A stretch of 64,000 bases of DNA from Chloroflexi bacterium HGW-Chloroflexi-2 (lineage in GTDB: Bacteria > Chloroflexota > Anaerolineae > Anaerolineales > Anaerolineaceae), in the NCBI GenBank assembly GCA_002840735.1, contig PHBY01000005.1, positions 62,001-126,000 of the forward strand. Reading direction: 5' to 3'. The stretch's first letter is position 1. Each line of letters opens with the position of its first letter. Below the pieces are notes generated by a model. That model worked only from the letters and a program-made list of their open reading frames with translations. It had not been told where the DNA came from and made no database searches. The translations under genes were made by a program, and so were the position numbers. This document shows, piece by piece, positions 1-64,000 of the stretch.

Positions 1-480
1 AAGGGCGTATCCGGGTGGAACATCATTATTGATGGCAATGCTTTCCGGACCATTCATTTGATCACCACTATCAAAGACGATGGCATAATCTTTCGTCCAG
101 GTGCAGGATCCATCATTTTGAATGAGCCAAATTTTCGTGAAAGCACCACCGGGGTCAATCTGTGTGTTATCCGGGATGGTGATATCTTCAACAAAAAGTG
201 CACGATCACAGGGCGCATCACTATCAACCGGAGCTGCGGTATATACTGGTTGTGGATTAGGCGCAGCAGTGCTTTGTTGTACAGGTTGTTCCTGCCCTTG
301 TATCGGCTGGGTTGGTTCTGGAGTATAACCATGAATCTTTGCCTGAACAGTTAGTGCCGCAGCAGTATAAGCCATATCACTCTCCGTGGTGGGTCCCGTT
401 TTGGTGGCGGGCATATTACAGGCGGATAAGAGAATGATCGAGATGATAAGAATGGATAAAACCAGGCTCGCTTTTTTCAT
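1..480 (-). CDS. Partial lipoprotein with NBR1-like Ig domain
   Basis: The gene starts at 480 (GGAG six bases upstream) and runs off the left edge, so only the first 160 codons are visible. Residues 1-21 form a lipoprotein signal: Lys-Lys, a hydrophobic stretch, then lipobox Leu-Ser-Ala-Cys with Cys21 as the lipidated residue. A Thr/Pro/Gln-rich linker (about 22-75) follows. From about residue 80 the sequence has the pattern of the NBR1 central Ig-like domain: PDNTQIDPGGAFTKIW, then a Cys-Thr-Trp-Thr segment, then a V-PG segment. In eukaryotes this fold binds partners in autophagy. In Anaerolineae it is common on surface lipoproteins of unknown function. It is likely an extracytoplasmic, membrane-anchored binding protein. 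Confidence 0.8.
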   Translation of the reverse strand, partial: MKKASLVLSILIISIILLSACNMPATKTGPTTESDMAYTAAALTVQAKIHGYTPEPTQPIQGQEQPVQQSTAAPNPQPVYTAAPVDSDAPCDRALFVEDITIPDNTQIDPGGAFTKIWLIQNDGSCTWTKDYAIVFDSGDQMNGPESIAINNDVPPGYAL

Positions 481-683
481 AATTAACTCCATTATCGAAT
501 AATAATGTTTGTGGTTTATCTTATTAATCCAGTGTCGCTGTGCTTAGTTGTTGGTATATATCCATCGTAAATACCAAGGTCAATAAGAAGAAATGAAAAT
601 AATTTATCGATATTATAAAATTATAGCAGCTATCAAATAAAAACACCTATGACAAGTAAAAAGAATGATCCTATGCATTTACC

Positions 684-712
684 TTGAAATCAGACGCGAT
701 ATCCGGTACAGT
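684..712 (+). promoter_or_regulatory. Sigma-70 type promoter for the CE7 esterase
   Basis: TTGAAA (684-689) and TACAGT (707-712) are separated by 17 bases and lie about 85 bases before the esterase ATG. This is the best promoter match in the 316-base gap 481-796, which otherwise holds only A/T-rich sequence and the upstream region of the divergent lipoprotein. Confidence 0.5.
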
Positions 713-796
713 ATTATTAATCTTTCATTCTGAAGATTTGAATATCTATCGATAACCCAATGCTTGAAAAAGTAAATTTTACAAAAGGAGGAAATA

Positions 797-1771
797 ATGG
801 CTTTTTTTGATATGCCTTTGGACCAATTGGAGAAATATAAACCTGTTTTGACAGCAATATCCGATTTTGACGAATTCTGGGAGCAATCCTATATGTTTGC
901 TCATAATTCGCCTATGCAGGCAGTTTTCAACCTTGTAAAAGAACCACTTGATCTTATTGACGTATATGATGTGTCTTTTCCCGGATATGCCGGTCAACCG
1001 ATAAAAGCCTGGTTATTGCTGCCAAAAGGGGTGAATGAACCACTGCCCTGTGTGGTCGAGTTTGTTGGTTATGGCGGCGGCCGTGGAAAACCGGTGGAAT
1101 GGCTTACCTGGGCGAATGCTGGCTTTGCTCATTTTGTGATGGATACGCGCGGACAGGGGAGCGTGTGGCGGGAGGGGGACACGCCGGATGTACTGGAGAG
1201 CGGATCCAGTGCGCAGGTGCCGGGTTTTATGACCCGTGGGATTCTCGCTCCAGAAACGTATTATTACCGGCGATTATTTATTGATGGAATGCGCGCAGTG
1301 GAGGCAGCCAGGGAACATCCACTGGTGGATATAGACCGGATCGCGGTCACCGGTTCCAGTCAGGGAGGTGGGGTTGCTTTGGCGGTGGCGGGGTTAATGC
1401 CGGATATTCCAGTCGTGATGCCAGATGTGCCTTTCCTGTGTGATTTTAAGCGTGCCACCCAACTGGTGGATAGTCATCCTTATCAGGAAATTGTGCAGTA
1501 TTGCCGGGTACATCGTGAAAAAGTGGAGCAGGTATTCAGGACGCTTTCCTATTTTGACGGGATGAATTTCGCAACCAGAGCCAAAGCAACTGCTTTGTTC
1601 TCGACTGCGTTGATGGATGATATCAGTCCTCCATCAACAGTTTTTGCAGCTTACAATCATTATGCCGGAGTTAAACAAATTCGTGTGTATCCCTTCAATC
1701 AGCATGATGGTGGTGGGGTACATCATTTTTATGAAAAGATCAACTTCCTGAGGTCCTTCTGGCATCATTAA
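797..1771 (+). CDS. CE7-family acetyl esterase (acetylxylan esterase / cephalosporin-C deacetylase type)
   Basis: A 324-residue alpha/beta hydrolase, the usual length for carbohydrate esterase family 7, whose members remove acetyl groups from small acetylated sugars and xylo-oligosaccharides. Visible family marks are RGQGS at 118-122 (oxyanion region), nucleophile Ser188 in GSSQG, catalytic Asp274 in the MDD-SPPST segment, and His303 in NQHDGGG. Many members have Glu after the catalytic His; here it is Asp. No signal peptide is seen, so the enzyme is cytoplasmic and probably acts on imported oligosaccharides. AGGAGG lies six bases before the ATG. The gene is monocistronic with its own promoter and a terminator shared with the convergent neighbour. 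Confidence 0.9.
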   Translation: MAFFDMPLDQLEKYKPVLTAISDFDEFWEQSYMFAHNSPMQAVFNLVKEPLDLIDVYDVSFPGYAGQPIKAWLLLPKGVNEPLPCVVEFVGYGGGRGKPVEWLTWANAGFAHFVMDTRGQGSVWREGDTPDVLESGSSAQVPGFMTRGILAPETYYYRRLFIDGMRAVEAAREHPLVDIDRIAVTGSSQGGGVALAVAGLMPDIPVVMPDVPFLCDFKRATQLVDSHPYQEIVQYCRVHREKVEQVFRTLSYFDGMNFATRAKATALFSTALMDDISPPSTVFAAYNHYAGVKQIRVYPFNQHDGGGVHHFYEKINFLRSFWHH

Positions 1772-1772
1772 T

Positions 1773-1804
1773 AAAATCAGCGTCTTTTATAAGACGCTGA
1801 TTTT
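1773..1804. terminator. Bidirectional terminator between convergent genes
   Basis: A 14-bp stem (1773-1786 with 1791-1804) with a TTAT loop, A-run on one side and T-run on the other. It can end both the esterase and the KamA-like transcripts. Confidence 0.85.
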
Positions 1805-1825
1805 TAAACAGTAAAAAAAAGGGAT

Positions 1826-3163
1826 TTACTCAAAAAAGAATTTTTCTTCCCCAAAAGCTGGTTTGAGTTGGTTGTACCAGATTGCATTGGGGTCATATTG
1901 GGCGTAGAAGGGTTTCATCACATGTTTTGGGTTGCGATGTTGTAAGGCACGCAAAACGTATACCTTTTCATTCATAATCTCAGAAACACCCAGCACCTGA
2001 ACTTTTCCGGGGTTACAGGACATCACTGGACCTCGAACCGTGCGGGCAAGCCCGGAAACTTGCTGGTAGGCTTTGCGGAAGACTTTCCAGGCTTCTTCCA
2101 ATGAGATGCTGAAATAGTGCTGTGCGCCAGTGTTACGGGCAACGAACATGTAATAAGGAACTACACCCATCTCAACCTGTCGCTGCCACATGCTAGCCCA
2201 AAGGTCCGGGTCATTGTTGATGTGATTGAGAACGGGAGATTGGGCCCTGATTTGCGCGCCAGTCTGGCGAATGCGACTGATGGCTAACTCAACTGCAGGT
2301 GTGGATAATTCACGTGGGTGGTTGAAATGTGCCATGATCGCCAGATGAATCCCATTCGAGACGATTTTCTCGAATAGAGTGAGCAATGCATCGGCATCAT
2401 TATCGGTTAAGAAGCGGTAAGGCCAATAAGACAGCGTTTTACTACCAATACGGATTGTTCGAAGGTTTGGCAAATCCGCCTGTAGGATTGCATTGATGTA
2501 GCCTTCGAGAATCTTCGTTTTCATAAATAACGGGTCACCACCGGTGAATAAAATATCGGTGACATCCGGATGTTTGCGCATGTATTTTATGACTGGTTCA
2601 ATCTCAGACATGGCAAATTTATAATCTGCAATCCCTGTAAATTGAGGCCAGCGGAAACAAAATGTACAATAGGCATGGCATGTTTGACCTTGGGTTGGGA
2701 AAAAGAGCAAGGTTTCACGGTATTTGTGTTGAACACCGGGCAGTACATTGCCATCGAGTGATGGCCGGTTTTTAGTCAGTTGTCCAGCGGGATGTGGGTC
2801 TAACTCTTCACGGATCTGGTTGGCAACCAGTGAGATCCGGTCTTCATCAGCGCCGCTTTTCAGCAGGGCTGCAATCCGATCATAATGATGCTTTTTTAGC
2901 ATATCTTTTTGGGGAAAATTTAAAATATAGAGAGGATCATTGGGAATGTTATTCCAGTCGATCAGTTCGTCAATAACGTAATTATTGGTGCGGAAGGGGA
3001 GAACGCGAGCTACTACCTCTATATCAAAAATTTGTTCATCGGTCAGGCTGTTGATTTGTGGAATTTGCCTGAAATTTTTCAATCCATAAGGTTGATATTT
3101 AGGATTTTGGAAGGCAACCTGCAAATCCTCATCAGGATGAATTATCCTACTCTGTAAAGTCAT
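1826..3163 (-). CDS. KamA-family radical SAM aminomutase-like protein
   Basis: A 445-residue radical SAM protein of the lysine 2,3-aminomutase family, which moves an amino group from C2 to C3 of an amino acid using a 4Fe-4S cluster, SAM and PLP. The cluster motif is Cys162-x3-Cys166-x2-Cys169, followed by the GGDP motif (FTGGDPLFM). In clostridial lysine aminomutase the PLP lysine sits in PGGGGK; here the equivalent region reads MSCNPGKVQVLG, so PLP may be held by the Lys of PGK. The substrate cannot be read from sequence. AAAGGAGG precedes the ATG. It is not next to lysine-fermentation genes, which argues against a simple lysine-degradation role. Confidence 0.8.
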   Translation of the reverse strand: MTLQSRIIHPDEDLQVAFQNPKYQPYGLKNFRQIPQINSLTDEQIFDIEVVARVLPFRTNNYVIDELIDWNNIPNDPLYILNFPQKDMLKKHHYDRIAALLKSGADEDRISLVANQIREELDPHPAGQLTKNRPSLDGNVLPGVQHKYRETLLFFPTQGQTCHAYCTFCFRWPQFTGIADYKFAMSEIEPVIKYMRKHPDVTDILFTGGDPLFMKTKILEGYINAILQADLPNLRTIRIGSKTLSYWPYRFLTDNDADALLTLFEKIVSNGIHLAIMAHFNHPRELSTPAVELAISRIRQTGAQIRAQSPVLNHINNDPDLWASMWQRQVEMGVVPYYMFVARNTGAQHYFSISLEEAWKVFRKAYQQVSGLARTVRGPVMSCNPGKVQVLGVSEIMNEKVYVLRALQHRNPKHVMKPFYAQYDPNAIWYNQLKPAFGEEKFFFE

Positions 3164-3265
3164 TGGTTCCTCCTTTCAATTTGTAAAGTGCGTTGAATTA
3201 ATAATGTTGACTGAGATCAGTCGCTTAATAACCTCCTTATTACAAAGATTTGTGTTGAATATGTG

Positions 3266-3286
3266 ATGACCAAATTTTTTGGTCAT
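3266..3286. promoter_or_regulatory. Operator-like dyad upstream of the KamA-like gene
   Basis: ATGACCAAA and TTTGGTCAT form a perfect 9-bp inverted repeat with a 3-base spacer, about 105 bases upstream of the KamA-like start. A second hairpin, GCGTTC-GAAT-GAACGC, lies at 3327-3342. The first could be a repressor site or a weak terminator reading rightward (six Ts follow). The rest of the gap 3164-3455 is A/T-rich with nothing else recognised. Confidence 0.35.
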
Positions 3287-3455
3287 TTTTTGGGGTGTTG
3301 GTCTATTGTTTTTTTACGTAGTAAGAGCGTTCGAATGAACGCAAAATCTAAAAAACAGATCCTGAAGTCCAACTTATTCATTATACATTAAATTATTTAA
3401 ATTTTATTAAAAGTTTATAAATTGATCAAAATTGTATTCAATTGATTGATGATTG

Positions 3456-4853
3456 CTATTTTTCCTGCTCCAACAATTGATTGTGTTTTGAGGTGTGCAT
3501 TTCCAATACTTTGGTTTGAATATTTTTAAGAGTTTCTCCACGCAATGGATACCAGATCAGAATGATCGCTCCCAATAACATTGCGATCCCGGGAATCAAT
3601 CCTGTGATCATTTTTATTCCAAAAAGCGCACTATCAGGTTGGTTTGAGAAAATTTGTCCTTTATTTTGTTCTCTGGTGACAAAATTGGTCGCTTCGAGGA
3701 TAAATGGGCTGAGGGCAATAGCCACTGATTGAGCAGGTTTGGTCAGCAGCGCATTAATTCCAAAGAAAGATCCTTCTCTACGTACACCCGAACGCGTTTC
3801 ATCTTCGTCAGCTACCTGCGCGAATAGCACATTCGTCAAAGTCTGTGGACCGGCCAGACCAAATCCAGCCAATGCCAGGCAAACGGGTATAAAGGAGTTT
3901 GGCAGGACCATCATCGATAATAAGCCTGTTGCTGCAATTAATAACATAACTTGATGCCCACCCACGACGCCAAAGCGTTTGGTAAATAATTTTGTGAATG
4001 GAACGCCAATGATGAGTGGAATAAAAATACAGGCGAGCAGAATCATGGTATTCATCTTAAGGACATAATCAGCCAGGTAAAACACCGAGCCTGTGACCAG
4101 GGATGACATGAGAATGGACATAAAATTGGCTGCCACCAGGACGAGAAAAGATTTGCTGGAGAAAGTGAAGTGTAAAGATTCTTTAATCCCAATGGGTTTA
4201 TCGACCTGAGTGAACTCCGGGCGTTCTTTTACTTTCAGTGTGGTGGCAACGATTAATAAAGCACCCACAATACCCACCACAATCATCGCTGTTTGTAATG
4301 GCAGAAAACTGGGATCTCCACCGGCTTTAGGGCGGAAGAGATCCGGGATGATAAAACCCATCAACATACCGACTAAACCAAACAAGGAGGAGGAAATTTG
4401 CAAGTCATTTCGTTCTGAATCGGATTCGGTGATTTCTGGTAGGAGGGATGAATATACAAGACCGATAATGGTGTAACAAGTATCATACAGCAGCATACTG
4501 ATCAGCATCCACCAGAATATGGCTGTTTGACCCGCCTGGGCTGGAGCAAACCAGACCAGGATGAAGGTTAAAGCCAGAAAAGGAGCCGTAAAACGCATAT
4601 ACGGGATGCGTCTGCCCATTTTGGAACGGGTATTATCCGTGACATACCCAAAAAGAGGGTCATTGAAAGCATTCCAGATAGCGTACACGATGGATGCTAC
4701 TGCAATCCAACGCGCTGAAAGACCTAAATAATCCTGATAAAAAATAGGTAGGAGTGCTCCAAAGACCCCGGAAATGAGAGAAGTGCCTAGAGAGGCAATT
4801 CCCCAAACAAGTTTGTAGCTGCGACCATGTGTAATGGGTTTATTGATCATCAT
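3456..4853 (-). CDS. GPH-type sugar:cation symporter (MFS)
   Basis: A 465-residue polytopic membrane protein with about 12 hydrophobic segments. The loop NDPLFGYVTDNTRSKMGRR near residue 65 is the hallmark of the glycoside-pentoside-hexuronide symporter group (MelB, XynP relatives), which imports oligosaccharides or glycosides with Na+ or H+. A GGAGA sequence lies upstream of two adjacent ATG codons (4853 and 4850), so the exact start is uncertain by one residue. It lies close to the CE7 esterase, which fits uptake and deacetylation of plant-type oligosaccharides, but the two are on opposite strands. Substrate unknown. Confidence 0.82.
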   Translation of the reverse strand: MMINKPITHGRSYKLVWGIASLGTSLISGVFGALLPIFYQDYLGLSARWIAVASIVYAIWNAFNDPLFGYVTDNTRSKMGRRIPYMRFTAPFLALTFILVWFAPAQAGQTAIFWWMLISMLLYDTCYTIIGLVYSSLLPEITESDSERNDLQISSSLFGLVGMLMGFIIPDLFRPKAGGDPSFLPLQTAMIVVGIVGALLIVATTLKVKERPEFTQVDKPIGIKESLHFTFSSKSFLVLVAANFMSILMSSLVTGSVFYLADYVLKMNTMILLACIFIPLIIGVPFTKLFTKRFGVVGGHQVMLLIAATGLLSMMVLPNSFIPVCLALAGFGLAGPQTLTNVLFAQVADEDETRSGVRREGSFFGINALLTKPAQSVAIALSPFILEATNFVTREQNKGQIFSNQPDSALFGIKMITGLIPGIAMLLGAIILIWYPLRGETLKNIQTKVLEMHTSKHNQLLEQEK

Positions 4854-4977
4854 ATCTATTTGGTCTCCTGTCGGGTGGATTGGAAATTAAAGAGAAAAAA
4901 ATAATTATTGAGAATTAAATAATTATAAATTGTTTTCAATAGGGTAACCTATTTTGTAGATTTCAATTTAATATATT

Positions 4978-5014
4978 TTTTTGACGGATTTGTGACGTTT
5001 GTTTGCTACCATCA
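4978..5014 (+). promoter_or_regulatory. Probable promoter of the propeller lipoprotein
   Basis: TTGACG is followed after 19 bases by TACCAT preceded by TGC, an extended -10 pattern. This lies about 80 bases upstream of the lipoprotein start. An AATAGG/CCTATT dyad at about 4938-4953 is nearby. Confidence 0.35.
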
Positions 5015-5091
5015 TCTAGAAGTAAACAAATTCAAGACCATCATGTCTTTTCGATGGCATTAAGCAAAGATTATCTTTTGGAGGATGGAAC

Positions 5092-6248
5092 TTGAAAAAC
5101 AGAATAAATAAAATTGTACTTTCGATGATCCTTCCTGTCATTATCATTCTGATAACCAATTGTACATACCAGGAGCAAAAAAAGAGACGACCTTGGAAAA
5201 TTCAGAAAAAAATCTCCCCAATGAGTTTATGTTACCAGCAGGATTATTTTTTCTTAAAGATGGACAAATCTGGCTACTAGACAAGGAAGATATGAATTCA
5301 GTTCAGATCACGAATGAAGAAGATCCGATTACAGAATTTGACTTTTCAGCCAGCAGTGATTACCTGGTGTATGTCAGTGGAAATCAGTTAATTCTTGCTC
5401 AAAAGGATGGCAGTAACAGAAACAGCGTTCGGCGAGGACAGGTGCTGGTGAGCCTAAAGGATCAACTGGAAATGATGAATGATGAACTACAGATAAAATA
5501 TGGCATTCGTAGTCCCAGATTTTCAGTGGATGGTTCAAAAATTTCTTTTGTTGAAAATGGATTATGGTTGATGGACGTGGAAACTGAAAAATTAGATTTG
5601 ATTTGGGTAAACTCATCCGATTATCAAAATATAATTTATCGACTATTGAACTGGTCACCGGATGAAGAAAATTTCCTGGTATCAGGATATGCTTTTCCAG
5701 TTAAGAGCCTTTATGATCTAACAATTGGATTGGTAAGCAAAGATAGACTGGTGACATTACCCAATACATCAGTAGATGGATATGCCTGGTTTGCTGGAGG
5801 AAAAGGTCTGATCCTCTCGCAATCAAACGCCGGGCATCCAGGTTCGCTCATGCGTTGTGAGGTCGATGAATTTCGTTGTGTGGGCATTGCAGAATTCGAA
5901 CCAGCCCGTTGGTACTATTATTACGCATTCCCGAGAGTGGTAGACGATGTCAATATTCAGGTTTTCATGGCAGCTCTTGCTGATCCATCACAAATACCCG
6001 ATCGATTTAAATTGATTCGGGTTAACCTGCAAGGAAACAATCGGCAGGAATTGATGCCAGAAGAGTTTCCAGTAGAGCTTGGATTGTGGTCACCGGATGG
6101 AAATGGTGTGGTTGTTCAACTTTCAAAAACGATGCAAGACCATTCTACCGGGGCGGTTCTGTGGGTTGATCTAGTTCAAAAAAAGATTTATGAGTTGTCT
6201 GTATCCGGCGTTTCACAAATGAAGTGGGATGGGAACAGGCAAAATTAA
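5092..6248 (+). CDS. Propeller-type lipoprotein, split by a -1 frameshift
   Basis: A TTG start at 5092 (GGAGG upstream) opens a typical lipoprotein signal: KNR-N-K, a hydrophobic run and Cys after ITN. This frame stops at 5280. The rest of the protein, about 355 residues to 6248, is in the -1 frame. The join is at a run of seven A at 5177-5183. After a one-base backward slip the product reads QEQKKETTLENSEKNL and continues smoothly. The body has repeated sequences of the WD40-like/TolB propeller type (FSASSDYLVYVSG, FSVDGSKISFVENG, WSPDEENFLVSG, WSPDGNGVVVQ). It is probably a surface-anchored beta-propeller of unknown ligand. The shift may be programmed, a real mutation, or a homopolymer sequencing error. 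Confidence 0.7.
5178..5184 (+). other. In-frame A AAA AAG slippery heptamer
   Basis: Read in the signal-peptide frame the codons are CAA AAA AAG, giving X-XXY-YYZ phasing identical to the E. coli dnaX slippery site. A -1 slip enters exactly the frame of the lipoprotein body. AGGAG at 5171-5175 is a Shine-Dalgarno-like sequence, but it lies closer than the stimulatory element of dnaX. Confidence 0.5.
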
Positions 6249-6418
6249 TATGATGCGAATTTAAAGGAAAGGAGAACAACAATATTAATTGAGGTACGAA
6301 TAGGGCAATAAGGGAGAAGAAATTTTATCTTCATCAGCCAGATATTGGCTAGCGATATTCAAACGCTTCTTATTTAGCGATTGATATGGAAAAAGGGATA
6401 GTTATTATTGGAGGAATG

Positions 6419-8110
6419 ATGAAAAAAAGAAATCTGATGTTCATGGGGATAATGATCATTGTTTTGTTGGTGTCAATGGCCTGCAATTTAGGAAAATCGA
6501 CAGGCAATAAAGCTGTCACTGATGTTTACACCAGTGAAGAAGGGGGATTTTCCTTCAAAATCTTGAAAGATTATTCACTCAATGAAGTGCTGGGTGGGGT
6601 TGAGATGACAGCACCAGATGCAATACCTGAAGTTGGACCTGGTATACAGTTATTTGGAACCATAACCGATCAGGAACAAACTACAGAAGGTATGTGGGAT
6701 TTGGTGACCGATCCAGAAATTGGCCAGTTTACTTTCGATAAACCGAAAAAATATACTGTAGACGGACAAAAAGGCTTAATAGCTGGTTTTGAAGGTGAAC
6801 AAGTCGGGGAATCTGTAAAAGGAAAAATTTTCCTGGTCATGGTAAAACCGGATCAGCAATTTATGATGTTTGGAATTGCACCGGAAAAAGAATGGAAGAA
6901 ATTTGAATCCCTTTATGACGATGTCTTGAAAAGCGTCAAATTCCAGGATGCAAAGCCGATCGAGTTTTCCTTTGAGGATGAAGAAGAATGGGTGTTTGAT
7001 GAAGAACCGAGTCAAACGGATCCTGTTCAGATTGATCCTGTTTTTGTAGATGAACCACAAATTATTCGGCAATGGGCATCCAGTGCAATCGCCAGTTCGG
7101 AGTACAGCGCAAAGGATTGGTCTGCGATGCAAGCGACTGGTGCGCCGGATGTGAATTCCTGCGGTTCGGACCCAAAAGCATGGTCACCGGCTTATATCGA
7201 TACTGAAGAATACATCGAGTTATTTTTCGATATTCCAGTGATTCCAACGGAACTGGCTATTTATCAATCCTATAATCCTTCTCAGGTAGTTGAGATTCAA
7301 TTAATTGATACTGATGATGAAGCCTGGTTATTATGGTATGGTGACCCTGAAACAGTGTCCGATTGTCCTGATAAGTGGACACATACGATTGAATTAGAAG
7401 AAACCTTTTTTGTTCAATCGGTTGTCATTTTTGTTGATCAGGGAATTATGAGTTGGGGCGGTGTGGAGATAGACGCGGTGGAATTGGTCGGCTACCAGGA
7501 GGGTGCTGAGGTCGGCTCAACTGCAACCGTCCAGGAGCTTTCAGGAAATACCGACCAGGCATCCACTGGAACTTCTGGTGGAGAAATTCCAACCAATTAT
7601 GAAGGATTAATGGCAGGTCCGGTCTATCAAGGCTGGATTAATATTATTGTCAATAAAACCCTGGAAGCAGATCTGGATAAAATTATGACTATTCCAGGAA
7701 AAAAGAGTACGGATTCGTGGAAGCCACGTGAAAGTCACAAGCAAACCTACCTGTATGAAATGCCCTGGAAAGGAATGACAGGCTATATCAGTGTGACCAA
7801 TGATGGGGTTGTGTATAAAAAGAATGTTACCAGCAACACACATCCAACTGATTACGCTTTGGACACCGTTAATCGAGCAATGTATGAACAATTGAAAGCC
7901 ATTTATGATCGTGATAAAGTAATTCCCTACCTTGTTATGTCAAATATACTTGAATCACCAGGATTCTTATTAGATCAATATTACCGTGAAGATGATGGGA
8001 AAATCGTAAGCACATTTAGCTGGTATAACGCGAAAGGTGATCGTATTACAGGAATTTTCTTTGATGGATTATTAACCGGGATGATGGGATTGAACTTCAT
8101 TGAAAAATAG
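6419..8110 (+). CDS. Large multidomain lipoprotein
   Basis: A 563-residue lipoprotein. The chosen start is the second of two adjacent ATGs (6416, 6419) just after GGAGG. An in-frame ATG at 6386 has no ribosome binding site and would spoil the signal. Lipobox is VSMAC. About residues 25-165 are a PsbP/DcrB-like alpha-beta region (GGFSFKILKDYSL onward). An acidic linker follows. About 200-350 resemble a discoidin-type galactose-binding fold (ASSEYSAKDWSAMQATGAPDV, WSP-YIDTEEYIEL, WGGVEIDAVELVG). The C-terminal 120 residues are unassigned. It is probably a surface carbohydrate- or ligand-binding protein. It follows the propeller lipoprotein and is followed by a decayed copy of its own N-terminal domain. 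Confidence 0.75.
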   Translation: MKKRNLMFMGIMIIVLLVSMACNLGKSTGNKAVTDVYTSEEGGFSFKILKDYSLNEVLGGVEMTAPDAIPEVGPGIQLFGTITDQEQTTEGMWDLVTDPEIGQFTFDKPKKYTVDGQKGLIAGFEGEQVGESVKGKIFLVMVKPDQQFMMFGIAPEKEWKKFESLYDDVLKSVKFQDAKPIEFSFEDEEEWVFDEEPSQTDPVQIDPVFVDEPQIIRQWASSAIASSEYSAKDWSAMQATGAPDVNSCGSDPKAWSPAYIDTEEYIELFFDIPVIPTELAIYQSYNPSQVVEIQLIDTDDEAWLLWYGDPETVSDCPDKWTHTIELEETFFVQSVVIFVDQGIMSWGGVEIDAVELVGYQEGAEVGSTATVQELSGNTDQASTGTSGGEIPTNYEGLMAGPVYQGWINIIVNKTLEADLDKIMTIPGKKSTDSWKPRESHKQTYLYEMPWKGMTGYISVTNDGVVYKKNVTSNTHPTDYALDTVNRAMYEQLKAIYDRDKVIPYLVMSNILESPGFLLDQYYREDDGKIVSTFSWYNAKGDRITGIFFDGLLTGMMGLNFIEK

Positions 8111-8216
8111 AGAAGATCCTCTTACTTTGAGGTAAGTGTTTCATTTGATATTAACTTTGCGTTTACCATTCTTTCAATCATTGAGAGCATTCAGGAAAAA
8201 AATCAATAATGTAAAT

Positions 8217-8252
8217 ACAGATTTCGGATTTATATTCGAAATCTGTTTTTTT
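8217..8252 (+). terminator. Intrinsic terminator of the large lipoprotein
   Basis: Ten-bp stem ACAGATTTCG/CGAAATCTGT with a 10-base loop followed by a run of Ts. Confidence 0.85.
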
Positions 8253-8314
8253 CATCCTGGATGCTTTTAGTGATTTATCCAATATTGCTATTAGATGAAA
8301 CTTGATATTAATAA

Positions 8315-8794
8315 GAGAATTCTATTTTTTCTAATGGATTCGAAATGATCACATCTGGTTCTCTTCCATTCGTCGGACCTGGATTCTATGTATATGGTGG
8401 TTTAGTGGATGAAAAACTAACCACAGAAGAATTATGGAATTTTCTTACCTAGGAAGAATTTAAATTCTATCAATTTGATAAACCAAAAGACCGGAAAATA
8501 GATGGATACACTGGTCTGATCGCTGAATTTCACGGTATTCAGGTAAACACAAATATCATGGGAAAACTTTACACTGTCATGATGGATCAGAAATAACAAT
8601 TTATCATGATTGATTTTGCACCAGAAGATGAATAGAGAAAATTTGAATCATTGTTTGATATGGTACTTAAGACTGTAAAATTTTATATTCCGAATCGTGT
8701 GCTTAAATTAGATAATCCCTATAAGCGACATATTGACGAGAATGTATATCAAAAATCACCAATTCCCGAATCTTCATCAGATTCTGAGAATTGA
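8315..8794 (+). pseudogene. Decayed tandem copy of the upstream lipoprotein N-domain
   Basis: One reading frame across this stretch aligns with the PsbP-like domain of the preceding lipoprotein: GFEMITSGSLPFVGPGFYVYG against GVEMTAPDAIPEVGPGIQLFG, then TTEELWNFLT, QFDKPKDRKIDGYTGLIAEF, and RKFESLFDMVLKTVKF against KKFESLYDDVLKSVKF. It holds three in-frame stops: TAG 8450, TAA 8594 and TAG 8633. The last two align with Gln and Trp codons of the intact copy and are explained by single base changes. There are no frameshifts over about 480 bases. It ends at TGA 8792-8794. No signal peptide is detectable upstream. This is a duplicated gene that died by nonsense mutation. Confidence 0.88.
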
Positions 8795-8912
8795 TTTTTC
8801 ATGAACATCACTCAAAGCCCCACATTAATTAGGTGAATAACTGACACTCATGAAAAAAATTCAGAACTTATGGTAGCATAAAGTGAATATTTAGCTTTTA
8901 AGGAGAGCAAGT

Positions 8913-10196
8913 TTGCCAACAATTGATGATATAAAAAGACAATTACCACCAGAAACCAGGATCATTTTTGATTCTCTGTGGGAGAAATTACCGTCTGCAG
9001 AGAAGAAAACGTTCATTGATTTGTTGCAGGCATTTCCATCTAAAGCGAACATGTTGCAACTGCTCTTCAAATTGGGTTCCGACCATATGAAAATGGCGTT
9101 TGGAAACAAACACAGGATTGCCATTGTTGGTCCTGCTAATGTTGGCAAGTCAACTTTGTACAACCAGCTGATTCATCAAAATGAGGATAAAGCTGTCGTA
9201 GGTCCTTTACCTGGCACAACCCGCGCTACACAGGTTGCTGATGCAGGGATTTTTGCTGTGGTGGACACGCCTGGAGCAGATGCCATTGGTGAAGTGGGGG
9301 AACGCGAACGCCAGATTGCACTAGAAGCAGCTGCACAGGCTGATTTTCTGATCATTGTTTTTGATGCAATTCAAGGTATTAAGCAGACAGAGTTGGATCT
9401 ATATTTACGTCTGACGAATCTGGGAAAACCGTATGTGGTTGTGTTAAATAAACAGGATCTGGTAAAAAGAGAAATAAAAGTATTGGTGGATCATAGTGCC
9501 AAAGCCTTAAACCTGTCTGCTGATCAAATCCTGCCGGTGTCAGCGCGGAATGGCGAGAATATTCCAAATTTGATGAAAATGATAGCCGCGACTGAACCAG
9601 AGATCATTGTTGCATTGGGTCAGGCATTACCAGAATATCGCTGGCAGTTGGCATGGCGATCGATTGTTTCAGCGGCTTCTGTTTCAGCTGCGATTGCCTT
9701 AACACCATTGCCAATCATTGATTTTTTGCCACTTGTTGTTACACAATCGGTTATGGTATTGGGGATTGCCAGAATTTACAATTATAAAATTACATTGAAA
9801 AGGGCACGTGAACTTGTTGTATCTTTTGGTATAGGGTTTCTGGGTCGTTCTTTATTTTATGAGTTGAGTAAGTTTACCGGTCTCCCAGGTTGGTTACTTT
9901 CTGCCTCGATTGCGGTATCCATTACGGTGGTGATGGGATATGCAGCGGTCATTTGGTTTGAACGTGGCGAACGCTTATCCAATGAAAATGTTCAACAATT
10001 ATCTCGAGAGTTTACAAAGGTATTTGCTGATAATCTCAAAGGAATCCTCAAAAGAAAACCAGGTAAAAAAGGCAGGAAAGAAGTAATCGAAAAAATGCTG
10101 GCTAACTCAAAATTTGGGCAGGATCGCTCTGTGATTGATCAGAAATCTGAAGAAATTCTATTGTTACCCCCCGATGTTGAAGGAACGAGAACCTAG
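8913..10196 (+). CDS. Era-like GTPase with C-terminal membrane domain
   Basis: A 427-residue protein with TTG start; AAGGAG lies eight bases upstream. The GTPase domain has all G motifs: G1 GPANVGKST (73-81), G2 Thr in the GTTRA segment, G3 DTPGAD (118-123), G4 NKQD (179-182) and G5 SARNG (210-214). This is the Era/YqeH-like TRAFAC class that binds RNA or ribosomes or acts at membranes. After about residue 240 two to three hydrophobic segments (SAASVSAAIALTPLPIIDF, LPLVVTQSVMVLGIARIY, ASIAVSITVVMGYAAVIWF) indicate a membrane-bound C-domain of DUF697-like character. The tail is basic (GILKRKPGKKGRK). It is likely a membrane-associated GTPase; its target is unknown. Confidence 0.82.
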   Translation: MPTIDDIKRQLPPETRIIFDSLWEKLPSAEKKTFIDLLQAFPSKANMLQLLFKLGSDHMKMAFGNKHRIAIVGPANVGKSTLYNQLIHQNEDKAVVGPLPGTTRATQVADAGIFAVVDTPGADAIGEVGERERQIALEAAAQADFLIIVFDAIQGIKQTELDLYLRLTNLGKPYVVVLNKQDLVKREIKVLVDHSAKALNLSADQILPVSARNGENIPNLMKMIAATEPEIIVALGQALPEYRWQLAWRSIVSAASVSAAIALTPLPIIDFLPLVVTQSVMVLGIARIYNYKITLKRARELVVSFGIGFLGRSLFYELSKFTGLPGWLLSASIAVSITVVMGYAAVIWFERGERLSNENVQQLSREFTKVFADNLKGILKRKPGKKGRKEVIEKMLANSKFGQDRSVIDQKSEEILLLPPDVEGTRT

Positions 10197-10219
10197 ATTG
10201 AAGGATGTTGGATCAACTT

Positions 10220-10255
10220 CCATACCATGAGATTCCAGGGTATGGCAGTTTTTTT
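10220..10255 (+). terminator. Terminator after the GTPase gene
   Basis: CCATACC/GGTATGG stem with a 12-base loop, then CAG and seven Ts, between convergent genes. Confidence 0.7.
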
Positions 10256-10264
10256 CAGCAAAGC

Positions 10265-10948
10265 CTATGGTTTGATATCCAGACCACCGAAGAAGACTGT
10301 ACCGGTGATGATCAGGTCAGGGGTATCTTTTTGAGGGGTTATTTCCCTATGATTGTCACTTGACTCACCAAAGAAAGCGACGGTATTGATGTGTACATCC
10401 CAATGGGAAGGAACAAAGATATCAACGCTGCCAAACATGGTCGTTGTTTGAATGTAGGCTGGCGGTTGGGAAATACTGGCATCTCTCAGATCCAGTTTAG
10501 AACCTCCAAAAATGGCTGTCACTTCTGCATTTTTGAAATCACCAGAGGTTACCTTGCGATTTTGTTCGCTGAAGATTGAAAATACATTCATCTGACTACC
10601 AGGGGATTCTTCAAAACTATTGTGTGACTCACCCCGATGAAGAATGATCGAAACACCAATTAAGATCAGAATGGTCGGCCAGATCATGGATCCAAAGGTT
10701 GCCCAGGTTATGACATTGAGGGTTGCCAGCAACAGGAAAGTTCCAATTAATGTAATCAGCAACGGTCCAACCCAGGCACGAAACTGGTTAATAAATAATT
10801 GATAGAGACCAAGAATGATTAATAAGGCGGGTAAATATTTCCAGAAAGAATAATCCTGGAGATAACCAAGGTTCTGTGCTAAAAATAGAACACCTACTAC
10901 AATAATGACCAGACCCCAAAAAATTTGATTAAAATTACTCCTGCGCAT
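10265..10948 (-). CDS. LiaF-like membrane protein
   Basis: A 227-residue protein. The N-terminal half has four hydrophobic segments (starting IFWGLVIIVVGVLFLAQNL), matching the LiaI/LiaF-type transmembrane region. The C-terminal half (AEVTAIFGGSKLDLRD, TTTMFGSVDIFVPSHWDV, GTVFFGGLDIKP) is the repetitive beta domain of the LiaF C-terminus. In Bacillus, LiaF represses a cell-envelope-stress two-component system, but here no LiaRS pair is adjacent, so that role is not shown. AAGGAG lies just upstream of the ATG. It may be a general envelope-stress or membrane-organising protein. Confidence 0.8.
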   Translation of the reverse strand: MRRSNFNQIFWGLVIIVVGVLFLAQNLGYLQDYSFWKYLPALLIILGLYQLFINQFRAWVGPLLITLIGTFLLLATLNVITWATFGSMIWPTILILIGVSIILHRGESHNSFEESPGSQMNVFSIFSEQNRKVTSGDFKNAEVTAIFGGSKLDLRDASISQPPAYIQTTTMFGSVDIFVPSHWDVHINTVAFFGESSDNHREITPQKDTPDLIITGTVFFGGLDIKP

Positions 10949-11214
10949 TTTTACTCCTTCATTTATTCGGTTTGTGAAATCCAGAAATTATTCTGGTTAA
11001 TTGCGGATGGAATTATTGATTTTCGTTGTCCATTTTTCTAATTCCAATCATCAGCATTTTAGGTAACGATTACAATCTATAAGACTCTTTCAAAAATATA
11101 TACGGAAAATGTACTTAAAAGTAGCACCTAATCAATAACAATTAAAAACAGGGTTAAGCTTGTAAGAACCTATCACATCAATTTATAATCAATGCTAAGG
11201 TAGATATCAGGACT

Positions 11215-12123
11215 ATGGGTTTTCTAAAAATATCACCACAAAAAATTTTATTTTCCCCAACGATTAATCGTATTGGCTTGCACCTGGGGGAAGCGCTATC
11301 ACCAAAAGCCGGGAATTGGGTGGTTAAGCAATTAACAAACATCATTTCCCGCAAAAAAAACTTTGAACAAATTAAGGCAGTACGTGCCAATCAATGGGTA
11401 ATCAGTGGACAAACATTATCTGAGCAGGCTCTGGAAGAACGCGTGAGAGAGGTTTATTATTCCAGTGGTGTCAGTCTGTATGATTATTTTCACTGTATGC
11501 GTAAAGAAGATCGTATTCGAGCGTTAATCCAATTTGATGAAAACCTGCAATATTTTCTGAAACGTGTAAAAAGCGGTAAGGAACGCACCTTGGGATTGGT
11601 TTTACATATTGGAGCTTTTGACCTGAGCGGATATGCGATTGCCTTGAGAGGAGCCAGACCTTTGGTACTGGCTTATCCAAATCCGAATCCAGGTTACCAG
11701 TGGCAGAATGAATTACGGAAACAAGCCGGATTGGATGTTGACCCATTGACCATGGAATCCTTTCAACATGCGACTCGACATTTGCGTCAGGGTGGAACAG
11801 TGATTACCGGGGTGGATCGTCCCTGGCCAGGTGGACAATATCACCCGAAATTTTTTGGAAGACCAAGTGATATTCCAGTGACAACTATCCAGATGGCGAT
11901 CCGCACGGAAACACCGGTGATGCTGTTGGCTTGTATACGCCAACCAGATCACCGATATATATTGCGTGCATCCGAATTGATTGAATTACACAAACATCCT
12001 GATCGTGATGTAGAATTAGTTGAGAACACAGAACGTGTATTATCAGTTGCCGAAGGATTTATCAGCATTGCACCGGAACAATGGGCAATGTTTTATCCGG
12101 TATGGCCAGAAAAAAATGTTTGA
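11215..12123 (+). CDS. Lysophospholipid acyltransferase of the LpxL/PatA family
   Basis: A 302-residue protein with catalytic HX4D motif His131-x4-Asp136 (HIGAFD) and a following GTVITGVDRPWPGG segment, as in the LpxL/HtrB and mycobacterial PatA superfamily. These enzymes put a fatty acyl chain on a glycolipid or phospholipid headgroup. No lipid A genes are nearby and the organism appears to lack lipopolysaccharide, so a PatA-like role on a phosphatidylinositol-type glycolipid is more plausible. The downstream gene, six bases away, is a CDP-alcohol phosphatidyltransferase, which supports a lipid headgroup pathway. The ribosome binding site is weak, so the start is moderately sure. Confidence 0.75.
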   Translation: MGFLKISPQKILFSPTINRIGLHLGEALSPKAGNWVVKQLTNIISRKKNFEQIKAVRANQWVISGQTLSEQALEERVREVYYSSGVSLYDYFHCMRKEDRIRALIQFDENLQYFLKRVKSGKERTLGLVLHIGAFDLSGYAIALRGARPLVLAYPNPNPGYQWQNELRKQAGLDVDPLTMESFQHATRHLRQGGTVITGVDRPWPGGQYHPKFFGRPSDIPVTTIQMAIRTETPVMLLACIRQPDHRYILRASELIELHKHPDRDVELVENTERVLSVAEGFISIAPEQWAMFYPVWPEKNV

Positions 12124-12129
12124 GGAGAG

Positions 12130-12819
12130 ATGATGACACAGAAAGAACAAAAACATACACGGGTAAATAAGGCATTATTATCAACAGTGGAACGAGCAAC
12201 CCTTGCCTGGTTATCAAAAAGAATGCCATCCTGGGTTACGCCGGACAGGCTAACCTTCTTTGGTTTTCTGGGAACATTACTGATCGGCATCAGTTATTAT
12301 TTAACCAATCAAAACCCGGCATTTTTATGGTTGGCCAGTCTGGGATTAGTGATCAATTGGTTTGGGGATAGTCTGGATGGAACACTGGCTCGTTTCAGAA
12401 AAATCGAACGCCCTCGCTATGGATTTTTCATTGATCACGTGGTGGACGGGTTAAGCGAGGTAATCATCATGATTGGGATTGGACTCTCACCCTATGTTGA
12501 TTTCCGAATTGCGATGATTGCGCTTGTCGGATACTTATTGCTTGGCAATCTGGTTTATATTCTTACTTATGTAAGAAATGAATTCAGAATCTCGTATGCC
12601 GGACTCAGCCCAACAGAAGTACGCCTGATTTTGATTCTAACCAATGCATTGGTGTTTTTCTTTGGAAACGCCAAAATTCAGACCAGATTTGGACTTTACT
12701 CAGTTTATGATTTTGTCATCCTTCCATTGATTGTGCTGCTATTCAGCATTTATCTGGTCGTGACTTTCGTAAATGCCAGACAAATTGCAGAAGAGGAAGC
12801 AGTAACCAGACAGAAATAA
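12130..12819 (+). CDS. CDP-alcohol phosphatidyltransferase
   Basis: A 229-residue membrane enzyme with the family signature D80-x2-D83-G-x2-A-R88, Gly98, D102-x3-D106. It moves a phosphatidyl (or similar) group from a CDP-lipid to an alcohol such as glycerol phosphate, inositol phosphate or serine. About five hydrophobic segments follow the signature. Start ATG follows GAGGAGAG. It forms an operon with the upstream acyltransferase, the same pairing as PgsA1-PatA in mycobacterial phosphatidylinositol mannoside synthesis. The acceptor alcohol is not determinable here. Confidence 0.82.
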   Translation: MMTQKEQKHTRVNKALLSTVERATLAWLSKRMPSWVTPDRLTFFGFLGTLLIGISYYLTNQNPAFLWLASLGLVINWFGDSLDGTLARFRKIERPRYGFFIDHVVDGLSEVIIMIGIGLSPYVDFRIAMIALVGYLLLGNLVYILTYVRNEFRISYAGLSPTEVRLILILTNALVFFFGNAKIQTRFGLYSVYDFVILPLIVLLFSIYLVVTFVNARQIAEEEAVTRQK

Positions 12820-12827
12820 ACTTGCGA

Positions 12828-13268
12828 TCAACGGCTAATTTTAACTGGTCTGGAAATATCTTTGGATAACAAAACCAGTTCTGGGCGTGTAAACCAGCCT
12901 TTTTTTTGCCAGAAATCCAGACCGGATTGATTGTCTGCATATACATGGATGTGGCAGCGCTCGATACCGATTTCAGCAAACGTTTCCATGCATTGAGTCA
13001 ATAACGCCTGGCCATATCCGTTATTACGATATTCTCTGTTTACCGCCAGATGATAAATTGCCCCGCGTCTACCATCATGACCGCCAAGCACAGCTCCTAT
13101 GATTTTGTCATCATCCAGAATAACAAAACTCAAACCGGGGTTGCGCTTAAGAAAAGCATCCAGATTGACCGGTGAATCAGCCTCACTCAAACCGATATTT
13201 TCTGTGTTGCTCCACAGATCGATTAATTGGGGGTAATCACCCATACCCATCAATCGAATATTGATCAT
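12828..13268 (-). CDS. GNAT-family N-acetyltransferase
   Basis: A 146-residue single-domain acetyltransferase. Motif A, the acetyl-CoA pyrophosphate loop, is seen as NREYRNNGYGQALL (R-x-x-G-x-G). The C-terminus (CHIHVYADNQSGLDFWQKKGW) is the usual final strand and helix. The size fits RimI/YpeA-like members, which acetylate small molecules or protein N-termini; the substrate is unknown. The start overlaps the stop of the upstream DUF4013 gene by 4 bases, so the two are co-translated. Confidence 0.82.
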   Translation of the reverse strand: MINIRLMGMGDYPQLIDLWSNTENIGLSEADSPVNLDAFLKRNPGLSFVILDDDKIIGAVLGGHDGRRGAIYHLAVNREYRNNGYGQALLTQCMETFAEIGIERCHIHVYADNQSGLDFWQKKGWFTRPELVLLSKDISRPVKISR

Positions 13269-14047
13269 GTAGCGCGTAAGACCTCAGTTTCAGGAACCGC
13301 AAGCGGCACAGGTTTTTCTTCGCGATATGCCTGCGCAAATAAAGGTATCGTCCAGAGTCCTACCAGAAATGTTAGCGGTGCCATGGCAAAAGGTATGACA
13401 AAACACAGGACAACCGACATATACAATGCAGAAAATGCCATCATCATAAAATAATAAAAGCCAAATAAAAAGATGATTGCCACCAGGAAACCGAGGAAAT
13501 TCTTTTTCAGCACCGGCCACCATTGGCTGACATGAAAGGCGGAAGAAAATTTACCCGTGTGAACTACATGCATTAACCCGGCTGGCAGAAAAACAAACTC
13601 GACCAATGCCAGCAGGATTCCAATAAACATTGTCAGAAAAAGGACCCCCATTCCGAAAAATGGTAAGATGATGCTCCATACAGGTGGGTTGACAGACTCT
13701 TCAAATGCTGCCAGACCAATAAAGCTTACGAAATAAACGAAATATCCGATGGAAAAGATGATGATTAATGGGATCGAACACAGCAGCAGCGCAACAAACC
13801 ATTTGAAACCATCTCTTAAATATTCTCCCCACTGATCCCAATCCGGCATAGCGAGTTCACCATCGCCATCGATGATTCGTTTGGCAATGTGCATGATGTA
13901 CCCTAAAACGATCAATAAAGGCAAAATCGGAATGATAGCGGAAGAAAAGATCAATAAGCTGCCAATCAGAATTTTTGAGCCTGATTTTTTATCTTTAAAG
14001 GGATAGGACAGCAGGTTCTTTAAATTCATTAATGAGGGAGATTCCAT
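13265..14047 (-). CDS. DUF4013 polytopic membrane protein
   Basis: A 260-residue membrane protein with about five hydrophobic segments. The pattern LPLLIVLGYIMHIAKRIIDGDGELAMPDWDQW followed by DGFKWFVALLLC is characteristic of DUF4013 proteins, whose function is unknown. The start was placed at ATG 14047, which has AAGGA eight bases upstream. An in-frame ATG at 14074 has no ribosome binding site. It is translationally coupled to the GNAT gene. Confidence 0.75.
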   Translation of the reverse strand: MESPSLMNLKNLLSYPFKDKKSGSKILIGSLLIFSSAIIPILPLLIVLGYIMHIAKRIIDGDGELAMPDWDQWGEYLRDGFKWFVALLLCSIPLIIIFSIGYFVYFVSFIGLAAFEESVNPPVWSIILPFFGMGVLFLTMFIGILLALVEFVFLPAGLMHVVHTGKFSSAFHVSQWWPVLKKNFLGFLVAIIFLFGFYYFMMMAFSALYMSVVLCFVIPFAMAPLTFLVGLWTIPLFAQAYREEKPVPLAVPETEVLRAT

Positions 14048-14103
14048 AATCACATCCTTTTTGGTTTTGTGCATCGCTCAAATTTATTGTATTACAAACA
14101 TAG

Positions 14104-15048
14104 TTAAAAAGAAATTTTTACTGGAGATAACTGATGCTGATGTTCATGGTAAAAAGTAGATAAGGCTTGCGCGTCGATGAACCCTTCCGCAGCTCCGATA
14201 CTACCGATTTTGTATGAGGCAAACAGAACAGCATTTTGCAGGGATAGGATCGGGTCGTTGGTCGATTGGTATGTATGTAAAAAAGCTGAGAAAAGGGCAT
14301 CTCCAGCACCAATGGTATTCAGGATGGGCCGGGTCTGAATGGCTGGAATTTGAGTAATGGATCTTGTCTCCAATAATCCCAACATGGCTCCCTGATCGCC
14401 CAACCCGATCACAATGATGCCGTTATGGTAGTGATCCCAAAGCGCTTGGATGAACGCCTGGGGTGAACTGCTCAACTGTTCATGACTGAGGAAGAGGATA
14501 TCCGCCGCTGCCATAAAATCGTGATTGTAAGGGTCATTCAGATCCTGGACGGCATGTACATCCGTAGCGATGGTTTTACTATTTGTCCTGGCGACCTCCA
14601 GAAGTTGTCGGTTGAAATTAATATTGCATAAGGCACACAGATCACATTCGGAGATAGCTTGCTCGAATAGATCCAATGGGTAGTTGCGCTCTTGAATATC
14701 TTTGAGATCGGTGTGAATCTGCCGGCGACCGCTCTTCTCGTAAATAATAACGGATTGCGCTGTTTGAGGGAGTTCTGATATGACATATTGATCTGAAACA
14801 CCCATGTTGGTGCATTCCTGACGGATGATGGACGCATAAAAATCTTGTCCGATCAACGACAGGAAATTCACCTCATTGCCAAGTATGGTGAGTGCTTTCG
14901 CCAGGTTGAAACCAACCCCGGATATGGTAGTACGTACACCATAGAATGGGTAGGAAACTGGAAAATAATGAAGTGGAAATTGATCAATTTTTAAAGTTGT
15001 TTCAATGTTGATCAATCCGGAAACCAGAATTTTCTTCATTTTGCTCAT
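14104..15048 (-). CDS. PfkB-family carbohydrate or nucleoside kinase
   Basis: About 314 residues. The ribokinase/PfkB fold is shown by SGVGFNLAKALTILG (N-terminal substrate loop) and by GAGDALFSAFL near the C-terminus, where the Asp is the catalytic base and the Gly-Ala-Gly forms the anion hole. Such kinases phosphorylate sugars, nucleosides or related alcohols with ATP. The open frame extends to 15087 but would overlap the preceding gene, so ATG 15048 (or 15039) is preferred; neither has a strong ribosome binding site. It probably forms an operon with the upstream zinc-ribbon/SH3 gene, ten bases away. Substrate unknown. Confidence 0.78.
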   Translation of the reverse strand: MSKMKKILVSGLINIETTLKIDQFPLHYFPVSYPFYGVRTTISGVGFNLAKALTILGNEVNFLSLIGQDFYASIIRQECTNMGVSDQYVISELPQTAQSVIIYEKSGRRQIHTDLKDIQERNYPLDLFEQAISECDLCALCNINFNRQLLEVARTNSKTIATDVHAVQDLNDPYNHDFMAAADILFLSHEQLSSSPQAFIQALWDHYHNGIIVIGLGDQGAMLGLLETRSITQIPAIQTRPILNTIGAGDALFSAFLHTYQSTNDPILSLQNAVLFASYKIGSIGAAEGFIDAQALSTFYHEHQHQLSPVKISF

Positions 15049-15058
15049 CAATGATGAT

Positions 15059-15730
15059 TTATGGGATCGGGATGACCCAATACCCATTCACATCACCTTC
15101 AGCGGTCCAGCCTTCCAGGCTGGTTGCGATTTCACGCACTTTCCACCAGATCCAGCCTTCTGCACAGGCAGGACCTTCCAGAATTTCTACCTTTCCTCCC
15201 GGGTCAATAAAACCAACGATATTGGCAGAAGTGGAAGGTTGTTCACGAACGCGATTGGGTAAGGAGGGTTCAAGCGCGATTTGGGCTTGCATACCCACAC
15301 GCAATTGAGAAAGATAATCATAACCTGGGCAGGCATCCCAGACACCCGGTGTGGCTGAAGGTTCTGGAAGTTCAGAGGTGGATGTTACATCAATCATTGG
15401 TTCTTCTGTTGCCGTGGGAACGGGTGTGTTGTTTTCAGCAAAACGGGTTGCTAATGGGGCTAAAGTCAGAGAGGGGACGATAACGGGTGCCTGTTCACCA
15501 GGAGAAAAATTGCCACTCAGGAAACGAGGTAAAACGAATATGGATAACAAAATACAGGCAATCAGCACCATTATCCCGGCTGCAATCGCCAGGCCAACCA
15601 GCACTTTTCGATTATCCTTTTGAGGTTCAGGTTTGGTGGTGATGTAAATCGGTAAACCGGTATCTGGGCAGTATTCAAGTGTTGCTTGATGATAATGACC
15701 ACAATGTGGGCATCGAACAAGTGGATTCAT
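15059..15730 (-). CDS. Membrane protein with zinc ribbon and extracellular SH3b domain
   Basis: A 223-residue protein. Residues 8-21 contain CPHC and a further Cys (CPDTG), a cytoplasmic zinc ribbon. One transmembrane segment follows (VGLAIAAGIMVLIACILLSI). Outside, a Thr/Pro/Glu-rich linker leads to a bacterial SH3 domain (LPNRVREQPSTSANIVGFI, VEILEGPACAEGWIWWKV, GWTAEGD). Bacterial SH3 domains often bind peptidoglycan. GGAGGGG lies upstream of the ATG. It is a probable envelope sensor or anchor of unknown function. Confidence 0.75.
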   Translation of the reverse strand: MNPLVRCPHCGHYHQATLEYCPDTGLPIYITTKPEPQKDNRKVLVGLAIAAGIMVLIACILLSIFVLPRFLSGNFSPGEQAPVIVPSLTLAPLATRFAENNTPVPTATEEPMIDVTSTSELPEPSATPGVWDACPGYDYLSQLRVGMQAQIALEPSLPNRVREQPSTSANIVGFIDPGGKVEILEGPACAEGWIWWKVREIATSLEGWTAEGDVNGYWVIPIP

Positions 15731-15776
15731 CTTGTTCCCCTCCAGTAATATGGAATTTTCTAAGAAAGGTTATATT

Positions 15777-15865
15777 GTATCATCTCAATTAATCGTGGTA
15801 AGCGGGTGTTTTTGCCGTGCAGGCGCACGGCAAAAACACCCTACCACTAATTATTGAAAGGATAG
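15777..15865 (-). mobile_element. Miniature inverted-repeat element, copy 1
   Basis: An 89-base element with ends GTATCATCTCAATTA and (reverse) CTATCCTTTCAATAA. It contains a 17-bp perfect hairpin (15804-15820 with 15825-15841, loop AGGC). It is flanked by the perfect 8-base direct repeat GTTATATT (15769-15776 and 15866-15873). Relative to the other two copies it is inverted. It lies between the end of the RNase J gene and the next gene, and encodes no protein. Confidence 0.9.
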
Positions 15866-15984
15866 GTTATATTAATTGTACAGGAAAGTCAATCGAAAGG
15901 ATAATCATAAACGGATCATGAAAATGGAAAAAATCACACACCTGATAGCAGATGCGTGATTCAAGATTTAAATCAATTGGAGGA

Positions 15985-17625
15985 TTAAATTTCGTTTACA
16001 GAAACGACAACCAGAGGTCGCCGACGGGTTTCCGTGTAAATCACATTGCGAACTGCTTTTTCAACGTCCTTTTGAAGATGTCCATTCGCATACAAAACGG
16101 CATCTTCAATTTTGCTTCGAGTTAGAGATTTGAATTCCTCTTCATCACGTGTCATCAGAAAACCACCTGTGACAATATTAGGAATACCAACGATATCCCC
16201 ATCCTTCGTCAGGGTAAGATTGATCAACACAACCCCTTCCTGAGACATCATTTCGCGTTCACGCATAATATCCGGGCTGATATCACCTACATTGGAACCA
16301 TCTACAAAAATGTAACTGGCTGGAACATTATTACTGCGTTTCAAACGGTGTGGGGTTAATTCGATCGCCTGGCCATTCAAAATGACTTCAATATTCTCAG
16401 CTGGAACGCCAACTTCCTGAGCGATGCGGGCATGTTGTTTGAGATGTTTCAACTCGCCATGGATGGGGATGAAGAATTTCGGTTTAGTAAGGTGTAATAA
16501 AAGTTTCATCTCTTCCTGGCTGGCATGTCCGGAGACATGCACTGCTGCAATGGCTTCGTAGATGACATTGGCGCCACGCTCAAAGAGCTTGTTGATGGTG
16601 CGGCTGACACTCTCTTCATTACCCGGAATGGGATGAGAGGAGAGCACGATCGTATCACCAGAAATGACATCGAATTGCCGGTTTTTGCCCATGGCTAATC
16701 GGCCTAATATAGAAGTTGGTTCGCCCTGTGAACCAGTACACATAATCACTACTTTTGATTTGGGCATATTCAATGCCTGTTCAATGGGGATAACCAACTC
16801 GTCTTTGATGTTCAGGTAACCCAATTTGCGGGCGATTCTGGCATTATCCACCATACTGGTACCGGCGAATGCCAGTTTGCGGCCATAGCGTTCGGTTGTG
16901 TTGGCAACCTGCTGCATACGCGAGATCAGTGAAGCAAAGCTGGCAATGATGATACGATCTTTGGCTTCGCGAAAGACTTTGTCGAAGGCAGGTTCAATCA
17001 CCTGTTCGGAAGGTGTCCAGCCAGATCGTTCCGCATTGGTGGAATCAGCCAGTAAAGCCAGAACGCCTCTTTTGGAGAAATCAGCCAGTTTGGAATAATC
17101 AGTTGGCCAGCCATCGACCGGCGTATGATCAAATTTGTAATCGCCAGAATGGACGATTAAACCAACCGGGGTCTGAATTCCCAGGCCGATGCCATCCGGA
17201 ATGGAGTGGCAAACATGGAATGTTTCCACAGAAAAATAACTGCCGACCTGTACGGTATCGCCAGCTTTAATGGTGTGAATATCAGCACGGTCTAACAACC
17301 CTCCACGCGTCAGCTTATTTTCCAATAAACCGGTTGTCAAGGCTGTGGCATAGATCGGTGCCTGGATATCATCCAGAATATGTTTGATTGCGCCGGTATG
17401 GTCTTCATGCCCGTGGGTGATGAAGATACCTTTGACCCAATCCTTTTTGTCTTTAAGATATGAGATATCCGGGATGATATAGTCGATTCCCAGCATATCA
17501 TTTTCGGGGAACATTAAGCCTGTGTCTACAATCAGGATTTCCCGATTGTATTCATAGACCATCATGTTACGGCCCACTTCCCCCATACCTCCCAGGGGAA
17601 TGATTCGTAATGGTATTGAATTCAT
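15985..17625 (-). CDS. rnj: Ribonuclease J
   Basis: A 546-residue metallo-beta-lactamase/beta-CASP ribonuclease. The zinc motif HGHEDH is at residues 71-76, followed by SGDYKFDH and, in the beta-CASP part, the ADSTNAERSG and HVSGHAS motifs. RNase J has 5'-3' exonuclease and endonuclease activity and is a main mRNA-decay and rRNA-maturation enzyme in bacteria that use it instead of RNase E. Length is typical. The start has AAAGGA fourteen bases upstream, rather far. Between it and dnaA lies a probable structured leader RNA and a dyad, suggesting regulated expression. Confidence 0.95.
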   Translation of the reverse strand: MNSIPLRIIPLGGMGEVGRNMMVYEYNREILIVDTGLMFPENDMLGIDYIIPDISYLKDKKDWVKGIFITHGHEDHTGAIKHILDDIQAPIYATALTTGLLENKLTRGGLLDRADIHTIKAGDTVQVGSYFSVETFHVCHSIPDGIGLGIQTPVGLIVHSGDYKFDHTPVDGWPTDYSKLADFSKRGVLALLADSTNAERSGWTPSEQVIEPAFDKVFREAKDRIIIASFASLISRMQQVANTTERYGRKLAFAGTSMVDNARIARKLGYLNIKDELVIPIEQALNMPKSKVVIMCTGSQGEPTSILGRLAMGKNRQFDVISGDTIVLSSHPIPGNEESVSRTINKLFERGANVIYEAIAAVHVSGHASQEEMKLLLHLTKPKFFIPIHGELKHLKQHARIAQEVGVPAENIEVILNGQAIELTPHRLKRSNNVPASYIFVDGSNVGDISPDIMREREMMSQEGVVLINLTLTKDGDIVGIPNIVTGGFLMTRDEEEFKSLTRSKIEDAVLYANGHLQKDVEKAVRNVIYTETRRRPLVVVSVNEI

Positions 17626-17671
17626 TGTTGTTAAAATTTCCTTTTCTATTTGTAAAGTTCTAAATTTTCAT

Positions 17672-17686
17672 CACAGTCATACTGTG
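17672..17686. promoter_or_regulatory. CACAGT-N3-ACTGTG dyad upstream of rnj
   Basis: A perfect 6-bp inverted repeat with a 3-base spacer, 47 bases before the rnj start and between the terminator-like element and the gene. On the minus strand a TTGACC hexamer lies just upstream of it, so a regulator bound here could block a promoter. Regulator unknown. Confidence 0.4.
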
Positions 17687-17702
17687 TTAGGGTCAATCAT
17701 TG

Positions 17703-17829
17703 TGAGAATAAAAAAAATCCCACGGTGGTATTCAGCCGGGGGATTGAGCATCGATCATACCAAGAATGGAACCAATAAACTTTCTCACGTCAAATGCCGC
17801 ATAGCGACGTTACCACTTTCAAATTGCTT
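17703..17829 (-). ncRNA. Putative structured leader RNA or small RNA upstream of rnj
   Basis: A strong promoter (17835-17863) would start an RNA of about 125 bases that ends in a terminator: AATCCC/GGGATT with an inner CGG/CCG stem and eight Ts. A GTGGTA near the 5' end can pair with TACCAC, which overlaps the terminator loop and stem. The two pairings exclude each other, as in attenuators and riboswitches. ACGTC and GACGT form another local stem. I do not recognise a known family (6S, SRP, T-box and common riboswitches were considered). It could control RNase J synthesis or be an independent small RNA. Confidence 0.5.
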
Positions 17830-17834
17830 CCGCA

Positions 17835-17863
17835 AGTTTAACACATGCAGGTCGATTTGTCAA
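17835..17863 (-). promoter_or_regulatory. Strong promoter between dnaA and rnj
   Basis: On the minus strand TTGACA (17858-17863), a 17-base spacer and TAAACT (17835-17840). It lies just after the dnaA stop and reads toward the putative leader RNA and rnj. Confidence 0.65.
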
Positions 17864-17898
17864 AAGTTGGTGTAAGGTTGGTTTGCTTTATGATATTT

Positions 17899-19254
17899 CT
17901 ATACTACCAGAGCTGGTCTTCCATAGAGCTGCTCGCGGATCTGGATCAACTGGCGACGTAAACGATCATCTCGTTCGATCAGATCAGCGACTTTGTCGCA
18001 GGCGTACATGACCGTGGTATGATCACGACCTCCAAGGGCTTCACCAATTTGTGGCAGGGAAATGTTGGCTTCTTCGCGTAGCAGGTACATGGCAACCTGC
18101 CTTGGTAGTGCTATCTCGCGGGTACGTTCACGCCCCAACATCTTTTCAGGTGAGATGCCAAAAGCGTTTGCCACTGCATACAACACCTGGTCGGGTAGTA
18201 GTTTATCGCGTTTGGGTAATAGGTCAGCCAGGGCAGCATTCACTAACTGCATGGTTAAAGGTTGGTTGCTCAGTTCTGCATATGCCAGTACACGGGTGAG
18301 GGCACCTTCCAACTCGCGAATATTGGATTGGATCTGACGGGCAATGGAATCCAGAATCTCATTTGGAACCTGACGGCCACTGCGTTCCGCTTTCGAGCGC
18401 AGGATGGCTGTGCGGGTCTCGAGATCTGGTGGTTGAATATCAACGATCAAACCCCACTCGAAGCGGGAGCGTAAGCGTTCTTCCAGGGTATTCATAGCCT
18501 TGGGTGGCCGATCGGATGAAATTACAATCTGTTTGTCCTGACCATGCAGGGTGTTGAAGGTGTGGAAGAATTCCTCCTGGGTGGACTCTTTGCCCGCGAT
18601 GAATTGGATATCATCGATCAGAAGGACATCGATGTTACGATAGCGATCCCGGAAGGATTGGGTGTTATGGCTACGAATAGCATTGATAAGGTCGTTGGTG
18701 AATTCTTCTGAGGAGACATACAACACACTGAGACCATTATTGATGGCGGTGTTCCCAATGGCATGTAAGAGGTGGGTTTTACCCATTCCTACGCCACCAT
18801 ACAGAAAAAGGGGGTTATATGACTTGGCGGGATTTTCAGCGACTGCCAGGCAGGCAGCGTGTGCCAGCCTGTTAGATGGTCCAACGACAAAATTATTGAA
18901 CGAATATCGGCCATTCAGAAAACTGCAATGGGCCGAATTTTCGGAATGATTGTTATTGGATGGTGGGAGGGGTGTTTCGATAGAGGTATTGGTTTGTGGA
19001 ACAGAATCTTTATGCCAGACGATGAATTTGACAGCAATTTTTTCATTCATTAATCCAGTGAGATGACGAGTAATGGTGCTGGATAATCGACTTTCCAGCC
19101 AATCGCGTGCATAAGCGTTTTGCAAGCCAATGGTGAAAATATTTTCCTCATAATTTACCAACTCTGCACTGCGGACCCAGGTATCAAAGGCGGCTTTGGA
19201 CATCTCCATTTGTAATTGCCCGATGAGATTCTGCCATGCTTGATGAGCGTTCAT
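17899..19254 (-). CDS. dnaA: Chromosomal replication initiator DnaA
   Basis: A 451-residue AAA+ protein that opens the replication origin. Visible parts are an N-terminal helicase-loading domain (1-80), a short linker, Walker A GGVGMGKT (153-160), Walker B with DVLLIDDIQFIAGKE, and the C-terminal DNA-binding signature GGRDHTTVMYA. Length is normal. Start ATG has GAGGAGG ten bases upstream. Unusually it is not beside dnaN, gyrB or rpmH but beside rnj and an FAD oxidoreductase. Confidence 0.97.
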   Translation of the reverse strand: MNAHQAWQNLIGQLQMEMSKAAFDTWVRSAELVNYEENIFTIGLQNAYARDWLESRLSSTITRHLTGLMNEKIAVKFIVWHKDSVPQTNTSIETPLPPSNNNHSENSAHCSFLNGRYSFNNFVVGPSNRLAHAACLAVAENPAKSYNPLFLYGGVGMGKTHLLHAIGNTAINNGLSVLYVSSEEFTNDLINAIRSHNTQSFRDRYRNIDVLLIDDIQFIAGKESTQEEFFHTFNTLHGQDKQIVISSDRPPKAMNTLEERLRSRFEWGLIVDIQPPDLETRTAILRSKAERSGRQVPNEILDSIARQIQSNIRELEGALTRVLAYAELSNQPLTMQLVNAALADLLPKRDKLLPDQVLYAVANAFGISPEKMLGRERTREIALPRQVAMYLLREEANISLPQIGEALGGRDHTTVMYACDKVADLIERDDRLRRQLIQIREQLYGRPALVV

Positions 19255-19819
19255 TCACGCTACCTCCTCCATTTGGTGATGCTATAATCTGGAAACGACG
19301 TACAGGTAACAGGTAAGCAAGCCCACTGCTGACTGCGCAGTGGGAGTTGATGCCCGTATAATTGCTATCCTTCATAAATGAAGGTAATAATTGCTGTAGG
19401 GGTTGCCCCGATTACATTCATCATTCTAACAGAAAAAGAAGGGTCAAACAAGTCAAAAACCTGACGATAGTTTTAAAGATTCTGAATCTTTAAGACTTTT
19501 AATGTTAAAAAAAAGTCGAAAAGTCGGAAATAAATTTTTTATTTGTCCAATCAATTTTATTCCATATATGCAGTACGTATCGCTTTTTGTAACCCTATAT
19601 ATGGGGGTAATATCTGAAAAATAATTAATTAGACTAAATACAGGGTGAATCCAAAAATTTTCTGGATGATTCTTTTTGATGAATCGGTGAGTCTTAATGT
19701 CGAATCCTGAATCTTATTTGGATTTAAAATTTTAAGGTTTTTAATCTTACGGATTTGTACCATACCCGGAAGCGACTCAGGTGGGTGAAAGCAAAGCCAA
19801 AATTTTTTCGGACCATTAT
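19255..19819. other. Long A/T-rich gap upstream of dnaA
   Basis: A 565-base gap. It holds a CCCACTGC/GCAGTGGG hairpin (19322-19344), a CCTTCAT/ATGAAGG hairpin (about 19369-19384), a near-perfect palindrome TTAAAGATTC-T-GAATCTTTAA (19473-19493), and an A/T-rich stretch to about 19770. I see no TTATCCACA-type DnaA boxes, so I do not call an origin. No small gene was recognised. Confidence 0.5.
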
Positions 19820-21105
<1,286 letters not shown>

Positions 21106-21109
<4 letters not shown>

Positions 21110-22131
21110 GTTAATTCTCCTGAATTACTTTGTTGAATTGTTCTAACTTCTTTCGAACCCCAACGCAGTGGTTGGCGCAGATAGTAATAAGCACCCAGTG
21201 CAGTGATGGGAAACCACAGTGCAGCATGCAATACCAATGTATAACTGGTAGCCATTTCCGGTGGAACGCCATAGGCACTCAGAAGCGCAATGCCCGGTGC
21301 ATCGAAGGTGCCCAGATATCCTGGGGCTGATGGTATGGTGGTCGCCAGGTTTACGATCCCATTCATTAACATTAAGGCAAAGAAACTGACCTCGAAGTTG
21401 AAGGCATGCATCACAAACCAGTATTTACCGGTTTCAAATAACCAGATAATGACGGAAGTGAAAAAAATCATCAAAGCTTCCTGTGGGGAACGCAGTGATT
21501 CCAGTCCGGTTAGAAAACGGCTGGCAATCTGACTGGTTTTTTCACGCAGGCGGACGGGCATGAATCGTTGAATGAACCAATCTGCAATCTTCTGTGTATA
21601 TTGCGGAAACATGGCAGCCAGAAGAAAAACCAGAAGTGCAGTGATGAACACGATGGCTCCCCAGAAGGCAACCTGTTGAATATTTCCGATGATGCCAGAA
21701 TCGGTGGTGAGTTTTGCCAGTTCACCCAGATTGAGGAACACAAAAGCTAACATAACCACGCCATCAAATACGCGTTCAACGATCACAGTCGCCAGGGAAG
21801 CAGAAACCGGTACATCCTCGCGTTGTTTCAGGATCACAGCCCTCAGCACTTCTCCGGCACGGGCGGGATAAATATTGTTACCCATATAACCAATGGTCAC
21901 AATCGGAAACATGGTGCGGGTGGGAATCTTTTTAAGTGGTCGCAGCATATAATGCCAGCGCCATGAACGCACCCACACCCCCATGAAATAGATAGCAATC
22001 CCAGGTAACAACCAGATATAGCGGGCGGATTTGATAGATTCCCAGACTTCAGACAGTTTTAATCCACGTAGGGCAAAATAAAGCAATAATGCACTGATGA
22101 GAATTCCGACCCAAAGCTGCCAACGTTTCAT
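21106..22131 (-). CDS. Flippase-like lysylphosphatidylglycerol synthetase TM-domain protein
   Basis: A 341-residue polytopic membrane protein of the UPF0104/LPG_synthase_TM family, with about seven to eight hydrophobic segments and the family motifs TIGYMGNNIYPARAGEVLRA and ERVFDGVVML, and PSAPGYLGTFDA near the C-terminus. Members are proposed to move lipids across the membrane, often next to glycosyltransferases. Here it is coupled to the FAD oxidoreductase. There is no ribosome binding site; a TAAAAT box lies exactly seven bases before the ATG, so the mRNA may be leaderless. Confidence 0.8.
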
Positions 22132-22144
22132 TGAATCGATTTTA
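22132..22144 (-). promoter_or_regulatory. Leaderless-type -10 box of the flippase-like gene
   Basis: On the minus strand TGG-TAAAAT then seven bases (CGATTCA) and ATG. The TG one base before the hexamer gives an extended -10. Transcription would begin at or next to the A of ATG. Confidence 0.55.
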
Positions 22145-22227
22145 CCATGTTAAAGCTGGCAAGTGATCTAAAGAGATAAAATTTACGACCTTGCCAGGAT
22201 ATATTCAAATTGCAAATAGGATGGAGA

Positions 22228-23841
22228 TCAGTCTATCCAATTTGAAGTATTAGCACAGAAATATTTTTCACCATCAACCAAAACGTAATCCTGGATTCTT
22301 GATTCGTCTTGCTGGATGGGGTAATTTTGCCATTCCTGCTGGAATTGATCCAGCAGATTTACTGAACGGGCATGAGAAATGTTGAATGATTGCCAGGGAC
22401 GGGCTTCCTGGTTCTGGATTTCATTCCAGCGACAGGATAAATTTGCTCCGAGAAGATCTTTTGCGGAAGGATTATCGGTCAGATAGCTATCCAATATGCC
22501 AGGAACTGCATCAGAACCCAGTTCAGAAATATAGTAAAAATCCAATGCATAGCCTTCCTGGTCTGATAGGGTAGCCCTTTGAATGTTCTGTTTGGCAATG
22601 AAGCCATCAATATTGAAACCAACGCAGGTAACCACAAAACCGGTTGCTACAACAATGATGGTGAATGCTAAATGTCCCTGGCGTTGCAACAGTTCTAATA
22701 CAATCACAAGAATGATCAATACCGCCAGCCAGGGCAGAAAGAGGTGAGAATAAGTTCGCAGACGGGAAAAACCATAGGCCTGTTCATATAGAACCAGACG
22801 TTGATAGCTGGAGACGAGCATCACCAACACCTGCGAAAAAACAAGGATACTCAAGCCTGTAAACCATCGTTTCTGGTTGGGTGATTCCAGACGGGTAATG
22901 CTGTGGAAACTATAATAAATTAATAAACTCAAGACAGCCACCGTGATAATTTCCCCAAATCCGCGGCGTGCATATTCTGAATAGGTAAAACCTGTCTCGC
23001 TAATATTCACCTGACCACCAAAAAAGTAACGGAATTGAATAACCAGAAAAGCGGCAAATAGAAGGTTGATGCTGATGAAAACAATTTTTGCTTCCACTGA
23101 ACCAAGAAATTTTGATAACGAAGGTTGATTGGGCTGAGGTCGAGGTTCCTGGTTTTTGGGGTGAATCGCCTGAATGAGGACTCCAATGAAGAGATACCCC
23201 AGAAGCAGAATATTTACCAAACGAAAGATGTATTCTGCAATGTTTTCTATCTTGAAAATTTTAAAGAGATCGTTTAAGCCTTTTTCAAAAATAGGATCAG
23301 CACTGGCCAAAAGAGAAGCCAGCACCAGAAGAATTGGGATGGATAATAACAGACCACGCAGGATCGGCCAGATAGCTCGTTTATTTTGTGGTTTGATTTC
23401 GACATTATCTGAATTTTCTTCCTGATTGTTTTTTTTCTGTCCCTGAAAAATAACAGGCCAGGGTCTGCTAAAGATGGTAAGCAGCCATTTTAGACCCCGC
23501 AGAACATAATCCAGCAATCGAAAATATGGCCAATGACCATCGCGGAAAGTAATTGTCAGCAGCATTAATAGCGCCAGACTGGCCAGTGCTGAAATCGTCT
23601 GTGTGAATGGTTCCATACGCAGAAAGCTGGCGCTGGAGAGCGCAATGGCAACCCCGGCCAATACGAAGGAAAGCCAATGCGGTTTGACCTTTTCAAGGTA
23701 GCTGATGATGAATAACGCAGCTACAGCGATAACCACCCACAGGGTGAATGCGATGCCAAACGGTTTTTTATAAAAAAGAAAATCAACATACCAGGCAATT
23801 AACAAGCCTGCTATCAAAAATCGGGAAGTATTCTTTATCAT
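22228..23841 (-). CDS. DUF4173 membrane protein
   Basis: A 537-residue protein with about ten to twelve hydrophobic segments in the first 420 residues and a soluble C-terminus. The C-terminal part (ATLSDQEGYALDFYYISELGSDAVPGILDSY) matches the DUF4173/DUF4153 pattern. Function unknown. AAGGAG lies before the ATG. It is 20 bases after a 46-residue membrane protein gene and probably co-transcribed with it. Confidence 0.75.
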   Translation of the reverse strand: MIKNTSRFLIAGLLIAWYVDFLFYKKPFGIAFTLWVVIAVAALFIISYLEKVKPHWLSFVLAGVAIALSSASFLRMEPFTQTISALASLALLMLLTITFRDGHWPYFRLLDYVLRGLKWLLTIFSRPWPVIFQGQKKNNQEENSDNVEIKPQNKRAIWPILRGLLLSIPILLVLASLLASADPIFEKGLNDLFKIFKIENIAEYIFRLVNILLLGYLFIGVLIQAIHPKNQEPRPQPNQPSLSKFLGSVEAKIVFISINLLFAAFLVIQFRYFFGGQVNISETGFTYSEYARRGFGEIITVAVLSLLIYYSFHSITRLESPNQKRWFTGLSILVFSQVLVMLVSSYQRLVLYEQAYGFSRLRTYSHLFLPWLAVLIILVIVLELLQRQGHLAFTIIVVATGFVVTCVGFNIDGFIAKQNIQRATLSDQEGYALDFYYISELGSDAVPGILDSYLTDNPSAKDLLGANLSCRWNEIQNQEARPWQSFNISHARSVNLLDQFQQEWQNYPIQQDESRIQDYVLVDGEKYFCANTSNWID

Positions 23842-23861
23842 GGAACTCCTTTGTGAGGAGC

Positions 23862-24002
23862 TTACAGCACAGCGATCATAGAAGCAATCCAGGAGATGAT
23901 CAACACTGCAGCAAAGATTCCAAACATGATCTGGCGTCTTCGTCTTTCGCGTTCTTCAGCTGTAAGCCGATATTGTTTTTTGGTTTCAACTTTCTTGCTC
24001 AT
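23862..24002 (-). CDS. 46-residue single-pass membrane protein
   Basis: The product has a charged N-terminal half (KK-ETKK, then TAEERERRRRQ) and one transmembrane helix (IMFGIFAAVLIISWIASM) ending at the stop. GAGGT lies four bases before the ATG. Its position 20 bases upstream of DUF4173, with proper codon structure, supports a real gene. The layout (cytoplasmic basic tail, membrane helix, almost no external part) suits a small regulatory subunit. Function unknown. Confidence 0.7.
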   Translation of the reverse strand: MSKKVETKKQYRLTAEERERRRRQIMFGIFAAVLIISWIASMIAVL

Positions 24003-24126
24003 TTAAACCTCGTTCAGGATAAGGGGGCAACCCATGCATTGACTATCAAAATGACCATAATTTACTATCAAAAGCTATCATTTACCGTCTAAATCTTCCC
24101 GATTTGAAAAATTTGATACTTAATTT

Positions 24127-24216
24127 GTGTCCTTTCAATAATTAGCGGTCAGGTTGTTTTTGGTGTGCGGACGCACGCCAAAAACAACCGCTTGCCTCGA
24201 TTTATTGAGATGATAC
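24127..24216 (+). mobile_element. Miniature inverted-repeat element, copy 2
   Basis: A 90-base element beginning GTGTCCTTTCAATAA and ending TTATTGAGATGATAC, with a 17-bp hairpin (24152-24168 with 24173-24189, loop GGAC, one G-T pair). The perfect 8-base direct repeat CTTAATTT flanks it (24119-24126 and 24217-24224). It lies upstream of the small membrane protein gene. Confidence 0.92.
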
Positions 24217-24280
24217 CTTAATTTATTCATTTTCAATGGTGTATGATGTCCAGGTAGGATCATACCAGATTTTCTTTAAT

Positions 24281-24304
24281 AAGAAAACCCGGCGAAACCG
24301 GGTT
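24281..24304 (-). terminator. Terminator of the FmdB-like gene
   Basis: AACCCGG/CCGGGTT stem with a five-base loop, followed on the minus strand by TTTTCTT. Confidence 0.75.
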
Positions 24305-24336
24305 CAATCAAACTGTTTTTTTACGATTGCACCTGT

Positions 24337-24669
24337 TTAATTTGGGTTTGAATTGGAGCTGGATGTGCTTTTTTCTGCGCTGCTCTCCGTGCTCTTTTTG
24401 GAAGTTGAATCACTGGATGGTGATTCACTTGCAGGGCTGGTTGAAGGTTTTTCTTCGTGTGAAGATTTAGATTTGTTCTGCCCTGAGGGAGAGCGGTGAT
24501 CGGTAGCGTAAAAACCAGAACCCTTGAACACAATACCAACAGGTGTATAGACCTTATGTAAGGCTTTCTTCCCACAATCCGGGCACACCTTAAGCAATGG
24601 ATCTGTGAAAGACTGTCTTCTATCAAATTGTACACCACAGTTGTCACACCGATAGGTATATACTGGCAT
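24337..24669 (-). CDS. FmdB-type zinc ribbon protein
   Basis: A 110-residue protein. The N-terminal 45 residues are a regulatory zinc ribbon: CDNC at 8-11 and CPDC at about 29-32, with the family pattern MPVYTYRCDNCG. The C-terminal half is a low-complexity Ser/Thr/Lys/Glu tail, as in many FmdB-family proteins. The family was named for a putative regulator of formamidase, but its role is unsettled; zinc or RNA contacts are likely. AGAGGT precedes the ATG and a terminator follows. Confidence 0.85.
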   Translation of the reverse strand: MPVYTYRCDNCGVQFDRRQSFTDPLLKVCPDCGKKALHKVYTPVGIVFKGSGFYATDHRSPSGQNKSKSSHEEKPSTSPASESPSSDSTSKKSTESSAEKSTSSSNSNPN

Positions 24670-24930
24670 TTTTAACCTCTACTTATAATCGTTACTTTCC
24701 GATTTGAAATTGTAACACTTTAAAAGGAAAAAACAAGATACCAAAGCTGTTTTTAACATAATATTTATAAAACATGTTTCAGGTAAGAGAATAAAACCAA
24801 AATATAAAATGACATCACTTTGAACATTATGGACTTTGAATGTCTAACCAGTCCGGATTTCCATGATTTAATCAGGCGTAGTATACTTAAATATGATCTA
24901 TAAAGATCGTGCTTTTGATATAGGAGCGAT

Positions 24931-25752
24931 ATGAAATTGTTGATTGCTGCAGACATGGAAGGTATTAGCGGGGTAGTGAACTGGGAACAGGTAAAACCAG
25001 GTACTTCAGAATGGCAGCGCTTTCGTCGCATCATGACCGAAGATGTGAATGCAGCAATCAGCGGTGCGATGGAGTCTGGTGTGGATGAAGTCATCGTGTC
25101 AGATGGCCATTGGAACAGTGACAACATTATGATTGAATTACTTGACCCCAGAGCAAGATTAAATTGTGGAACACCAAGTCCATTTTCGATGTTACAGGGG
25201 ATTGATCAAAATGTCGATGTTGTCTTTTTTATCGGGTTCCATGCGCGTGTGGATACACAACTTGCTATTCTTGATCATACCTGGTCAAATATCATTGTCG
25301 CTAACGTATGGTTGAATGAGTATCTGGTAGGCGAGACAGGATTGAATGCCGCTCTGGCTGGTCATTTCAATGTTCCGGTATTGTTAATATCCGGCGATCA
25401 GGCCGTCAATCACGAAGCCAAAGAACTTATTCCTGGCATTCAATCCGTCGTGGTTAAGCAGGCGAATGGTCGCTTTTCGGCTGATTGTTTGCACCCCAAA
25501 GAAGCTCAGAATTTGATTCGGGAAGGTGCCCGATTGGCCATTCAGGCTTACCAGAATGGTGAAAGCGCTCAGGCGTTTAAAGTAAAACAACCCATTCAAG
25601 GAAAAGTTGAGCTCAAATCGACAGAATTTGCAGATCGGGCCCAGATTGTTCCAGGCGTGCAGCGAATTTCCGCCAGAGATATTGTATTTCAATCTGAAGA
25701 TATGCCAACCGCTTATCGGACATTCAGAACTGTGGTTGACCTGGCAGGTTAG
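24931..25752 (+). CDS. M55 family D-aminopeptidase (DppA-like)
   Basis: A 273-residue zinc aminopeptidase. Expected ligands are present: Asp8 and Glu10 (AADMEGI), His60 (SDGH), His104 (GFHA) and Glu135 (GETG). The first four have the same numbering as Bacillus subtilis DppA, which cleaves D-Ala-D-Ala type peptides. The likely role is recycling D-amino-acid peptides released from the cell wall. GGAG lies before the ATG. It is three bases upstream of a NUDIX gene, so the two are co-transcribed. Confidence 0.88.
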   Translation: MKLLIAADMEGISGVVNWEQVKPGTSEWQRFRRIMTEDVNAAISGAMESGVDEVIVSDGHWNSDNIMIELLDPRARLNCGTPSPFSMLQGIDQNVDVVFFIGFHARVDTQLAILDHTWSNIIVANVWLNEYLVGETGLNAALAGHFNVPVLLISGDQAVNHEAKELIPGIQSVVVKQANGRFSADCLHPKEAQNLIREGARLAIQAYQNGESAQAFKVKQPIQGKVELKSTEFADRAQIVPGVQRISARDIVFQSEDMPTAYRTFRTVVDLAG

Positions 25753-25754
25753 CT

Positions 25755-26381
25755 ATGATCGAAAAAATAGCTGCATTTTTAATTAGAAAAAAGAATGGGG
25801 TTCCTCAATTGCTGGTTTTTTCACATCCTACTGCTGGCATACAAATTCCAGCAGGAACCGTTGAAGAGAATGAAACATTAGAAGAAGCATTGGTACGGGA
25901 AATCAAAGAAGAAACAGGTTTATCCAATTTAAAAATAATCAATAAATTAGGTGAAACATTAAAATTCACTGGTCCAAATGAAGCATATCTGACTCAAACG
26001 CTACGATGCTATTCCTGGCCAGCCCAGGCAGCCAAACGGAATGGGCCATTATGCAATCGCGGGTTGTTGCTGCAGACATTCGAGCGGAAAGTGGGTTTTA
26101 CCCATGTAAAGTATACAGATTATGACCTGAATAAAGAACCACCTATCCTTTTATCTGAATTGGAAGGATGGTTGCCAGATGATGCACTGACACGCGAAAT
26201 CCGCAGGCATTTTTATCTGCTTAAAGTTGAGGAAGAAACACCTGAATACTGGAAAACCGAATCGGATCGTGGAAATGTTTTTCAGTGCTATTGGGTGGAT
26301 GTGAGTGCTATTCCTGAATTGATCGGTGACCAGGCAGAATGGGTGCTTCAGCTGGATGGGGTTTCACTGGAAGAAATCTAG
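25755..26381 (+). CDS. NUDIX hydrolase
   Basis: A 208-residue protein with a perfect NUDIX box from Gly34 to Leu56 (G-x5-E-x7-REI-x-EE-x-G-L), which binds Mg2+ and cleaves a nucleoside diphosphate linked to another group. The region after the box is longer than in MutT and includes FQCYWVDVSAIPEL, so there may be two subdomains. Co-transcribed with the M55 peptidase. Substrate unknown. Confidence 0.85.
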   Translation: MIEKIAAFLIRKKNGVPQLLVFSHPTAGIQIPAGTVEENETLEEALVREIKEETGLSNLKIINKLGETLKFTGPNEAYLTQTLRCYSWPAQAAKRNGPLCNRGLLLQTFERKVGFTHVKYTDYDLNKEPPILLSELEGWLPDDALTREIRRHFYLLKVEEETPEYWKTESDRGNVFQCYWVDVSAIPELIGDQAEWVLQLDGVSLEEI

Positions 26382-26397
26382 AATTCTGCGTGCTTCC

Positions 26398-27075
26398 TTA
26401 TTCGCTGGAATGGTAATAATCACAAAGGTCGTTCAAAGGACATTGTTCGCATTTTGGTTTACGAGCCAGGCAGATTTCACGGCCCAGGCGGATCAAATTG
26501 AGATGCCCTGGTCCATAGGTCTCAGGTGGGAAGAGAGCAGCCAGATGAGTATGCGCCTGATCGGCTGTCATTTTATCAGGACGCAAACCTAACCTGCCAC
26601 TCACACGGTAAATATGGGTGTCAACAGGGAACGCAGGAATATCCAGGGCAAATTGGAGCACAATTGAGGCAGTCTTAGGCCCAACACCATTGAAGCGGGT
26701 TAACCAGGTAAGGGCATCTTCGGCTGCATAATCTTTTAAAAAATCCAGATTGAGTTCACCACGCTCTTCTGTGATCTGGCGTAGAACCTTTTGCATTCTG
26801 GGACCTTTCTGGTTGGCAAGCCCAGCTGGACGAATTTCATTAATCACTTCATCAGGGTCAGCGTCGCGAACTTCTTCCCAGGTCGGGAAACGAGCGATGA
26901 GGGCATTGAAAGCTACATCACGATTTTTATCGTTGGTATTCTGGGAAAGAATGGTGGACACCAATTCATCAATGGCTGGCAAGGGATCACGCCATTTGGG
27001 TAAACCAAAGCGCTTTAAAAGTCGATCATAAACAATGATCGCTTTCCCTCTTAATGAATCCAGGTTCTGTTGCAT
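26398..27075 (-). CDS. nth: Endonuclease III
   Basis: A 225-residue DNA glycosylase/AP lyase for oxidised pyrimidines. The helix-hairpin-helix is FNGVGPKTA with catalytic Lys134; catalytic Asp152 is in VDTHIYRV. The 4Fe-4S cluster ligands are Cys202, 209, 212 and 218 (C-x6-C-x2-C-x5-C). Length is normal. GGAGA lies upstream of the ATG at a slightly long distance. Confidence 0.95.
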   Translation of the reverse strand: MQQNLDSLRGKAIIVYDRLLKRFGLPKWRDPLPAIDELVSTILSQNTNDKNRDVAFNALIARFPTWEEVRDADPDEVINEIRPAGLANQKGPRMQKVLRQITEERGELNLDFLKDYAAEDALTWLTRFNGVGPKTASIVLQFALDIPAFPVDTHIYRVSGRLGLRPDKMTADQAHTHLAALFPPETYGPGHLNLIRLGREICLARKPKCEQCPLNDLCDYYHSSE

Positions 27076-27116
27076 GTTATCGCTTATCTCCAGTCTTGAA
27101 CCCTCTTAAGAGAAGA

Positions 27117-28202
27117 TTATTGGAAATGCAATTGAAATACAGGTTTCAGCTCGCCAACATCCAATTTACGCCAGTTCTGTATAGGCCGGGAATCAAAAGC
27201 TGAGAGTGCCTGGATTTGTGTTTCATCCAGCGCGCCGAGCTGGCGTAGAATTTCAATGCCAACCAGAGGACGTGCACGCCCAATGCTATCCCCATCCGCA
27301 ATTTTGAAAACGATACCCAGGGCTGGGCTATTGCTACCGAATGCTCCCGGTAATAAACCAATGCTCTGATAACCTTCTGCCCCACCTTTTGCAATGATTT
27401 TTCCGCGTCCGACTTTCATCAATTCAGTATCGAATTGCCCGGGACCTGAAACCATTTCCGGGGCATTGGTCATGGCTGTCGTGATCCTCCGGCATGCTTG
27501 CGCACGTTCGGGAGCAAGGTCAACAGGATCACACAGACTGGCAAAGCTCCAGCCGGCATTTCTTAAAGGAACACCAAAGACCGGTACAGAACAACCATCA
27601 ATGCCGATATAAATTTCATCCAGTGGTACATGAGACATCTCAGCAAAAGTTTTAACAACCAGTTTCTGCACCGGATGTTCCAGACTGATATAGTTTTCTT
27701 TGGTTTTTTCACGCAGAATCGCCTGTGCCAGGAATCCGGTGTGTTTTCCAGAACAATTATGCCGGTTTTGGCCGGGAATTTCACCCCGCATCAACAGAGC
27801 TTCAGCAGTTGGTTTATCGCTGATGGGATGGGTTCCACACATCAGGTCAGATTCCTGTATACCAATTTTTGTCTGTAATTTTTCTAGCACTTCGACATGC
27901 ATATCCAATCCGCGGTGAGAAGCGCACATCAGCGATATTTCAGGGTCGGTCAGATTGAATTGCTCGGCTCCCCCCAGTTCGATTAAAGGCAGTGCCTGGA
28001 TTGGTTTAGAAGAAGAGCGCAGGTACGCCACCAGTTCAGGATCGCCATAAGAAGCGACCAGATGGCCAAATTTATCAACTACGGCAATGGCACCCCAATG
28101 AATGGATTCCACCAGATCTCCTCGGGTGGCGTGGACTAGGGGCAGATAGGATTGTGGATTAACAACCTGATCTGTTTTTAATTTTTTGGATGTATTAATC
28201 AA
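27117..28202 (-). CDS. Asparaginase II-family protein
   Basis: A 361-residue protein of the Asparaginase_II family (Rhizobium etli type), unrelated to the classical bacterial asparaginases. It has the SSSKP motif (Ser63-x2-Lys66), CASHRG and HNCSGKHTG motifs that hold the proposed catalytic Ser/Lys and zinc-binding Cys. It would hydrolyse asparagine to aspartate and ammonia in the cytoplasm. Its start overlaps the stop of the upstream metallo-beta-lactamase-fold gene by 4 bases. Confidence 0.87.
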   Translation of the reverse strand: MINTSKKLKTDQVVNPQSYLPLVHATRGDLVESIHWGAIAVVDKFGHLVASYGDPELVAYLRSSSKPIQALPLIELGGAEQFNLTDPEISLMCASHRGLDMHVEVLEKLQTKIGIQESDLMCGTHPISDKPTAEALLMRGEIPGQNRHNCSGKHTGFLAQAILREKTKENYISLEHPVQKLVVKTFAEMSHVPLDEIYIGIDGCSVPVFGVPLRNAGWSFASLCDPVDLAPERAQACRRITTAMTNAPEMVSGPGQFDTELMKVGRGKIIAKGGAEGYQSIGLLPGAFGSNSPALGIVFKIADGDSIGRARPLVGIEILRQLGALDETQIQALSAFDSRPIQNWRKLDVGELKPVFQLHFQ

Positions 28203-29062
28203 CTCACCTCTTTTTTGGATGGTTTATCCAGATAACGATGCGCATAATACATCTGCAAGCCGTAAGTTAACCGTTTTTCGTGTAATTCGAACTGTTTGGA
28301 GGGAAGACGGGGCAATTTTTTCATCAGATCAGGAACTAATTTTCCCACTACATCCAATGTTGATTTTTGGGCTGCAAGGTCCTGCACTTTTTCATTAATC
28401 TCACTCAAAAAATCAATTTGATTGTGAACATCATCCAATGTAATCAGACCATCTCGGCCACTTACAAAAAAGTACTCCTGATATTTCTTAGAAAAGAGGG
28501 ATTTCAAATGCTCAATCCATAAGGGCAGATCCGCATCACTCAGAAAAGGTGTTTGTTTGCTAACCACAGCGTCTCCGAGGAACAGTACTTTTTCTTCTGG
28601 AAGATCAACCCAGATAGATCCATCCGCAATTCCGGGACGGTAATCCAATTCCACCAAATTCTCATCCCAGTGTAAAAACATATGGTCACTGAAGGTGATG
28701 TGAGGCGTACCCCAGCGGATGCTACCAAGACCATTGTAATTTTCCCATTCAGCACCCGCATCAAGTGTTTGCGCTTTGATGGAAGCAGGGCGATTTTGAA
28801 ACACATTGGCGGCTTCAATATGGCTGAGAATGGTGCATTCCATCGCTTTTGCACCCATTGAACGATCAATATGGGCATCCATCTGAACCAAAATGCGAGC
28901 AACACCGCCACCCAGATTGAGTAAAGATGAACGCCACGAGCGGGTGTCGTCCTGACGGAAGGGGGAATCCACCAGAATCAAGCCGTGTTCACGGCTGATG
29001 GCTCCCAAGGTGACACCTGGATAATGGGTTTCGATAAAGACTCGATTAACTATTTCTTGCAT
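28199..29062 (-). CDS. Metallo-beta-lactamase fold protein with altered metal motif
   Basis: A 287-residue protein. The overall pattern (ITLVDSPFRQDD, QMDAHIDRSMGAKAM, VLFLGDAVV) is that of an MBL-fold hydrolase, but the usual HxHxDH reads DAHIDR, so two metal-binding His are missing. The GD motif near 195 is kept. It may be a non-catalytic or single-metal variant. GAGG precedes the ATG. It is coupled to the asparaginase II gene downstream and follows the sensor kinase by nine bases. Confidence 0.6.
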   Translation of the reverse strand: MQEIVNRVFIETHYPGVTLGAISREHGLILVDSPFRQDDTRSWRSSLLNLGGGVARILVQMDAHIDRSMGAKAMECTILSHIEAANVFQNRPASIKAQTLDAGAEWENYNGLGSIRWGTPHITFSDHMFLHWDENLVELDYRPGIADGSIWVDLPEEKVLFLGDAVVSKQTPFLSDADLPLWIEHLKSLFSKKYQEYFFVSGRDGLITLDDVHNQIDFLSEINEKVQDLAAQKSTLDVVGKLVPDLMKKLPRLPSKQFELHEKRLTYGLQMYYAHRYLDKPSKKEVS

Positions 29063-29071
29063 TTAATACCT

Positions 29072-30646
29072 CTAAGCTTCAATTGTTAGTTCTTTTTTCA
29101 ATGGCAGCGAAATGTTAAACTGGCTACCCTGACCAATTGTACTATCTACCCAGATTTTACCATTGTGTGCATTAACTGCCAGCTTACAAAAAGCCAGTCC
29201 TAAACCAATTCCTTTTGGAAATGATTTGGCATCCAGACGGGTAAACTTGTTGAATATTCGATCCTGGGCTTCATCTGGAATGCCTGGACCACTATCTTTG
29301 ATCGAGATGAATAATTGTTCGCTATCTGAATTGGCAGACAGGAGAATATTCCCATCCAGTGGAGAGAATTTTATCGCATTTTCCAACAAATTAATGACAA
29401 CCCGTTTGAGCATGCCCTCATCAGCATATAGTTGAGGTAAATCCGGATGGACATGCAACGCTAAATTTTGACGTTTGCTGGATATGATTGGTTCTAAAGC
29501 CTCAACCGATTCCTGTATTAGGACATTCATGTTGACAAATTTTGGATTGGTGATGGGTTGACCTGCTTCAAGCCGTTTAATGTCCAGCAGTGAATTAATC
29601 AAACGCTGCATACGGTCAGTTGATCGCACGGCAATCTGGAAAACGGGTGTAATGGAAGAATTTTTGGGTAGAAGCGTATCCAGAATATCCAGGCTGGAGA
29701 TTATATTTGCCAGAGGTGAGCGTAAATCATGGTAAATCATAGACATCATATCTTCACGCAGCACATCCAATGCTTTTCGTTCAGAAATGTCTCGCAATGT
29801 CCATTGGATTAACTCTTTTTCATTAATGATGACTTTTCGAACATGAATTTCCACCGGGAAAATTTTCTGATCATGACACTGAAATTCAGACTCGTAATTT
29901 GCTGTCTCACCATTTTGCAGGTGAATGAAATTTTCCCCTACTTCATCCCAATTGACCAGGTGAAAATCCTGCATGGAAATCGATAATGGTCCGTTAAAAC
30001 TGGTGCCTACACAGTTGCGTGCTTGCCGGTTCGCTTCCAAAATATTTCCATCCCAATCAGTAATGATGATCGGATCAATACTGTCATCAAAAAGCTCCTG
30101 GTAGCGTTGGTTGCTCTCGTTTAAGGAAGCATAAAGAATGGCATTATGGATGGTTATACCAGACAGATCAGAAATGGTCTGCAATAATTCAAATTGATCC
30201 TGATTAAAAAAATCTGGTTTGGGATGAACGATCGTCAAAACACCGACCAATTGATCGCGAGCTTTTAATGCAATACAGATGGCTGATTTTGCTCCCGTCT
30301 TATTGGCTGCGTCATCTGGTCTGCGTAACCAGCGTTCGTCTTTGCTGGTATCAACAATCCAGACTGGTTCCTGGGTCTTGATCACCTGTCCAGCCAACCC
30401 ATAACTTAAAATAGTACGGATCTGATCAATTGTGTAGGGAACTAAATGCCCATCTGCAAAGATGGCAGCCACAAGCGGCTCCAGATCGTTATTGACGGCG
30501 ATCAAGCTACCACGTTCTGCACCTACATTTTCCATTGATAATTGAATTACTTTGGATAAAGCTTCCTCGAGTTCCAACGTTGTAGCCAATTCCCGGCTAA
30601 TTCGTAGAATTAATTCCAATGAGGTTTGGGTATTAGCAAGGCTCAT
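29072..30646 (-). CDS. GAF-PAS sensor histidine kinase
   Basis: A 524-residue soluble kinase. In order: GAF domain (about 10-165), PAS domain (about 175-290), HisKA with the phosphorylated His in MIYHDLRSPLANI (about residue 306), and HATPase_c with N box (NLLENAIKFSP), G1 (DSGPGIPDEAQDRIF) and G2 (GIGLGLAFCKL). No transmembrane segment is seen, so it senses an internal signal. No response regulator gene is adjacent. The start has an AGGA sequence. It heads a compact group with the MBL-fold and asparaginase II genes. Confidence 0.9.
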   Translation of the reverse strand: MSLANTQTSLELILRISRELATTLELEEALSKVIQLSMENVGAERGSLIAVNNDLEPLVAAIFADGHLVPYTIDQIRTILSYGLAGQVIKTQEPVWIVDTSKDERWLRRPDDAANKTGAKSAICIALKARDQLVGVLTIVHPKPDFFNQDQFELLQTISDLSGITIHNAILYASLNESNQRYQELFDDSIDPIIITDWDGNILEANRQARNCVGTSFNGPLSISMQDFHLVNWDEVGENFIHLQNGETANYESEFQCHDQKIFPVEIHVRKVIINEKELIQWTLRDISERKALDVLREDMMSMIYHDLRSPLANIISSLDILDTLLPKNSSITPVFQIAVRSTDRMQRLINSLLDIKRLEAGQPITNPKFVNMNVLIQESVEALEPIISSKRQNLALHVHPDLPQLYADEGMLKRVVINLLENAIKFSPLDGNILLSANSDSEQLFISIKDSGPGIPDEAQDRIFNKFTRLDAKSFPKGIGLGLAFCKLAVNAHNGKIWVDSTIGQGSQFNISLPLKKELTIEA

Positions 30647-30778
30647 AATTCATCCTATGAAATCGAAACACCACAAAAAATGAATAGGGTTATTACACCA
30701 ACCTGAAGACTGGTTTGACTTGTAATTCGCCTGGAAAATCGCGCTGATTGTCTGAGATTTAGTATAGCATAAAGAGAT

Positions 30779-31597
30779 TTACGCATCGGTCTGCTCGTTG
30801 GTTTGGTAATTATATTGATTGCGGATTGCCTGGCAGCGAGGGCAGTTTGGTTTTTCACAGAGGAGGGAAAAAGGTTCGCTTTGTATGATGGGAACGAGGA
30901 TCTCTACCATCTCTTGTAGCGGAATGGCCTTGATGGTTGCCTCACCGATTTTTGTCATTATCGTGATTTTTGCAAAGTGATCCGTTGCCTGGTTAAAACC
31001 ATCGGAGCAACCAGGAAAACCAGGACATTCATAGATCGCGCCTGGTGTCAGCGCCCAACGAATGAATGATTTTCTACCTGCTTTTTGTTCTGCCAGATGA
31101 ATGCTGGTGTTAACAGTATGATCAACTCCCATTAACAGCACATATCCCTGGTGGTCTAACAGCCATTGAATAGGAGCTAAAGGCTCTTCCAGTGATTGTA
31201 GTTCAATGGCTTCGGAGAGATGAATACCAGAAAATGAAAGTATTGGGTGAGTGGATCGCTGAGCCTGCGGATGTAAACGGACCTTCTCAGCCAGGCTTCC
31301 CATCAATCGATCAGCTGGCATATCCTGAGTATAAAACTCCGCCATCTTATTGAGATTATGCCCGGATCCATATTCGAGACCATTGTTTCCAGGTCCGGTC
31401 TCAGGAATGATCATGCTTTTATAAGTGAATGTTGGCGACATTAGGGAGTGAAAACTCGCCAGGGTAGCACCCAATAGGGTATCGGCGCCACCTCGAACCT
31501 CTCCAAAGGAAGATAGAGATGCATGCAGGATGACTGGCTTGTTTTGATCGATTTCGAGTTTCTTAAAGCCTGTAATTAAATCACGATATGAAAGCAT
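30779..31597 (-). CDS. AAC(3)-family acetyltransferase-like protein
   Basis: A 272-residue protein of the aminoglycoside 3-N-acetyltransferase/FrbF/YokD family. Visible pieces are VILHASLSSFGEVRGGADTL, SPTFTY, RSTHPILSFSG and GVDHTVNTSIHLAE, which form the acetyl-CoA pocket with its His. Many chromosomal members acetylate natural small molecules and do not give resistance. GGAGG lies before the ATG. No mobile-element context, so an acquired resistance gene is unlikely. Confidence 0.8.
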   Translation of the reverse strand: MLSYRDLITGFKKLEIDQNKPVILHASLSSFGEVRGGADTLLGATLASFHSLMSPTFTYKSMIIPETGPGNNGLEYGSGHNLNKMAEFYTQDMPADRLMGSLAEKVRLHPQAQRSTHPILSFSGIHLSEAIELQSLEEPLAPIQWLLDHQGYVLLMGVDHTVNTSIHLAEQKAGRKSFIRWALTPGAIYECPGFPGCSDGFNQATDHFAKITIMTKIGEATIKAIPLQEMVEILVPIIQSEPFSLLCEKPNCPRCQAIRNQYNYQTNEQTDA

Positions 31598-31692
31598 TCA
31601 TCCTCCCTCCCGGAGAATTGCACGGTGAAGTCATGGCTATAGCCATTATTATAAATCAGATTAGATTGAGAAGATGGATGGAAGTCTCCATC

Positions 31693-32391
31693 TTAGGGGC
31701 AGATCGGTATTTCTGGTGGAGATTGGTTGGCATCCAGCATGATATTAAAATAGGGAGAAGGATCGAGGGTGTTTTCAATCATGGTTTCATTTAAGAACTG
31801 ACCGTCGCCATCATCTTCAATAATGGAGAAATGTAGATGAACCCCGGTTGGATTTCCAGGTGAGCCTGAAAAATTACCCTGATAGCCTAACAAAGTTCCT
31901 GCTTTTACGAAAACTTCACTGGTACCAGGCGGAAAATCCTCTGAAATAAAATCATTGCCCTGTTCATCAGCCATATGGGTGTAATAGGTCCAGATTTGGC
32001 GGTCCGGCTGAAGTGGATCTGAGGGGATGCGAATAATGACGGTTGATTTCCAATCAGATTGGCGGGTTAAATAGCCATCATAGGCAGCGTAGATAGGTGT
32101 GATCCCGTTTTTCGTACCTCCAAAGATATCCAATCCTGAATGCCGGTGGCCTGGTCGAAAGGAGTCATCCCAAAGAAAACCAATGTAACCACTGGTCGGC
32201 ATGCTGAATGGCGCATCGCTACAGTGATCACCAGCCAAAACAGCCCACTCGGGGTGGTTTTCGGCATGCCGGATCCATTCCATTACTCGTCCGGAGCGAC
32301 TGGTTGTATCCATGCGATCAAATAGGAAAAAATATGCCAGTGCCACTACAAGTATAACGAAGAAAACCAGACCAACAATGGATTTTTTCAA
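31693..32391 (-). CDS. Membrane-anchored M23 metallopeptidase
   Basis: A 232-residue protein. The proposed start is TTG 32391, which overlaps the miaB-like stop as TTGA. The longer frame from 32430 adds 13 residues that spoil the signal anchor. Residues 1-25 form a transmembrane anchor (KKSIVGLVFFVILVVALAYF). The lysostaphin-type domain has HSGLD (His-x3-Asp zinc ligands) and VHLHFSI (His-x-His). Such enzymes cut peptidoglycan cross-bridges. Coupled to the tRNA-modifying gene upstream. Confidence 0.82.
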   Translation of the reverse strand: MKKSIVGLVFFVILVVALAYFFLFDRMDTTSRSGRVMEWIRHAENHPEWAVLAGDHCSDAPFSMPTSGYIGFLWDDSFRPGHRHSGLDIFGGTKNGITPIYAAYDGYLTRQSDWKSTVIIRIPSDPLQPDRQIWTYYTHMADEQGNDFISEDFPPGTSEVFVKAGTLLGYQGNFSGSPGNPTGVHLHFSIIEDDGDGQFLNETMIENTLDPSPYFNIMLDANQSPPEIPICP

Positions 32392-33707
32392 GAAACCAGA
32401 TGACCCAACATAGACCAGGGACCGGTCCAATCAATCTGTACCGGAAGAAGCTTACCTCGCAATTCATCCTGACTTTCAACAAAAACCAATTTGTTGGTTT
32501 CTGTGCGTCCGCGCCAGCGTTCTTTTTTACTTTTTTCCTCGAACAATACCGGTACAGTTTGGTCCTGGTAGGTGACATGAATCGCAGCGACGATGCTTTC
32601 CTGCAAGTCTTCCAACAGGCGGAAACGTCGCCATTTTTCTTCATCCGGCACATCATCCTCCATCCGGCGGGCAGATACAGTGCCAGTACGTGGGGAGTAG
32701 CGTGCCAGATGGGCAACATCGAGTTTAAGATCGGCAAGAAGATCGTAGGTGTCCTGGAATTGTCCTTCGGTTTCACCAGGAAATCCGACAATGATATCGG
32801 TTGCGATGGAGACTCCCGGAACGCGATCTCGTATCCGGCTTACCAAATCACGATATTGCTGATTGGTGTAACCTCTATGCATGTTCTCAAGAACCTGATC
32901 ATTCCCAGCCTGGATGGGAACTTCGATGTGCGGCATCACCTTTGGATATTCTGCCACAACATTAAGTAATTCATCCGTCATGTAATTGGGGTGCGAGGTC
33001 AGGAAACGAATCCGCTCCAGACCATCAATGGTGTGTAAACGGCGCAACATACCCGCCAGGGTGGGATAATCGGTTTGATCCAATCCATAGCGATCGACAA
33101 TTTGCCCCAATAAGGTAATTTCTTTAACCCCTTGAGCAACCAATGCATTTGCTTCTGAAAGAATCTCTTGAGGGTCTCTGCTTTTTTCAATGCCACGACG
33201 ATAAGGAATGATGCAATATGTACAGGCATGCGAACAACCCAATACCACCGGTACGAAGCTGGAGACCAGATTGCCTTGATCACTATCCGGAATCACCAGG
33301 TCTCCATCCATGTATGCAAAGCGAGTCAGCGTTTCATCCAGTTCGTGGGACTTGCCTTCCTTCTCCAACAGGTGCTTAATGAGAGGCGCGGGATCCGAAG
33401 GGGGAGAAAAGACATCAACGAAGGGAAAACGTTTTTTGAGTTTGGGATTATCTTTGACGCCAACCAGGCAACCCATTAGATTAATCACCAGATCCGGATT
33501 TTTCGTTTTGAGTGGTTTGAGTGAGCTTAATCGTCCGATCGCTTTATCTTCAGCACTCTGGCGTACCACACAGGTATTCAGAATAATGACATCTGCATCA
33601 ACTGGTTTGTCCGTATTGTGATAACCTAATTTTTCTAATGATGAAGCCACACGCATGGAATCGGCGACATTCATCTGGCAACCTTCAGTCCAAATATGAT
33701 ATTTCAT
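32388..33707 (-). CDS. MiaB-family tRNA methylthiotransferase
   Basis: A 439-residue radical SAM methylthiotransferase that adds a methylthio group to an adenosine next to the tRNA anticodon. The N-terminal domain has three Cys (EGCQMN, NTCVVR, GCLVG) for the auxiliary 4Fe-4S cluster. The radical SAM motif is C-x3-C-x2-C in GCSHACTYC. A TRAM-like C-terminus follows. The start is ATG 33707: it gives the normal MKYHIWTEGCQMN start and lies seven bases after a TATAAT box. The open frame extends upstream to a TTG without support. Confidence 0.88.
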   Translation of the reverse strand: MKYHIWTEGCQMNVADSMRVASSLEKLGYHNTDKPVDADVIILNTCVVRQSAEDKAIGRLSSLKPLKTKNPDLVINLMGCLVGVKDNPKLKKRFPFVDVFSPPSDPAPLIKHLLEKEGKSHELDETLTRFAYMDGDLVIPDSDQGNLVSSFVPVVLGCSHACTYCIIPYRRGIEKSRDPQEILSEANALVAQGVKEITLLGQIVDRYGLDQTDYPTLAGMLRRLHTIDGLERIRFLTSHPNYMTDELLNVVAEYPKVMPHIEVPIQAGNDQVLENMHRGYTNQQYRDLVSRIRDRVPGVSIATDIIVGFPGETEGQFQDTYDLLADLKLDVAHLARYSPRTGTVSARRMEDDVPDEEKWRRFRLLEDLQESIVAAIHVTYQDQTVPVLFEEKSKKERWRGRTETNKLVFVESQDELRGKLLPVQIDWTGPWSMLGHLVS

Positions 33708-33720
33708 GGGGGCAATTATA
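33708..33720 (-). promoter_or_regulatory. Leaderless-type -10 box of the MiaB-like gene
   Basis: On the minus strand TG-T-TATAAT (perfect extended -10), seven bases (TGCCCCC) and then ATG. No Shine-Dalgarno sequence is present. Confidence 0.6.
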
Positions 33721-33833
33721 ACAAGAATTTTAGAAATAAGTTTACTAAAATTGTCCAAATTAGATTCGGATATCTATTTTTAAATATCTCTATAATGAAT
33801 AATAGCTATTTAAAAAAAGGAATTTATTGAGAC

Positions 33834-34781
33834 ATGAATACGAAGCATTTATTAAGAACCTTTATTATCTTTGATCTCATTATTTTGATTTTATTATTAC
33901 CATTTTTGTTGCTCAACAAAGAAAAAATGGAAATAAATGATACGGTTCGTTCAATGTCTGATGAAGATTTTATTGAACTCTCCGAGGGGTATGTTCATTA
34001 TGAATTGGCTGGACCTGCTGACGGTGAGTTAGTTGTTTTGGTGCATGGATTCTCTGTCCCTGGGTATATCTGGGATTCAACCACGTTGGGATTGGTTGAT
34101 CAGGGCTATCGGGTATTGAGGTTTGATCTATATGGACGTGGTTTATCAGATCGACCAAAAGTTGAGTACGATTTGGATCTTTTTGTGCAGCAAATTGGTG
34201 AACTGACGGAAAAGATTGTTCCCAATGAGGTTTTTCATCTGGTGGGACTATCGATGGGTGCGCCAATCGCTACCTCATTTGCCAATGATAAACCTGAAAT
34301 CGTCAAAACAATTACCCTGATCGCACCGGAAGTTTTAGCCGTAAAAGAAGCGGACATATTTCCAATGAATGTACCACTGTTAGGAGAATGGATTGTGGGT
34401 GTTTATCTTGTGCCGTTCCATTTACCTCAATCTCAGTTGGATGATTTTTATCGACCGGAAAAATTTCCTGGATGGGAGGAGAGATACTTACAGCAATTGG
34501 AATATAAAGGATTTAAATATGCTATTCTTTCCACCATTCGTAATCTCGTCAAAATGGAACCATTGGTTGAATATGAAGAATTGAATAGCCATGGTATTCC
34601 ATCCCTGCTGATTTGGGGAACGGAAGACAAAAGTGTTTCTTACGAAGCGATAGTGAAACTTATGGAAGTCATTCCTGAGATAGAAACATTGTTTGTTGAT
34701 GAAACAGGACATATTCCAAATGTTGAAAAGCCAGAGATCGTAAATCCAGCGCTCATTCAATTTTTCGAAACAGTGGAGTAA
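33834..34781 (+). CDS. Membrane-anchored alpha/beta hydrolase
   Basis: A 315-residue protein with an N-terminal transmembrane anchor (about 8-27). The alpha/beta hydrolase domain has oxyanion loop VLVHGFSVPGY, nucleophile Ser in GLSMGAP, acid Asp in WGTEDKSV, and His in TGHIPNVEKPE. It could be an esterase, lipase or epoxide-hydrolase-type enzyme at the outer face of the membrane. AAGGA lies twelve bases upstream of the ATG; a TATAAT sequence is further upstream. Substrate unknown. Confidence 0.8.
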   Translation: MNTKHLLRTFIIFDLIILILLLPFLLLNKEKMEINDTVRSMSDEDFIELSEGYVHYELAGPADGELVVLVHGFSVPGYIWDSTTLGLVDQGYRVLRFDLYGRGLSDRPKVEYDLDLFVQQIGELTEKIVPNEVFHLVGLSMGAPIATSFANDKPEIVKTITLIAPEVLAVKEADIFPMNVPLLGEWIVGVYLVPFHLPQSQLDDFYRPEKFPGWEERYLQQLEYKGFKYAILSTIRNLVKMEPLVEYEELNSHGIPSLLIWGTEDKSVSYEAIVKLMEVIPEIETLFVDETGHIPNVEKPEIVNPALIQFFETVE

Positions 34782-34871
34782 TACAAGCTTACTCAAAGGA
34801 AAATTTTTCCCGAAAAACGAAATATATTGAGTGAGATGATATAAACTCATCAATTTTTCATAAAATACTGT

Positions 34872-34884
34872 TAGAATCGAGCCC
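34872..34884 (+). promoter_or_regulatory. Leaderless-type -10 box of the C39-like peptidase gene
   Basis: TG-T-TAGAAT (34872-34877, extended -10), seven bases (CGAGCCC), then ATG at 34885. No ribosome binding site. Confidence 0.55.
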
Positions 34885-36150
34885 ATGAATAAATGGACTT
34901 CGAAGAAAATTTATGGATTAGCGATCAGCCTGGTTTTAGTGGCTGTCCTTTTAATTGTGTTGGTTATCGGTTATTACAATCGAGATTCCTGGCGATTGGA
35001 GGTCCTTCAGACTTACATCAGGGGTGTTATCAACCCTGTTAGCTCAATTCCAACAGCTGTACAGGTTGCGACGGAGGAAAATCATACACCCATTGCGGTT
35101 ATGCCATCGGCCACCATTACGCCCACCAGACCTGCTGTGACAGAAACGCCGGTGGTGGTTCAAACTGCCCTACCTACACCTACCAGCACACCCATCCCGG
35201 AGCGCGTGCTTTTATCCTCCCCAGCTTATGAGAAGCAGGATATCAACAATTGTGGTCCAGCTACCCTGGCGATGTATCTCCGTTATTATGGTTGGGAAGG
35301 GGATCAGTTTACCATTTCGGATTTAATAAAACCGATTCCACAGGATAGAAATGTCAACGTGGAAGAGTTGGATCATTATGTGCGAAATTACGCAGGTTGG
35401 TTGCAGACCATTTACCGGGTCGGTGGAGATATTGATTTGCTGAAGGAATTGATCGCTGCTGGTATCCCGGTGATGATCGAAGAATCCTTCAAATTTGATG
35501 AAAGCTATTGGCCAAACGATGATAAATGGGCCGGACATTATTTTCTGGTGACTGGATATGACGATCAATTAAAGGCCTTTATGGGGCAGGATTCTTATTA
35601 TGGAGCGGATCGTTGGGTGAATTATGACGATCTGAAAAAACAATGGCAATCGTTCAATTATGTTTACACGATCATTTTTCTTCCAGAACAGGAAGAAACA
35701 GTGAAATCAATTTTAGGTGAACAATGGGATCGGGATGCGAATCGACAGTACGCACTGGAGAAATCCCGGCAGGAAACTGAATCTGATCCTAACAATGTGT
35801 ACACCTGGTTCAATCTGGGAACAAATCTGGTATATTTCAGTGAATATCGCGAAGCGACTCTGGCTTTTGACCGTGCCCGAGAGATTGGTTGGCCACAAAG
35901 GATGCTGCGCTACCAATTCAGTCCTTTCATGGCGTATTTTCACTCCCTGCGGAATGAGGATTTGATGGTGCTGGTAGATTATGCTTTGGAGCGAACACCC
36001 AATTCTGAGGAAGCATTGCTTTGGAAGGGCTGGGGAAAGTATCGAGCTGGTAATAAAGAAGAAGCGATCTCATTATTTCTGCAAGCTTTGGAAGCACATC
36101 CGGGATATGAAGATGCAAACTACGCGATTAATTATGTGAACGAAAATTAG
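34885..36150 (+). CDS. Membrane-anchored C39-like peptidase with TPR domain
   Basis: A 421-residue protein. Residues 10-30 are a transmembrane anchor, followed by a Thr/Pro-rich linker (to about 107). The papain-like C39_2 domain has Cys123 in NNCGPATLAMYL, His218 in GHYFLVTGYDD, and Asp236 after it. The C-terminal 170 residues hold tetratricopeptide-like repeats (TWFNLGTNLVYFSEYREATLAFDRAREIG and EALLWKGWGKYRAGNKEEAISLF). C39 enzymes cut at double-Gly leader sites or act on surface peptides. Here the catalytic domain would face outside. Eight bases before the next gene, a zinc-peptidase-like protein. Confidence 0.8.
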   Translation: MNKWTSKKIYGLAISLVLVAVLLIVLVIGYYNRDSWRLEVLQTYIRGVINPVSSIPTAVQVATEENHTPIAVMPSATITPTRPAVTETPVVVQTALPTPTSTPIPERVLLSSPAYEKQDINNCGPATLAMYLRYYGWEGDQFTISDLIKPIPQDRNVNVEELDHYVRNYAGWLQTIYRVGGDIDLLKELIAAGIPVMIEESFKFDESYWPNDDKWAGHYFLVTGYDDQLKAFMGQDSYYGADRWVNYDDLKKQWQSFNYVYTIIFLPEQEETVKSILGEQWDRDANRQYALEKSRQETESDPNNVYTWFNLGTNLVYFSEYREATLAFDRAREIGWPQRMLRYQFSPFMAYFHSLRNEDLMVLVDYALERTPNSEEALLWKGWGKYRAGNKEEAISLFLQALEAHPGYEDANYAINYVNEN

Positions 36151-36158
36151 GAAAGAAT

Positions 36159-37613
36159 ATGGAAAAGAAAAATATCTGGATTGTTGCAATAGTTGTGGTG
36201 GTAATGGTCGTTTTATGTTGTTGCGCTGTTCTGGTGGCTTCTGGAGCGACCTATGCAATTCTAAAACCACAAGAGACTTCTCAAAATATGAATGAACCGG
36301 TTGAATCAACTTTTTCGCCAACCAGAGAACCGGTCACGCTCCCGACCATTGATCTCGATCCAGATGGTGAGGAGCAGGATAACCCATCACCCACGCAGGA
36401 AAATCAGTCCAATATCCCTGGAGAAATTCTAGCCCAAATGGAAAAAATTGAGCGGGAAGTAGAGGGACTGCGTGGATTGCCGCGTGCAAATGATCTGGAT
36501 CGAAAGACGCTGACAACTGAGGAATTGCGTCAAAGGGTAATGGAAGATTTTTTTGTAGATTACACGGAGGAAGATGTCCGGCAGGATGCCTTGATCCTCA
36601 ATTTGTTTGGGTTAATTGACAGAGACTATGATCTCTATGAATTATTCGTCGAACTCTATAGTGAGCAGATTGCTGGTTTCTATGACGATGAAACTAAGGA
36701 AATGGTGGTTGTCCAGGGCGATAAATTTGCTGGTCCGGAACGAATGACCTACGCGCATGAATACACCCATGCTTTACAGGATTCCCAATATAATCTCAAT
36801 GATGGATTGAAACTGGATGATGATACCTGTGAATTGGACTCAGAGTACTGCGCTGCAGTGACCGCTCTCGTGGAAGGGGATGCTTCTTTTACTGAGACTC
36901 AATGGTTTCTGGAACATTCCAGTCTGAAAGATAAACAGGAAGTTCTAAAATATTATCAGGAGTACGCCAGCCCGATCTTTGATAATACGCCTGCATTTTT
37001 ACAGGAAGATTTAATATTTCCATATGTCAAAGGTCTTGCATTTGTCACCCAATTATATGAAGAAGGTGGGTATGCTGCCATAGATGCTGCGTATCTCAAT
37101 CCACCGGTTTCCACCGAACAGATCATGCATCCGGAGCGTTACCCGGATGATCAGCCCATTAAGATTGAATTGGATGACTTTACATCTTTATTAGGCGCTG
37201 GTTGGGAAGAAATCGATCGCAACACCATGGGAGAATGGTATACCTACCTCATTTTGGGGAAACCGTTATCCAGCGATTGGGCATTAGAGGAAGAAATGGC
37301 TTTATCTGCGGCGGAAGGCTGGGGTGGGGATCAGTATCTGGTATATCACCATTTTGAGAATGATGAAGATGTGCTCATATTCTTGAGCGAATGGGACACT
37401 CAGCCCGATGCCGATGAATTCTGGCTGGCTTTTTCCGAGTACGCTATCAAACGCTGGGGAAACACTACCCAACGGACCGATACAAAATTGAGCTGGGAAC
37501 TGGAATCGGAAACAGTGATTATTAGCCGGCAAACCGATCAAGTCCTGTGGATCATTGCCCCAAATCTGGATCTGGCTGAGGAACTAGCAACCCAATTTCC
37601 TGAATTTCATTAG
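36159..37613 (+). CDS. Membrane-anchored putative zinc metallopeptidase
   Basis: A 484-residue protein. Residues 7-34 are a hydrophobic anchor, with three Cys at 20-22. A Pro/Thr linker follows. A zinc motif HEYTH is at residues 200-204 (AHEYTHALQD) and Glu239 in VEGDAS is a fitting third ligand, so it looks like a gluzincin. I do not recognise a named family. Later segments (FPYVKGLAFVTQLYEEGGYAAIDAAY, PPVSTEQIMHPERY) recur in uncharacterised bacterial proteins of this kind. AGGAAAG precedes the ATG. Co-transcribed with the C39-like peptidase. Confidence 0.7.
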   Translation: MEKKNIWIVAIVVVVMVVLCCCAVLVASGATYAILKPQETSQNMNEPVESTFSPTREPVTLPTIDLDPDGEEQDNPSPTQENQSNIPGEILAQMEKIEREVEGLRGLPRANDLDRKTLTTEELRQRVMEDFFVDYTEEDVRQDALILNLFGLIDRDYDLYELFVELYSEQIAGFYDDETKEMVVVQGDKFAGPERMTYAHEYTHALQDSQYNLNDGLKLDDDTCELDSEYCAAVTALVEGDASFTETQWFLEHSSLKDKQEVLKYYQEYASPIFDNTPAFLQEDLIFPYVKGLAFVTQLYEEGGYAAIDAAYLNPPVSTEQIMHPERYPDDQPIKIELDDFTSLLGAGWEEIDRNTMGEWYTYLILGKPLSSDWALEEEMALSAAEGWGGDQYLVYHHFENDEDVLIFLSEWDTQPDADEFWLAFSEYAIKRWGNTTQRTDTKLSWELESETVIISRQTDQVLWIIAPNLDLAEELATQFPEFH

Positions 37614-37621
37614 GAGAGAAA

Positions 37622-38299
37622 ATGCCCCTGGATATTGATCGAATTCAGGCGATTTGCTTTGATGTAGACGGCACGCTGAGTGATACAGATGATTTGTGGG
37701 TTAATAATTTTGCTAAAAAATTTTCATTTTTGAAATTTATTTCCCCTCAAAAAGACTTGCGACCCTTTGCTCGCTGGATGGTGATGGTTCTGGAATCCCC
37801 AGGGAATCTGGTGTATGAAATATTTGACCGTATCCATCTGGACGATGAAGTGACCGGAGTATTTAACTGGTTGGCGCATCATAAAACCGGACGAGCCCCG
37901 AAACATTTCTGGATGGTACCTCAGGGAATGGAATTGATTCAATATTGCCATCAACGCTATCCTCTTTCCATCGTCAGCGCCAGAGATGATAAAAGCACGC
38001 TGGCATTTCTGCGACAATTTGATATAATTGATTACTTTAAATCTGTTATCACGGCACAAACCTGTACTTACACGAAGCTATTTCCTGATCCAATCTTGAG
38101 AGCAGCACAGGAAAAAGGGATTGCGCCTGAAAATTGCCTGATGGTTGGGGATACAACCGTGGATATCCGGGCTGGAAAAGCTGCCGGAGCACAGACTGTG
38201 GGTGTATTATGTGGTTTTGGAACAGAGAAAGAATTACGAAGAGCAGGTGCTGACCTTATCCTGAACCATACTTATGAATTAATGACAGTCCTGAAATAA
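37622..38299 (+). CDS. HAD-family hydrolase
   Basis: A 225-residue phosphatase-type protein. Motif I is FDVDGTLSD (nucleophile Asp14, Asp16). Motif II is Ser in SIVSARDD, motif III Lys in the YTKLFPDP segment, and motif IV GDTTVDIRAGKAAG. The cap is a small helical insert, as in phosphoglycolate phosphatase-like members. GGAGAG precedes the ATG, eight bases after the metallopeptidase. Substrate unknown. Confidence 0.85.
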   Translation: MPLDIDRIQAICFDVDGTLSDTDDLWVNNFAKKFSFLKFISPQKDLRPFARWMVMVLESPGNLVYEIFDRIHLDDEVTGVFNWLAHHKTGRAPKHFWMVPQGMELIQYCHQRYPLSIVSARDDKSTLAFLRQFDIIDYFKSVITAQTCTYTKLFPDPILRAAQEKGIAPENCLMVGDTTVDIRAGKAAGAQTVGVLCGFGTEKELRRAGADLILNHTYELMTVLK

Positions 38300-38322
38300 T
38301 TCTGACTTCCAGGATTACTAAT

Positions 38323-38357
38323 AAAACCAGAGCCCAGTGTTTTGAGCTCTGGTTTTT
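38323..38357. terminator. Bidirectional terminator
   Basis: Stem AAAACCAGAGC/GCTCTGGTTTT with a 12-base loop, A-run on the left and T-run on the right, between convergent genes. Confidence 0.85.
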
Positions 38358-38368
38358 GTATCAAATGA

Positions 38369-38851
38369 TTAGAAAACGAGTCCAAAAAAGCGGAACAATG
38401 GTCGCGCTGCTGACATACCTGGCCAGGGAATGGAAGCCAGTGTTAACAGTAAAGCGATCGTAAACCATATCGTTGCGCGTTTATATTTCTTGATACTCTC
38501 CGTTGCCTTCTTTACTTGCGCTGACCCAATATGGATTAAAACAGCAGCAACGATCATCAAAGTCCAATGTTCCACCGCAAAAAAGCGTAAGGCACTTGTT
38601 TTCATCACCTCAGCAGGGGCATTCATCAGAACTCCTCCCCATCCTTTTGTAAAGAACAGGATAATACCTAAGAGAACCTGTAAATCATAAACCCCAGAAA
38701 AAAATGGCGTTAATTTCCTATCGCGTTCCCGGTAATCCCACTTTTTCAACCAACCCAAAATGGAACGAACAATCAATACAACACCTAAAACCAAAACTAC
38801 CCAACGAATTACATTGTGCAATGATAAAAATACGAGATTTAAAGTTTCCAT
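38369..38851 (-). CDS. Four-helix integral membrane protein
   Basis: A 160-residue protein with four hydrophobic segments (starting LHNVIRWVVLVLGVVLIV). Several His lie within or near the helices (LSLHNVIRW, AVEHWTLMIV, LIHIGSAQVK), as in small heme-binding membrane proteins, but no family can be named. AGGAGG lies before the ATG. In the leader, ATCAAACGC/GCGTTTGAT at about 38871-38907 can form a hairpin. Confidence 0.6.
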   Translation of the reverse strand: METLNLVFLSLHNVIRWVVLVLGVVLIVRSILGWLKKWDYRERDRKLTPFFSGVYDLQVLLGIILFFTKGWGGVLMNAPAEVMKTSALRFFAVEHWTLMIVAAVLIHIGSAQVKKATESIKKYKRATIWFTIALLLTLASIPWPGMSAARPLFRFFGLVF

Positions 38852-39076
38852 TCAATCCTCCTGCTTAACAATCAAACGCCAAGGTGAGGGGGGCACCCAA
38901 GCGTTTGATAATTGATATTTTACATGATTTTAAAAAAAATGCAAGGGTTTTAATAGTTAATAATTTTTTAATCTCTGTCATCAAACTCACCATAATCAGA
39001 AATCCCGTTTGAATATAACAAAAACCTGTGAAATGCTAAAATAGATGTCTAATGATTTAACGCGAGGTTGGTAACG

Positions 39077-40198
39077 ATGAAAAAATTATCGAAAGAGAAT
39101 ATCCATGTTGGAATTGTTGGCACTGGCTTGATGGGAGCTGCGCATGCAAACGCTTTGCGCTGGAATGGTATTAAAGTAGCCGGGATCCTGGGAAGCACTT
39201 ATCAGAAATCACAGCAGGCAGCAGATGAATTGGGTATTGAGAAGGCTTATCAATCATTTGAAGAAATGGTGAATGATGCCCGGATCGATGTCATTCATCT
39301 GACCACTCCCAACCACTTGCATTATCCCCATGCGAAAGCAGCCTTACTGGCGGGGAAACATGTTGTCTGTGAGAAACCGTTGACTATGAACACAGCCGAA
39401 TCGAAAGAGTTGATGTTATTGGGTAGAGAGAAAAACCTGGTAACGGCTGTTAATTTTAATTTCAGAATGTCCGCCATGGTACAAAAAGCACTGGAAATTG
39501 TTCGAAACGGTGAAATTGGAAAACCATTCATCATTCATGGTTCTTACCTGCAGGATTGGCTGTTATATCCTAGCGATTGGAATTGGCGTCTGGATACCAA
39601 TGTTGGTGGGCAACTGCGTACCGTCGGAGACATTGGCTCTCATTGGCTCGATCTGGTATCGTACATTAGCGGGTTGCGCATTCTGGAAGTATTTGCAGAT
39701 TTTAAGACCTTCATTGATAAGAGATACAGGTTGGCTGAAGGCGGGATACAGCAGGAAATTAACATCGACTCAGAGGATTACGCTTCCATTCTAATTCATT
39801 TTGAAAATGGGGTCCAGGGTGTGCTGAGTATTTCACAGTTATGTGCCGGCCACAAGAATCGTCTTTTCTTTGAAATTAATGGCAGTAAATCCTCGATTGC
39901 CTGGAATGCAGAACAATCGGATCAGTTATGGCTGGGATTCCGCGATCAGGAGAACCAGATCCTGGAAAATGAACAAAAGAAAGATTTGTCATCAGAAAAT
40001 AAAAAACAAACTTCTTCAGACACATTTAATCAACTTTATCGTAGAATATACTCTTATTTACTGTCTGGGAATATGCAACAGAAACCTGATTTTCCTACCT
40101 TCGAGGATGGCCATTATGGCATGTTGGTCAGTGAAGCCATAGAACAATCAGCCCGTGAGAAGGTCTGGAAAAAAGTGAGGATTGAAGAACTTAATTAA
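39077..40198 (+). CDS. Gfo/Idh/MocA-family oxidoreductase
   Basis: A 373-residue NAD(P)-dependent sugar dehydrogenase-like protein. The Rossmann motif is VGIVGTGLMGAAHANAL; the family EKP signature is CEKPLTM; the substrate-side His is in GDIGSHWLDL. Start ATG 39077 has GAGG nine bases upstream; an in-frame TTG at 39068 is less likely. Such enzymes oxidise or reduce sugars, inositols or sugar derivatives. No transporter is adjacent. Confidence 0.87.
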   Translation: MKKLSKENIHVGIVGTGLMGAAHANALRWNGIKVAGILGSTYQKSQQAADELGIEKAYQSFEEMVNDARIDVIHLTTPNHLHYPHAKAALLAGKHVVCEKPLTMNTAESKELMLLGREKNLVTAVNFNFRMSAMVQKALEIVRNGEIGKPFIIHGSYLQDWLLYPSDWNWRLDTNVGGQLRTVGDIGSHWLDLVSYISGLRILEVFADFKTFIDKRYRLAEGGIQQEINIDSEDYASILIHFENGVQGVLSISQLCAGHKNRLFFEINGSKSSIAWNAEQSDQLWLGFRDQENQILENEQKKDLSSENKKQTSSDTFNQLYRRIYSYLLSGNMQQKPDFPTFEDGHYGMLVSEAIEQSAREKVWKKVRIEELN

Positions 40199-40327
40199 AT
40201 GCATATTCCCTGCAATTACCACCATCTTGCCTGAACGGCGATTTAAATGGATACATCAACTTCCTGAAACGTTTTATATTCGGTATACTTAAATTTATCC
40301 TTGGTTCAGATTGATAAGGAGATTAGA

Positions 40328-42196
40328 ATGGTTCGGATTGAGACCATAAATGAGATTCGCCCCAGCTTCGATGCGGAATTTTCACCGGGTGAATTTGTGC
40401 CCAGAACCCCGGCAATTGAAGAAGCATACCGATGGGGCAAAGAATTGCACCGCGGCCAGTTACGCATGAGTGGTGAGCCTTATTTCGAAACTCATTGCGG
40501 TTGGGTGGCGGGGTTGATTGATAAATTGGCAGGTGTAGAGGCCTGGACCATCGCTGCTCTGTTACATGATAGTGTGGAAGATCAGGAAAGCAGCTTTGAT
40601 ATGATTCGGCAACATTTCCCCGGCATGTTGGGGATGGAAGTTGCTCATATTGTGGATGGTGTCACCAAGATTAGCAATCCACGCGATGGCAGTTCCCGTG
40701 ATCTGGAGACACTGCGAAAAATCGCTCGATTTCGTGATCCTGGTGTTTTCCTGGTAAAGCTGGCGGATAAAAGCCACAATGTCTTAACGCTTGAATTTAT
40801 GCCGGAACAAAAACGAATTTTCAAAGCCAGCGAAGCCATTCGCGCTTATGGAAAATTAGCAGGAATATTGAATTGTTATCGCTGGCGACGCTGGCTGGAA
40901 GATATGGCTTTTCCACATGCCGACCCGGATACATATGCATTTGTGCGCGGGCGTATTGATAATGACAAACGCCTGGAATTAAAATTTGTCAATAATATGC
41001 TTAGCCAGCTGGCAGAATTGATGGAGAAAGCAGAATTAAGCGGAAAAGTATCCCTGACGGTCAATGGGTATTGGCAATCCTGGCAGAAAATTCGACGTAT
41101 GGCACGTTTGCGAAAATCGGCCATGGATTCATTTGAAGCCTTGAATGATCTGGTCAGTTTCCGTATGGTGCTGGATGATCCTGACCCGATGCATGCCTAT
41201 ACACTACTCGCCCATGTCAATCGTTTCTTTGGGCCTTATCTGGATCAGAATCGATTTGACGACTATATCGCGCATCCACAAAATGGTTATCGCGCATTGC
41301 AGGTCACTATCTGGTTACCTGAGTTCGGCGCAATAGAAGTGGCGATCACTACCGAAGAGATGGAAGGTGAAAATACCTGGGGTGTCATATATGCCTTGAA
41401 AAATGGAAAGGATATCGGCGAATATCGCCCGGTTGAGATTTTTACACCCACCGGTGGTGCCCGTTTTCTACCGGAAGGTTCTTCTGTACTGGATGCTGTT
41501 GCGACGATCCAGCAGGAGTTTTTGCTGGATAAAATCAGTGGTGTCAAAGTAAATGGAAATCTGGCGATGCTTTCCGAAAAGGTTAAGCCAGGTGACCTGG
41601 TGGAGGTGGTAACCAGCACCACCCGAATTCCCCCTGACAGCAGCTGGCTGAAAATTGTCAACCCTGCGACTGCCAGAATTTTGCGATCGGTGCTGGCAGT
41701 TGAAGATTTGCGCCAGGCTGCCGAAAATGGCAAACAAAAGTTGCGAAATGTTTTGCATGAACGTGGAATTTTAGCATTGGAAGATGTACAGGCTTTATAC
41801 CCTGAAAGAATCGATCAATTATTGGAAACGACCAGTGCTGCTAATTTACAGGACATGTACGCCGCCATCGGCAGTGGCGCCATCAGAATTGTCGACATCG
41901 CAAAGGATCTGGATGAACTTGGAATCTCAAAGGCTGAATTGAACTGGACGACTATCAACATTCAATCCGGATCCTATGCCAATCGACCCGGCGTGTTGGC
42001 TAAATTGGCAGGATTAATATCGGATTCCGGTGGAAATATTGTGCGCTCTGTCAACAATACCATGCCGGATGGCGGTTTCTATTTGCGCCTGGTGGTGGAG
42101 AATATCAATGCTATCCGTCACGATAAAGAACCGTTTAAAAAGCAGGCTTCAGAGATTTCTGGTATTAATATTAAAGAAATAGAAATCGTCCCGTAA
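40328..42196 (+). CDS. RelA/SpoT-like protein, hydrolase motifs kept, synthetase motif altered
   Basis: A 622-residue protein with full RSH layout: HD hydrolase domain with HRGQLRMSGEP, His56, HDSVED (His80, Asp81, Glu84, Asp85); synthetase-like domain with DYIAHPQNGYRALQ; TGS domain (EIFTPTGGARFLPEGSSVLD); and C-terminal ACT domain (NRPGVLAKLAGLISDSGGNI). The synthetase motif normally ExQIRT reads EVAITT, and the usual Arg/Lys-rich SI-x2-K loop is changed. It may therefore be mainly a (p)ppGpp hydrolase. Start ATG 40328 has AAGGAG six bases upstream; the frame extends to a TTG at 40301 without support. Confidence 0.82.
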   Translation: MVRIETINEIRPSFDAEFSPGEFVPRTPAIEEAYRWGKELHRGQLRMSGEPYFETHCGWVAGLIDKLAGVEAWTIAALLHDSVEDQESSFDMIRQHFPGMLGMEVAHIVDGVTKISNPRDGSSRDLETLRKIARFRDPGVFLVKLADKSHNVLTLEFMPEQKRIFKASEAIRAYGKLAGILNCYRWRRWLEDMAFPHADPDTYAFVRGRIDNDKRLELKFVNNMLSQLAELMEKAELSGKVSLTVNGYWQSWQKIRRMARLRKSAMDSFEALNDLVSFRMVLDDPDPMHAYTLLAHVNRFFGPYLDQNRFDDYIAHPQNGYRALQVTIWLPEFGAIEVAITTEEMEGENTWGVIYALKNGKDIGEYRPVEIFTPTGGARFLPEGSSVLDAVATIQQEFLLDKISGVKVNGNLAMLSEKVKPGDLVEVVTSTTRIPPDSSWLKIVNPATARILRSVLAVEDLRQAAENGKQKLRNVLHERGILALEDVQALYPERIDQLLETTSAANLQDMYAAIGSGAIRIVDIAKDLDELGISKAELNWTTINIQSGSYANRPGVLAKLAGLISDSGGNIVRSVNNTMPDGGFYLRLVVENINAIRHDKEPFKKQASEISGINIKEIEIVP

Positions 42197-42219
42197 TTGC
42201 TCATTCAGCCAGGATTTGC

Positions 42220-42248
42220 TTGACATTCTTTGGTTCAACGGTTAGAAT
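42220..42248 (+). promoter_or_regulatory. Promoter of tRNA-Phe
   Basis: TTGACA (42220-42225), 17-base spacer, TAGAAT (42243-42248), 12 bases before the tRNA. It shows that TAGAAT is a natural -10 sequence in this genome. Confidence 0.8.
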
Positions 42249-42260
42249 CTTGACCACTAA

Positions 42261-42333
42261 GCCGAGTTAGCTCAGTTGGTAGAGCACACGACTGAAAATT
42301 GTGGTGTCCACAGTTCGATTCTGTGACTCGGCA
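42261..42333 (+). tRNA. tRNA-Phe (GAA)
   Basis: A 73-base cloverleaf: acceptor GCCGAGT/ACTCGGC, D-arm with AGCTCAGTTGGTAGAGC, anticodon loop CTGAAAA with GAA at 42294-42296, T-arm with GTTCGATTC, and discriminator A. CCA is not encoded. Confidence 0.97.
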
Positions 42334-42335
42334 CA

Positions 42336-42364
42336 CAGGCGTCAGAAATGACGCCTGATTTTTT
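42336..42364 (+). terminator. Terminator of tRNA-Phe
   Basis: CAGGCGTCA/TGACGCCTG stem with GAAA loop, followed by a run of Ts. It ends only 12 bases before the -10 box of the next gene. Confidence 0.9.
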
Positions 42365-42376
42365 GTAATTATCGGT

Positions 42377-42389
42377 TAGAATCGTTAGC
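42377..42389 (+). promoter_or_regulatory. Leaderless-type -10 box of the YabE-like gene
   Basis: TAGAAT (42377-42382), seven bases (CGTTAGC), then ATG at 42390. No ribosome binding site. The hexamer matches the -10 of the adjacent tRNA-Phe promoter. Confidence 0.6.
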
Positions 42390-43775
42390 ATGAACAAACG
42401 AAAATTACAAATCATCGGGATTGCATTGGTACTGGCTTCCCTCTTAGGATGGGTCAGTATTCCCAGAAGCATCCCAGTTACGATTAACGGGGAAACACAA
42501 TATCTCAATACCAATGCCTGGACGGTATCGGCTGCATTGGAAAAAGATGGATTTTTATTAGAAGACACTGATCAGGTTGTTCCGGAAGCATCCAGTTTAT
42601 TATTGGGAGTCAAAGAGATTGAAGTGGAGTTAGCCAGACCGGTGGAATTTATTTTGTTACCGACCAACGAGGAAATTGATCTTTATACAGCCAGTCGTGT
42701 TCCGGGTGAATTATTACTAGAAGCAGGCATTACTTTAGGGGAATATGATCAACTCCTGAGGAATGGGAAACCAGTAAATATTGAAGAGGAACTACCTTAT
42801 CAGGGGGATTATCAGTTTGTTGTAAGAACAGCTGTTGCGATTGAAGTGAATGATGGCGGTGAATCAAACCGGATTTATTCCAGCGCTGAAACACTGGGTC
42901 AGGCATTCGTGGAAAGAGGCATTCAACTTGAGGTGGGTGATCGTGTTTCACCAGATCTGGATACAGTTCTGAATGCGGACCTGGAAGTCCAAATCCAACG
43001 GGCAAGACCGGTTGTGATTCATCTGAAAGACGAATCGATTGAAATTCAAACAGCTGCCGAAACGGTGGCAGAAGCCTTGGCTGAAGCAGGCTTAGCGCTG
43101 CAAGGATCCGATTACAGTCTGCCGAGCTCAAATGCTCCCATTCCTGATGACGGACAGATACGGGTTGTAAGAGTCCGTGAAGAATTTATCCTTACGCAAA
43201 CCAATATACCCTTTTCGGTCGATTACGTACAATCAGATGAAGTTGAGTTGGATCAGCGCGATGTGGTTCAGGCCGGTGAATTTGGGGTAGAAGTGACGAG
43301 AACCCGGGTTATATATGAAGATGATCAGGAAGTCAGCCGGGTGGAAGAGATTACCTGGGTTGCCAAAGAGCCTAAAGATCAATTAACGGGTTTGGGTACG
43401 AAAGTTGTTGTGCGTACGATGGATACGCCCAGTGGTCCGATTGAATATTGGCGGGCAGTGAATGTATACGCCACGTCTTATTCTCCCTGCCGGTTGGGAA
43501 TCGAAAATTATTGTTCTTCAGGCACTGCCAGTGGATTGACGGTGCAGCATGGTGTCATTGCAGTCACCCGCTCCTGGTATAACCTGATGGTAGGCCAACG
43601 CATGTATGTCCCGGGATATGGGATCGGTGTGGTTGGCGATATCGGTGGTGGTGTTCCGGGGAAATATTGGATTGACCTGGCTTATTCAGATAACGATTAT
43701 GTTGCCTGGTATCATAATGTCACCGCATATTTCCTAACCCCGGTGCCGGAAAATATTCCATGGATCCTTCCTTAA
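42390..43775 (+). CDS. YabE-like protein: DUF348, G5 and 3D domains
   Basis: A 461-residue exported protein. An N-terminal membrane anchor (7-23) is followed by three DUF348 repeats (PVTINGETQYLNTNAWTVSA, PVEFILLPTNEEIDLYTAS and PVVIHLKDESIEIQTAAETV type), a G5 domain (about 255-340) and a C-terminal 3D domain with the Asp-containing segments VVGDIGGGVPG and WIDLAYSDND. 3D domains are found in lytic transglycosylases (MltA, YocH). The protein should remodel peptidoglycan. The next gene, rsmA, overlaps by 16 bases; Bacillus subtilis also has yabE near ksgA, so the order is conserved. Confidence 0.88.
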   Translation: MNKRKLQIIGIALVLASLLGWVSIPRSIPVTINGETQYLNTNAWTVSAALEKDGFLLEDTDQVVPEASSLLLGVKEIEVELARPVEFILLPTNEEIDLYTASRVPGELLLEAGITLGEYDQLLRNGKPVNIEEELPYQGDYQFVVRTAVAIEVNDGGESNRIYSSAETLGQAFVERGIQLEVGDRVSPDLDTVLNADLEVQIQRARPVVIHLKDESIEIQTAAETVAEALAEAGLALQGSDYSLPSSNAPIPDDGQIRVVRVREEFILTQTNIPFSVDYVQSDEVELDQRDVVQAGEFGVEVTRTRVIYEDDQEVSRVEEITWVAKEPKDQLTGLGTKVVVRTMDTPSGPIEYWRAVNVYATSYSPCRLGIENYCSSGTASGLTVQHGVIAVTRSWYNLMVGQRMYVPGYGIGVVGDIGGGVPGKYWIDLAYSDNDYVAWYHNVTAYFLTPVPENIPWILP

Positions 43776-44617
43776 TTCCCTCGCCTCTGAATGTGCGCAA
43801 TCTTCTGCGCGAATATGACCTCAGCCCGCGTAAAAGCCTTGGGCAAAATTTTCTGGTGGATCATGGTGCCCTGGAAAAAGTTGTTGATGCGGCTGAAATC
43901 GAACCCATCGATGTGGTTCTGGAGATCGGAGCTGGTTTAGGTTCTTTAACCCGCTTTTTATCTGCTGCAGCCCGTAAAGTGGTGGCAGTGGAACTGGATT
44001 CCAAGCTGATCCCTATCCTGGAGACAGTCCTCGGTTCTGAAGGCAATGTTGAATTGGTCTATGGTGACATTCTAAAGCTCGACCCAACCCGCCTGATTTC
44101 TGTCGATCAATATCTGGTGGTTGCTAACATTCCCTACTATATCACTTCAGCCATATTTCGGCATTTACTGGCAGCCAAACGAAAACCGCGCCGAATTGTG
44201 ATGACCATCCAGAAGGAAGTCGCACAGCGTATCTGTGCCGAACCTGGGGATATGAGTTTACTGGCGTTGAGTGTTCAGGTTTTTGGTAAAGCCAGGATCG
44301 TAGCAAAAATTTCGGCTGGCTCCTTCTACCCGGCTCCGAATGTGGATTCAGCTGTTATTCGTGTGGATTTATATCCGAATCCGCTGGTTGATGAATCGAA
44401 GCTGGATACGTTCTTCCAGCTTAGCAGAGCCGGATTTGGTCAAAAAAGGAAGATGCTGCGTAAATCACTGGCTGCCGGTTTGAGTTTACCGGTAGCTGTG
44501 GCAGAGGAAATGCTGATTAAGAATGATATTGATCCCACACGCAGAGCTGAAACACTTGATCTGGAAGAATGGGGAAAGTTGACGGAGCATTATGCGAAGC
44601 TGATGGCTCATTGCTGA
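43760..44617 (+). CDS. rsmA: 16S rRNA dimethyladenosine transferase
   Basis: A 285-residue enzyme that dimethylates two adjacent adenosines near the 3' end of 16S rRNA. Motifs: SLGQNFLVD (26-34), SAM site VLEIGAGLGSLT (53-64), acidic VVAVELDSKL, and catalytic NIPYY (123-127). Length is normal. Its ATG lies inside the end of the YabE-like gene. Confidence 0.96.
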   Translation: MDPSLIPSPLNVRNLLREYDLSPRKSLGQNFLVDHGALEKVVDAAEIEPIDVVLEIGAGLGSLTRFLSAAARKVVAVELDSKLIPILETVLGSEGNVELVYGDILKLDPTRLISVDQYLVVANIPYYITSAIFRHLLAAKRKPRRIVMTIQKEVAQRICAEPGDMSLLALSVQVFGKARIVAKISAGSFYPAPNVDSAVIRVDLYPNPLVDESKLDTFFQLSRAGFGQKRKMLRKSLAAGLSLPVAVAEEMLIKNDIDPTRRAETLDLEEWGKLTEHYAKLMAHC

Positions 44618-44680
44618 TAGCTCATGGCGACTCAAAAAAAGTAGATTGTAAGATTGAATGATCCAGACCCAGCCTGAAAT

Positions 44681-44720
44681 CCTAAAACCTAACCCCTACT
44701 CCCTAAAACCTAAACCCTAA
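44681..44720. repeat. Telomere-like CCTAAA/CCCTAA imperfect tandem repeat
   Basis: About 40 bases composed of CCTAAAACCTAACCCC, TACTCCC and TAAAACCTAAACCCTAA units. On the minus strand this reads as variants of TTAGGG and TTAGG. It overlaps the stop codon of the glycosyltransferase. In a bacterial chromosome it is a simple repeat, not a telomere. Confidence 0.75.
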
Positions 44721-45451
44721 GAAATCGAGCGTTTGTTTTTCAGGTCGTTGTAAAAACCCAATAACATCCAGGTACGGTAAGCCGCTTCGAGTTGAATTCG
44801 CAGCGACATCTTTGATTGCCCCCAGCGGCGATCCGCAAAGTAGATCGGGGTTTCAGCACATTGAAATCCAAGCAGGGTGGCCAGGTAGGACATTTCCACC
44901 TGGAAGATATAACCGTTGGATTTTACCCGTTCCAATGGCATGGCAGACAGTGTTTCTTTGCGCCACAAACGGAAACCACCGGTCACATCCTTTATTTTTA
45001 ATCCAAGAATGGTGCGGGCATAAAAATTTCCAAAACCGGAAAGCCACTTGCGCCAGAATGGCCAGTTATCATCCAGCTTTCCACCGGAAACATAGCGGGA
45101 ACCAATCACAAAATCACAACATTCCAAAGTGGTTATCAGTACCGGTATTTTATCAATCGGATGGGAGAAATCGGCATCCATCTGACCGATATAGTCAGCG
45201 CCTTCTGCCATCGCCTGGCGGAAACCCTGAATGTAGGCACTTCCCAATCCCAATTTGCCTTTGCGATGCAACACCTGAATGCGACCAGGATGCTCTTTTT
45301 TCAACTGTTCCGCCAGATCACCACTACCGTCCGGGCTGTTATCATCGACGATTAATATATCGACGGATACAGGCAATTCTAAAACTGCCTTAACTAATTT
45401 TGAAATATTTTCAGCTTCATTGTATGTTGGTATAACGAATGTTGTCTTCAA
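44717..45451 (-). CDS. Polyprenol monophosphomannose synthase-like GT2
   Basis: A 244-residue family-2 glycosyltransferase without membrane segments, the size of bacterial Ppm1/Dpm1. Motifs: VIPTYNEAENI, IVDDNSPDGSGDLAEQL and QMDADFSHP (DxD metal site). It moves mannose from GDP-mannose to polyprenyl phosphate, supplying glycosylation of proteins or lipids outside the cell. TTG start with an AGGTG sequence close upstream. It is eight bases downstream of the response regulator gene and may share its transcript. Confidence 0.85.
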   Translation of the reverse strand: MKTTFVIPTYNEAENISKLVKAVLELPVSVDILIVDDNSPDGSGDLAEQLKKEHPGRIQVLHRKGKLGLGSAYIQGFRQAMAEGADYIGQMDADFSHPIDKIPVLITTLECCDFVIGSRYVSGGKLDDNWPFWRKWLSGFGNFYARTILGLKIKDVTGGFRLWRKETLSAMPLERVKSNGYIFQVEMSYLATLLGFQCAETPIYFADRRWGQSKMSLRIQLEAAYRTWMLLGFYNDLKNKRSIS

Positions 45452-45458
45452 TATTCAC

Positions 45459-46313
45459 CTAATGAATCAGGCGTTCCAGATCAATGATGATTTTCTGGAG
45501 GCTTTCTGTTTGTGGATTGATAATTTTTTTATAAACGTGAATTCCTGATTGTTGATCAATCCGATTTGCATGACTGTCTCCCCATGCGTAAGCTTTTTCC
45601 AGCTTTGGGTACACACTCTGGTATACGGATTTTTCAGTTAAGTCGGTTTGATCAGCTTTGGTGAGTAATACAAAATTCGAGTTTCCCCACTGTGCCAGAA
45701 ATGGCGGTTGATCAACGCTGAACATAAAAGTCTCTTTTAGAATCATGGCAATATTGCGTTGCAACTCATTTGCAGCCACAAATCCGAATTGGTCACGATA
45801 TTCATCCAGTTTCTGGAGGTTGACGAGAATGATACCGAATCTGCCTTTCTGCAAATGCTCTTCAATCGTCTCAATTAATAATTGTTTCTCTGGTAGCGCA
45901 GTGATGGCATTGGTTAAAGAACTACGCCGATAGCGCATTAAAACATTGCGAACACGGAGTCGCAGTTCCTGAATATCGAATGGTTTGGTTATGTAATCTT
46001 CGACCTGCATGGACAACCCCCGCAATCGATCTTCGCGCTGGCGTTTCTCAGTTAAGAAAATTATGGGCACAGATTGTGTGCGGCGATTATTTTTCAATCT
46101 TTTAACAATTTCGTAGCCATCCATATCGGGCAGACGAATGTCCAGTAGAACGATATCCGGAATTTTTTCCAGGCAGGCGTTTAAGCCGTCTTCACCCCAA
46201 TTGCTGGTGGACACCTGATAACCCTGAACCTCAAAATAGGAATTGAGCATTTCGCCAATTTCCTGATCATCATCAATGATGAGAATGGATGCGTTTGATT
46301 GGGTTACTACCAA
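45459..46313 (-). CDS. Response regulator with degenerate GGDEF-like domain
   Basis: A 284-residue protein. Receiver domain (8-125): acidic Asp14/Asp15, phosphoryl Asp58 in VLLDIRLPDMDG, Thr in FLTEKR and Lys in ITKPFDI. The C-terminal part (about 135-250) has the layout of a GGDEF domain, but the GGDEF site reads WGNSNF, so it cannot be a normal cyclic-di-GMP synthase. Likely a signalling output that binds partner proteins. TTG start close to the stop of the V4R gene. Confidence 0.8.
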   Translation of the reverse strand: MVVTQSNASILIIDDDQEIGEMLNSYFEVQGYQVSTSNWGEDGLNACLEKIPDIVLLDIRLPDMDGYEIVKRLKNNRRTQSVPIIFLTEKRQREDRLRGLSMQVEDYITKPFDIQELRLRVRNVLMRYRRSSLTNAITALPEKQLLIETIEEHLQKGRFGIILVNLQKLDEYRDQFGFVAANELQRNIAMILKETFMFSVDQPPFLAQWGNSNFVLLTKADQTDLTEKSVYQSVYPKLEKAYAWGDSHANRIDQQSGIHVYKKIINPQTESLQKIIIDLERLIH

Positions 46314-46316
46314 TGC

Positions 46317-46949
46317 TTAGCCTACCGGTTCTTTCATGATAACAAATTCACAAACATTGTTGCCAGCAGCGATACATTTTGTTTCAACCACGCGGAATTC
46401 GTATCCGCCTGATACCCATTTTAATCCTTCTTGAATTAATCCGGTAGCCACATGGCAGCCAGGTTTCTCAATGTGCCTGCCATAACAGACTGGACATTTG
46501 TGGATGGTATAAATGAAGTGATCCTCTTTTTCTTCCACAGTGGAATGTTGATCGCTGGTTTGGGTAAAAATTCTTGCCATCGCAGGCAAACCAATTTTTA
46601 TTTTGGTATGCAGGGGCAGCACCTTAAATGCAAGATCACCGGCGCCGGCCAGTGCTCCAAAATTTCTTAATCCCTCAGCAAATGTTGCCCGTCCTGCTCT
46701 GAGCGCTAATCCGCGTCCACCACGGGGACCGTACATTTCTTCCAGAGCGCCCCAAATGGCAGAAAAATAGGCAAAATCATATTCCCTGTTGAGGTTCGGG
46801 GGTGGGTAGTTATCGATCAGATGTTGAAGATTAGCCAGGTTGAGAATGGCATTGACACCATTCTTACCCATCACATCTTCCAGTGCTTTGAGAGCAATAT
46901 TGGCAATTTTGTTTGGATAATAAAGACCGCTGACTGGAATAGGTTCCAT
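46317..46949 (-). CDS. V4R domain protein
   Basis: A 210-residue protein with a C-terminal V4R (4-vinyl reductase-type) ligand-binding domain: CPVCYGRHIEKPGCHVATGL and CIAAGNNVCEFVI, with Cys that may bind a metal. V4R domains are found in signalling regulators and in an unrelated chlorophyll-biosynthesis reductase. No catalytic partner is seen. It lies between a roadblock protein and a response regulator, so a sensory role is favoured. Weak ribosome binding site. Confidence 0.75.
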   Translation of the reverse strand: MEPIPVSGLYYPNKIANIALKALEDVMGKNGVNAILNLANLQHLIDNYPPPNLNREYDFAYFSAIWGALEEMYGPRGGRGLALRAGRATFAEGLRNFGALAGAGDLAFKVLPLHTKIKIGLPAMARIFTQTSDQHSTVEEKEDHFIYTIHKCPVCYGRHIEKPGCHVATGLIQEGLKWVSGGYEFRVVETKCIAAGNNVCEFVIMKEPVG

Positions 46950-46961
46950 TTCAAACCAGAG

Positions 46962-47333
46962 CTAAATTAGCTTGGTCAGGTCTTCTGCAGCACGACGCAT
47001 ATCCAGGAAAATAAGGCCAAGTTTTGCCTGTTCACGTGACAGTGCGGTCAGAACTGCTTCTTCGCCGACTGACATCAGGACAACATAACCCTGTTTACCT
47101 TTGATATAAACCTGCTCGAGATTACCACGTCCTAATTCTGTCGCAATTCTTTCACCCAGTGAAAGCATGGCGGCTGACATAGCCGAAACCCGGTCTTCCT
47201 CCACCCCTTGTGGTAATGCAGACGCAATGGTTAAACCATCTACACTGACGATTGCCGATGCTTCGATATCCGGTGAGGACGCCTGAAGCTCTCTCAGCCT
47301 TTCTACCATGAGTTGAGTTCTTGATTTTGTCAA
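46962..47333 (-). CDS. Roadblock/LC7 domain protein
   Basis: A 123-residue single-domain protein (IEASAIVSVDGLTIASALP, ERIATELGRGNLEQVYIKG, GYVVLMSVGEEAVLTALS) of the roadblock/LC7 family; MglB of Myxococcus is a GTPase-activating member. TTG start at 47333 is placed with AAGGAG seven bases upstream; the frame extends further but lacks a good start. First gene of the operon with V4R and the response regulator. No small GTPase gene lies in the window. Confidence 0.85.
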   Translation of the reverse strand: MTKSRTQLMVERLRELQASSPDIEASAIVSVDGLTIASALPQGVEEDRVSAMSAAMLSLGERIATELGRGNLEQVYIKGKQGYVVLMSVGEEAVLTALSREQAKLGLIFLDMRRAAEDLTKLI

Positions 47334-47496
47334 AATGACGCTCCTTGAGGGAATTCTATTCGAAAAAATTTGATTGTTAATTAATGTAGCATAGTCAAAA
47401 AACACTGTCAAGCAAACTTTCAGAACTTGAAAGGTGCGGGTTGGTTGACCTTACAGCTGACCGAAATGAATTGTGAGTTTGAATATCAAAATCAGG

Positions 47497-47509
47497 TACA
47501 ATGTTGTTA
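47497..47509 (+). promoter_or_regulatory. Leaderless-type -10 box of the magnesium chelatase I gene
   Basis: TACAAT (47497-47502), seven bases (GTTGTTA), then ATG at 47510. An earlier in-frame ATG at 47501 overlaps the hexamer itself. No ribosome binding site. Confidence 0.55.
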
Positions 47510-48655
47510 ATGACAAATAATCTTAACACGGAACGGTTAATATATCCATTTACTGCCATTGTTGGGCAGGAAGAAATGGTTCTGGCGTTGATTTTGAATG
47601 CGATCAACCCCAGAATTGGCGGTGTTTTGATTCAAGGAGAAAGAGGGACCGCCAAATCCACAGCTGTACGGGCTTTAGCGGCTTTGCTTCCAAAGATTCA
47701 AGTAATTCAAGGGTGCCGTTTTGGATGCCAACCGTCTAAACCAAGCACATGGTGCAGTGAATGTCATCAGCGTTTTATTGCCGGAGAAAAGCCAGAGACA
47801 ATCGAGAAAGCTACCCCCTTTGTCAATTTACCCGTCTCAGCCACAGAAGACCGGGTGGTGGGAACCCTCGACATTGAAAAAGCCATTCGCTATGGCATGA
47901 GAGCTTTCGAAGCCGGGGTACTGGCGGAAGCCAACCGTGGGCTGTTATATATTGACGAAGTCAATCTATTGGATGATCACGTGGTGGATGTGCTTCTTGA
48001 TACAGCTGCCATGGGGGTTAATATCATTGAACGTGAAGGCATCTCCTTTTCTCATCCAGCCCGGTTCATGCTGGTTGGGACGATGAATCCGGAGGAAGGG
48101 ACGCTGCGGCCACAATTGATTGACCGCTTTGGATTATCCGTCACAGTAAAGAGCATCACGGATATAAGAAGAAGAGTCGTAATTTTGCAACGGGTGCTCG
48201 ATTTTGAAAATGATCCGTATCGTTTTCTCAAAACCTGGGAAAATTGTGAAAAGACACTTTCCAATCGCCTCATCCAGGCACAGCATCTGTTACCACGCAT
48301 AAAAATTACGCATGAAAATCTTGAAATGATCGCCGATGTCACCAGCCAATTCAAGATAGAAGGTCACAGAGCGGATTTGGTTATTCAGAAAACGGCGATT
48401 GCGCATGCTGTCTATAACAACCGCACGCACCTGGAGCCCAGTGATATTCATGTTGCGGCACAATTAGCCTTACCGCATCGCTTGAAACGCAAACCATTCG
48501 ATCAGCCATTTGAGTTACCAGTCTTGGAAGATACAGTAAAAACAATTATTTATCCGGAACGAGCGGCGAAGTTACAGGAAATCCTGAATGATAAACGGGA
48601 CCCATTAACCATCCAGGATCCACACAACGAATGCGGTTTTTATATCGTTGGATAA
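47510..48655 (+). CDS. Magnesium chelatase subunit I (BchI/ChlI) homologue, orphan
   Basis: A 381-residue AAA+ ATPase. Walker A is GERGTAKST; a family-specific Cys segment (CRFGCQPSKPSTWCSECHQ) follows; Walker B is LLYIDEVNLLDDH; the sensor segment is MLVGTMNPEEGTLRPQLIDRFGL. BchI normally works with BchD and BchH to put Mg2+ into protoporphyrin, but neither partner is in the window. It may be a MoxR-like chaperone or support cobalamin-type chelation. It is divergent from the roadblock operon. A NUDIX fragment follows its stop. Confidence 0.85.
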   Translation: MTNNLNTERLIYPFTAIVGQEEMVLALILNAINPRIGGVLIQGERGTAKSTAVRALAALLPKIQVIQGCRFGCQPSKPSTWCSECHQRFIAGEKPETIEKATPFVNLPVSATEDRVVGTLDIEKAIRYGMRAFEAGVLAEANRGLLYIDEVNLLDDHVVDVLLDTAAMGVNIIEREGISFSHPARFMLVGTMNPEEGTLRPQLIDRFGLSVTVKSITDIRRRVVILQRVLDFENDPYRFLKTWENCEKTLSNRLIQAQHLLPRIKITHENLEMIADVTSQFKIEGHRADLVIQKTAIAHAVYNNRTHLEPSDIHVAAQLALPHRLKRKPFDQPFELPVLEDTVKTIIYPERAAKLQEILNDKRDPLTIQDPHNECGFYIVG

Positions 48656-48865
48656 AAGACCCTTTGGGCTAAGGAAGTTTACCTGATTCCTCAGTATTGT
48701 TTTGGTGTTTCAACATCCCAGTTCGATATAAACTTATCCAATGAACATAGCGCATATGGCTGGTTTCTTTACGAGCAGGCGCATCAGATACTCAAATTTG
48801 ATGCTAACAAAACTGCATTATGGGAATTAAATCAAAGATTGAAGGGAAAAGGACCAAGAGGTTAA
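48656..48865 (+). pseudogene. C-terminal fragment of a NUDIX hydrolase
   Basis: This open stretch has no start codon and continues in the same frame after the BchI-like stop. It reads KEVYLIPQYCFGVS, then INLSNEHSAYGWFLYEQAHQ and FDANKTALWELNQRLKG, ending at TAA 48863-48865. The EH-AYGW and NKTALWELN-RL pieces are the C-terminal pattern of a NUDIX family with dihydroneopterin triphosphate-like substrates. The NUDIX box and N-terminal half are missing, so it is a truncated remnant. Confidence 0.75.
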
Positions 48866-49144
48866 AACAACATCCACAAATTTCATAATTAATAAATGAA
48901 CGGGTTATTGTAGTTTTTTATCTATTTTCACGCACGTTAGTGAAAAAATCTTGTTTGTCTGGCAACATTATGTTATATTTTAATTGTCCAAGTCAAGAGG
49001 ATAACCTGGTTGTCATCCCAATCGTAAAACGAAAACAGATGTAACCATTATTGTTCCTTCCTTATTGTTTCATTCATTGTTCTTACTCTAAAAATGAATT
49101 TTGTTTGATTAAAAAAATTTCTCATGTTCTGATAAGGTGGTGGA
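48866..49144. other. Intergenic gap before the mutase gene
   Basis: A/T-rich sequence. Near 48931-48945 CACGCACGTTAGTG can fold weakly. A ribosome binding site AAGGTGG lies at the end. Nothing else recognised. Confidence 0.4.
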
Positions 49145-50779
49145 TTGAAAACGGTCATCGCTGGTGCACTTGGAGAATGTGTACATGTAGCTGGTATCAA
49201 TAATTTTTTACATCTGGCGGAAGAAGCCGGTTGGAAAACAGTGTTTTTAGGCCCGGCTGTTTCGATAGACCAGTTCCTTTCCATGGCAAAGTCCGAACAG
49301 GCGGATATGGTTGGTGTCTCCTACCGGTTGACCCCTGAAACAGGCGAACGATTGTTGGCAGAATTCGCTGAAGCCGCGGATGAGTTACGGGAAAGTGGTG
49401 TTCGATTTGTTTTTGGGGGAACACCACCGGTGGCAGAAAAAGCAAAAGCAAGTGGTTTTTTTGAGCGTGTCTTCGATGGAAATGAGGGAGATGTCGAAGT
49501 TTTGCGGTTTTTACGTTCACAGGAAACCGGCACCTCAACTCCGGTGAAGTGTCCAGAGAAAACTATTGAACGAATTCATTGGAAACAACCCTTCCCGCTT
49601 TTACGGCATCATTTTGGGTTACCTACCCTTGCGGAAAGCGTGGATGGCATCAGGAAAATTGCTGAAAGTCAGGTATTGGATGTCATTTCTTTAGGGATTG
49701 ATCAGGATGCTCAGGAAAACTTCTTTCATCCGGAGAGACAGGATCCACGCCGGAAAGGTGCTGGTGGTGTGCCAGTGCGCTCTGCACAGGATTATTCCCT
49801 GCTTTTTCAAGCCAGCCGATGTGGAAATTTCCCTTTAATGCGCACGTATTCCGGGACGGATGATTTTATTCTATTGGCTGAACTGGTAACAGAAACCATC
49901 CAGAATGCCTGGTGTGCGATTCCATTATTCTGGTTCAATCAAATGGATGGTAGAGGTCCCTGGGATTTGGAAGGATCGATTAGAGAACACCAACAAGTGA
50001 TGAAATGGTATGGAGAGCGTGGCATCCCGGTTGAGTTGAATGAACCGCACCATTGGGGCATGCGCGATGCACCGGATGTGATCTATGTGGTGGCAGCATA
50101 TTTGTCGGCTATCAATGCCAAAGCTTTTGGCGTACGCGATTATATTGCTCAGTTCATGTTTAACAGCCCTCCAGGATTATCCGATCGAATGGATCTGGCG
50201 AAAATGCTGGCAATCTTAGAATTGATCGAACCACTTGCAGATGAAAACTTTCAGATTTGGCGTCAAACCAGAACCGGGTTATTGAGTTATCCGCTTGATC
50301 CAATCGCTGCCAGGGCACATCTGGTTGCCAGTATTTATCTCCAGATGGCTTTAAAGCCACATATTGTGCACGTGGTCGGGTTCAGTGAAGCCGATCATGC
50401 AGCTAGAGCAGATGATGTGATTGAATCCTGCCAGTTGGCACAACGAGCTATCGAGAATGCTATCAAAGGTGCCCCGGATATGACTGCTGATGCGATTGTG
50501 CAATCACGGATCAAACATTTAGTATCAGAAGCAACAATTACACTGGACACCATTCGTTCAATGGGTGATGGCTATAATGCTCTTTTAGATCCCAAGGTAT
50601 TGACTGAAGCAGTTCAGCGCGGCATTCTGGATGCTCCTCAATTAAAAAACAATCGATTTGGTCTTGGAAAGATTAGAACCCGTATCCTCAATGGTGGTTG
50701 TGAGGCCATAGATGGAAACGGAAATTTTCTTTCCGAGACAGATCGGATATTACAAATCAGACAAGGAAAAATAACATGA
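49145..50779 (+). CDS. Cobalamin-dependent mutase-like protein (B12 domain fused to glutamate-mutase-like barrel)
   Basis: A 544-residue protein with TTG start (AAGGTGG upstream). Residues 1-135 look like a B12-binding Rossmann domain: GECVHVAGINNFLHLAEEAGW holds His14 and Gly17 of the DxHxxG loop (Asp is replaced by Cys12), with VGVSYRL and VFGGTPP later. Residues 150-544 resemble the catalytic barrel of glutamate mutase E in layout: RTYSGTDDFILLAELV, then LEGSIREHQQVMKWYGERGIPVELNEPHHW, then AYLSAINAKAFGVRDYI. It likely does a carbon-skeleton or amino-group rearrangement of an amino acid. It is coupled (4-base overlap) to an opine-dehydrogenase-family gene. Confidence 0.7.
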   Translation: MKTVIAGALGECVHVAGINNFLHLAEEAGWKTVFLGPAVSIDQFLSMAKSEQADMVGVSYRLTPETGERLLAEFAEAADELRESGVRFVFGGTPPVAEKAKASGFFERVFDGNEGDVEVLRFLRSQETGTSTPVKCPEKTIERIHWKQPFPLLRHHFGLPTLAESVDGIRKIAESQVLDVISLGIDQDAQENFFHPERQDPRRKGAGGVPVRSAQDYSLLFQASRCGNFPLMRTYSGTDDFILLAELVTETIQNAWCAIPLFWFNQMDGRGPWDLEGSIREHQQVMKWYGERGIPVELNEPHHWGMRDAPDVIYVVAAYLSAINAKAFGVRDYIAQFMFNSPPGLSDRMDLAKMLAILELIEPLADENFQIWRQTRTGLLSYPLDPIAARAHLVASIYLQMALKPHIVHVVGFSEADHAARADDVIESCQLAQRAIENAIKGAPDMTADAIVQSRIKHLVSEATITLDTIRSMGDGYNALLDPKVLTEAVQRGILDAPQLKNNRFGLGKIRTRILNGGCEAIDGNGNFLSETDRILQIRQGKIT

Positions 50780-51876
50780 CAACAAAAACCAGATACACCG
50801 TGATTGGCGCTGGACATGGAGGACGGGCAATGGCTGCACATTTGGGGCTGATGGGATTTCCAACCATACTCTATAACCGCACAGAGGAGCATATAGCTGC
50901 CATTAAAGAGTTGGGCGGAATAGACCTTGATAGTGTAAGCAATGAATTGCGTGGCTTTGGCAAATTGACAAAAGTGACAACCAATATCGCTGAAGCTATT
51001 CAGGATTCTGAAATGATCATGGTGGTGATTCCATCCTCAGCACATGCAGAAATTGCAGCAGCTTGTGCACCGTTCTTGAAGGATGGTCAATTTGTGATCC
51101 TGCATCCTGGTCGTACCTGTGGAGCCATTGAATTTGCCAAAGTGATTCGCGATTTTGGTTGCACTGCAGATGTGACCATAGCTGAAGCTGAGACATTCAT
51201 TTATGCATCTCGGGCTGATGGCCCAGCGCAAGCCAGAATTTTTCGGATCAAAGAAGCAGTCCCGTTAGCAGCGTTACCAGCAACCAGGACAGCAAGGGTT
51301 TTGGAGAAAATCCATGAAGCTTTTCCACAGTTCATCGATGGGGGTAATGTTCTTCAAACCGGATTGAATAATATGGGAGCCATTTTTCATCCAGCCATCA
51401 GTCTGCTAAATGCCGGTTGGATTGAATCAACGCATGGTGATTTTCAGTTCTACATCAACGGCGTGACTCCTTCAGTTTCCCGGGTTTTAGAGGCTTTGGA
51501 TCGGGAACGAGTGACAGTGGCTTCATCTCTGGGAATACGAGCCCGAACTGCAATGGAATGGTTAACATTGGCTTACAATGCAACCGGAGATACACTCGAA
51601 GAAGCAATCCATAATCAACCCGGGTATTATGGTATCAAAGCGCCACCGATGCTCAATCACCGTTACTTATTTGAAGATGTGCCCATGAGCCTGGTACCGA
51701 TTGCCTCCCTCGGACAAAGATTTGGTGTCTCAGTCCGTGGCATTGATGCGATCATACGATTGGCTTGTATCGTACATCGCACGGATTATTGGCGCAGAGG
51801 GCGAACCATCGAGAAATTAGGTTTGGATGTGTTGGATGTGGATGAGTTGACTCAGTATGTGATGGAAGGGTTATAA
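50776..51876 (+). CDS. Octopine/nopaline dehydrogenase-family protein
   Basis: A 366-residue NAD(P)-dependent dehydrogenase. Rossmann motif VIGAGHGGRAMAAHL (GxGxxG at 11-16). The helical C-terminal domain carries the family HP motif in NNMGAIFHPAISLLNAG, where the His is catalytic in opine dehydrogenases. Such enzymes join an amino acid and an alpha-keto acid reductively, or do the reverse. It overlaps the mutase-like gene by 4 bases (ATGA), which implies joint function. Confidence 0.8.
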   Translation: MTTKTRYTVIGAGHGGRAMAAHLGLMGFPTILYNRTEEHIAAIKELGGIDLDSVSNELRGFGKLTKVTTNIAEAIQDSEMIMVVIPSSAHAEIAAACAPFLKDGQFVILHPGRTCGAIEFAKVIRDFGCTADVTIAEAETFIYASRADGPAQARIFRIKEAVPLAALPATRTARVLEKIHEAFPQFIDGGNVLQTGLNNMGAIFHPAISLLNAGWIESTHGDFQFYINGVTPSVSRVLEALDRERVTVASSLGIRARTAMEWLTLAYNATGDTLEEAIHNQPGYYGIKAPPMLNHRYLFEDVPMSLVPIASLGQRFGVSVRGIDAIIRLACIVHRTDYWRRGRTIEKLGLDVLDVDELTQYVMEGL

Positions 51877-51994
51877 ACGAATTATTTATGAAAACCGAAT
51901 TATCTGGTATTCGAGCTCACAGCCGGGATGAGCTGGATCCCAACCTGCCGAATCGCTCAATGCTTCACCCTGTTTGACAAATCAGGAGCCTGAA

Positions 51995-52169
51995 TTGTAC
52001 AACCGAAATCGATTGGACCGAGAACGACTGGAACTTTATCTAACCCAACTGATCATGAAAATTCGCATAATCTTATTGGTGTTGGGGATATTTACTTTTG
52101 TCTATGCTTGCTGGTAGTTTGATTGATATTCTAGGTTTATATCTGGTGATATTAGGCACTTCGTTCTGA
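51995..52169 (+). CDS. Small membrane protein, perhaps frame-disrupted
   Basis: A TTG at 51995 preceded by AGGAG (six bases) opens a 40-residue frame: an Arg-rich start (YNRNRLDRERLELYLTQ), a helix (IRIILLVLGIFTFVYA) and stop at 52117. A second hydrophobic segment (LIDILGLYLVILGTS) continues from about 52104 in another frame to TGA 52167-52169. Together they resemble a two-helix small protein with a one-base shift near 52104-52115. It may be intact at 40 residues, or a pseudogene. The rest of the 392-base gap 51877-52268 shows nothing else. Confidence 0.4.
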
Positions 52170-52268
52170 ATGATCACCAAAACAGCTCGGTTTCTTACAT
52201 GGTTAGCATTAGTGGGGAAGAAGCAGTAGAGGGGGATTGCCAATTCATGTTAAAGTTAGCAAAGGGAT

Positions 52269-52691
52269 TTAAAATAACAAAAGCATATCTCTCCGGAATT
52301 TGGTGCGTTTCAAGAACATCTGTATTCCTTTGAAACCAAAAACCATTAACCCAATCATAAAAACAACTGCTCCGATAGGAAGGATGATACCGGGCAGGCT
52401 GAATAATGCTTTGGTCAACCAATATTCTGCCCATTGGAGGCTCCATTGCATCAGTGGGGAAAATTGTTCAGGTAAAAATGTTGGTATCAGGAAAGCGATC
52501 CCAATGGTGATGGCAATGATCATGCTGGAGACTAAATCTACCCAGGACAGCACCTGGAATTTTGGTTTTTCTTCAATTTTTACCTGCTCTAAAAATAACC
52601 GGCTGAAATCAAGCGGTAATTCGGCGAGCGGTTCACATCGAATTGCATCCTCGATCATGTGATCCAATGGTCCCTCATTTATGCGATCCAT
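52269..52691 (-). CDS. Putative membrane-bound anti-sigma factor
   Basis: A 140-residue protein. The N-terminal 45 residues are soluble (DRINEGPLDHMIEDAIRCEPL), followed by two transmembrane segments (MIIAITIGIAFLIPTFL and LPIGAVVFMIGLMVFG). It overlaps the sigma factor gene by 13 bases, the usual place of an anti-sigma gene. No zinc-binding anti-sigma motif is visible, so the assignment rests on position and topology. Confidence 0.65.
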   Translation of the reverse strand: MDRINEGPLDHMIEDAIRCEPLAELPLDFSRLFLEQVKIEEKPKFQVLSWVDLVSSMIIAITIGIAFLIPTFLPEQFSPLMQWSLQWAEYWLTKALFSLPGIILPIGAVVFMIGLMVFGFKGIQMFLKRTKFRRDMLLLF

Positions 52692-53248
52692 GTGTGTACC
52701 TCCTGGTTTAATAGTAAGCGTTCTTTTAACTGAGCTTTTGCTCTGAAGATGGTTGTTTTTACGGTACCGATGGGCATATCCATCACTTCTGAAATTTCCT
52801 GGTATGACAGTTCCTGTTTAAATCTTAAGGATAAAACCAGGCGATAGATTTCCGGAAGATTTCTGAGTTCCTGCTGAATGAATTGGGACAGTTCGACCTG
52901 TTCACTTCCCTGTTCCAGATAGCTTTCAACAGGTATCTCCTCTTCATCTTCTTCTAAGGAAATTGTGTTCTTTTCGCGTTGCAAACGCGGGTAGCGGTCA
53001 TAGCAAAGGTTCATCAGTATGCGATATAACCAGGTGCGGAATCCAGATTCACCACGAAAATTTTTCAACCCCTTCCAGGCACGGATGAAGGTTTCCTGGG
53101 TTACATCCTGTGCCTCCTGTGAGTGGGAGACGGCCCTTAAAGCCAGATTGTAAAGGAACAATTGATGCATGGTCACAAGTTCGGCAAATGCATAGGTGTC
53201 TCCAGTAATCGCGCGTTTGATCAGGGTGGTTTCTTCGATGAATTCCAT
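52679..53248 (-). CDS. ECF-family RNA polymerase sigma factor
   Basis: A 189-residue sigma-70 of the extracytoplasmic function group. Region 2 contains DVTQETFIRAWKGLKNFRGES and FRTWLYRILMNLCYDRYPR. A linker is followed by region 4 (LRFKQELSYQEISEVMDMPIGTVKTTIFRAK). It directs RNA polymerase to a small stress regulon, and is held inactive by a membrane anti-sigma, probably the overlapping gene. Its own upstream promoter and that of the divergent DUF4097 operon share a motif. AAGGA precedes the ATG. Confidence 0.93.
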   Translation of the reverse strand: MEFIEETTLIKRAITGDTYAFAELVTMHQLFLYNLALRAVSHSQEAQDVTQETFIRAWKGLKNFRGESGFRTWLYRILMNLCYDRYPRLQREKNTISLEEDEEEIPVESYLEQGSEQVELSQFIQQELRNLPEIYRLVLSLRFKQELSYQEISEVMDMPIGTVKTTIFRAKAQLKERLLLNQEVHTWIA

Positions 53249-53268
53249 CAGGTATCCTTAATAGTATA

Positions 53269-53294
53269 GACCGCTTTTGGTTGAAAAAAGTTTC
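53269..53294 (-). promoter_or_regulatory. ECF-type promoter of the sigma operon
   Basis: On the minus strand GAAAC (53290-53294), 16 bases and CGGTC (53269-53273), 20 bases before the sigma factor ATG. This matches the ECF -35/-10 style, and the same motif and spacing occur on the other strand. Confidence 0.7.
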
Positions 53295-53350
53295 GGTTTT
53301 GAAAAAATTTGCAACTCTCAATCATCTGAGATATTTCTGATAATTTATTT

Positions 53351-53376
53351 GAAACATTTATTGAGCTAACCCGGTC
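53351..53376 (+). promoter_or_regulatory. ECF-type promoter of the DUF4097 operon
   Basis: GAAAC (53351-53355), 16 bases, CGGTC (53372-53376), about 50 bases before the DUF4097 ATG. The motif is identical to the divergent sigma-gene promoter. Confidence 0.7.
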
Positions 53377-53424
53377 AAAATAAGTAACAATGAAAAAAAT
53401 CGTAAATGATTTTTTGGAGGTAGC

Positions 53425-54786
53425 ATGAAACTTAAGTGGTTATGGATCGTTTTGTTGGTTTTGATGATAATGGTGGTGTGTGGATTGATCGTATCCGCCC
53501 TTGGCATTGGTATTTATTCCTTCACGGGAATTTCTTCCGTAACGAACTCAGATGTATCGATTGTCGAGCAAATGTTTGGTGGTGAGGGATTGAGAAATCC
53601 GAATATTTCAGCTGAAACAAGCGAGGATAAAACTTTCCTCGTGGGTAGGGAAGAGATTACACTGGTTGTGGAAAATCGATTTGGCGATGTGGTCGTTTCA
53701 GGGAAAGATACCGATGAGATTTTCATGTCAGTTGTGAAAACAGCCTGGGGAATAACAAATGAAGATGCCACAGAAAACCTTGAATTATTGCAATACGAAG
53801 TGATTGAGTCACCCGGAACATTAACCATCCGTGTACTTGAACCCTCCAGAACTTTAAATATGCCTGGTTCCATGGATTTTAAATTGGATATTCCGATTTC
53901 AACCAATGTGACAATTAATACGCAGAATGGTGATCTTTCGGCCTCGAATGTAAAAGGAAATGTAGATCTGGATACCAGTTTTGGAAATATTGAGGTTAGG
54001 GATCTTCAAGAGGGAGAAATTAAAGCAAAAACCCAAAACGGTACCATCACATTGCGGGGTATTAACATCCAAGGTTTTCCAATCGAAGCGAGCTCAGCTT
54101 TTGGTGATATCAACATTTACCAGGCTGACGCCAATGGCTTGGATTTGTCGATCACGAATGGAAGTATGTCCTTGGAAAATATCATGATTTCTGGTGAAGT
54201 TGAACTATCCAATGATTTTGGGAATATCGGATATCGAAGTGGTCAGGCAACAAATCTTAGGATTAATTCAACCAACGGTACGATCACCCTCAATGGGGTT
54301 ATTGTTGAAAATCTATTAATAGCACACACTGATTTTGGGAATTTAGATTTGTCAAAGACTTTAGCCAGCGAGTATGATTTGTTAACGAAAAATGGCAGAA
54401 TTGATCTGGATGGGGCAGATCAGGCTTCCATAAAAGCAGAGACTGACTTTGGGGAAATACAAATGAAGAATCTGGTGTTGGCTATCGTAGACTTGAAAAC
54501 AAAAAATGGTACTGTTCAAATCAACGGAAGTTTGGCTCAGGCTGATCATCACATACTTTCGGATTTTGGCAGCATCACAATACGAATGCCAGCCAATCAA
54601 TCGATTGGGTGTGATTTGAAAACAAATTTTGGGAGTATTAATTCAGCATTTGATCTGACCCTGAGTGGCGCTATTGATGAGAAACACTTCGTTGGCAAGA
54701 TCAATGATGGCGGTGGATTGCTCACCATTGAAACACAAAATGGAAATATTACCTTGGAGAAGACAACTCAAGTGGAGGAAAAATGA
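53425..54786 (+). CDS. DUF4097-type secreted beta-helix protein
   Basis: A 453-residue protein. Residues 6-32 form a membrane anchor. From about 75 to the end it is built of beta strands with alternating turns: FG-containing (FGDVVVSG, FGNIEVRD, FGDINIYQ, FGNIGYRS, FGNLDLS, FGEIQMKN, FGSITIR) and NG-containing (NGDLSAS, NGTITLR, NGSMSLE, NGTITLN, NGRIDLD, NGTVQIN, NGNITLE). This is the DUF4097/putative adhesin beta-helix pattern. GGAGG precedes the ATG. It is the first gene of a pair likely controlled by the divergent ECF sigma factor. Confidence 0.85.
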   Translation: MKLKWLWIVLLVLMIMVVCGLIVSALGIGIYSFTGISSVTNSDVSIVEQMFGGEGLRNPNISAETSEDKTFLVGREEITLVVENRFGDVVVSGKDTDEIFMSVVKTAWGITNEDATENLELLQYEVIESPGTLTIRVLEPSRTLNMPGSMDFKLDIPISTNVTINTQNGDLSASNVKGNVDLDTSFGNIEVRDLQEGEIKAKTQNGTITLRGINIQGFPIEASSAFGDINIYQADANGLDLSITNGSMSLENIMISGEVELSNDFGNIGYRSGQATNLRINSTNGTITLNGVIVENLLIAHTDFGNLDLSKTLASEYDLLTKNGRIDLDGADQASIKAETDFGEIQMKNLVLAIVDLKTKNGTVQINGSLAQADHHILSDFGSITIRMPANQSIGCDLKTNFGSINSAFDLTLSGAIDEKHFVGKINDGGGLLTIETQNGNITLEKTTQVEEK

Positions 54787-55271
54787 ACGCAGCAATGACT
54801 CTAATTCTGGTATGTGTAGGTATTTTCGGTTTCTTCGTATTATTGTTCGGTTTCCTATTGTTGTTCCGCTACATCAATTATCGCGAAAAAGTGAAATTAG
54901 CTGAAAAGGGAATTTTCCCTCAGGAAGAATCCAAACAAAAACCGACAAAAGGCTTATTGATTGCCGGTTGGATAATCACCATTCTTGGGTTTCTGGGAAC
55001 CATCATTTTCTGGTTATTTGGCATCAGTGTGACTGGTTCTGGATATGGATACGGATTCCCAATGGGTCTTGGCCCCTGGGTATTGTTGGGATTGTTTCCC
55101 ATGTTACTTGGTCTGATCCTGCTGTTGATTTATGTCGTTAGATCGCCTTCGAAAAATGGTTATCAGAAAGAAAAACAAACTGTGGATGTGAACCTTGATC
55201 CTTTCCACAATGATTTGGCAAGCAGCCCACAAAATGATCAGGCGCTATCAGACTCGGACACAAATCTGTAA
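54783..55271 (+). CDS. Small polytopic membrane protein in the ECF-regulated operon
   Basis: A 162-residue protein with three hydrophobic segments (AAMTLILVCVGIFGFFVLLF, LLIAGWIITILGFLGTIIFW, GPWVLLGLFPMLLGLILLL) and a charged cytoplasmic loop (REKVKLAEKGIFPQEESKQ). The pattern resembles DUF6249-type proteins. Its start overlaps the DUF4097 stop by 4 bases. It may anchor or export the beta-helix protein. Function unknown. Confidence 0.7.
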   Translation: MNAAMTLILVCVGIFGFFVLLFGFLLLFRYINYREKVKLAEKGIFPQEESKQKPTKGLLIAGWIITILGFLGTIIFWLFGISVTGSGYGYGFPMGLGPWVLLGLFPMLLGLILLLIYVVRSPSKNGYQKEKQTVDVNLDPFHNDLASSPQNDQALSDSDTNL

Positions 55272-55296
55272 ATCCAGAGATTGTCGATAATCATGA

Positions 55297-55325
55297 AGCG
55301 CGTTGGAACTCCAACGCGCTTTTTG
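55297..55325 (+). terminator. Terminator of the DUF4097 operon
   Basis: AGCGCGTTGG/CCAACGCGCT stem with AACT loop and a run of Ts. Confidence 0.88.
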
Positions 55326-55424
55326 CGCGCCCAGCAACGCTGCTGACTAGCGGGTGAAAGACCCGTACAGAGGAGGTTGCACCAACTGTTAGTCACCGCT
55401 CCCTACTCGAATGAATTCTTTAAA

Positions 55425-56399
55425 TTATGATCGAATCTCCCGTCGTTGAAAGACAATATAGCTGAACGCAAATAAGATGATCGTTATGGCAATCAAACCA
55501 GTCAGGTGCGGCCAGATTAGAAGAAGACTCTGCCCTACTGGCAAGGGAGCCCCCAATATTGCTCCTTCTAACTCAAATGGTAAAAGCAATCCTAAAGACC
55601 GAATGGACGGATTGAGTAAGCCTACGGTGGATTCTGCAAAGAGAGTGTTTGGTGAAATTCTGCTCAGGGTTAATTCCAATTTTGCCTGAGCAAGAAATTC
55701 TTCCAGAAAGCCAAATTGGATAGGTAAGAATGTTTGTACTGCCAGGCTGACCAGCATTTCCCAAAATGCTGTGAAGAATAACCAAACAGCAATGGAAGCC
55801 AATGCTGCAGTTGCCGATTGACGAAAAATTGTTGAGAACAGTAACCCCAGCGCCATCCAGAAACCACCATAGGCTATGGTTGCCACTAAGAAGAGCACAC
55901 TTCTTAACAATTCATCCAGTGTTGGGGGAACACCAATCCCTAATAAACCGATACCGAAAATCAACAACCATATGGCCGATAAGACCAATGCCAGCGTAAA
56001 AAATGCCCCTAAAAATTTACCTAACAAAAGGGCGTCGCGGTAAATCGGTTGAGATATGATTCTAGAAATCGTTCTTCGATTAAATTCTCCATTGATTGCA
56101 TCAAATACCAAAGCAATCGAAACCAAAGGAACCAGAAAACCTAAAAAGCCTGCAAATGCGGGTAGTGGTTCTCTTGCAGCAGTAAATAATCTTAAAAAAA
56201 GGAATTGATCCTGGTTGTTTGTACTTGATATTTGTTGAATGGCCGCATAACCTGTACCTGCTGCTGTCAGGATAATGAGGATTTCCAAAATCCGCATTCT
56301 TGCACTGGTCAGGTGATCGGCCATCTCCTTACCGATGACCGCCGACAATCCCGTCCAGGGGGAACCTTCTCGAGCTTTTTGTTTATGATTGCGTTTCAT
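55425..56399 (-). CDS. ABC-2 type transporter permease
   Basis: A 324-residue membrane protein with six hydrophobic segments and the ABC-2 layout ([34 protein letters not shown]). It overlaps the ATP-binding gene by 17 bases. With it and the NEW3 protein it forms an exporter; such sets are common in archaea and Chloroflexi. Substrate unknown. Confidence 0.87.
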
Positions 56400-57333
56400 G
56401 AGTCACCTCCTGGAAAAATGAATTGTAAATTTCATCCAGACTCACATTATCTACATCCAAAGAATATAAATTTCCGCCAGCATCGATAATCGTTTTCGCT
56501 GCTTGGGCACGTAAATCACTGGAAGCTACGATGGAATAATGATCCGGTGCAATAAATTTAACATCAACCACGTTTGACATTTTTTTTAATTCATCTAATA
56601 GGTTCTTTTTAGCTCCATTTGCTCGTAAACTTATATGAAAACCACCTCCCAACACTTTTTTGGCAAGTTCATTTACAGTTCCTTCCAAAACCATTTCTCC
56701 GGAACGGAATAATCCTACACGATCACATATCACCTGTACCTGGTGTAAAAGGTGAGATGATAATAATATTGTGATCCCTGAATCTGACAGTTGACGAATT
56801 AGCTTCAGAAATTCTCGTGCTGATTCGGGGTCTAACCCCTGGGTAGGTTCATCCATTATGATCAGCTTTGGATTTTTGATCAGCACATCAGCAACAGCCA
56901 GACGTTGACGCATACCACGAGAAAATGTGCCTACTCGCTTTCCATCGACTGAGGTAAGACTGACTTTTTTCAGGGATTCATTTATTCTTTTTTCAGCTTC
57001 TCGACGAGGTATTCCATTTAATTTAGCGATGTAAATTAAATTTTCCATCGCGGTGAGCTCATCATAAAATCCAACTTGATCAGGTATATATCCAGCTTGA
57101 GATTTAATTTTTAATGGTTGCCGCGTTGGATCAAATCCCAGAACACGTACCTGACCTGAAGTGGGTTCTGTTAATCCAAGTAACATGAGTATGGTTGTTG
57201 TTTTGCCAGCGCCATTAGGCCCTAATAATCCGTAGATTTCTCCCTGTTTAACAACTAGATTTAAGGATCTGACTGCTACAAAGTCCCCATATTTTTTTGT
57301 CAGGTCTTTGGTTTCTATAATTAGATCAGCCAT
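56383..57333 (-). CDS. ABC transporter ATP-binding protein
   Basis: A 316-residue protein. Walker A is [12 protein letters not shown], signature [13 protein letters not shown], Walker [15 protein letters not shown]-loop LSSHLL. The C-terminal 80 residues are the usual accessory domain of ABC-2 exporters. Start ATG 57333 has GGAGG nine bases upstream; the frame extends to 57393 without support. Coupled to the permease. Confidence 0.93.
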
Positions 57334-57352
57334 AATTGATCCTCCGAACAAA

Positions 57353-58522
57353 TTATCTTCGACCAAATCTTCCCACAGCCATAGCCACAACAATGACAGC
57401 TACCGCAATCAAACCAATTCCAGCAATTCCCCATAATGTTGAAGTCGTCACGGTAATCCTGAATTCAGACGATTTTGTCAACCCATCCACAGGACGCGCA
57501 TTCACTGTGATCATATAATCACCAGCAATTGCCTTTTCTGAAGGGTTGAGAGTAGCTGTGATTTCCATTTGTTCGCCGGGTTGAATTTCTGCAATGGTCT
57601 CTGGGTCAAATGTAATTGTCCAACCTGAAGGCAGGTTTGCACTTAACTCCACACCTTGTGCTGAGGCAGTACCTGCGTTTTTGAGTAACAATTGTATTGA
57701 AGTAGTTCTTCCAGCATTCGCTTTAGCAGATAATCGTCCATCAAGACCAGTGATTGACAATTCATGTTGACCTGTCACTTCTGCTACCAGGTCTAGTTGC
57801 GCCTGAAGATCACCACCACTGGCAAAAATAATAAATGGATAACTTCCTGCCGGGATCTCGATCAATGGATTCAATTCGATATTGATCGTTTTCGATTGGT
57901 TTGCATCAATGGGGAAACTGGTTACCTCTTGCCCTGAAAGTTTATATTTAACGATGAACCCTTTCGGCACGTCGGCTGTCAGGTTAACAGTTATTTCTTG
58001 ATCGCCTTCATTTTTCAGGGTGGCATTATAACGAAAGACGGTTGTTGGTGTTCCTTTAATGATCGGTAAATCAGACTCCAAAACCAGATTAGCGGGGACT
58101 TTTTCCTGGATTGTGATAGTGATTGGCAATTCAACTTTTTGGTTTTTGCCTTGTGCAATGACTGTGAAAGAATGAATTCCTGATTTTTGATCTTGGGGAG
58201 GATCCAGACGTAAATCAATGGAAGCTGGCGAACCTGGTTCTACAAAAACTGAATTAATGATCTTCCCACCGCCCCGAAATGTTGCTGTCCAACCAGATGG
58301 CATGGAACCGATCAATAAATTTATCGTTTCAGGATTACTGTTCACACTTAGTTTTATGGATAGATTGACCGATTCTCCCAATTCCGTAACGAAACCAGGG
58401 TAATTGGTAGAAATATTGAGATTTTGGGTCTCTTCCTGTGCATATACTACTGCTGTTGAAGTAGTAAAACTGGATAATATTATTGAGCCAAATGCAAGCA
58501 AATAGAATATGGTACGTTTCAT
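57353..58522 (-). CDS. NEW3-domain secreted protein of the ABC exporter
   Basis: A 389-residue protein with signal peptide ([19 protein letters not shown] onward, cut near AQEE), three tandem Ig-like NEW3 domains (repeat style [44 protein letters not shown]), and a C-terminal membrane helix ([22 protein letters not shown]) with basic end. Such proteins are usually the surface partner of ABC-2 exporters. Spacing to the ATPase gene is 19 bases. GGAGGTGG precedes the ATG. Confidence 0.85.
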
Positions 58523-58680
58523 TTTCCACCTCCGTATTAAAATGAATGAGTATTTACCATTTATTGTTTTGCATTTTTCATTCCGATGAAATTATTACTA
58601 CGTAAATATTAGAAAAACATAAGAAGGTTATTAAAAAATCATTTGATATCGCGCTTAAACGGTTAACGGAAACTTTGACC

Positions 58681-58770
58681 GTATCCTTTCAATAATTAGC
58701 GGTTAGGGTGTTTTTGGCGAGCGGATGCTCGCCAAAAACACCCGATTACCCCGTTTTATTGAGATGATAC
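58681..58770 (+). mobile_element. Miniature inverted-repeat element, copy 3
   Basis: A 90-base element, GTATCCTTTCAATAA at the left and TTATTGAGATGATAC at the right. A perfect 17-bp hairpin is at 58706-58722 with 58727-58743 (loop GGAT). It is flanked by the perfect 8-base direct repeat CTTTGACC (58673-58680 and 58771-58778). The right repeat touches the -35 box of the tRNA-Gly promoter. The remaining bases of the gap 58523-58680 show nothing else. Confidence 0.93.
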
Positions 58771-58778
58771 CTTTGACC

Positions 58779-58807
58779 TTGACGATTCATTTTTGAAGTG
58801 CTAAAAT
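58779..58807 (+). promoter_or_regulatory. Promoter of the tRNA-Gly/tRNA-Cys operon
   Basis: TTGACG (58779-58784), 17 bases, TAAAAT (58802-58807), 26 bases before tRNA-Gly. Confidence 0.75.
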
Positions 58808-58833
58808 AACGGTCACAAGCAACAGGTAGTCAT

Positions 58834-58906
58834 GCGGGCATGGTTCAGCTGGTAGAATGTCTCCTTGCCAAGGAGAAGGTCACGGGTTCGAATCCCGTTG
58901 CCCGCT
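58834..58906 (+). tRNA. tRNA-Gly (GCC)
   Basis: A 73-base cloverleaf: acceptor GCGGGCA/TGCCCGC, D-arm GGTTCAGCTGGTAGAA, anticodon loop TTGCCAA with GCC at 58867-58869, T-arm GGGTTCGAATCCC, discriminator T. CCA not encoded. Confidence 0.96.
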
Positions 58907-58920
58907 CTGAAACAAATCGC

Positions 58921-58992
58921 GGCGACGTGGCCAAGTTGGCAAGGCAAGGGTCTGCAAAACCCTCATCACGAGTTCGAGTCTCGTCGTCGCCT
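58921..58992 (+). tRNA. tRNA-Cys (GCA)
   Basis: A 72-base cloverleaf: acceptor GGCGACG/CGTCGCC, anticodon loop with GCA at 58954-58956, T-arm GAGTTCGAGTCTC, discriminator T as in other bacterial tRNA-Cys. CCA not encoded. It lies 14 bases after tRNA-Gly. Confidence 0.96.
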
Positions 58993-59619
58993 CTCTTCTT
59001 TAATCTGGTTTTCATTTCCAATAATTACAAAAAACAATCCGGAAATGAAGCCAATAGTAATTCCAACCAGCATACTTTGTAGCCTGGGTTGACCTTGCCA
59101 CACAGATCCAACTGCAAATGAGAGAGACCAGGCTAATACAGATAGAAATACCCAAAGCAGTCCACCTGTTTTTTTAGCCTTTCCTGTAAATAATATTTTT
59201 ATTTCCGAATATTGTAATATTCCAATTACAAAACCACTAAGAACCATCGCCAAAGCTGTTGGAAATAATTGAAAATATTCACCACCAGTACTCAAAGTTT
59301 TTGGATAAACAATACCTAATAGAGAGATAATCAGAATGACACTGAATATTGGCCCCAAGGAATATCCAACCAACGTAAGGAAAAACCAGCGTGGGCTGAT
59401 AGAAAATCTTATTTTCATTAATATATATTGGAATGATGCTGTGATCAAGCCGATAATCAATGCAGGCAGTATCATCGGTGTCACGATGGACCAAATATCA
59501 CTCCAGGCTTGAATTGATCCTGGTTTTTTGAAAAAGGGAAAAATGGTTATAACAAATGGGATTCCAAGGCAAAAAATCCAAAATACCCAAAAGAAGAGTC
59601 TATTTTTTAAAATTTTCAC
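58966..59619 (-). CDS. Five- to six-helix membrane protein ending inside tRNA-Cys
   Basis: A 217-residue protein. GTG start 59619 has GAGGAGG six bases upstream; the open frame extends to 59670 without support. It has about six hydrophobic segments (LFFWVFWIFCLGIPFVITI, MILPALIIGLITASFQYIL and others), no known family. The last residues (RRRRDSNS) and the stop come from the antisense of tRNA-Cys, so the real protein end probably adapted to the tRNA sequence. Function unknown. Confidence 0.65.
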   Translation of the reverse strand: MKILKNRLFFWVFWIFCLGIPFVITIFPFFKKPGSIQAWSDIWSIVTPMILPALIIGLITASFQYILMKIRFSISPRWFFLTLVGYSLGPIFSVILIISLLGIVYPKTLSTGGEYFQLFPTALAMVLSGFVIGILQYSEIKILFTGKAKKTGGLLWVFLSVLAWSLSFAVGSVWQGQPRLQSMLVGITIGFISGLFFVIIGNENQIKEERRRRDSNS

Positions 59620-59678
59620 ATGGCACCTCCTCAATCCATATAATTGAATGTGATAACCTATAATAAACAACTTAAATA

Positions 59679-60272
59679 CTAGTAAAGTTCAGACCAACTG
59701 CAAAACCAATAAATACCTGGGTTTGTACCCCCATAAATTGTGGTTCGCACTTGGAATGTTCTCCAATTTAGTCCTAAGTATTTCATCGTTCCATTTGTTG
59801 AAATCGAACTTTGGTAATTCCAATTCCCACTGCCACTAGATGGTGTTGGTCCTGACAAATTACTCCAGGAATAGAACCCATTAACAGTAGAAGCACTTCT
59901 AGAACTGTTATTCCATGAATATCCCCAATCTTCCCATGTAACAGTTGATGTTTGTGACAATTGGCCAACTACTTGATTCAGACTATTTACAACATTTATA
60001 CCACAAGTAACATTTTGTGTTGAGATGCTTCTTGATATTATTCTTGGTTCAATTATGTCTGCAGAAGAATACCCAAAGAGTTCTATCTTACAGACTGCCT
60101 TTGGATCTGCAATATTGCAATCTTCCAATTGAACAGTTTTGAAGATTGTATAATAATTTTCTTCCTGAACACCATCTTCAATTGTGTTTGCGTAAACATT
60201 TTTAATTGCCAGAATAGGTGTTAGAAGAATTAAAAGAAGTATTATCATAGTAAAAACCAGAATATTTTTCAT
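59679..60272 (-). CDS. Secreted protein of unknown function
   Basis: A 197-residue protein. ATG 60272 has GGGAGG five to six bases upstream; the frame extends to 60338 without support. A signal peptide (KNILVFTMIILLLILLTPILAI, cut near VYAN) is followed by a mature part rich in Ser, Asn, Trp and Tyr (TWEDWGYSWNNSSRSAS, SGSGNWNYQSSISTNG). It has a few Cys and no recognised domain. It lies 59 bases upstream of the six-helix membrane protein in the same direction, with its own good promoter. Confidence 0.65.
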   Translation of the reverse strand: MKNILVFTMIILLLILLTPILAIKNVYANTIEDGVQEENYYTIFKTVQLEDCNIADPKAVCKIELFGYSSADIIEPRIISRSISTQNVTCGINVVNSLNQVVGQLSQTSTVTWEDWGYSWNNSSRSASTVNGFYSWSNLSGPTPSSGSGNWNYQSSISTNGTMKYLGLNWRTFQVRTTIYGGTNPGIYWFCSWSELY

Positions 60273-60328
60273 GCTTTCCTCCCATATTATATTGAATATT
60301 CCGAATAGATTATCACCTTCTATACAAA

Positions 60329-60357
60329 ACAGTAACAAATTAAAGCGGATTTGTCAA
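60329..60357 (-). promoter_or_regulatory. Promoter of the secreted protein gene
   Basis: On the minus strand TTGACA (60352-60357), 17 bases, TACTGT (60329-60334), about 57 bases before the ATG. Confidence 0.6.
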
Positions 60358-60373
60358 CAGATCCAATGACACG

Positions 60374-60415
60374 GATCCAAATAAACTTGACATAGATCCA
60401 AATAAACTTGATATA
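60374..60415. repeat. Two tandem 21-base repeats
   Basis: GATCCAAATAAACTTGACATA (60374-60394) and the same with one change, C to T (60395-60415). A third partial GATCCAA lies just left. They are 17 bases upstream of the promoter of the secreted protein and could be binding sites. Confidence 0.75.
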
Positions 60416-60506
60416 GTTTGTTTTAGATTCTTGGCTATCATTGAAAATGATTTAAAAAAACAACAATTGAAAAAAACAAAAATTAGGCGCAAGAAATGGC
60501 GTTTTT

Positions 60507-61961
60507 TCATTCCCAGGGTAGAGAAGCTGGCTGTTGGCTGAGATCCAGGATGGTGCTATCCATTTCTCCTATGATTTGCGGGTACTGAACCGGCATGATA
60601 TGTGCCAGATACACCTGGTAAGCTGCGTCCTGTAAAATAAAACGGGCAACGCGCCATTCGGCTGTGCGTGGCGCTGGACGAGCATCATCCAGAAGGGCGA
60701 TAACTTGATTCCATTGTTCACTTCGATCAGCGCTGATTTGATCCAGTATGGATTGGCTAACCGGTAAACCCGGGTTCACTTTCGCCAGCTGGATTTGCTG
60801 TTCAGGCATGGAAAGCCAGCGGATAAACAGCCAGGAAGCCAATTCCTGAGCTGGATCCGATTTTAGCATCCCTAAGGATTCTCCATGGGTGATTAATTCC
60901 GGTTTCGCCTGCTTATGGGGATAAGGGGTAATCTGCCACTGGTCTTCACTTCCCAATAAAGCAAAAGTTTTCTGGAGTGGTTCCAGGTCATAGACATCTG
61001 CGCTGATATAAAGTGCCTGGCGGTTGGCAAAGTATTCATAATGGGTTGGGTTTCTGGCGTTCCAGGTACAATCCTCATCAAAAATCTCGCGTAAAAAGGT
61101 GAAGCCATCCAATGTAGCAGGTTGGTCAAAGGAATAAGGTGTTTCAGTAGTGGGAAATTCTACTAATTGAAAAGTGTTAAGCCAATTGAGGATCGTGAAC
61201 TCATCCTGCGTGACAATCCATCCTCCCATACCATTGTTTATCCAATCACTGTCGTTTAATAGTTCATCACGGGCTGAGCAGGTCTGATTGCGGAAGAGTT
61301 GCGGTGTAATGGCAGCGAAATCAAAGCCGAGGTCTTTTGACCAGCTGATGTTCTGTACCAGAAAATTTGCATTGCGTGAAATCGGGATGCCCAACCGTTG
61401 CCCATTCAGGATGTCCTGTTCCCAAAAGAGCGGGATAAAATCATCGATCAGTTCATTATTAAGACCATACTGGGAGTCGTTGAGATAGCCATCCATGGTG
61501 ATCAAATTGCCCATTTTGTGCCAGTAGGCTAATTCTTCAGTCGGAACGACGACTACATTTGGACCCAGATTATCCCGCAAAGCTGCTTCACTTTGCTGAA
61601 AAACCTGTTGGGCACTGCCAGGTGCGCTGACTTTAACGAAAATACTATATTCATTGGTCTGGTTGAATTGATCCACCAGTTTATCGATGGTGCTGGCAAT
61701 TTCTCCCGTCCATGGGTGAGTGAAGCGTAGTTCTATTTCTTCTAGCTCGTTTAACGGAACCAGCCAGGTAGGGGTGGGCGTATTGGTGGGTGTCGAAATC
61801 GGTATTTTCGTTGGCGTGCGGGTGGCTGTTTTTCGAATCGTAACAGAAGCTGTTGGTTCAACCGCATCCGGATTTTTAGGTTGACAGGCAGAAAGAATCA
61901 ACACTATGATCAGAGTAAGAAGAATTGAAGTTGTCCTTGATTTTTTCATGCCAGCTTTCAT
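60507..61961 (-). CDS. ABC-type solute-binding lipoprotein
   Basis: A 484-residue family-1 (sugar-type) extracellular binding protein. Lipoprotein signal with LILSAC; Thr/Pro linker (TRTPTKIPISTPTNTPTPT). The mature part has the two-lobe binding-protein pattern (RFTHPWTGEIASTIDKLVDQFN, VVPTEELAYWHKMGNL, WLFIRWLSMPEQQ). It would catch a sugar or related solute at the surface for an ABC importer. No permease or ATPase gene is adjacent. Two ATGs (61961 and 61949) are possible; neither has a strong ribosome binding site. Confidence 0.82.
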   Translation of the reverse strand: MKAGMKKSRTTSILLTLIIVLILSACQPKNPDAVEPTASVTIRKTATRTPTKIPISTPTNTPTPTWLVPLNELEEIELRFTHPWTGEIASTIDKLVDQFNQTNEYSIFVKVSAPGSAQQVFQQSEAALRDNLGPNVVVVPTEELAYWHKMGNLITMDGYLNDSQYGLNNELIDDFIPLFWEQDILNGQRLGIPISRNANFLVQNISWSKDLGFDFAAITPQLFRNQTCSARDELLNDSDWINNGMGGWIVTQDEFTILNWLNTFQLVEFPTTETPYSFDQPATLDGFTFLREIFDEDCTWNARNPTHYEYFANRQALYISADVYDLEPLQKTFALLGSEDQWQITPYPHKQAKPELITHGESLGMLKSDPAQELASWLFIRWLSMPEQQIQLAKVNPGLPVSQSILDQISADRSEQWNQVIALLDDARPAPRTAEWRVARFILQDAAYQVYLAHIMPVQYPQIIGEMDSTILDLSQQPASLPWE

Positions 61962-62054
61962 CCGTTATGATTTTATCAGACCCTGTTGCGGGGAATGACA
62001 CATTCACGAATTATAGTAGATTTTGGTTACATTCCAAAGGAGAAGTAGAATTTA

Positions 62055-62082
62055 GCTGATGGCTGATGGCTGATGGCTGATG
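62055..62082. repeat. Four tandem GCTGATG units
   Basis: Four perfect 7-base copies followed by GCTGG. Similar imperfect GCTGATGGCTCATTGCTGATAG occurs near 44600. It is a simple repeat in a non-coding gap. Confidence 0.85.
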
Positions 62083-62133
62083 GCTGGTAGCCAAAGGTAA
62101 TGTTCAAAACGAATTGAAGAGTAAACAATAAAA

Positions 62134-62168
62134 AAGACCCAGAGGGGGAATTTTTACCTCTGGGTCTT
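62134..62168 (-). terminator. Terminator of pheT
   Basis: AAGACCCAGAGG/CCTCTGGGTCTT 12-bp stem; on the minus strand a T-run follows. Confidence 0.9.
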
Positions 62169-62186
62169 GATAAAACATAACAGTGC

Positions 62187-64000
62187 CTAATTATCGCGTA
62201 GGACGGCACCGATTTCACGTTCTAAACGCCGCACGATTTTATTGCGTAAGGCGGTGGATTCAGCTGATTCGATGGTGTGATTAAGCGCCTGGTAGGTCAG
62301 GCTGTAGGCCAGGCTTTTCTTGCCAGCACCTATTCTGTCACCACGATATACATCAAAGAGCCTTACATCGGCCAGCAGTTTTCCACCCGTCTGTCGGATG
62401 AGTGCTTCCACCTTATCGGCTGGGATTGTCTCTTCCACGATTAAGGCGATGTCCTCTAATACTGGTGGGAAAACCGAAACAGGGGAAGTTTCAAAGCGTA
62501 AGGGAATTAATGGTAACAACGCTTCCAGGTCAATTTCTGCAATGTAAACCGCCGGGGTAAGGAAGTCATAATTCTGTTTGACGCGTGGGTGAATCTCACC
62601 AAACACCCCGATCATGGTATTATTGACTGAGATTTGTGCACATTTGCCTGGGTGTAGCGAGGGGTGTTTGGCCGGTTGGAAGCTCACATCCTGTAAGTGA
62701 ATTTTCTGTAGCATGGCATCCAGCACACCTTTAAGATCAAAGAAATCCAAATTTCCTGATGTTTGTAAATCCCAGCTAGGATTGCTGCGTTTTCCACTCA
62801 TTCCTATTACCAGTTTGCGAGGTTCCATGGGAAGGCTGTTCTTTTGTTCATAAATGAACTCCGCGCCAATCTCAAAGAAAGCCAGGTGTTCACGAATACG
62901 AGCATTTTTTTCGAGAATTTCTAAAACCGAAGCCAAAAGACTTTGACGCATGACGGATCGTTCCGGGGCAATGGGATTGAGTAAGCGTACGTAGTTTTCG
63001 GGGTCAAGAGATTGACCCTGAAGATAGGCGCGTGTTTCCCTTTCAATGGATGTCAGACGGTAGGTGATGACCTCCTGCAGTCCCAGACCAGCCAGGATGT
63101 CCTTGATTTTCTCTTCATTGGCCAACTCAAGGTTGTTACGTTGCGGGGGTAATTCATCTGCCAGATTGGTCTCCGGGATGTTGTTGTAGCTGTATATACG
63201 CGCGATTTCTTCCATCAGGTCGGCTTTGCCAATCACACCTTCACCAATATCCAGGCGATGGGGAGGGGTTTGTGCCTGAACTATATCACCATCGACCTTG
63301 CAAACGAATTCAAGCCGGGTCAGGATCACGGCGATTTGTTGCGCCGGGATGGTTACACCCAATTTTCGTTCAACATCCTGTACACTGATGCTTACCAATG
63401 GATCAAACGGTGGTTGTGGATAATTATCGACCAATTCCTGAGCGATGGTTCCGCCACTCCAGGCAGCCATGCGTTCCAGACCCAGATCAACAGCCCAGGA
63501 GGCTAAAGCCGGGTGGACGCCGCGACCAAAGCGGTAACCCGCTTCAGAGTTGAGGTGCAGCCTGGATGATGTACGGCGAACATTGATAAAATTCCAGCTG
63601 GCGCCTTCCAGTAACACATTTCGGGTAGTCTCGGTGACTTCGCTCTCTAAACCGCCCATAATCCCTGCCAGTGAAAGAGGACCTGCGGTATCACATACCA
63701 GAATGGTATGCTGATCCAATGATCGTTCCACATCATCGAGGGTGGTCAGGGTTTCACCAGGGTCAGCAGCACGGGTGATAATGGTGGGGGCTTTTCCACC
63801 AGCCCGTTGGACGAGCACATCGTAATCGAAGGCATGCAAAGGTTCACCGGTCTCGAGCATAACATAATTGGTCGCATCCACGATCGAATTAATCGGTCGC
63901 ATCCCCGCCAGACGTAAGCGTCTTTGCACCCAATAGGGACTGGGTTTTGGCTCTAAACCCTGCACCAAACCTAAAACAAAGCGAGGATTGAGATTGGGGT
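62187..64000 (-). CDS. pheT: Phenylalanyl-tRNA synthetase beta subunit (partial, C-terminal part)
   Basis: The gene starts beyond the right edge; the visible 604 or so codons include the B3/B4 editing domain (GEPLHAFDYDVL, GGLESEVTETTRNVLLEGA, SEAGYRFGRGVHP), the B5 DNA-binding-like domain, the catalytic-like core, and the C-terminal FDX-ACB anticodon-binding domain (FPPVLEDIALIVEETIPADKVEALI, LFDVYRGDRIGAGKKSLAYSL). It forms a heterotetramer with PheS and charges tRNA-Phe. A terminator follows. The normal upstream partner pheS must lie to the right of the window. Confidence 0.97.
   Translation of the reverse strand, partial: PNLNPRFVLGLVQGLEPKPSPYWVQRRLRLAGMRPINSIVDATNYVMLETGEPLHAFDYDVLVQRAGGKAPTIITRAADPGETLTTLDDVERSLDQHTILVCDTAGPLSLAGIMGGLESEVTETTRNVLLEGASWNFINVRRTSSRLHLNSEAGYRFGRGVHPALASWAVDLGLERMAAWSGGTIAQELVDNYPQPPFDPLVSISVQDVERKLGVTIPAQQIAVILTRLEFVCKVDGDIVQAQTPPHRLDIGEGVIGKADLMEEIARIYSYNNIPETNLADELPPQRNNLELANEEKIKDILAGLGLQEVITYRLTSIERETRAYLQGQSLDPENYVRLLNPIAPERSVMRQSLLASVLEILEKNARIREHLAFFEIGAEFIYEQKNSLPMEPRKLVIGMSGKRSNPSWDLQTSGNLDFFDLKGVLDAMLQKIHLQDVSFQPAKHPSLHPGKCAQISVNNTMIGVFGEIHPRVKQNYDFLTPAVYIAEIDLEALLPLIPLRFETSPVSVFPPVLEDIALIVEETIPADKVEALIRQTGGKLLADVRLFDVYRGDRIGAGKKSLAYSLTYQALNHTIESAESTALRNKIVRRLEREIGAVLRDN

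Follow-up and report, generated by a model that had tools for sequence, protein, structure and literature searches.

The DNA examined here (the window, a stretch of 64,000 nucleotides) carries two adjacent genes on its forward strand, encoding a candidate AdoCbl mutase and an opine dehydrogenase. The features of the locus are as follows, in positions of the window.

49145..50779, forward strand: candidate single-chain AdoCbl mutase of 544 aa (open reading frame starting with TTG; B12-binding domain at the N-terminal end, GlmE-like barrel at the C-terminal end)
49151..49474, forward strand: predicted B12-binding domain, mutase residues 3-110 (PF02310; altered motif C12-x-H14-x-x-G17, S59-Y-R61, G92)
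49550..50743, forward strand: GlmE-like barrel, mutase residues ~136-533 (range of the structural alignment, 136..533)
50776..50779, forward strand: ATGA, 4-base overlap of the mutase stop and the dehydrogenase start, read from the sequence
50776..51876, forward strand: opine dehydrogenase of the CENDH/mODH type, 366 aa (ATG start; PF02317 and 1bg6 matches; R35, R113, G201, H205, E300-D301)

Both open reading frames and their 4-base overlap are thus present as an earlier note on this DNA had described them, and the overlap makes translational coupling of the mutase and the dehydrogenase likely. The TTG start of the mutase is backed by the sequence AAGGTGG just 5' of it and by homologues (L109, L046 and L078) that start with MKTV. 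A genome search located a single copy of each gene in the source genome.

Domains, fold and conserved residues of the mutase

Mutases resembling that of the window are referred to here as type 1 and those fused to a GlmL/MutL ATPase domain as type 2. Profile searches of both proteins, which the earlier note had suggested, identified PF02310 in the mutase (residues 3-110, E 2.2e-11) and PF02317 in the dehydrogenase. No significant Pfam family was found by profile search in the mutase beyond its B12 domain, PF06368 (GlmE) was not matched at E<=1, and the score against TIGR01501 (23.6 bits) lies below the cut-off of 135.8. The cobalamin motif reads CxHxxG and not DxHxxG, His and Gly being kept while Asp is replaced by Cys. 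C12 is present in 47/47 type-1 and in 10/11 type-2 aligned mutases, the eleventh having a gap at this position, and Arg61, which we take to stand at the Leu of the SxL motif, is found in 58/58. Because of the Cys in place of Asp and of Arg61 at this presumed Leu position, cobalamin binding by the mutase is regarded only as predicted.

The AlphaFold model of the mutase (pLDDT 87.5, pTM 0.86) contains a B12-type Rossmann domain and a TIM-type barrel, so that neither of the two folds whose absence would have spoken against the earlier note is missing, and its description of a cobalamin-type Rossmann domain with a Cys-x-His-x2-Gly motif agrees with both the PF02310 match and the model. The B12 domain of the model (residues 1-128) aligns with 4jgi_B at Z 16.6; taken in isolation, it also resembles corrinoid methyl carriers. 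The top PDB match of the complete model is glutamate mutase E, 1cb7_B (Z 32.1, rmsd 2.9 over 369 residues, 16% identity), followed by lysine 5,6-aminomutase (Z 29.4), ornithine 4,5-aminomutase (26.6) and methylmalonyl-CoA mutase (21.0). The likeness of the barrel to glutamate mutase E, proposed earlier from the letters of the window, was also recovered by hhalign, with a probability of 93.2 (E 2.9e-7) when 48 members of the mutase family (47 type-1 and one type-2, with L076, L079, L091 and L073, whose range contains a stop, left out) were compared with four Chloroflexota GlmE proteins, and of 97.4 (E 4.9e-11) in a global alignment of 47 type-1 and 11 type-2 mutases with GlmE. Among these 58 aligned mutases, outside which stand the C-terminal fragment L158 and the partial L157, the residues R154, H156, Q187, Q190, R212, R233, N265, D268, R270, E297, N299, H302, R307, R376, E415 and H418 of the barrel are invariant.

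Some of these residues bear on the substrate. Two glutamate-binding arginines of GlmE, R66 and R100, align with H156 and Q190 of the window mutase by hhalign; since both are replaced, plain glutamate is doubtful as the substrate. Six other arginines of the barrel (R154, R212, R233, R270, R307 and R376) are invariant. Judged from the alignments, the barrel keeps much conserved positive charge but not the pocket of glutamate mutase, and we therefore infer that the substrate is acidic, either free or N-substituted. The equivalent of GlmE Arg149 is ambiguous (Y235 by hhalign, R233 by eye) and was left unused. E415, invariant in 58/58 mutases, aligns with an invariant Glu of GlmE that we take to be Glu330. 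Glu330 of GlmE is reported to interact with the ribose of Ado (PMC4413051 and PMC3958899).

In comparison to glutamate mutase GlmES, the window mutase has in common the B12 Rossmann domain, the GlmE-type barrel and the Glu330-like Glu, and the counterpart of the GlmL/MutL protein that accompanies GlmES is fused to the mutase in type 2. It differs in having both domains on one chain, the B12 domain being N-terminal, in the Cys that stands for Asp, in lacking a PF06368 match and in the two substrate-arginine positions.

The source genome encodes a cobalamin adenosyltransferase and methylmalonyl-CoA mutase, which makes the use of AdoCbl plausible. Canonical GlmE is absent from this genome in a PF06368 search. 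The only MutL found there was rejected as a dedicated partner of the mutase, being unlinked, in an unrelated neighbourhood and a weaker match (110 bits, as compared to 270 for the type-2 domain). Nine window ORFs neighbouring the pair were scanned and include no methylaspartate ammonia-lyase. Genome-wide, a single partial hit of 27.3 bits (cut-off 27) was not counted; the profile also matches 11/14 controls, over the cut-off in 2, and the hit is taken for another member of the enolase superfamily.

Linkage of the two genes and the type-2 lineage

Of 400 Chloroflexota genomes searched, 55 contained a match: 27 had a strong type-1 hit, one (G184) had a distant type-2 hit, and the matches of the other 27 were weak and confined to the B12 domain. 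The dehydrogenase adjoins the mutase in 26 of the strong loci, and the contig of the 27th ends 2 bases past the mutase match. A separate scan of genome contigs, from which the best 80 of 164 relatives were kept (all with titles of Chloroflexota groups), served as the neighbourhood survey that had been proposed for recurrence of the pair. Among these best 80 of 164 relatives, a dehydrogenase lies next to the mutase on the same strand in 79 loci, downstream in 77 (with gaps of 0-251 bases) and upstream in 2, while in the remaining locus (L102) no dehydrogenase is present within its 12.5 kb of sequence. The 27-locus and 80-locus sets share organisms. The gene spacing of the window recurs in L031, L032, L073 and L076.

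Clustering of the 912 ORFs (the pair included) of these best 80 of 164 relatives revealed no constant third operon gene; the largest other cluster occurs in 19 loci at varying positions, and the flanking genes vary. The clustering recovered 72 of the 79 dehydrogenases, and all 79 are used in the residue counts given below. Neither mutase type had a match in a plasmid collection. A search for cobalamin riboswitches in the window, 8 of the 80 type-1 loci and 7 type-2 loci found none, and a promoter and terminator scan gave no more hits than shuffled sequences.

The type-2 mutase of G184 is 35% identical to the window mutase, and its fused domain matches PF13941 (E 4.8e-80) and scores 258.6 bits against NF040745, below the cut-off of 475. 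Here the opine dehydrogenase lies upstream and overlaps the mutase by 4 bases. A class-level search detected type-2 mutases in 12/150 genomes, in one case divided between two contigs, in addition to a short fragment in G467. Twelve loci include the N-terminal part of a type-2 mutase, and in 10 of them an opine dehydrogenase is adjacent; of the two exceptions, L148 stops at a contig edge and L155 is without a dehydrogenase on a short contig. Five of these dehydrogenases belong to an octopine-DH-like group and are all located upstream of the mutase, and the other five are related to the window gene, four being downstream and one upstream. The two groups are only distantly related and are interleaved on the mutase tree (FastTree, support of 0.90-1.0 at the nodes concerned), which implies at least two exchanges of the partner.

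The pair is therefore real and recurrent in Chloroflexota. The adjacency in 79/80 loci, together with the presence of type-2 mutases again beside opine dehydrogenases of two exchanged groups, means that the linkage is very probably functional.

Genes for an RpiR regulator, an Opp-type ABC importer and a C45 hydrolase are found repeatedly at type-2 loci, as identified by similarity to the G184 genes, of which those for RpiR and C45 were named directly. Two more genes occur in the L156 cluster, one for an ornithine-racemase-like protein (340.9 bits, against a cut-off of 480) and one for a gamma-glutamyltransferase. This gene content suggests that type-2 clusters may import and degrade a compound resembling an opine or a peptide. 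Genes like these two of L156 are also seen, as judged by eye, in the L157 cluster.

Substrate and cofactor residues of the dehydrogenase

The placement of the second gene in the octopine/nopaline dehydrogenase group stands, since the protein matches PF02317 (Octopine_DH) with E 6.1e-48 and its nearest solved structure is that of N-(1-D-carboxyethyl)-L-norvaline dehydrogenase from Arthrobacter (ArODH, 1bg6; phmmer E 1.7e-74). The two proteins align over nearly their full length, 132 of 349 aligned columns (38%) being identical, and have the family, the His and the Glu-Asp residues in common. The glycines G11, G13 and G16 of the GxGxxG motif and H205 are present in 69/69 dehydrogenases, and D301 in 62/69, with Glu in the other 7. 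From our own reading of the ArODH alignment, H205 and D301 probably form the His-Asp dyad.

Opine dehydrogenases from hot-spring metagenomes (mODHs) are described, in a 2024 study (PMC10787698), as preferring Asp, Glu and cysteate with pyruvate; according to the same study, mutagenesis showed that Arg111 and Gly198 (ArODH numbering) set the preference for Asp over Phe, and Arg35 is a sign of NADPH acceptance. Mapped through the 1bg6 alignment, R113, G201 and R35 of the window dehydrogenase are the equivalents of Arg111, Gly198 and Arg35, whereas ArODH itself has Ala111 and Asn198. Of 12 further substitutions that PMC10787698 lists for some of the mODHs, the window protein also has 10, differing at 157 and 287. 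Its identity to ArODH of 38% compares with near 40% for the mODHs, and its likeness to them is one of the listed positions. The branched and ornithine-type substrates put forward in the earlier note do not fit these residues, which, going by the same study, favour acidic amino acids instead.

The same residues recur wherever the dehydrogenase is linked to a mutase. At the 79 type-1 loci, found among the best 80 of 164 relatives, R35 is present in 79/79, R113 in 78/78 and G201 in 77/77 sequences that contain the position, 1 and 2 of the 79 being truncated at R113 and G201, respectively. In the second set of type-1 loci, from the 400-genome search, all three occur in 26/26. R113 and G201 are likewise found in all 10 dehydrogenases adjacent to type-2 mutases, five of which come from the distant group. 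Position 35 is Lys or another non-Arg residue in the type-2 dehydrogenases, none of which has Arg35, and because of this their cofactor may differ from that of type 1.

As controls, 20 genes were drawn from the 32 of 45 Chloroflexota PF02317 matches that are not linked to a mutase; 19 of them come from genomes in which the mutase search gave no strong hit, and one (in G192) is on a different contig from the mutase. The Arg and Gly pair is present in 1 of these 20, the gene G192:C155, which adjoins an Opp importer and has no mutase within the 16 kb examined. In another control (L187), position 113 is ambiguous between alignments (Arg or a gap) and Ala is present at 201. The finding that the Arg and Gly pair is present in all mutase-linked dehydrogenases with both positions readable is new; owing to shared ancestry within the dehydrogenase lineages, it amounts to only about two independent observations.

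Proposed reaction and its alternatives

We propose, with a probability of about 0.6, that an AdoCbl-dependent carbon-skeleton mutase acting on a free acidic amino acid is coupled to the NAD(P)H-dependent formation or cleavage of an opine with pyruvate, the two genes forming a short metabolic unit. The mutase would be of the glutamate-mutase class, AdoCbl-dependent and with its cobalamin domain fused N-terminally. Cobalamin would be bound His14-on and base-off, and Co-C homolysis and hydrogen abstraction would then allow fragmentation-recombination of an acidic amino acid (of the glutamate/3-methylaspartate type) or of a close derivative. The dehydrogenase, for which NADPH is the probable cofactor, would link this amino acid to pyruvate by reduction, giving an N-(1-carboxyethyl) secondary amine, or would split such an amine oxidatively. 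In the type-2 clusters, which also encode an importer of the Opp type, an RpiR regulator and a C45 hydrolase, catabolism is the probable direction, an opine being taken in, its amino acid freed and then rearranged. The stand-alone pair of the window could work in either direction, towards opine formation or cleavage. The scheme suggested earlier, in which rearrangement of an amino acid is joined to formation or oxidation of a secondary amine, thus holds as a prediction from the domains, the fold and the linkage, with the catalytic step itself being postulated. Free glutamate or 3-methylaspartate is a rather doubtful choice for the mutase substrate, and another free acidic amino acid is somewhat more probable in this place.

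It seems unlikely that the substrate rearranged by the mutase is the opine, an N-(1-carboxyethyl) amino acid made or used by the dehydrogenase, and not a free amino acid. The replacement of the residues that grip glutamate in GlmE (R66 by H156, R100 by Q190), the six other invariant barrel arginines, as a tri-carboxylate substrate might need, and the swapping of dehydrogenase lineages while the mutase stays would all suit such a substrate, but this argument is drawn from aligned residues, and no member of the glutamate-mutase class is known to us to take a secondary amine as its substrate, which we count against it. A PLP-assisted aminomutase of the lysine 5,6- or ornithine 4,5- type, with the dehydrogenase acting on the shifted diamine, is very improbable. 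In the structural comparison such enzymes rank next (Z 29.4 to 26.4), they belong to the same barrel family, and an ornithine-racemase-like (Orr-like) gene is present in the type-2 cluster of L156 and, by eye, of L157. However, their PLP lysine lies 11 residues past the cobalt His (His133/Lys144 and His618/Lys629, PMC3958899), where type-1 mutases have Ala25 (47/47) and type-2 mutases Met or Leu (11/11), and with the expected lysine missing this identity was rejected. Their B12 domain is on a separate subunit or on the C-terminal side (His133 of beta, His618) and not N-terminal as in the window mutase, and the residues of the dehydrogenase favour acidic and not basic side chains.

That the first protein is a corrinoid carrier, a sensor or another barrel enzyme instead of a mutase is improbable as well; the altered B12 motif and the similarity of the B12 domain alone to corrinoid methyl carriers are in line with such a function, but the match to glutamate mutase extends along the barrel in both profile and fold, the Glu assigned to ribose contact is retained, and the type-2 proteins are fused to a GlmL-type domain. 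Each gene has been found on a stretch without the other (L102 for the mutase, the G192 gene for the dehydrogenase), as would be expected of mere neighbours without a shared pathway. This hardly appears credible in view of the adjacency in 79 loci among the best 80 of 164 relatives, where no further gene comes near such constancy, and of a partner exchange that preserves the kind of enzyme.

Returning to the coupled mutase and dehydrogenase that we prefer, both enzymes are variants of kinds already known, and it is their pairing that is apparently undescribed. In agreement with the statement of the earlier note that no pathway with this pair is described, the open-access literature searched yielded no function for the pair and no paper linking an opine dehydrogenase to a B12 mutase. 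We consider the chances about even that the pair represents an undescribed pathway, in which a new AdoCbl mutase with a non-glutamate substrate (a branched acidic amino acid or an N-carboxyethyl derivative) would act before or after an opine dehydrogenase for acidic amino acids.

To our knowledge, few classes of B12 carbon-skeleton mutases exist, and each new class means a new radical rearrangement. The dehydrogenase partner narrows the likely substrate of the mutase to acidic amino acids, with pyruvate as the co-substrate of the pair, which makes the reaction directly testable. If the proposed reading is true, B12 radical chemistry would be coupled to opine metabolism, and the pair, which suggests a cellular role for the acid-preferring metagenomic opine dehydrogenases described in PMC10787698, would give these enzymes a physiological role.

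Genes upstream of the pair

In the window, two features lie upstream of the mutase and opine dehydrogenase genes:
46317-47411, - strand, V4R-domain protein adjoining a Roadblock/LC7 protein
47501-48655, + strand (that of the pair), ChlI/Mg-chelatase-like AAA+ ATPase

The ATPase, which is separated from the pair by a gap of 489 bases, could be a component of a cobalt or magnesium chelatase.

GlmL-like genes in the window's genome and in a relative

A divergent, free-standing MutL/GlmL-like protein is encoded elsewhere in the window's genome (L113, 8764-10500; G000:C7), surrounded by genes for membrane-like and large proteins, and no mutase was seen in its neighbourhood. A same-family genome that is devoid of the fused pair (G176) carries a canonical GlmL-GlmE cluster (L114), and the gene following it was judged by eye to be methylaspartate ammonia-lyase-like.

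Opine dehydrogenase and mutase neighbourhoods in relatives

In the control stretch L189 (G192:C155), a complete Opp-type importer consisting of a substrate-binding protein, two permeases and two ATPases is located immediately 5' of an opine dehydrogenase with the Arg+Gly pair (about 1600-8390). No mutase gene is present within the 16 kb stretch examined, and the cluster looks like one for opine uptake and catabolism without a mutase.

Genes close to or adjoining type-2 mutases, which are fused to the GlmL/MutL ATPase domain, are as follows:
L153, 16569-19998, MmgE/PrpD, saccharopine-dehydrogenase-like gene and second opine dehydrogenase, the last without the Arg+Gly pair
L156, 3923-6907, ornithine-racemase-like and gamma-glutamyltransferase genes (from the scan)
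L157, 4925-7840, the same two kinds of gene (by eye)

The neighbours in L156 and L157 hint at a D-amino-acid or gamma-glutamyl substrate.
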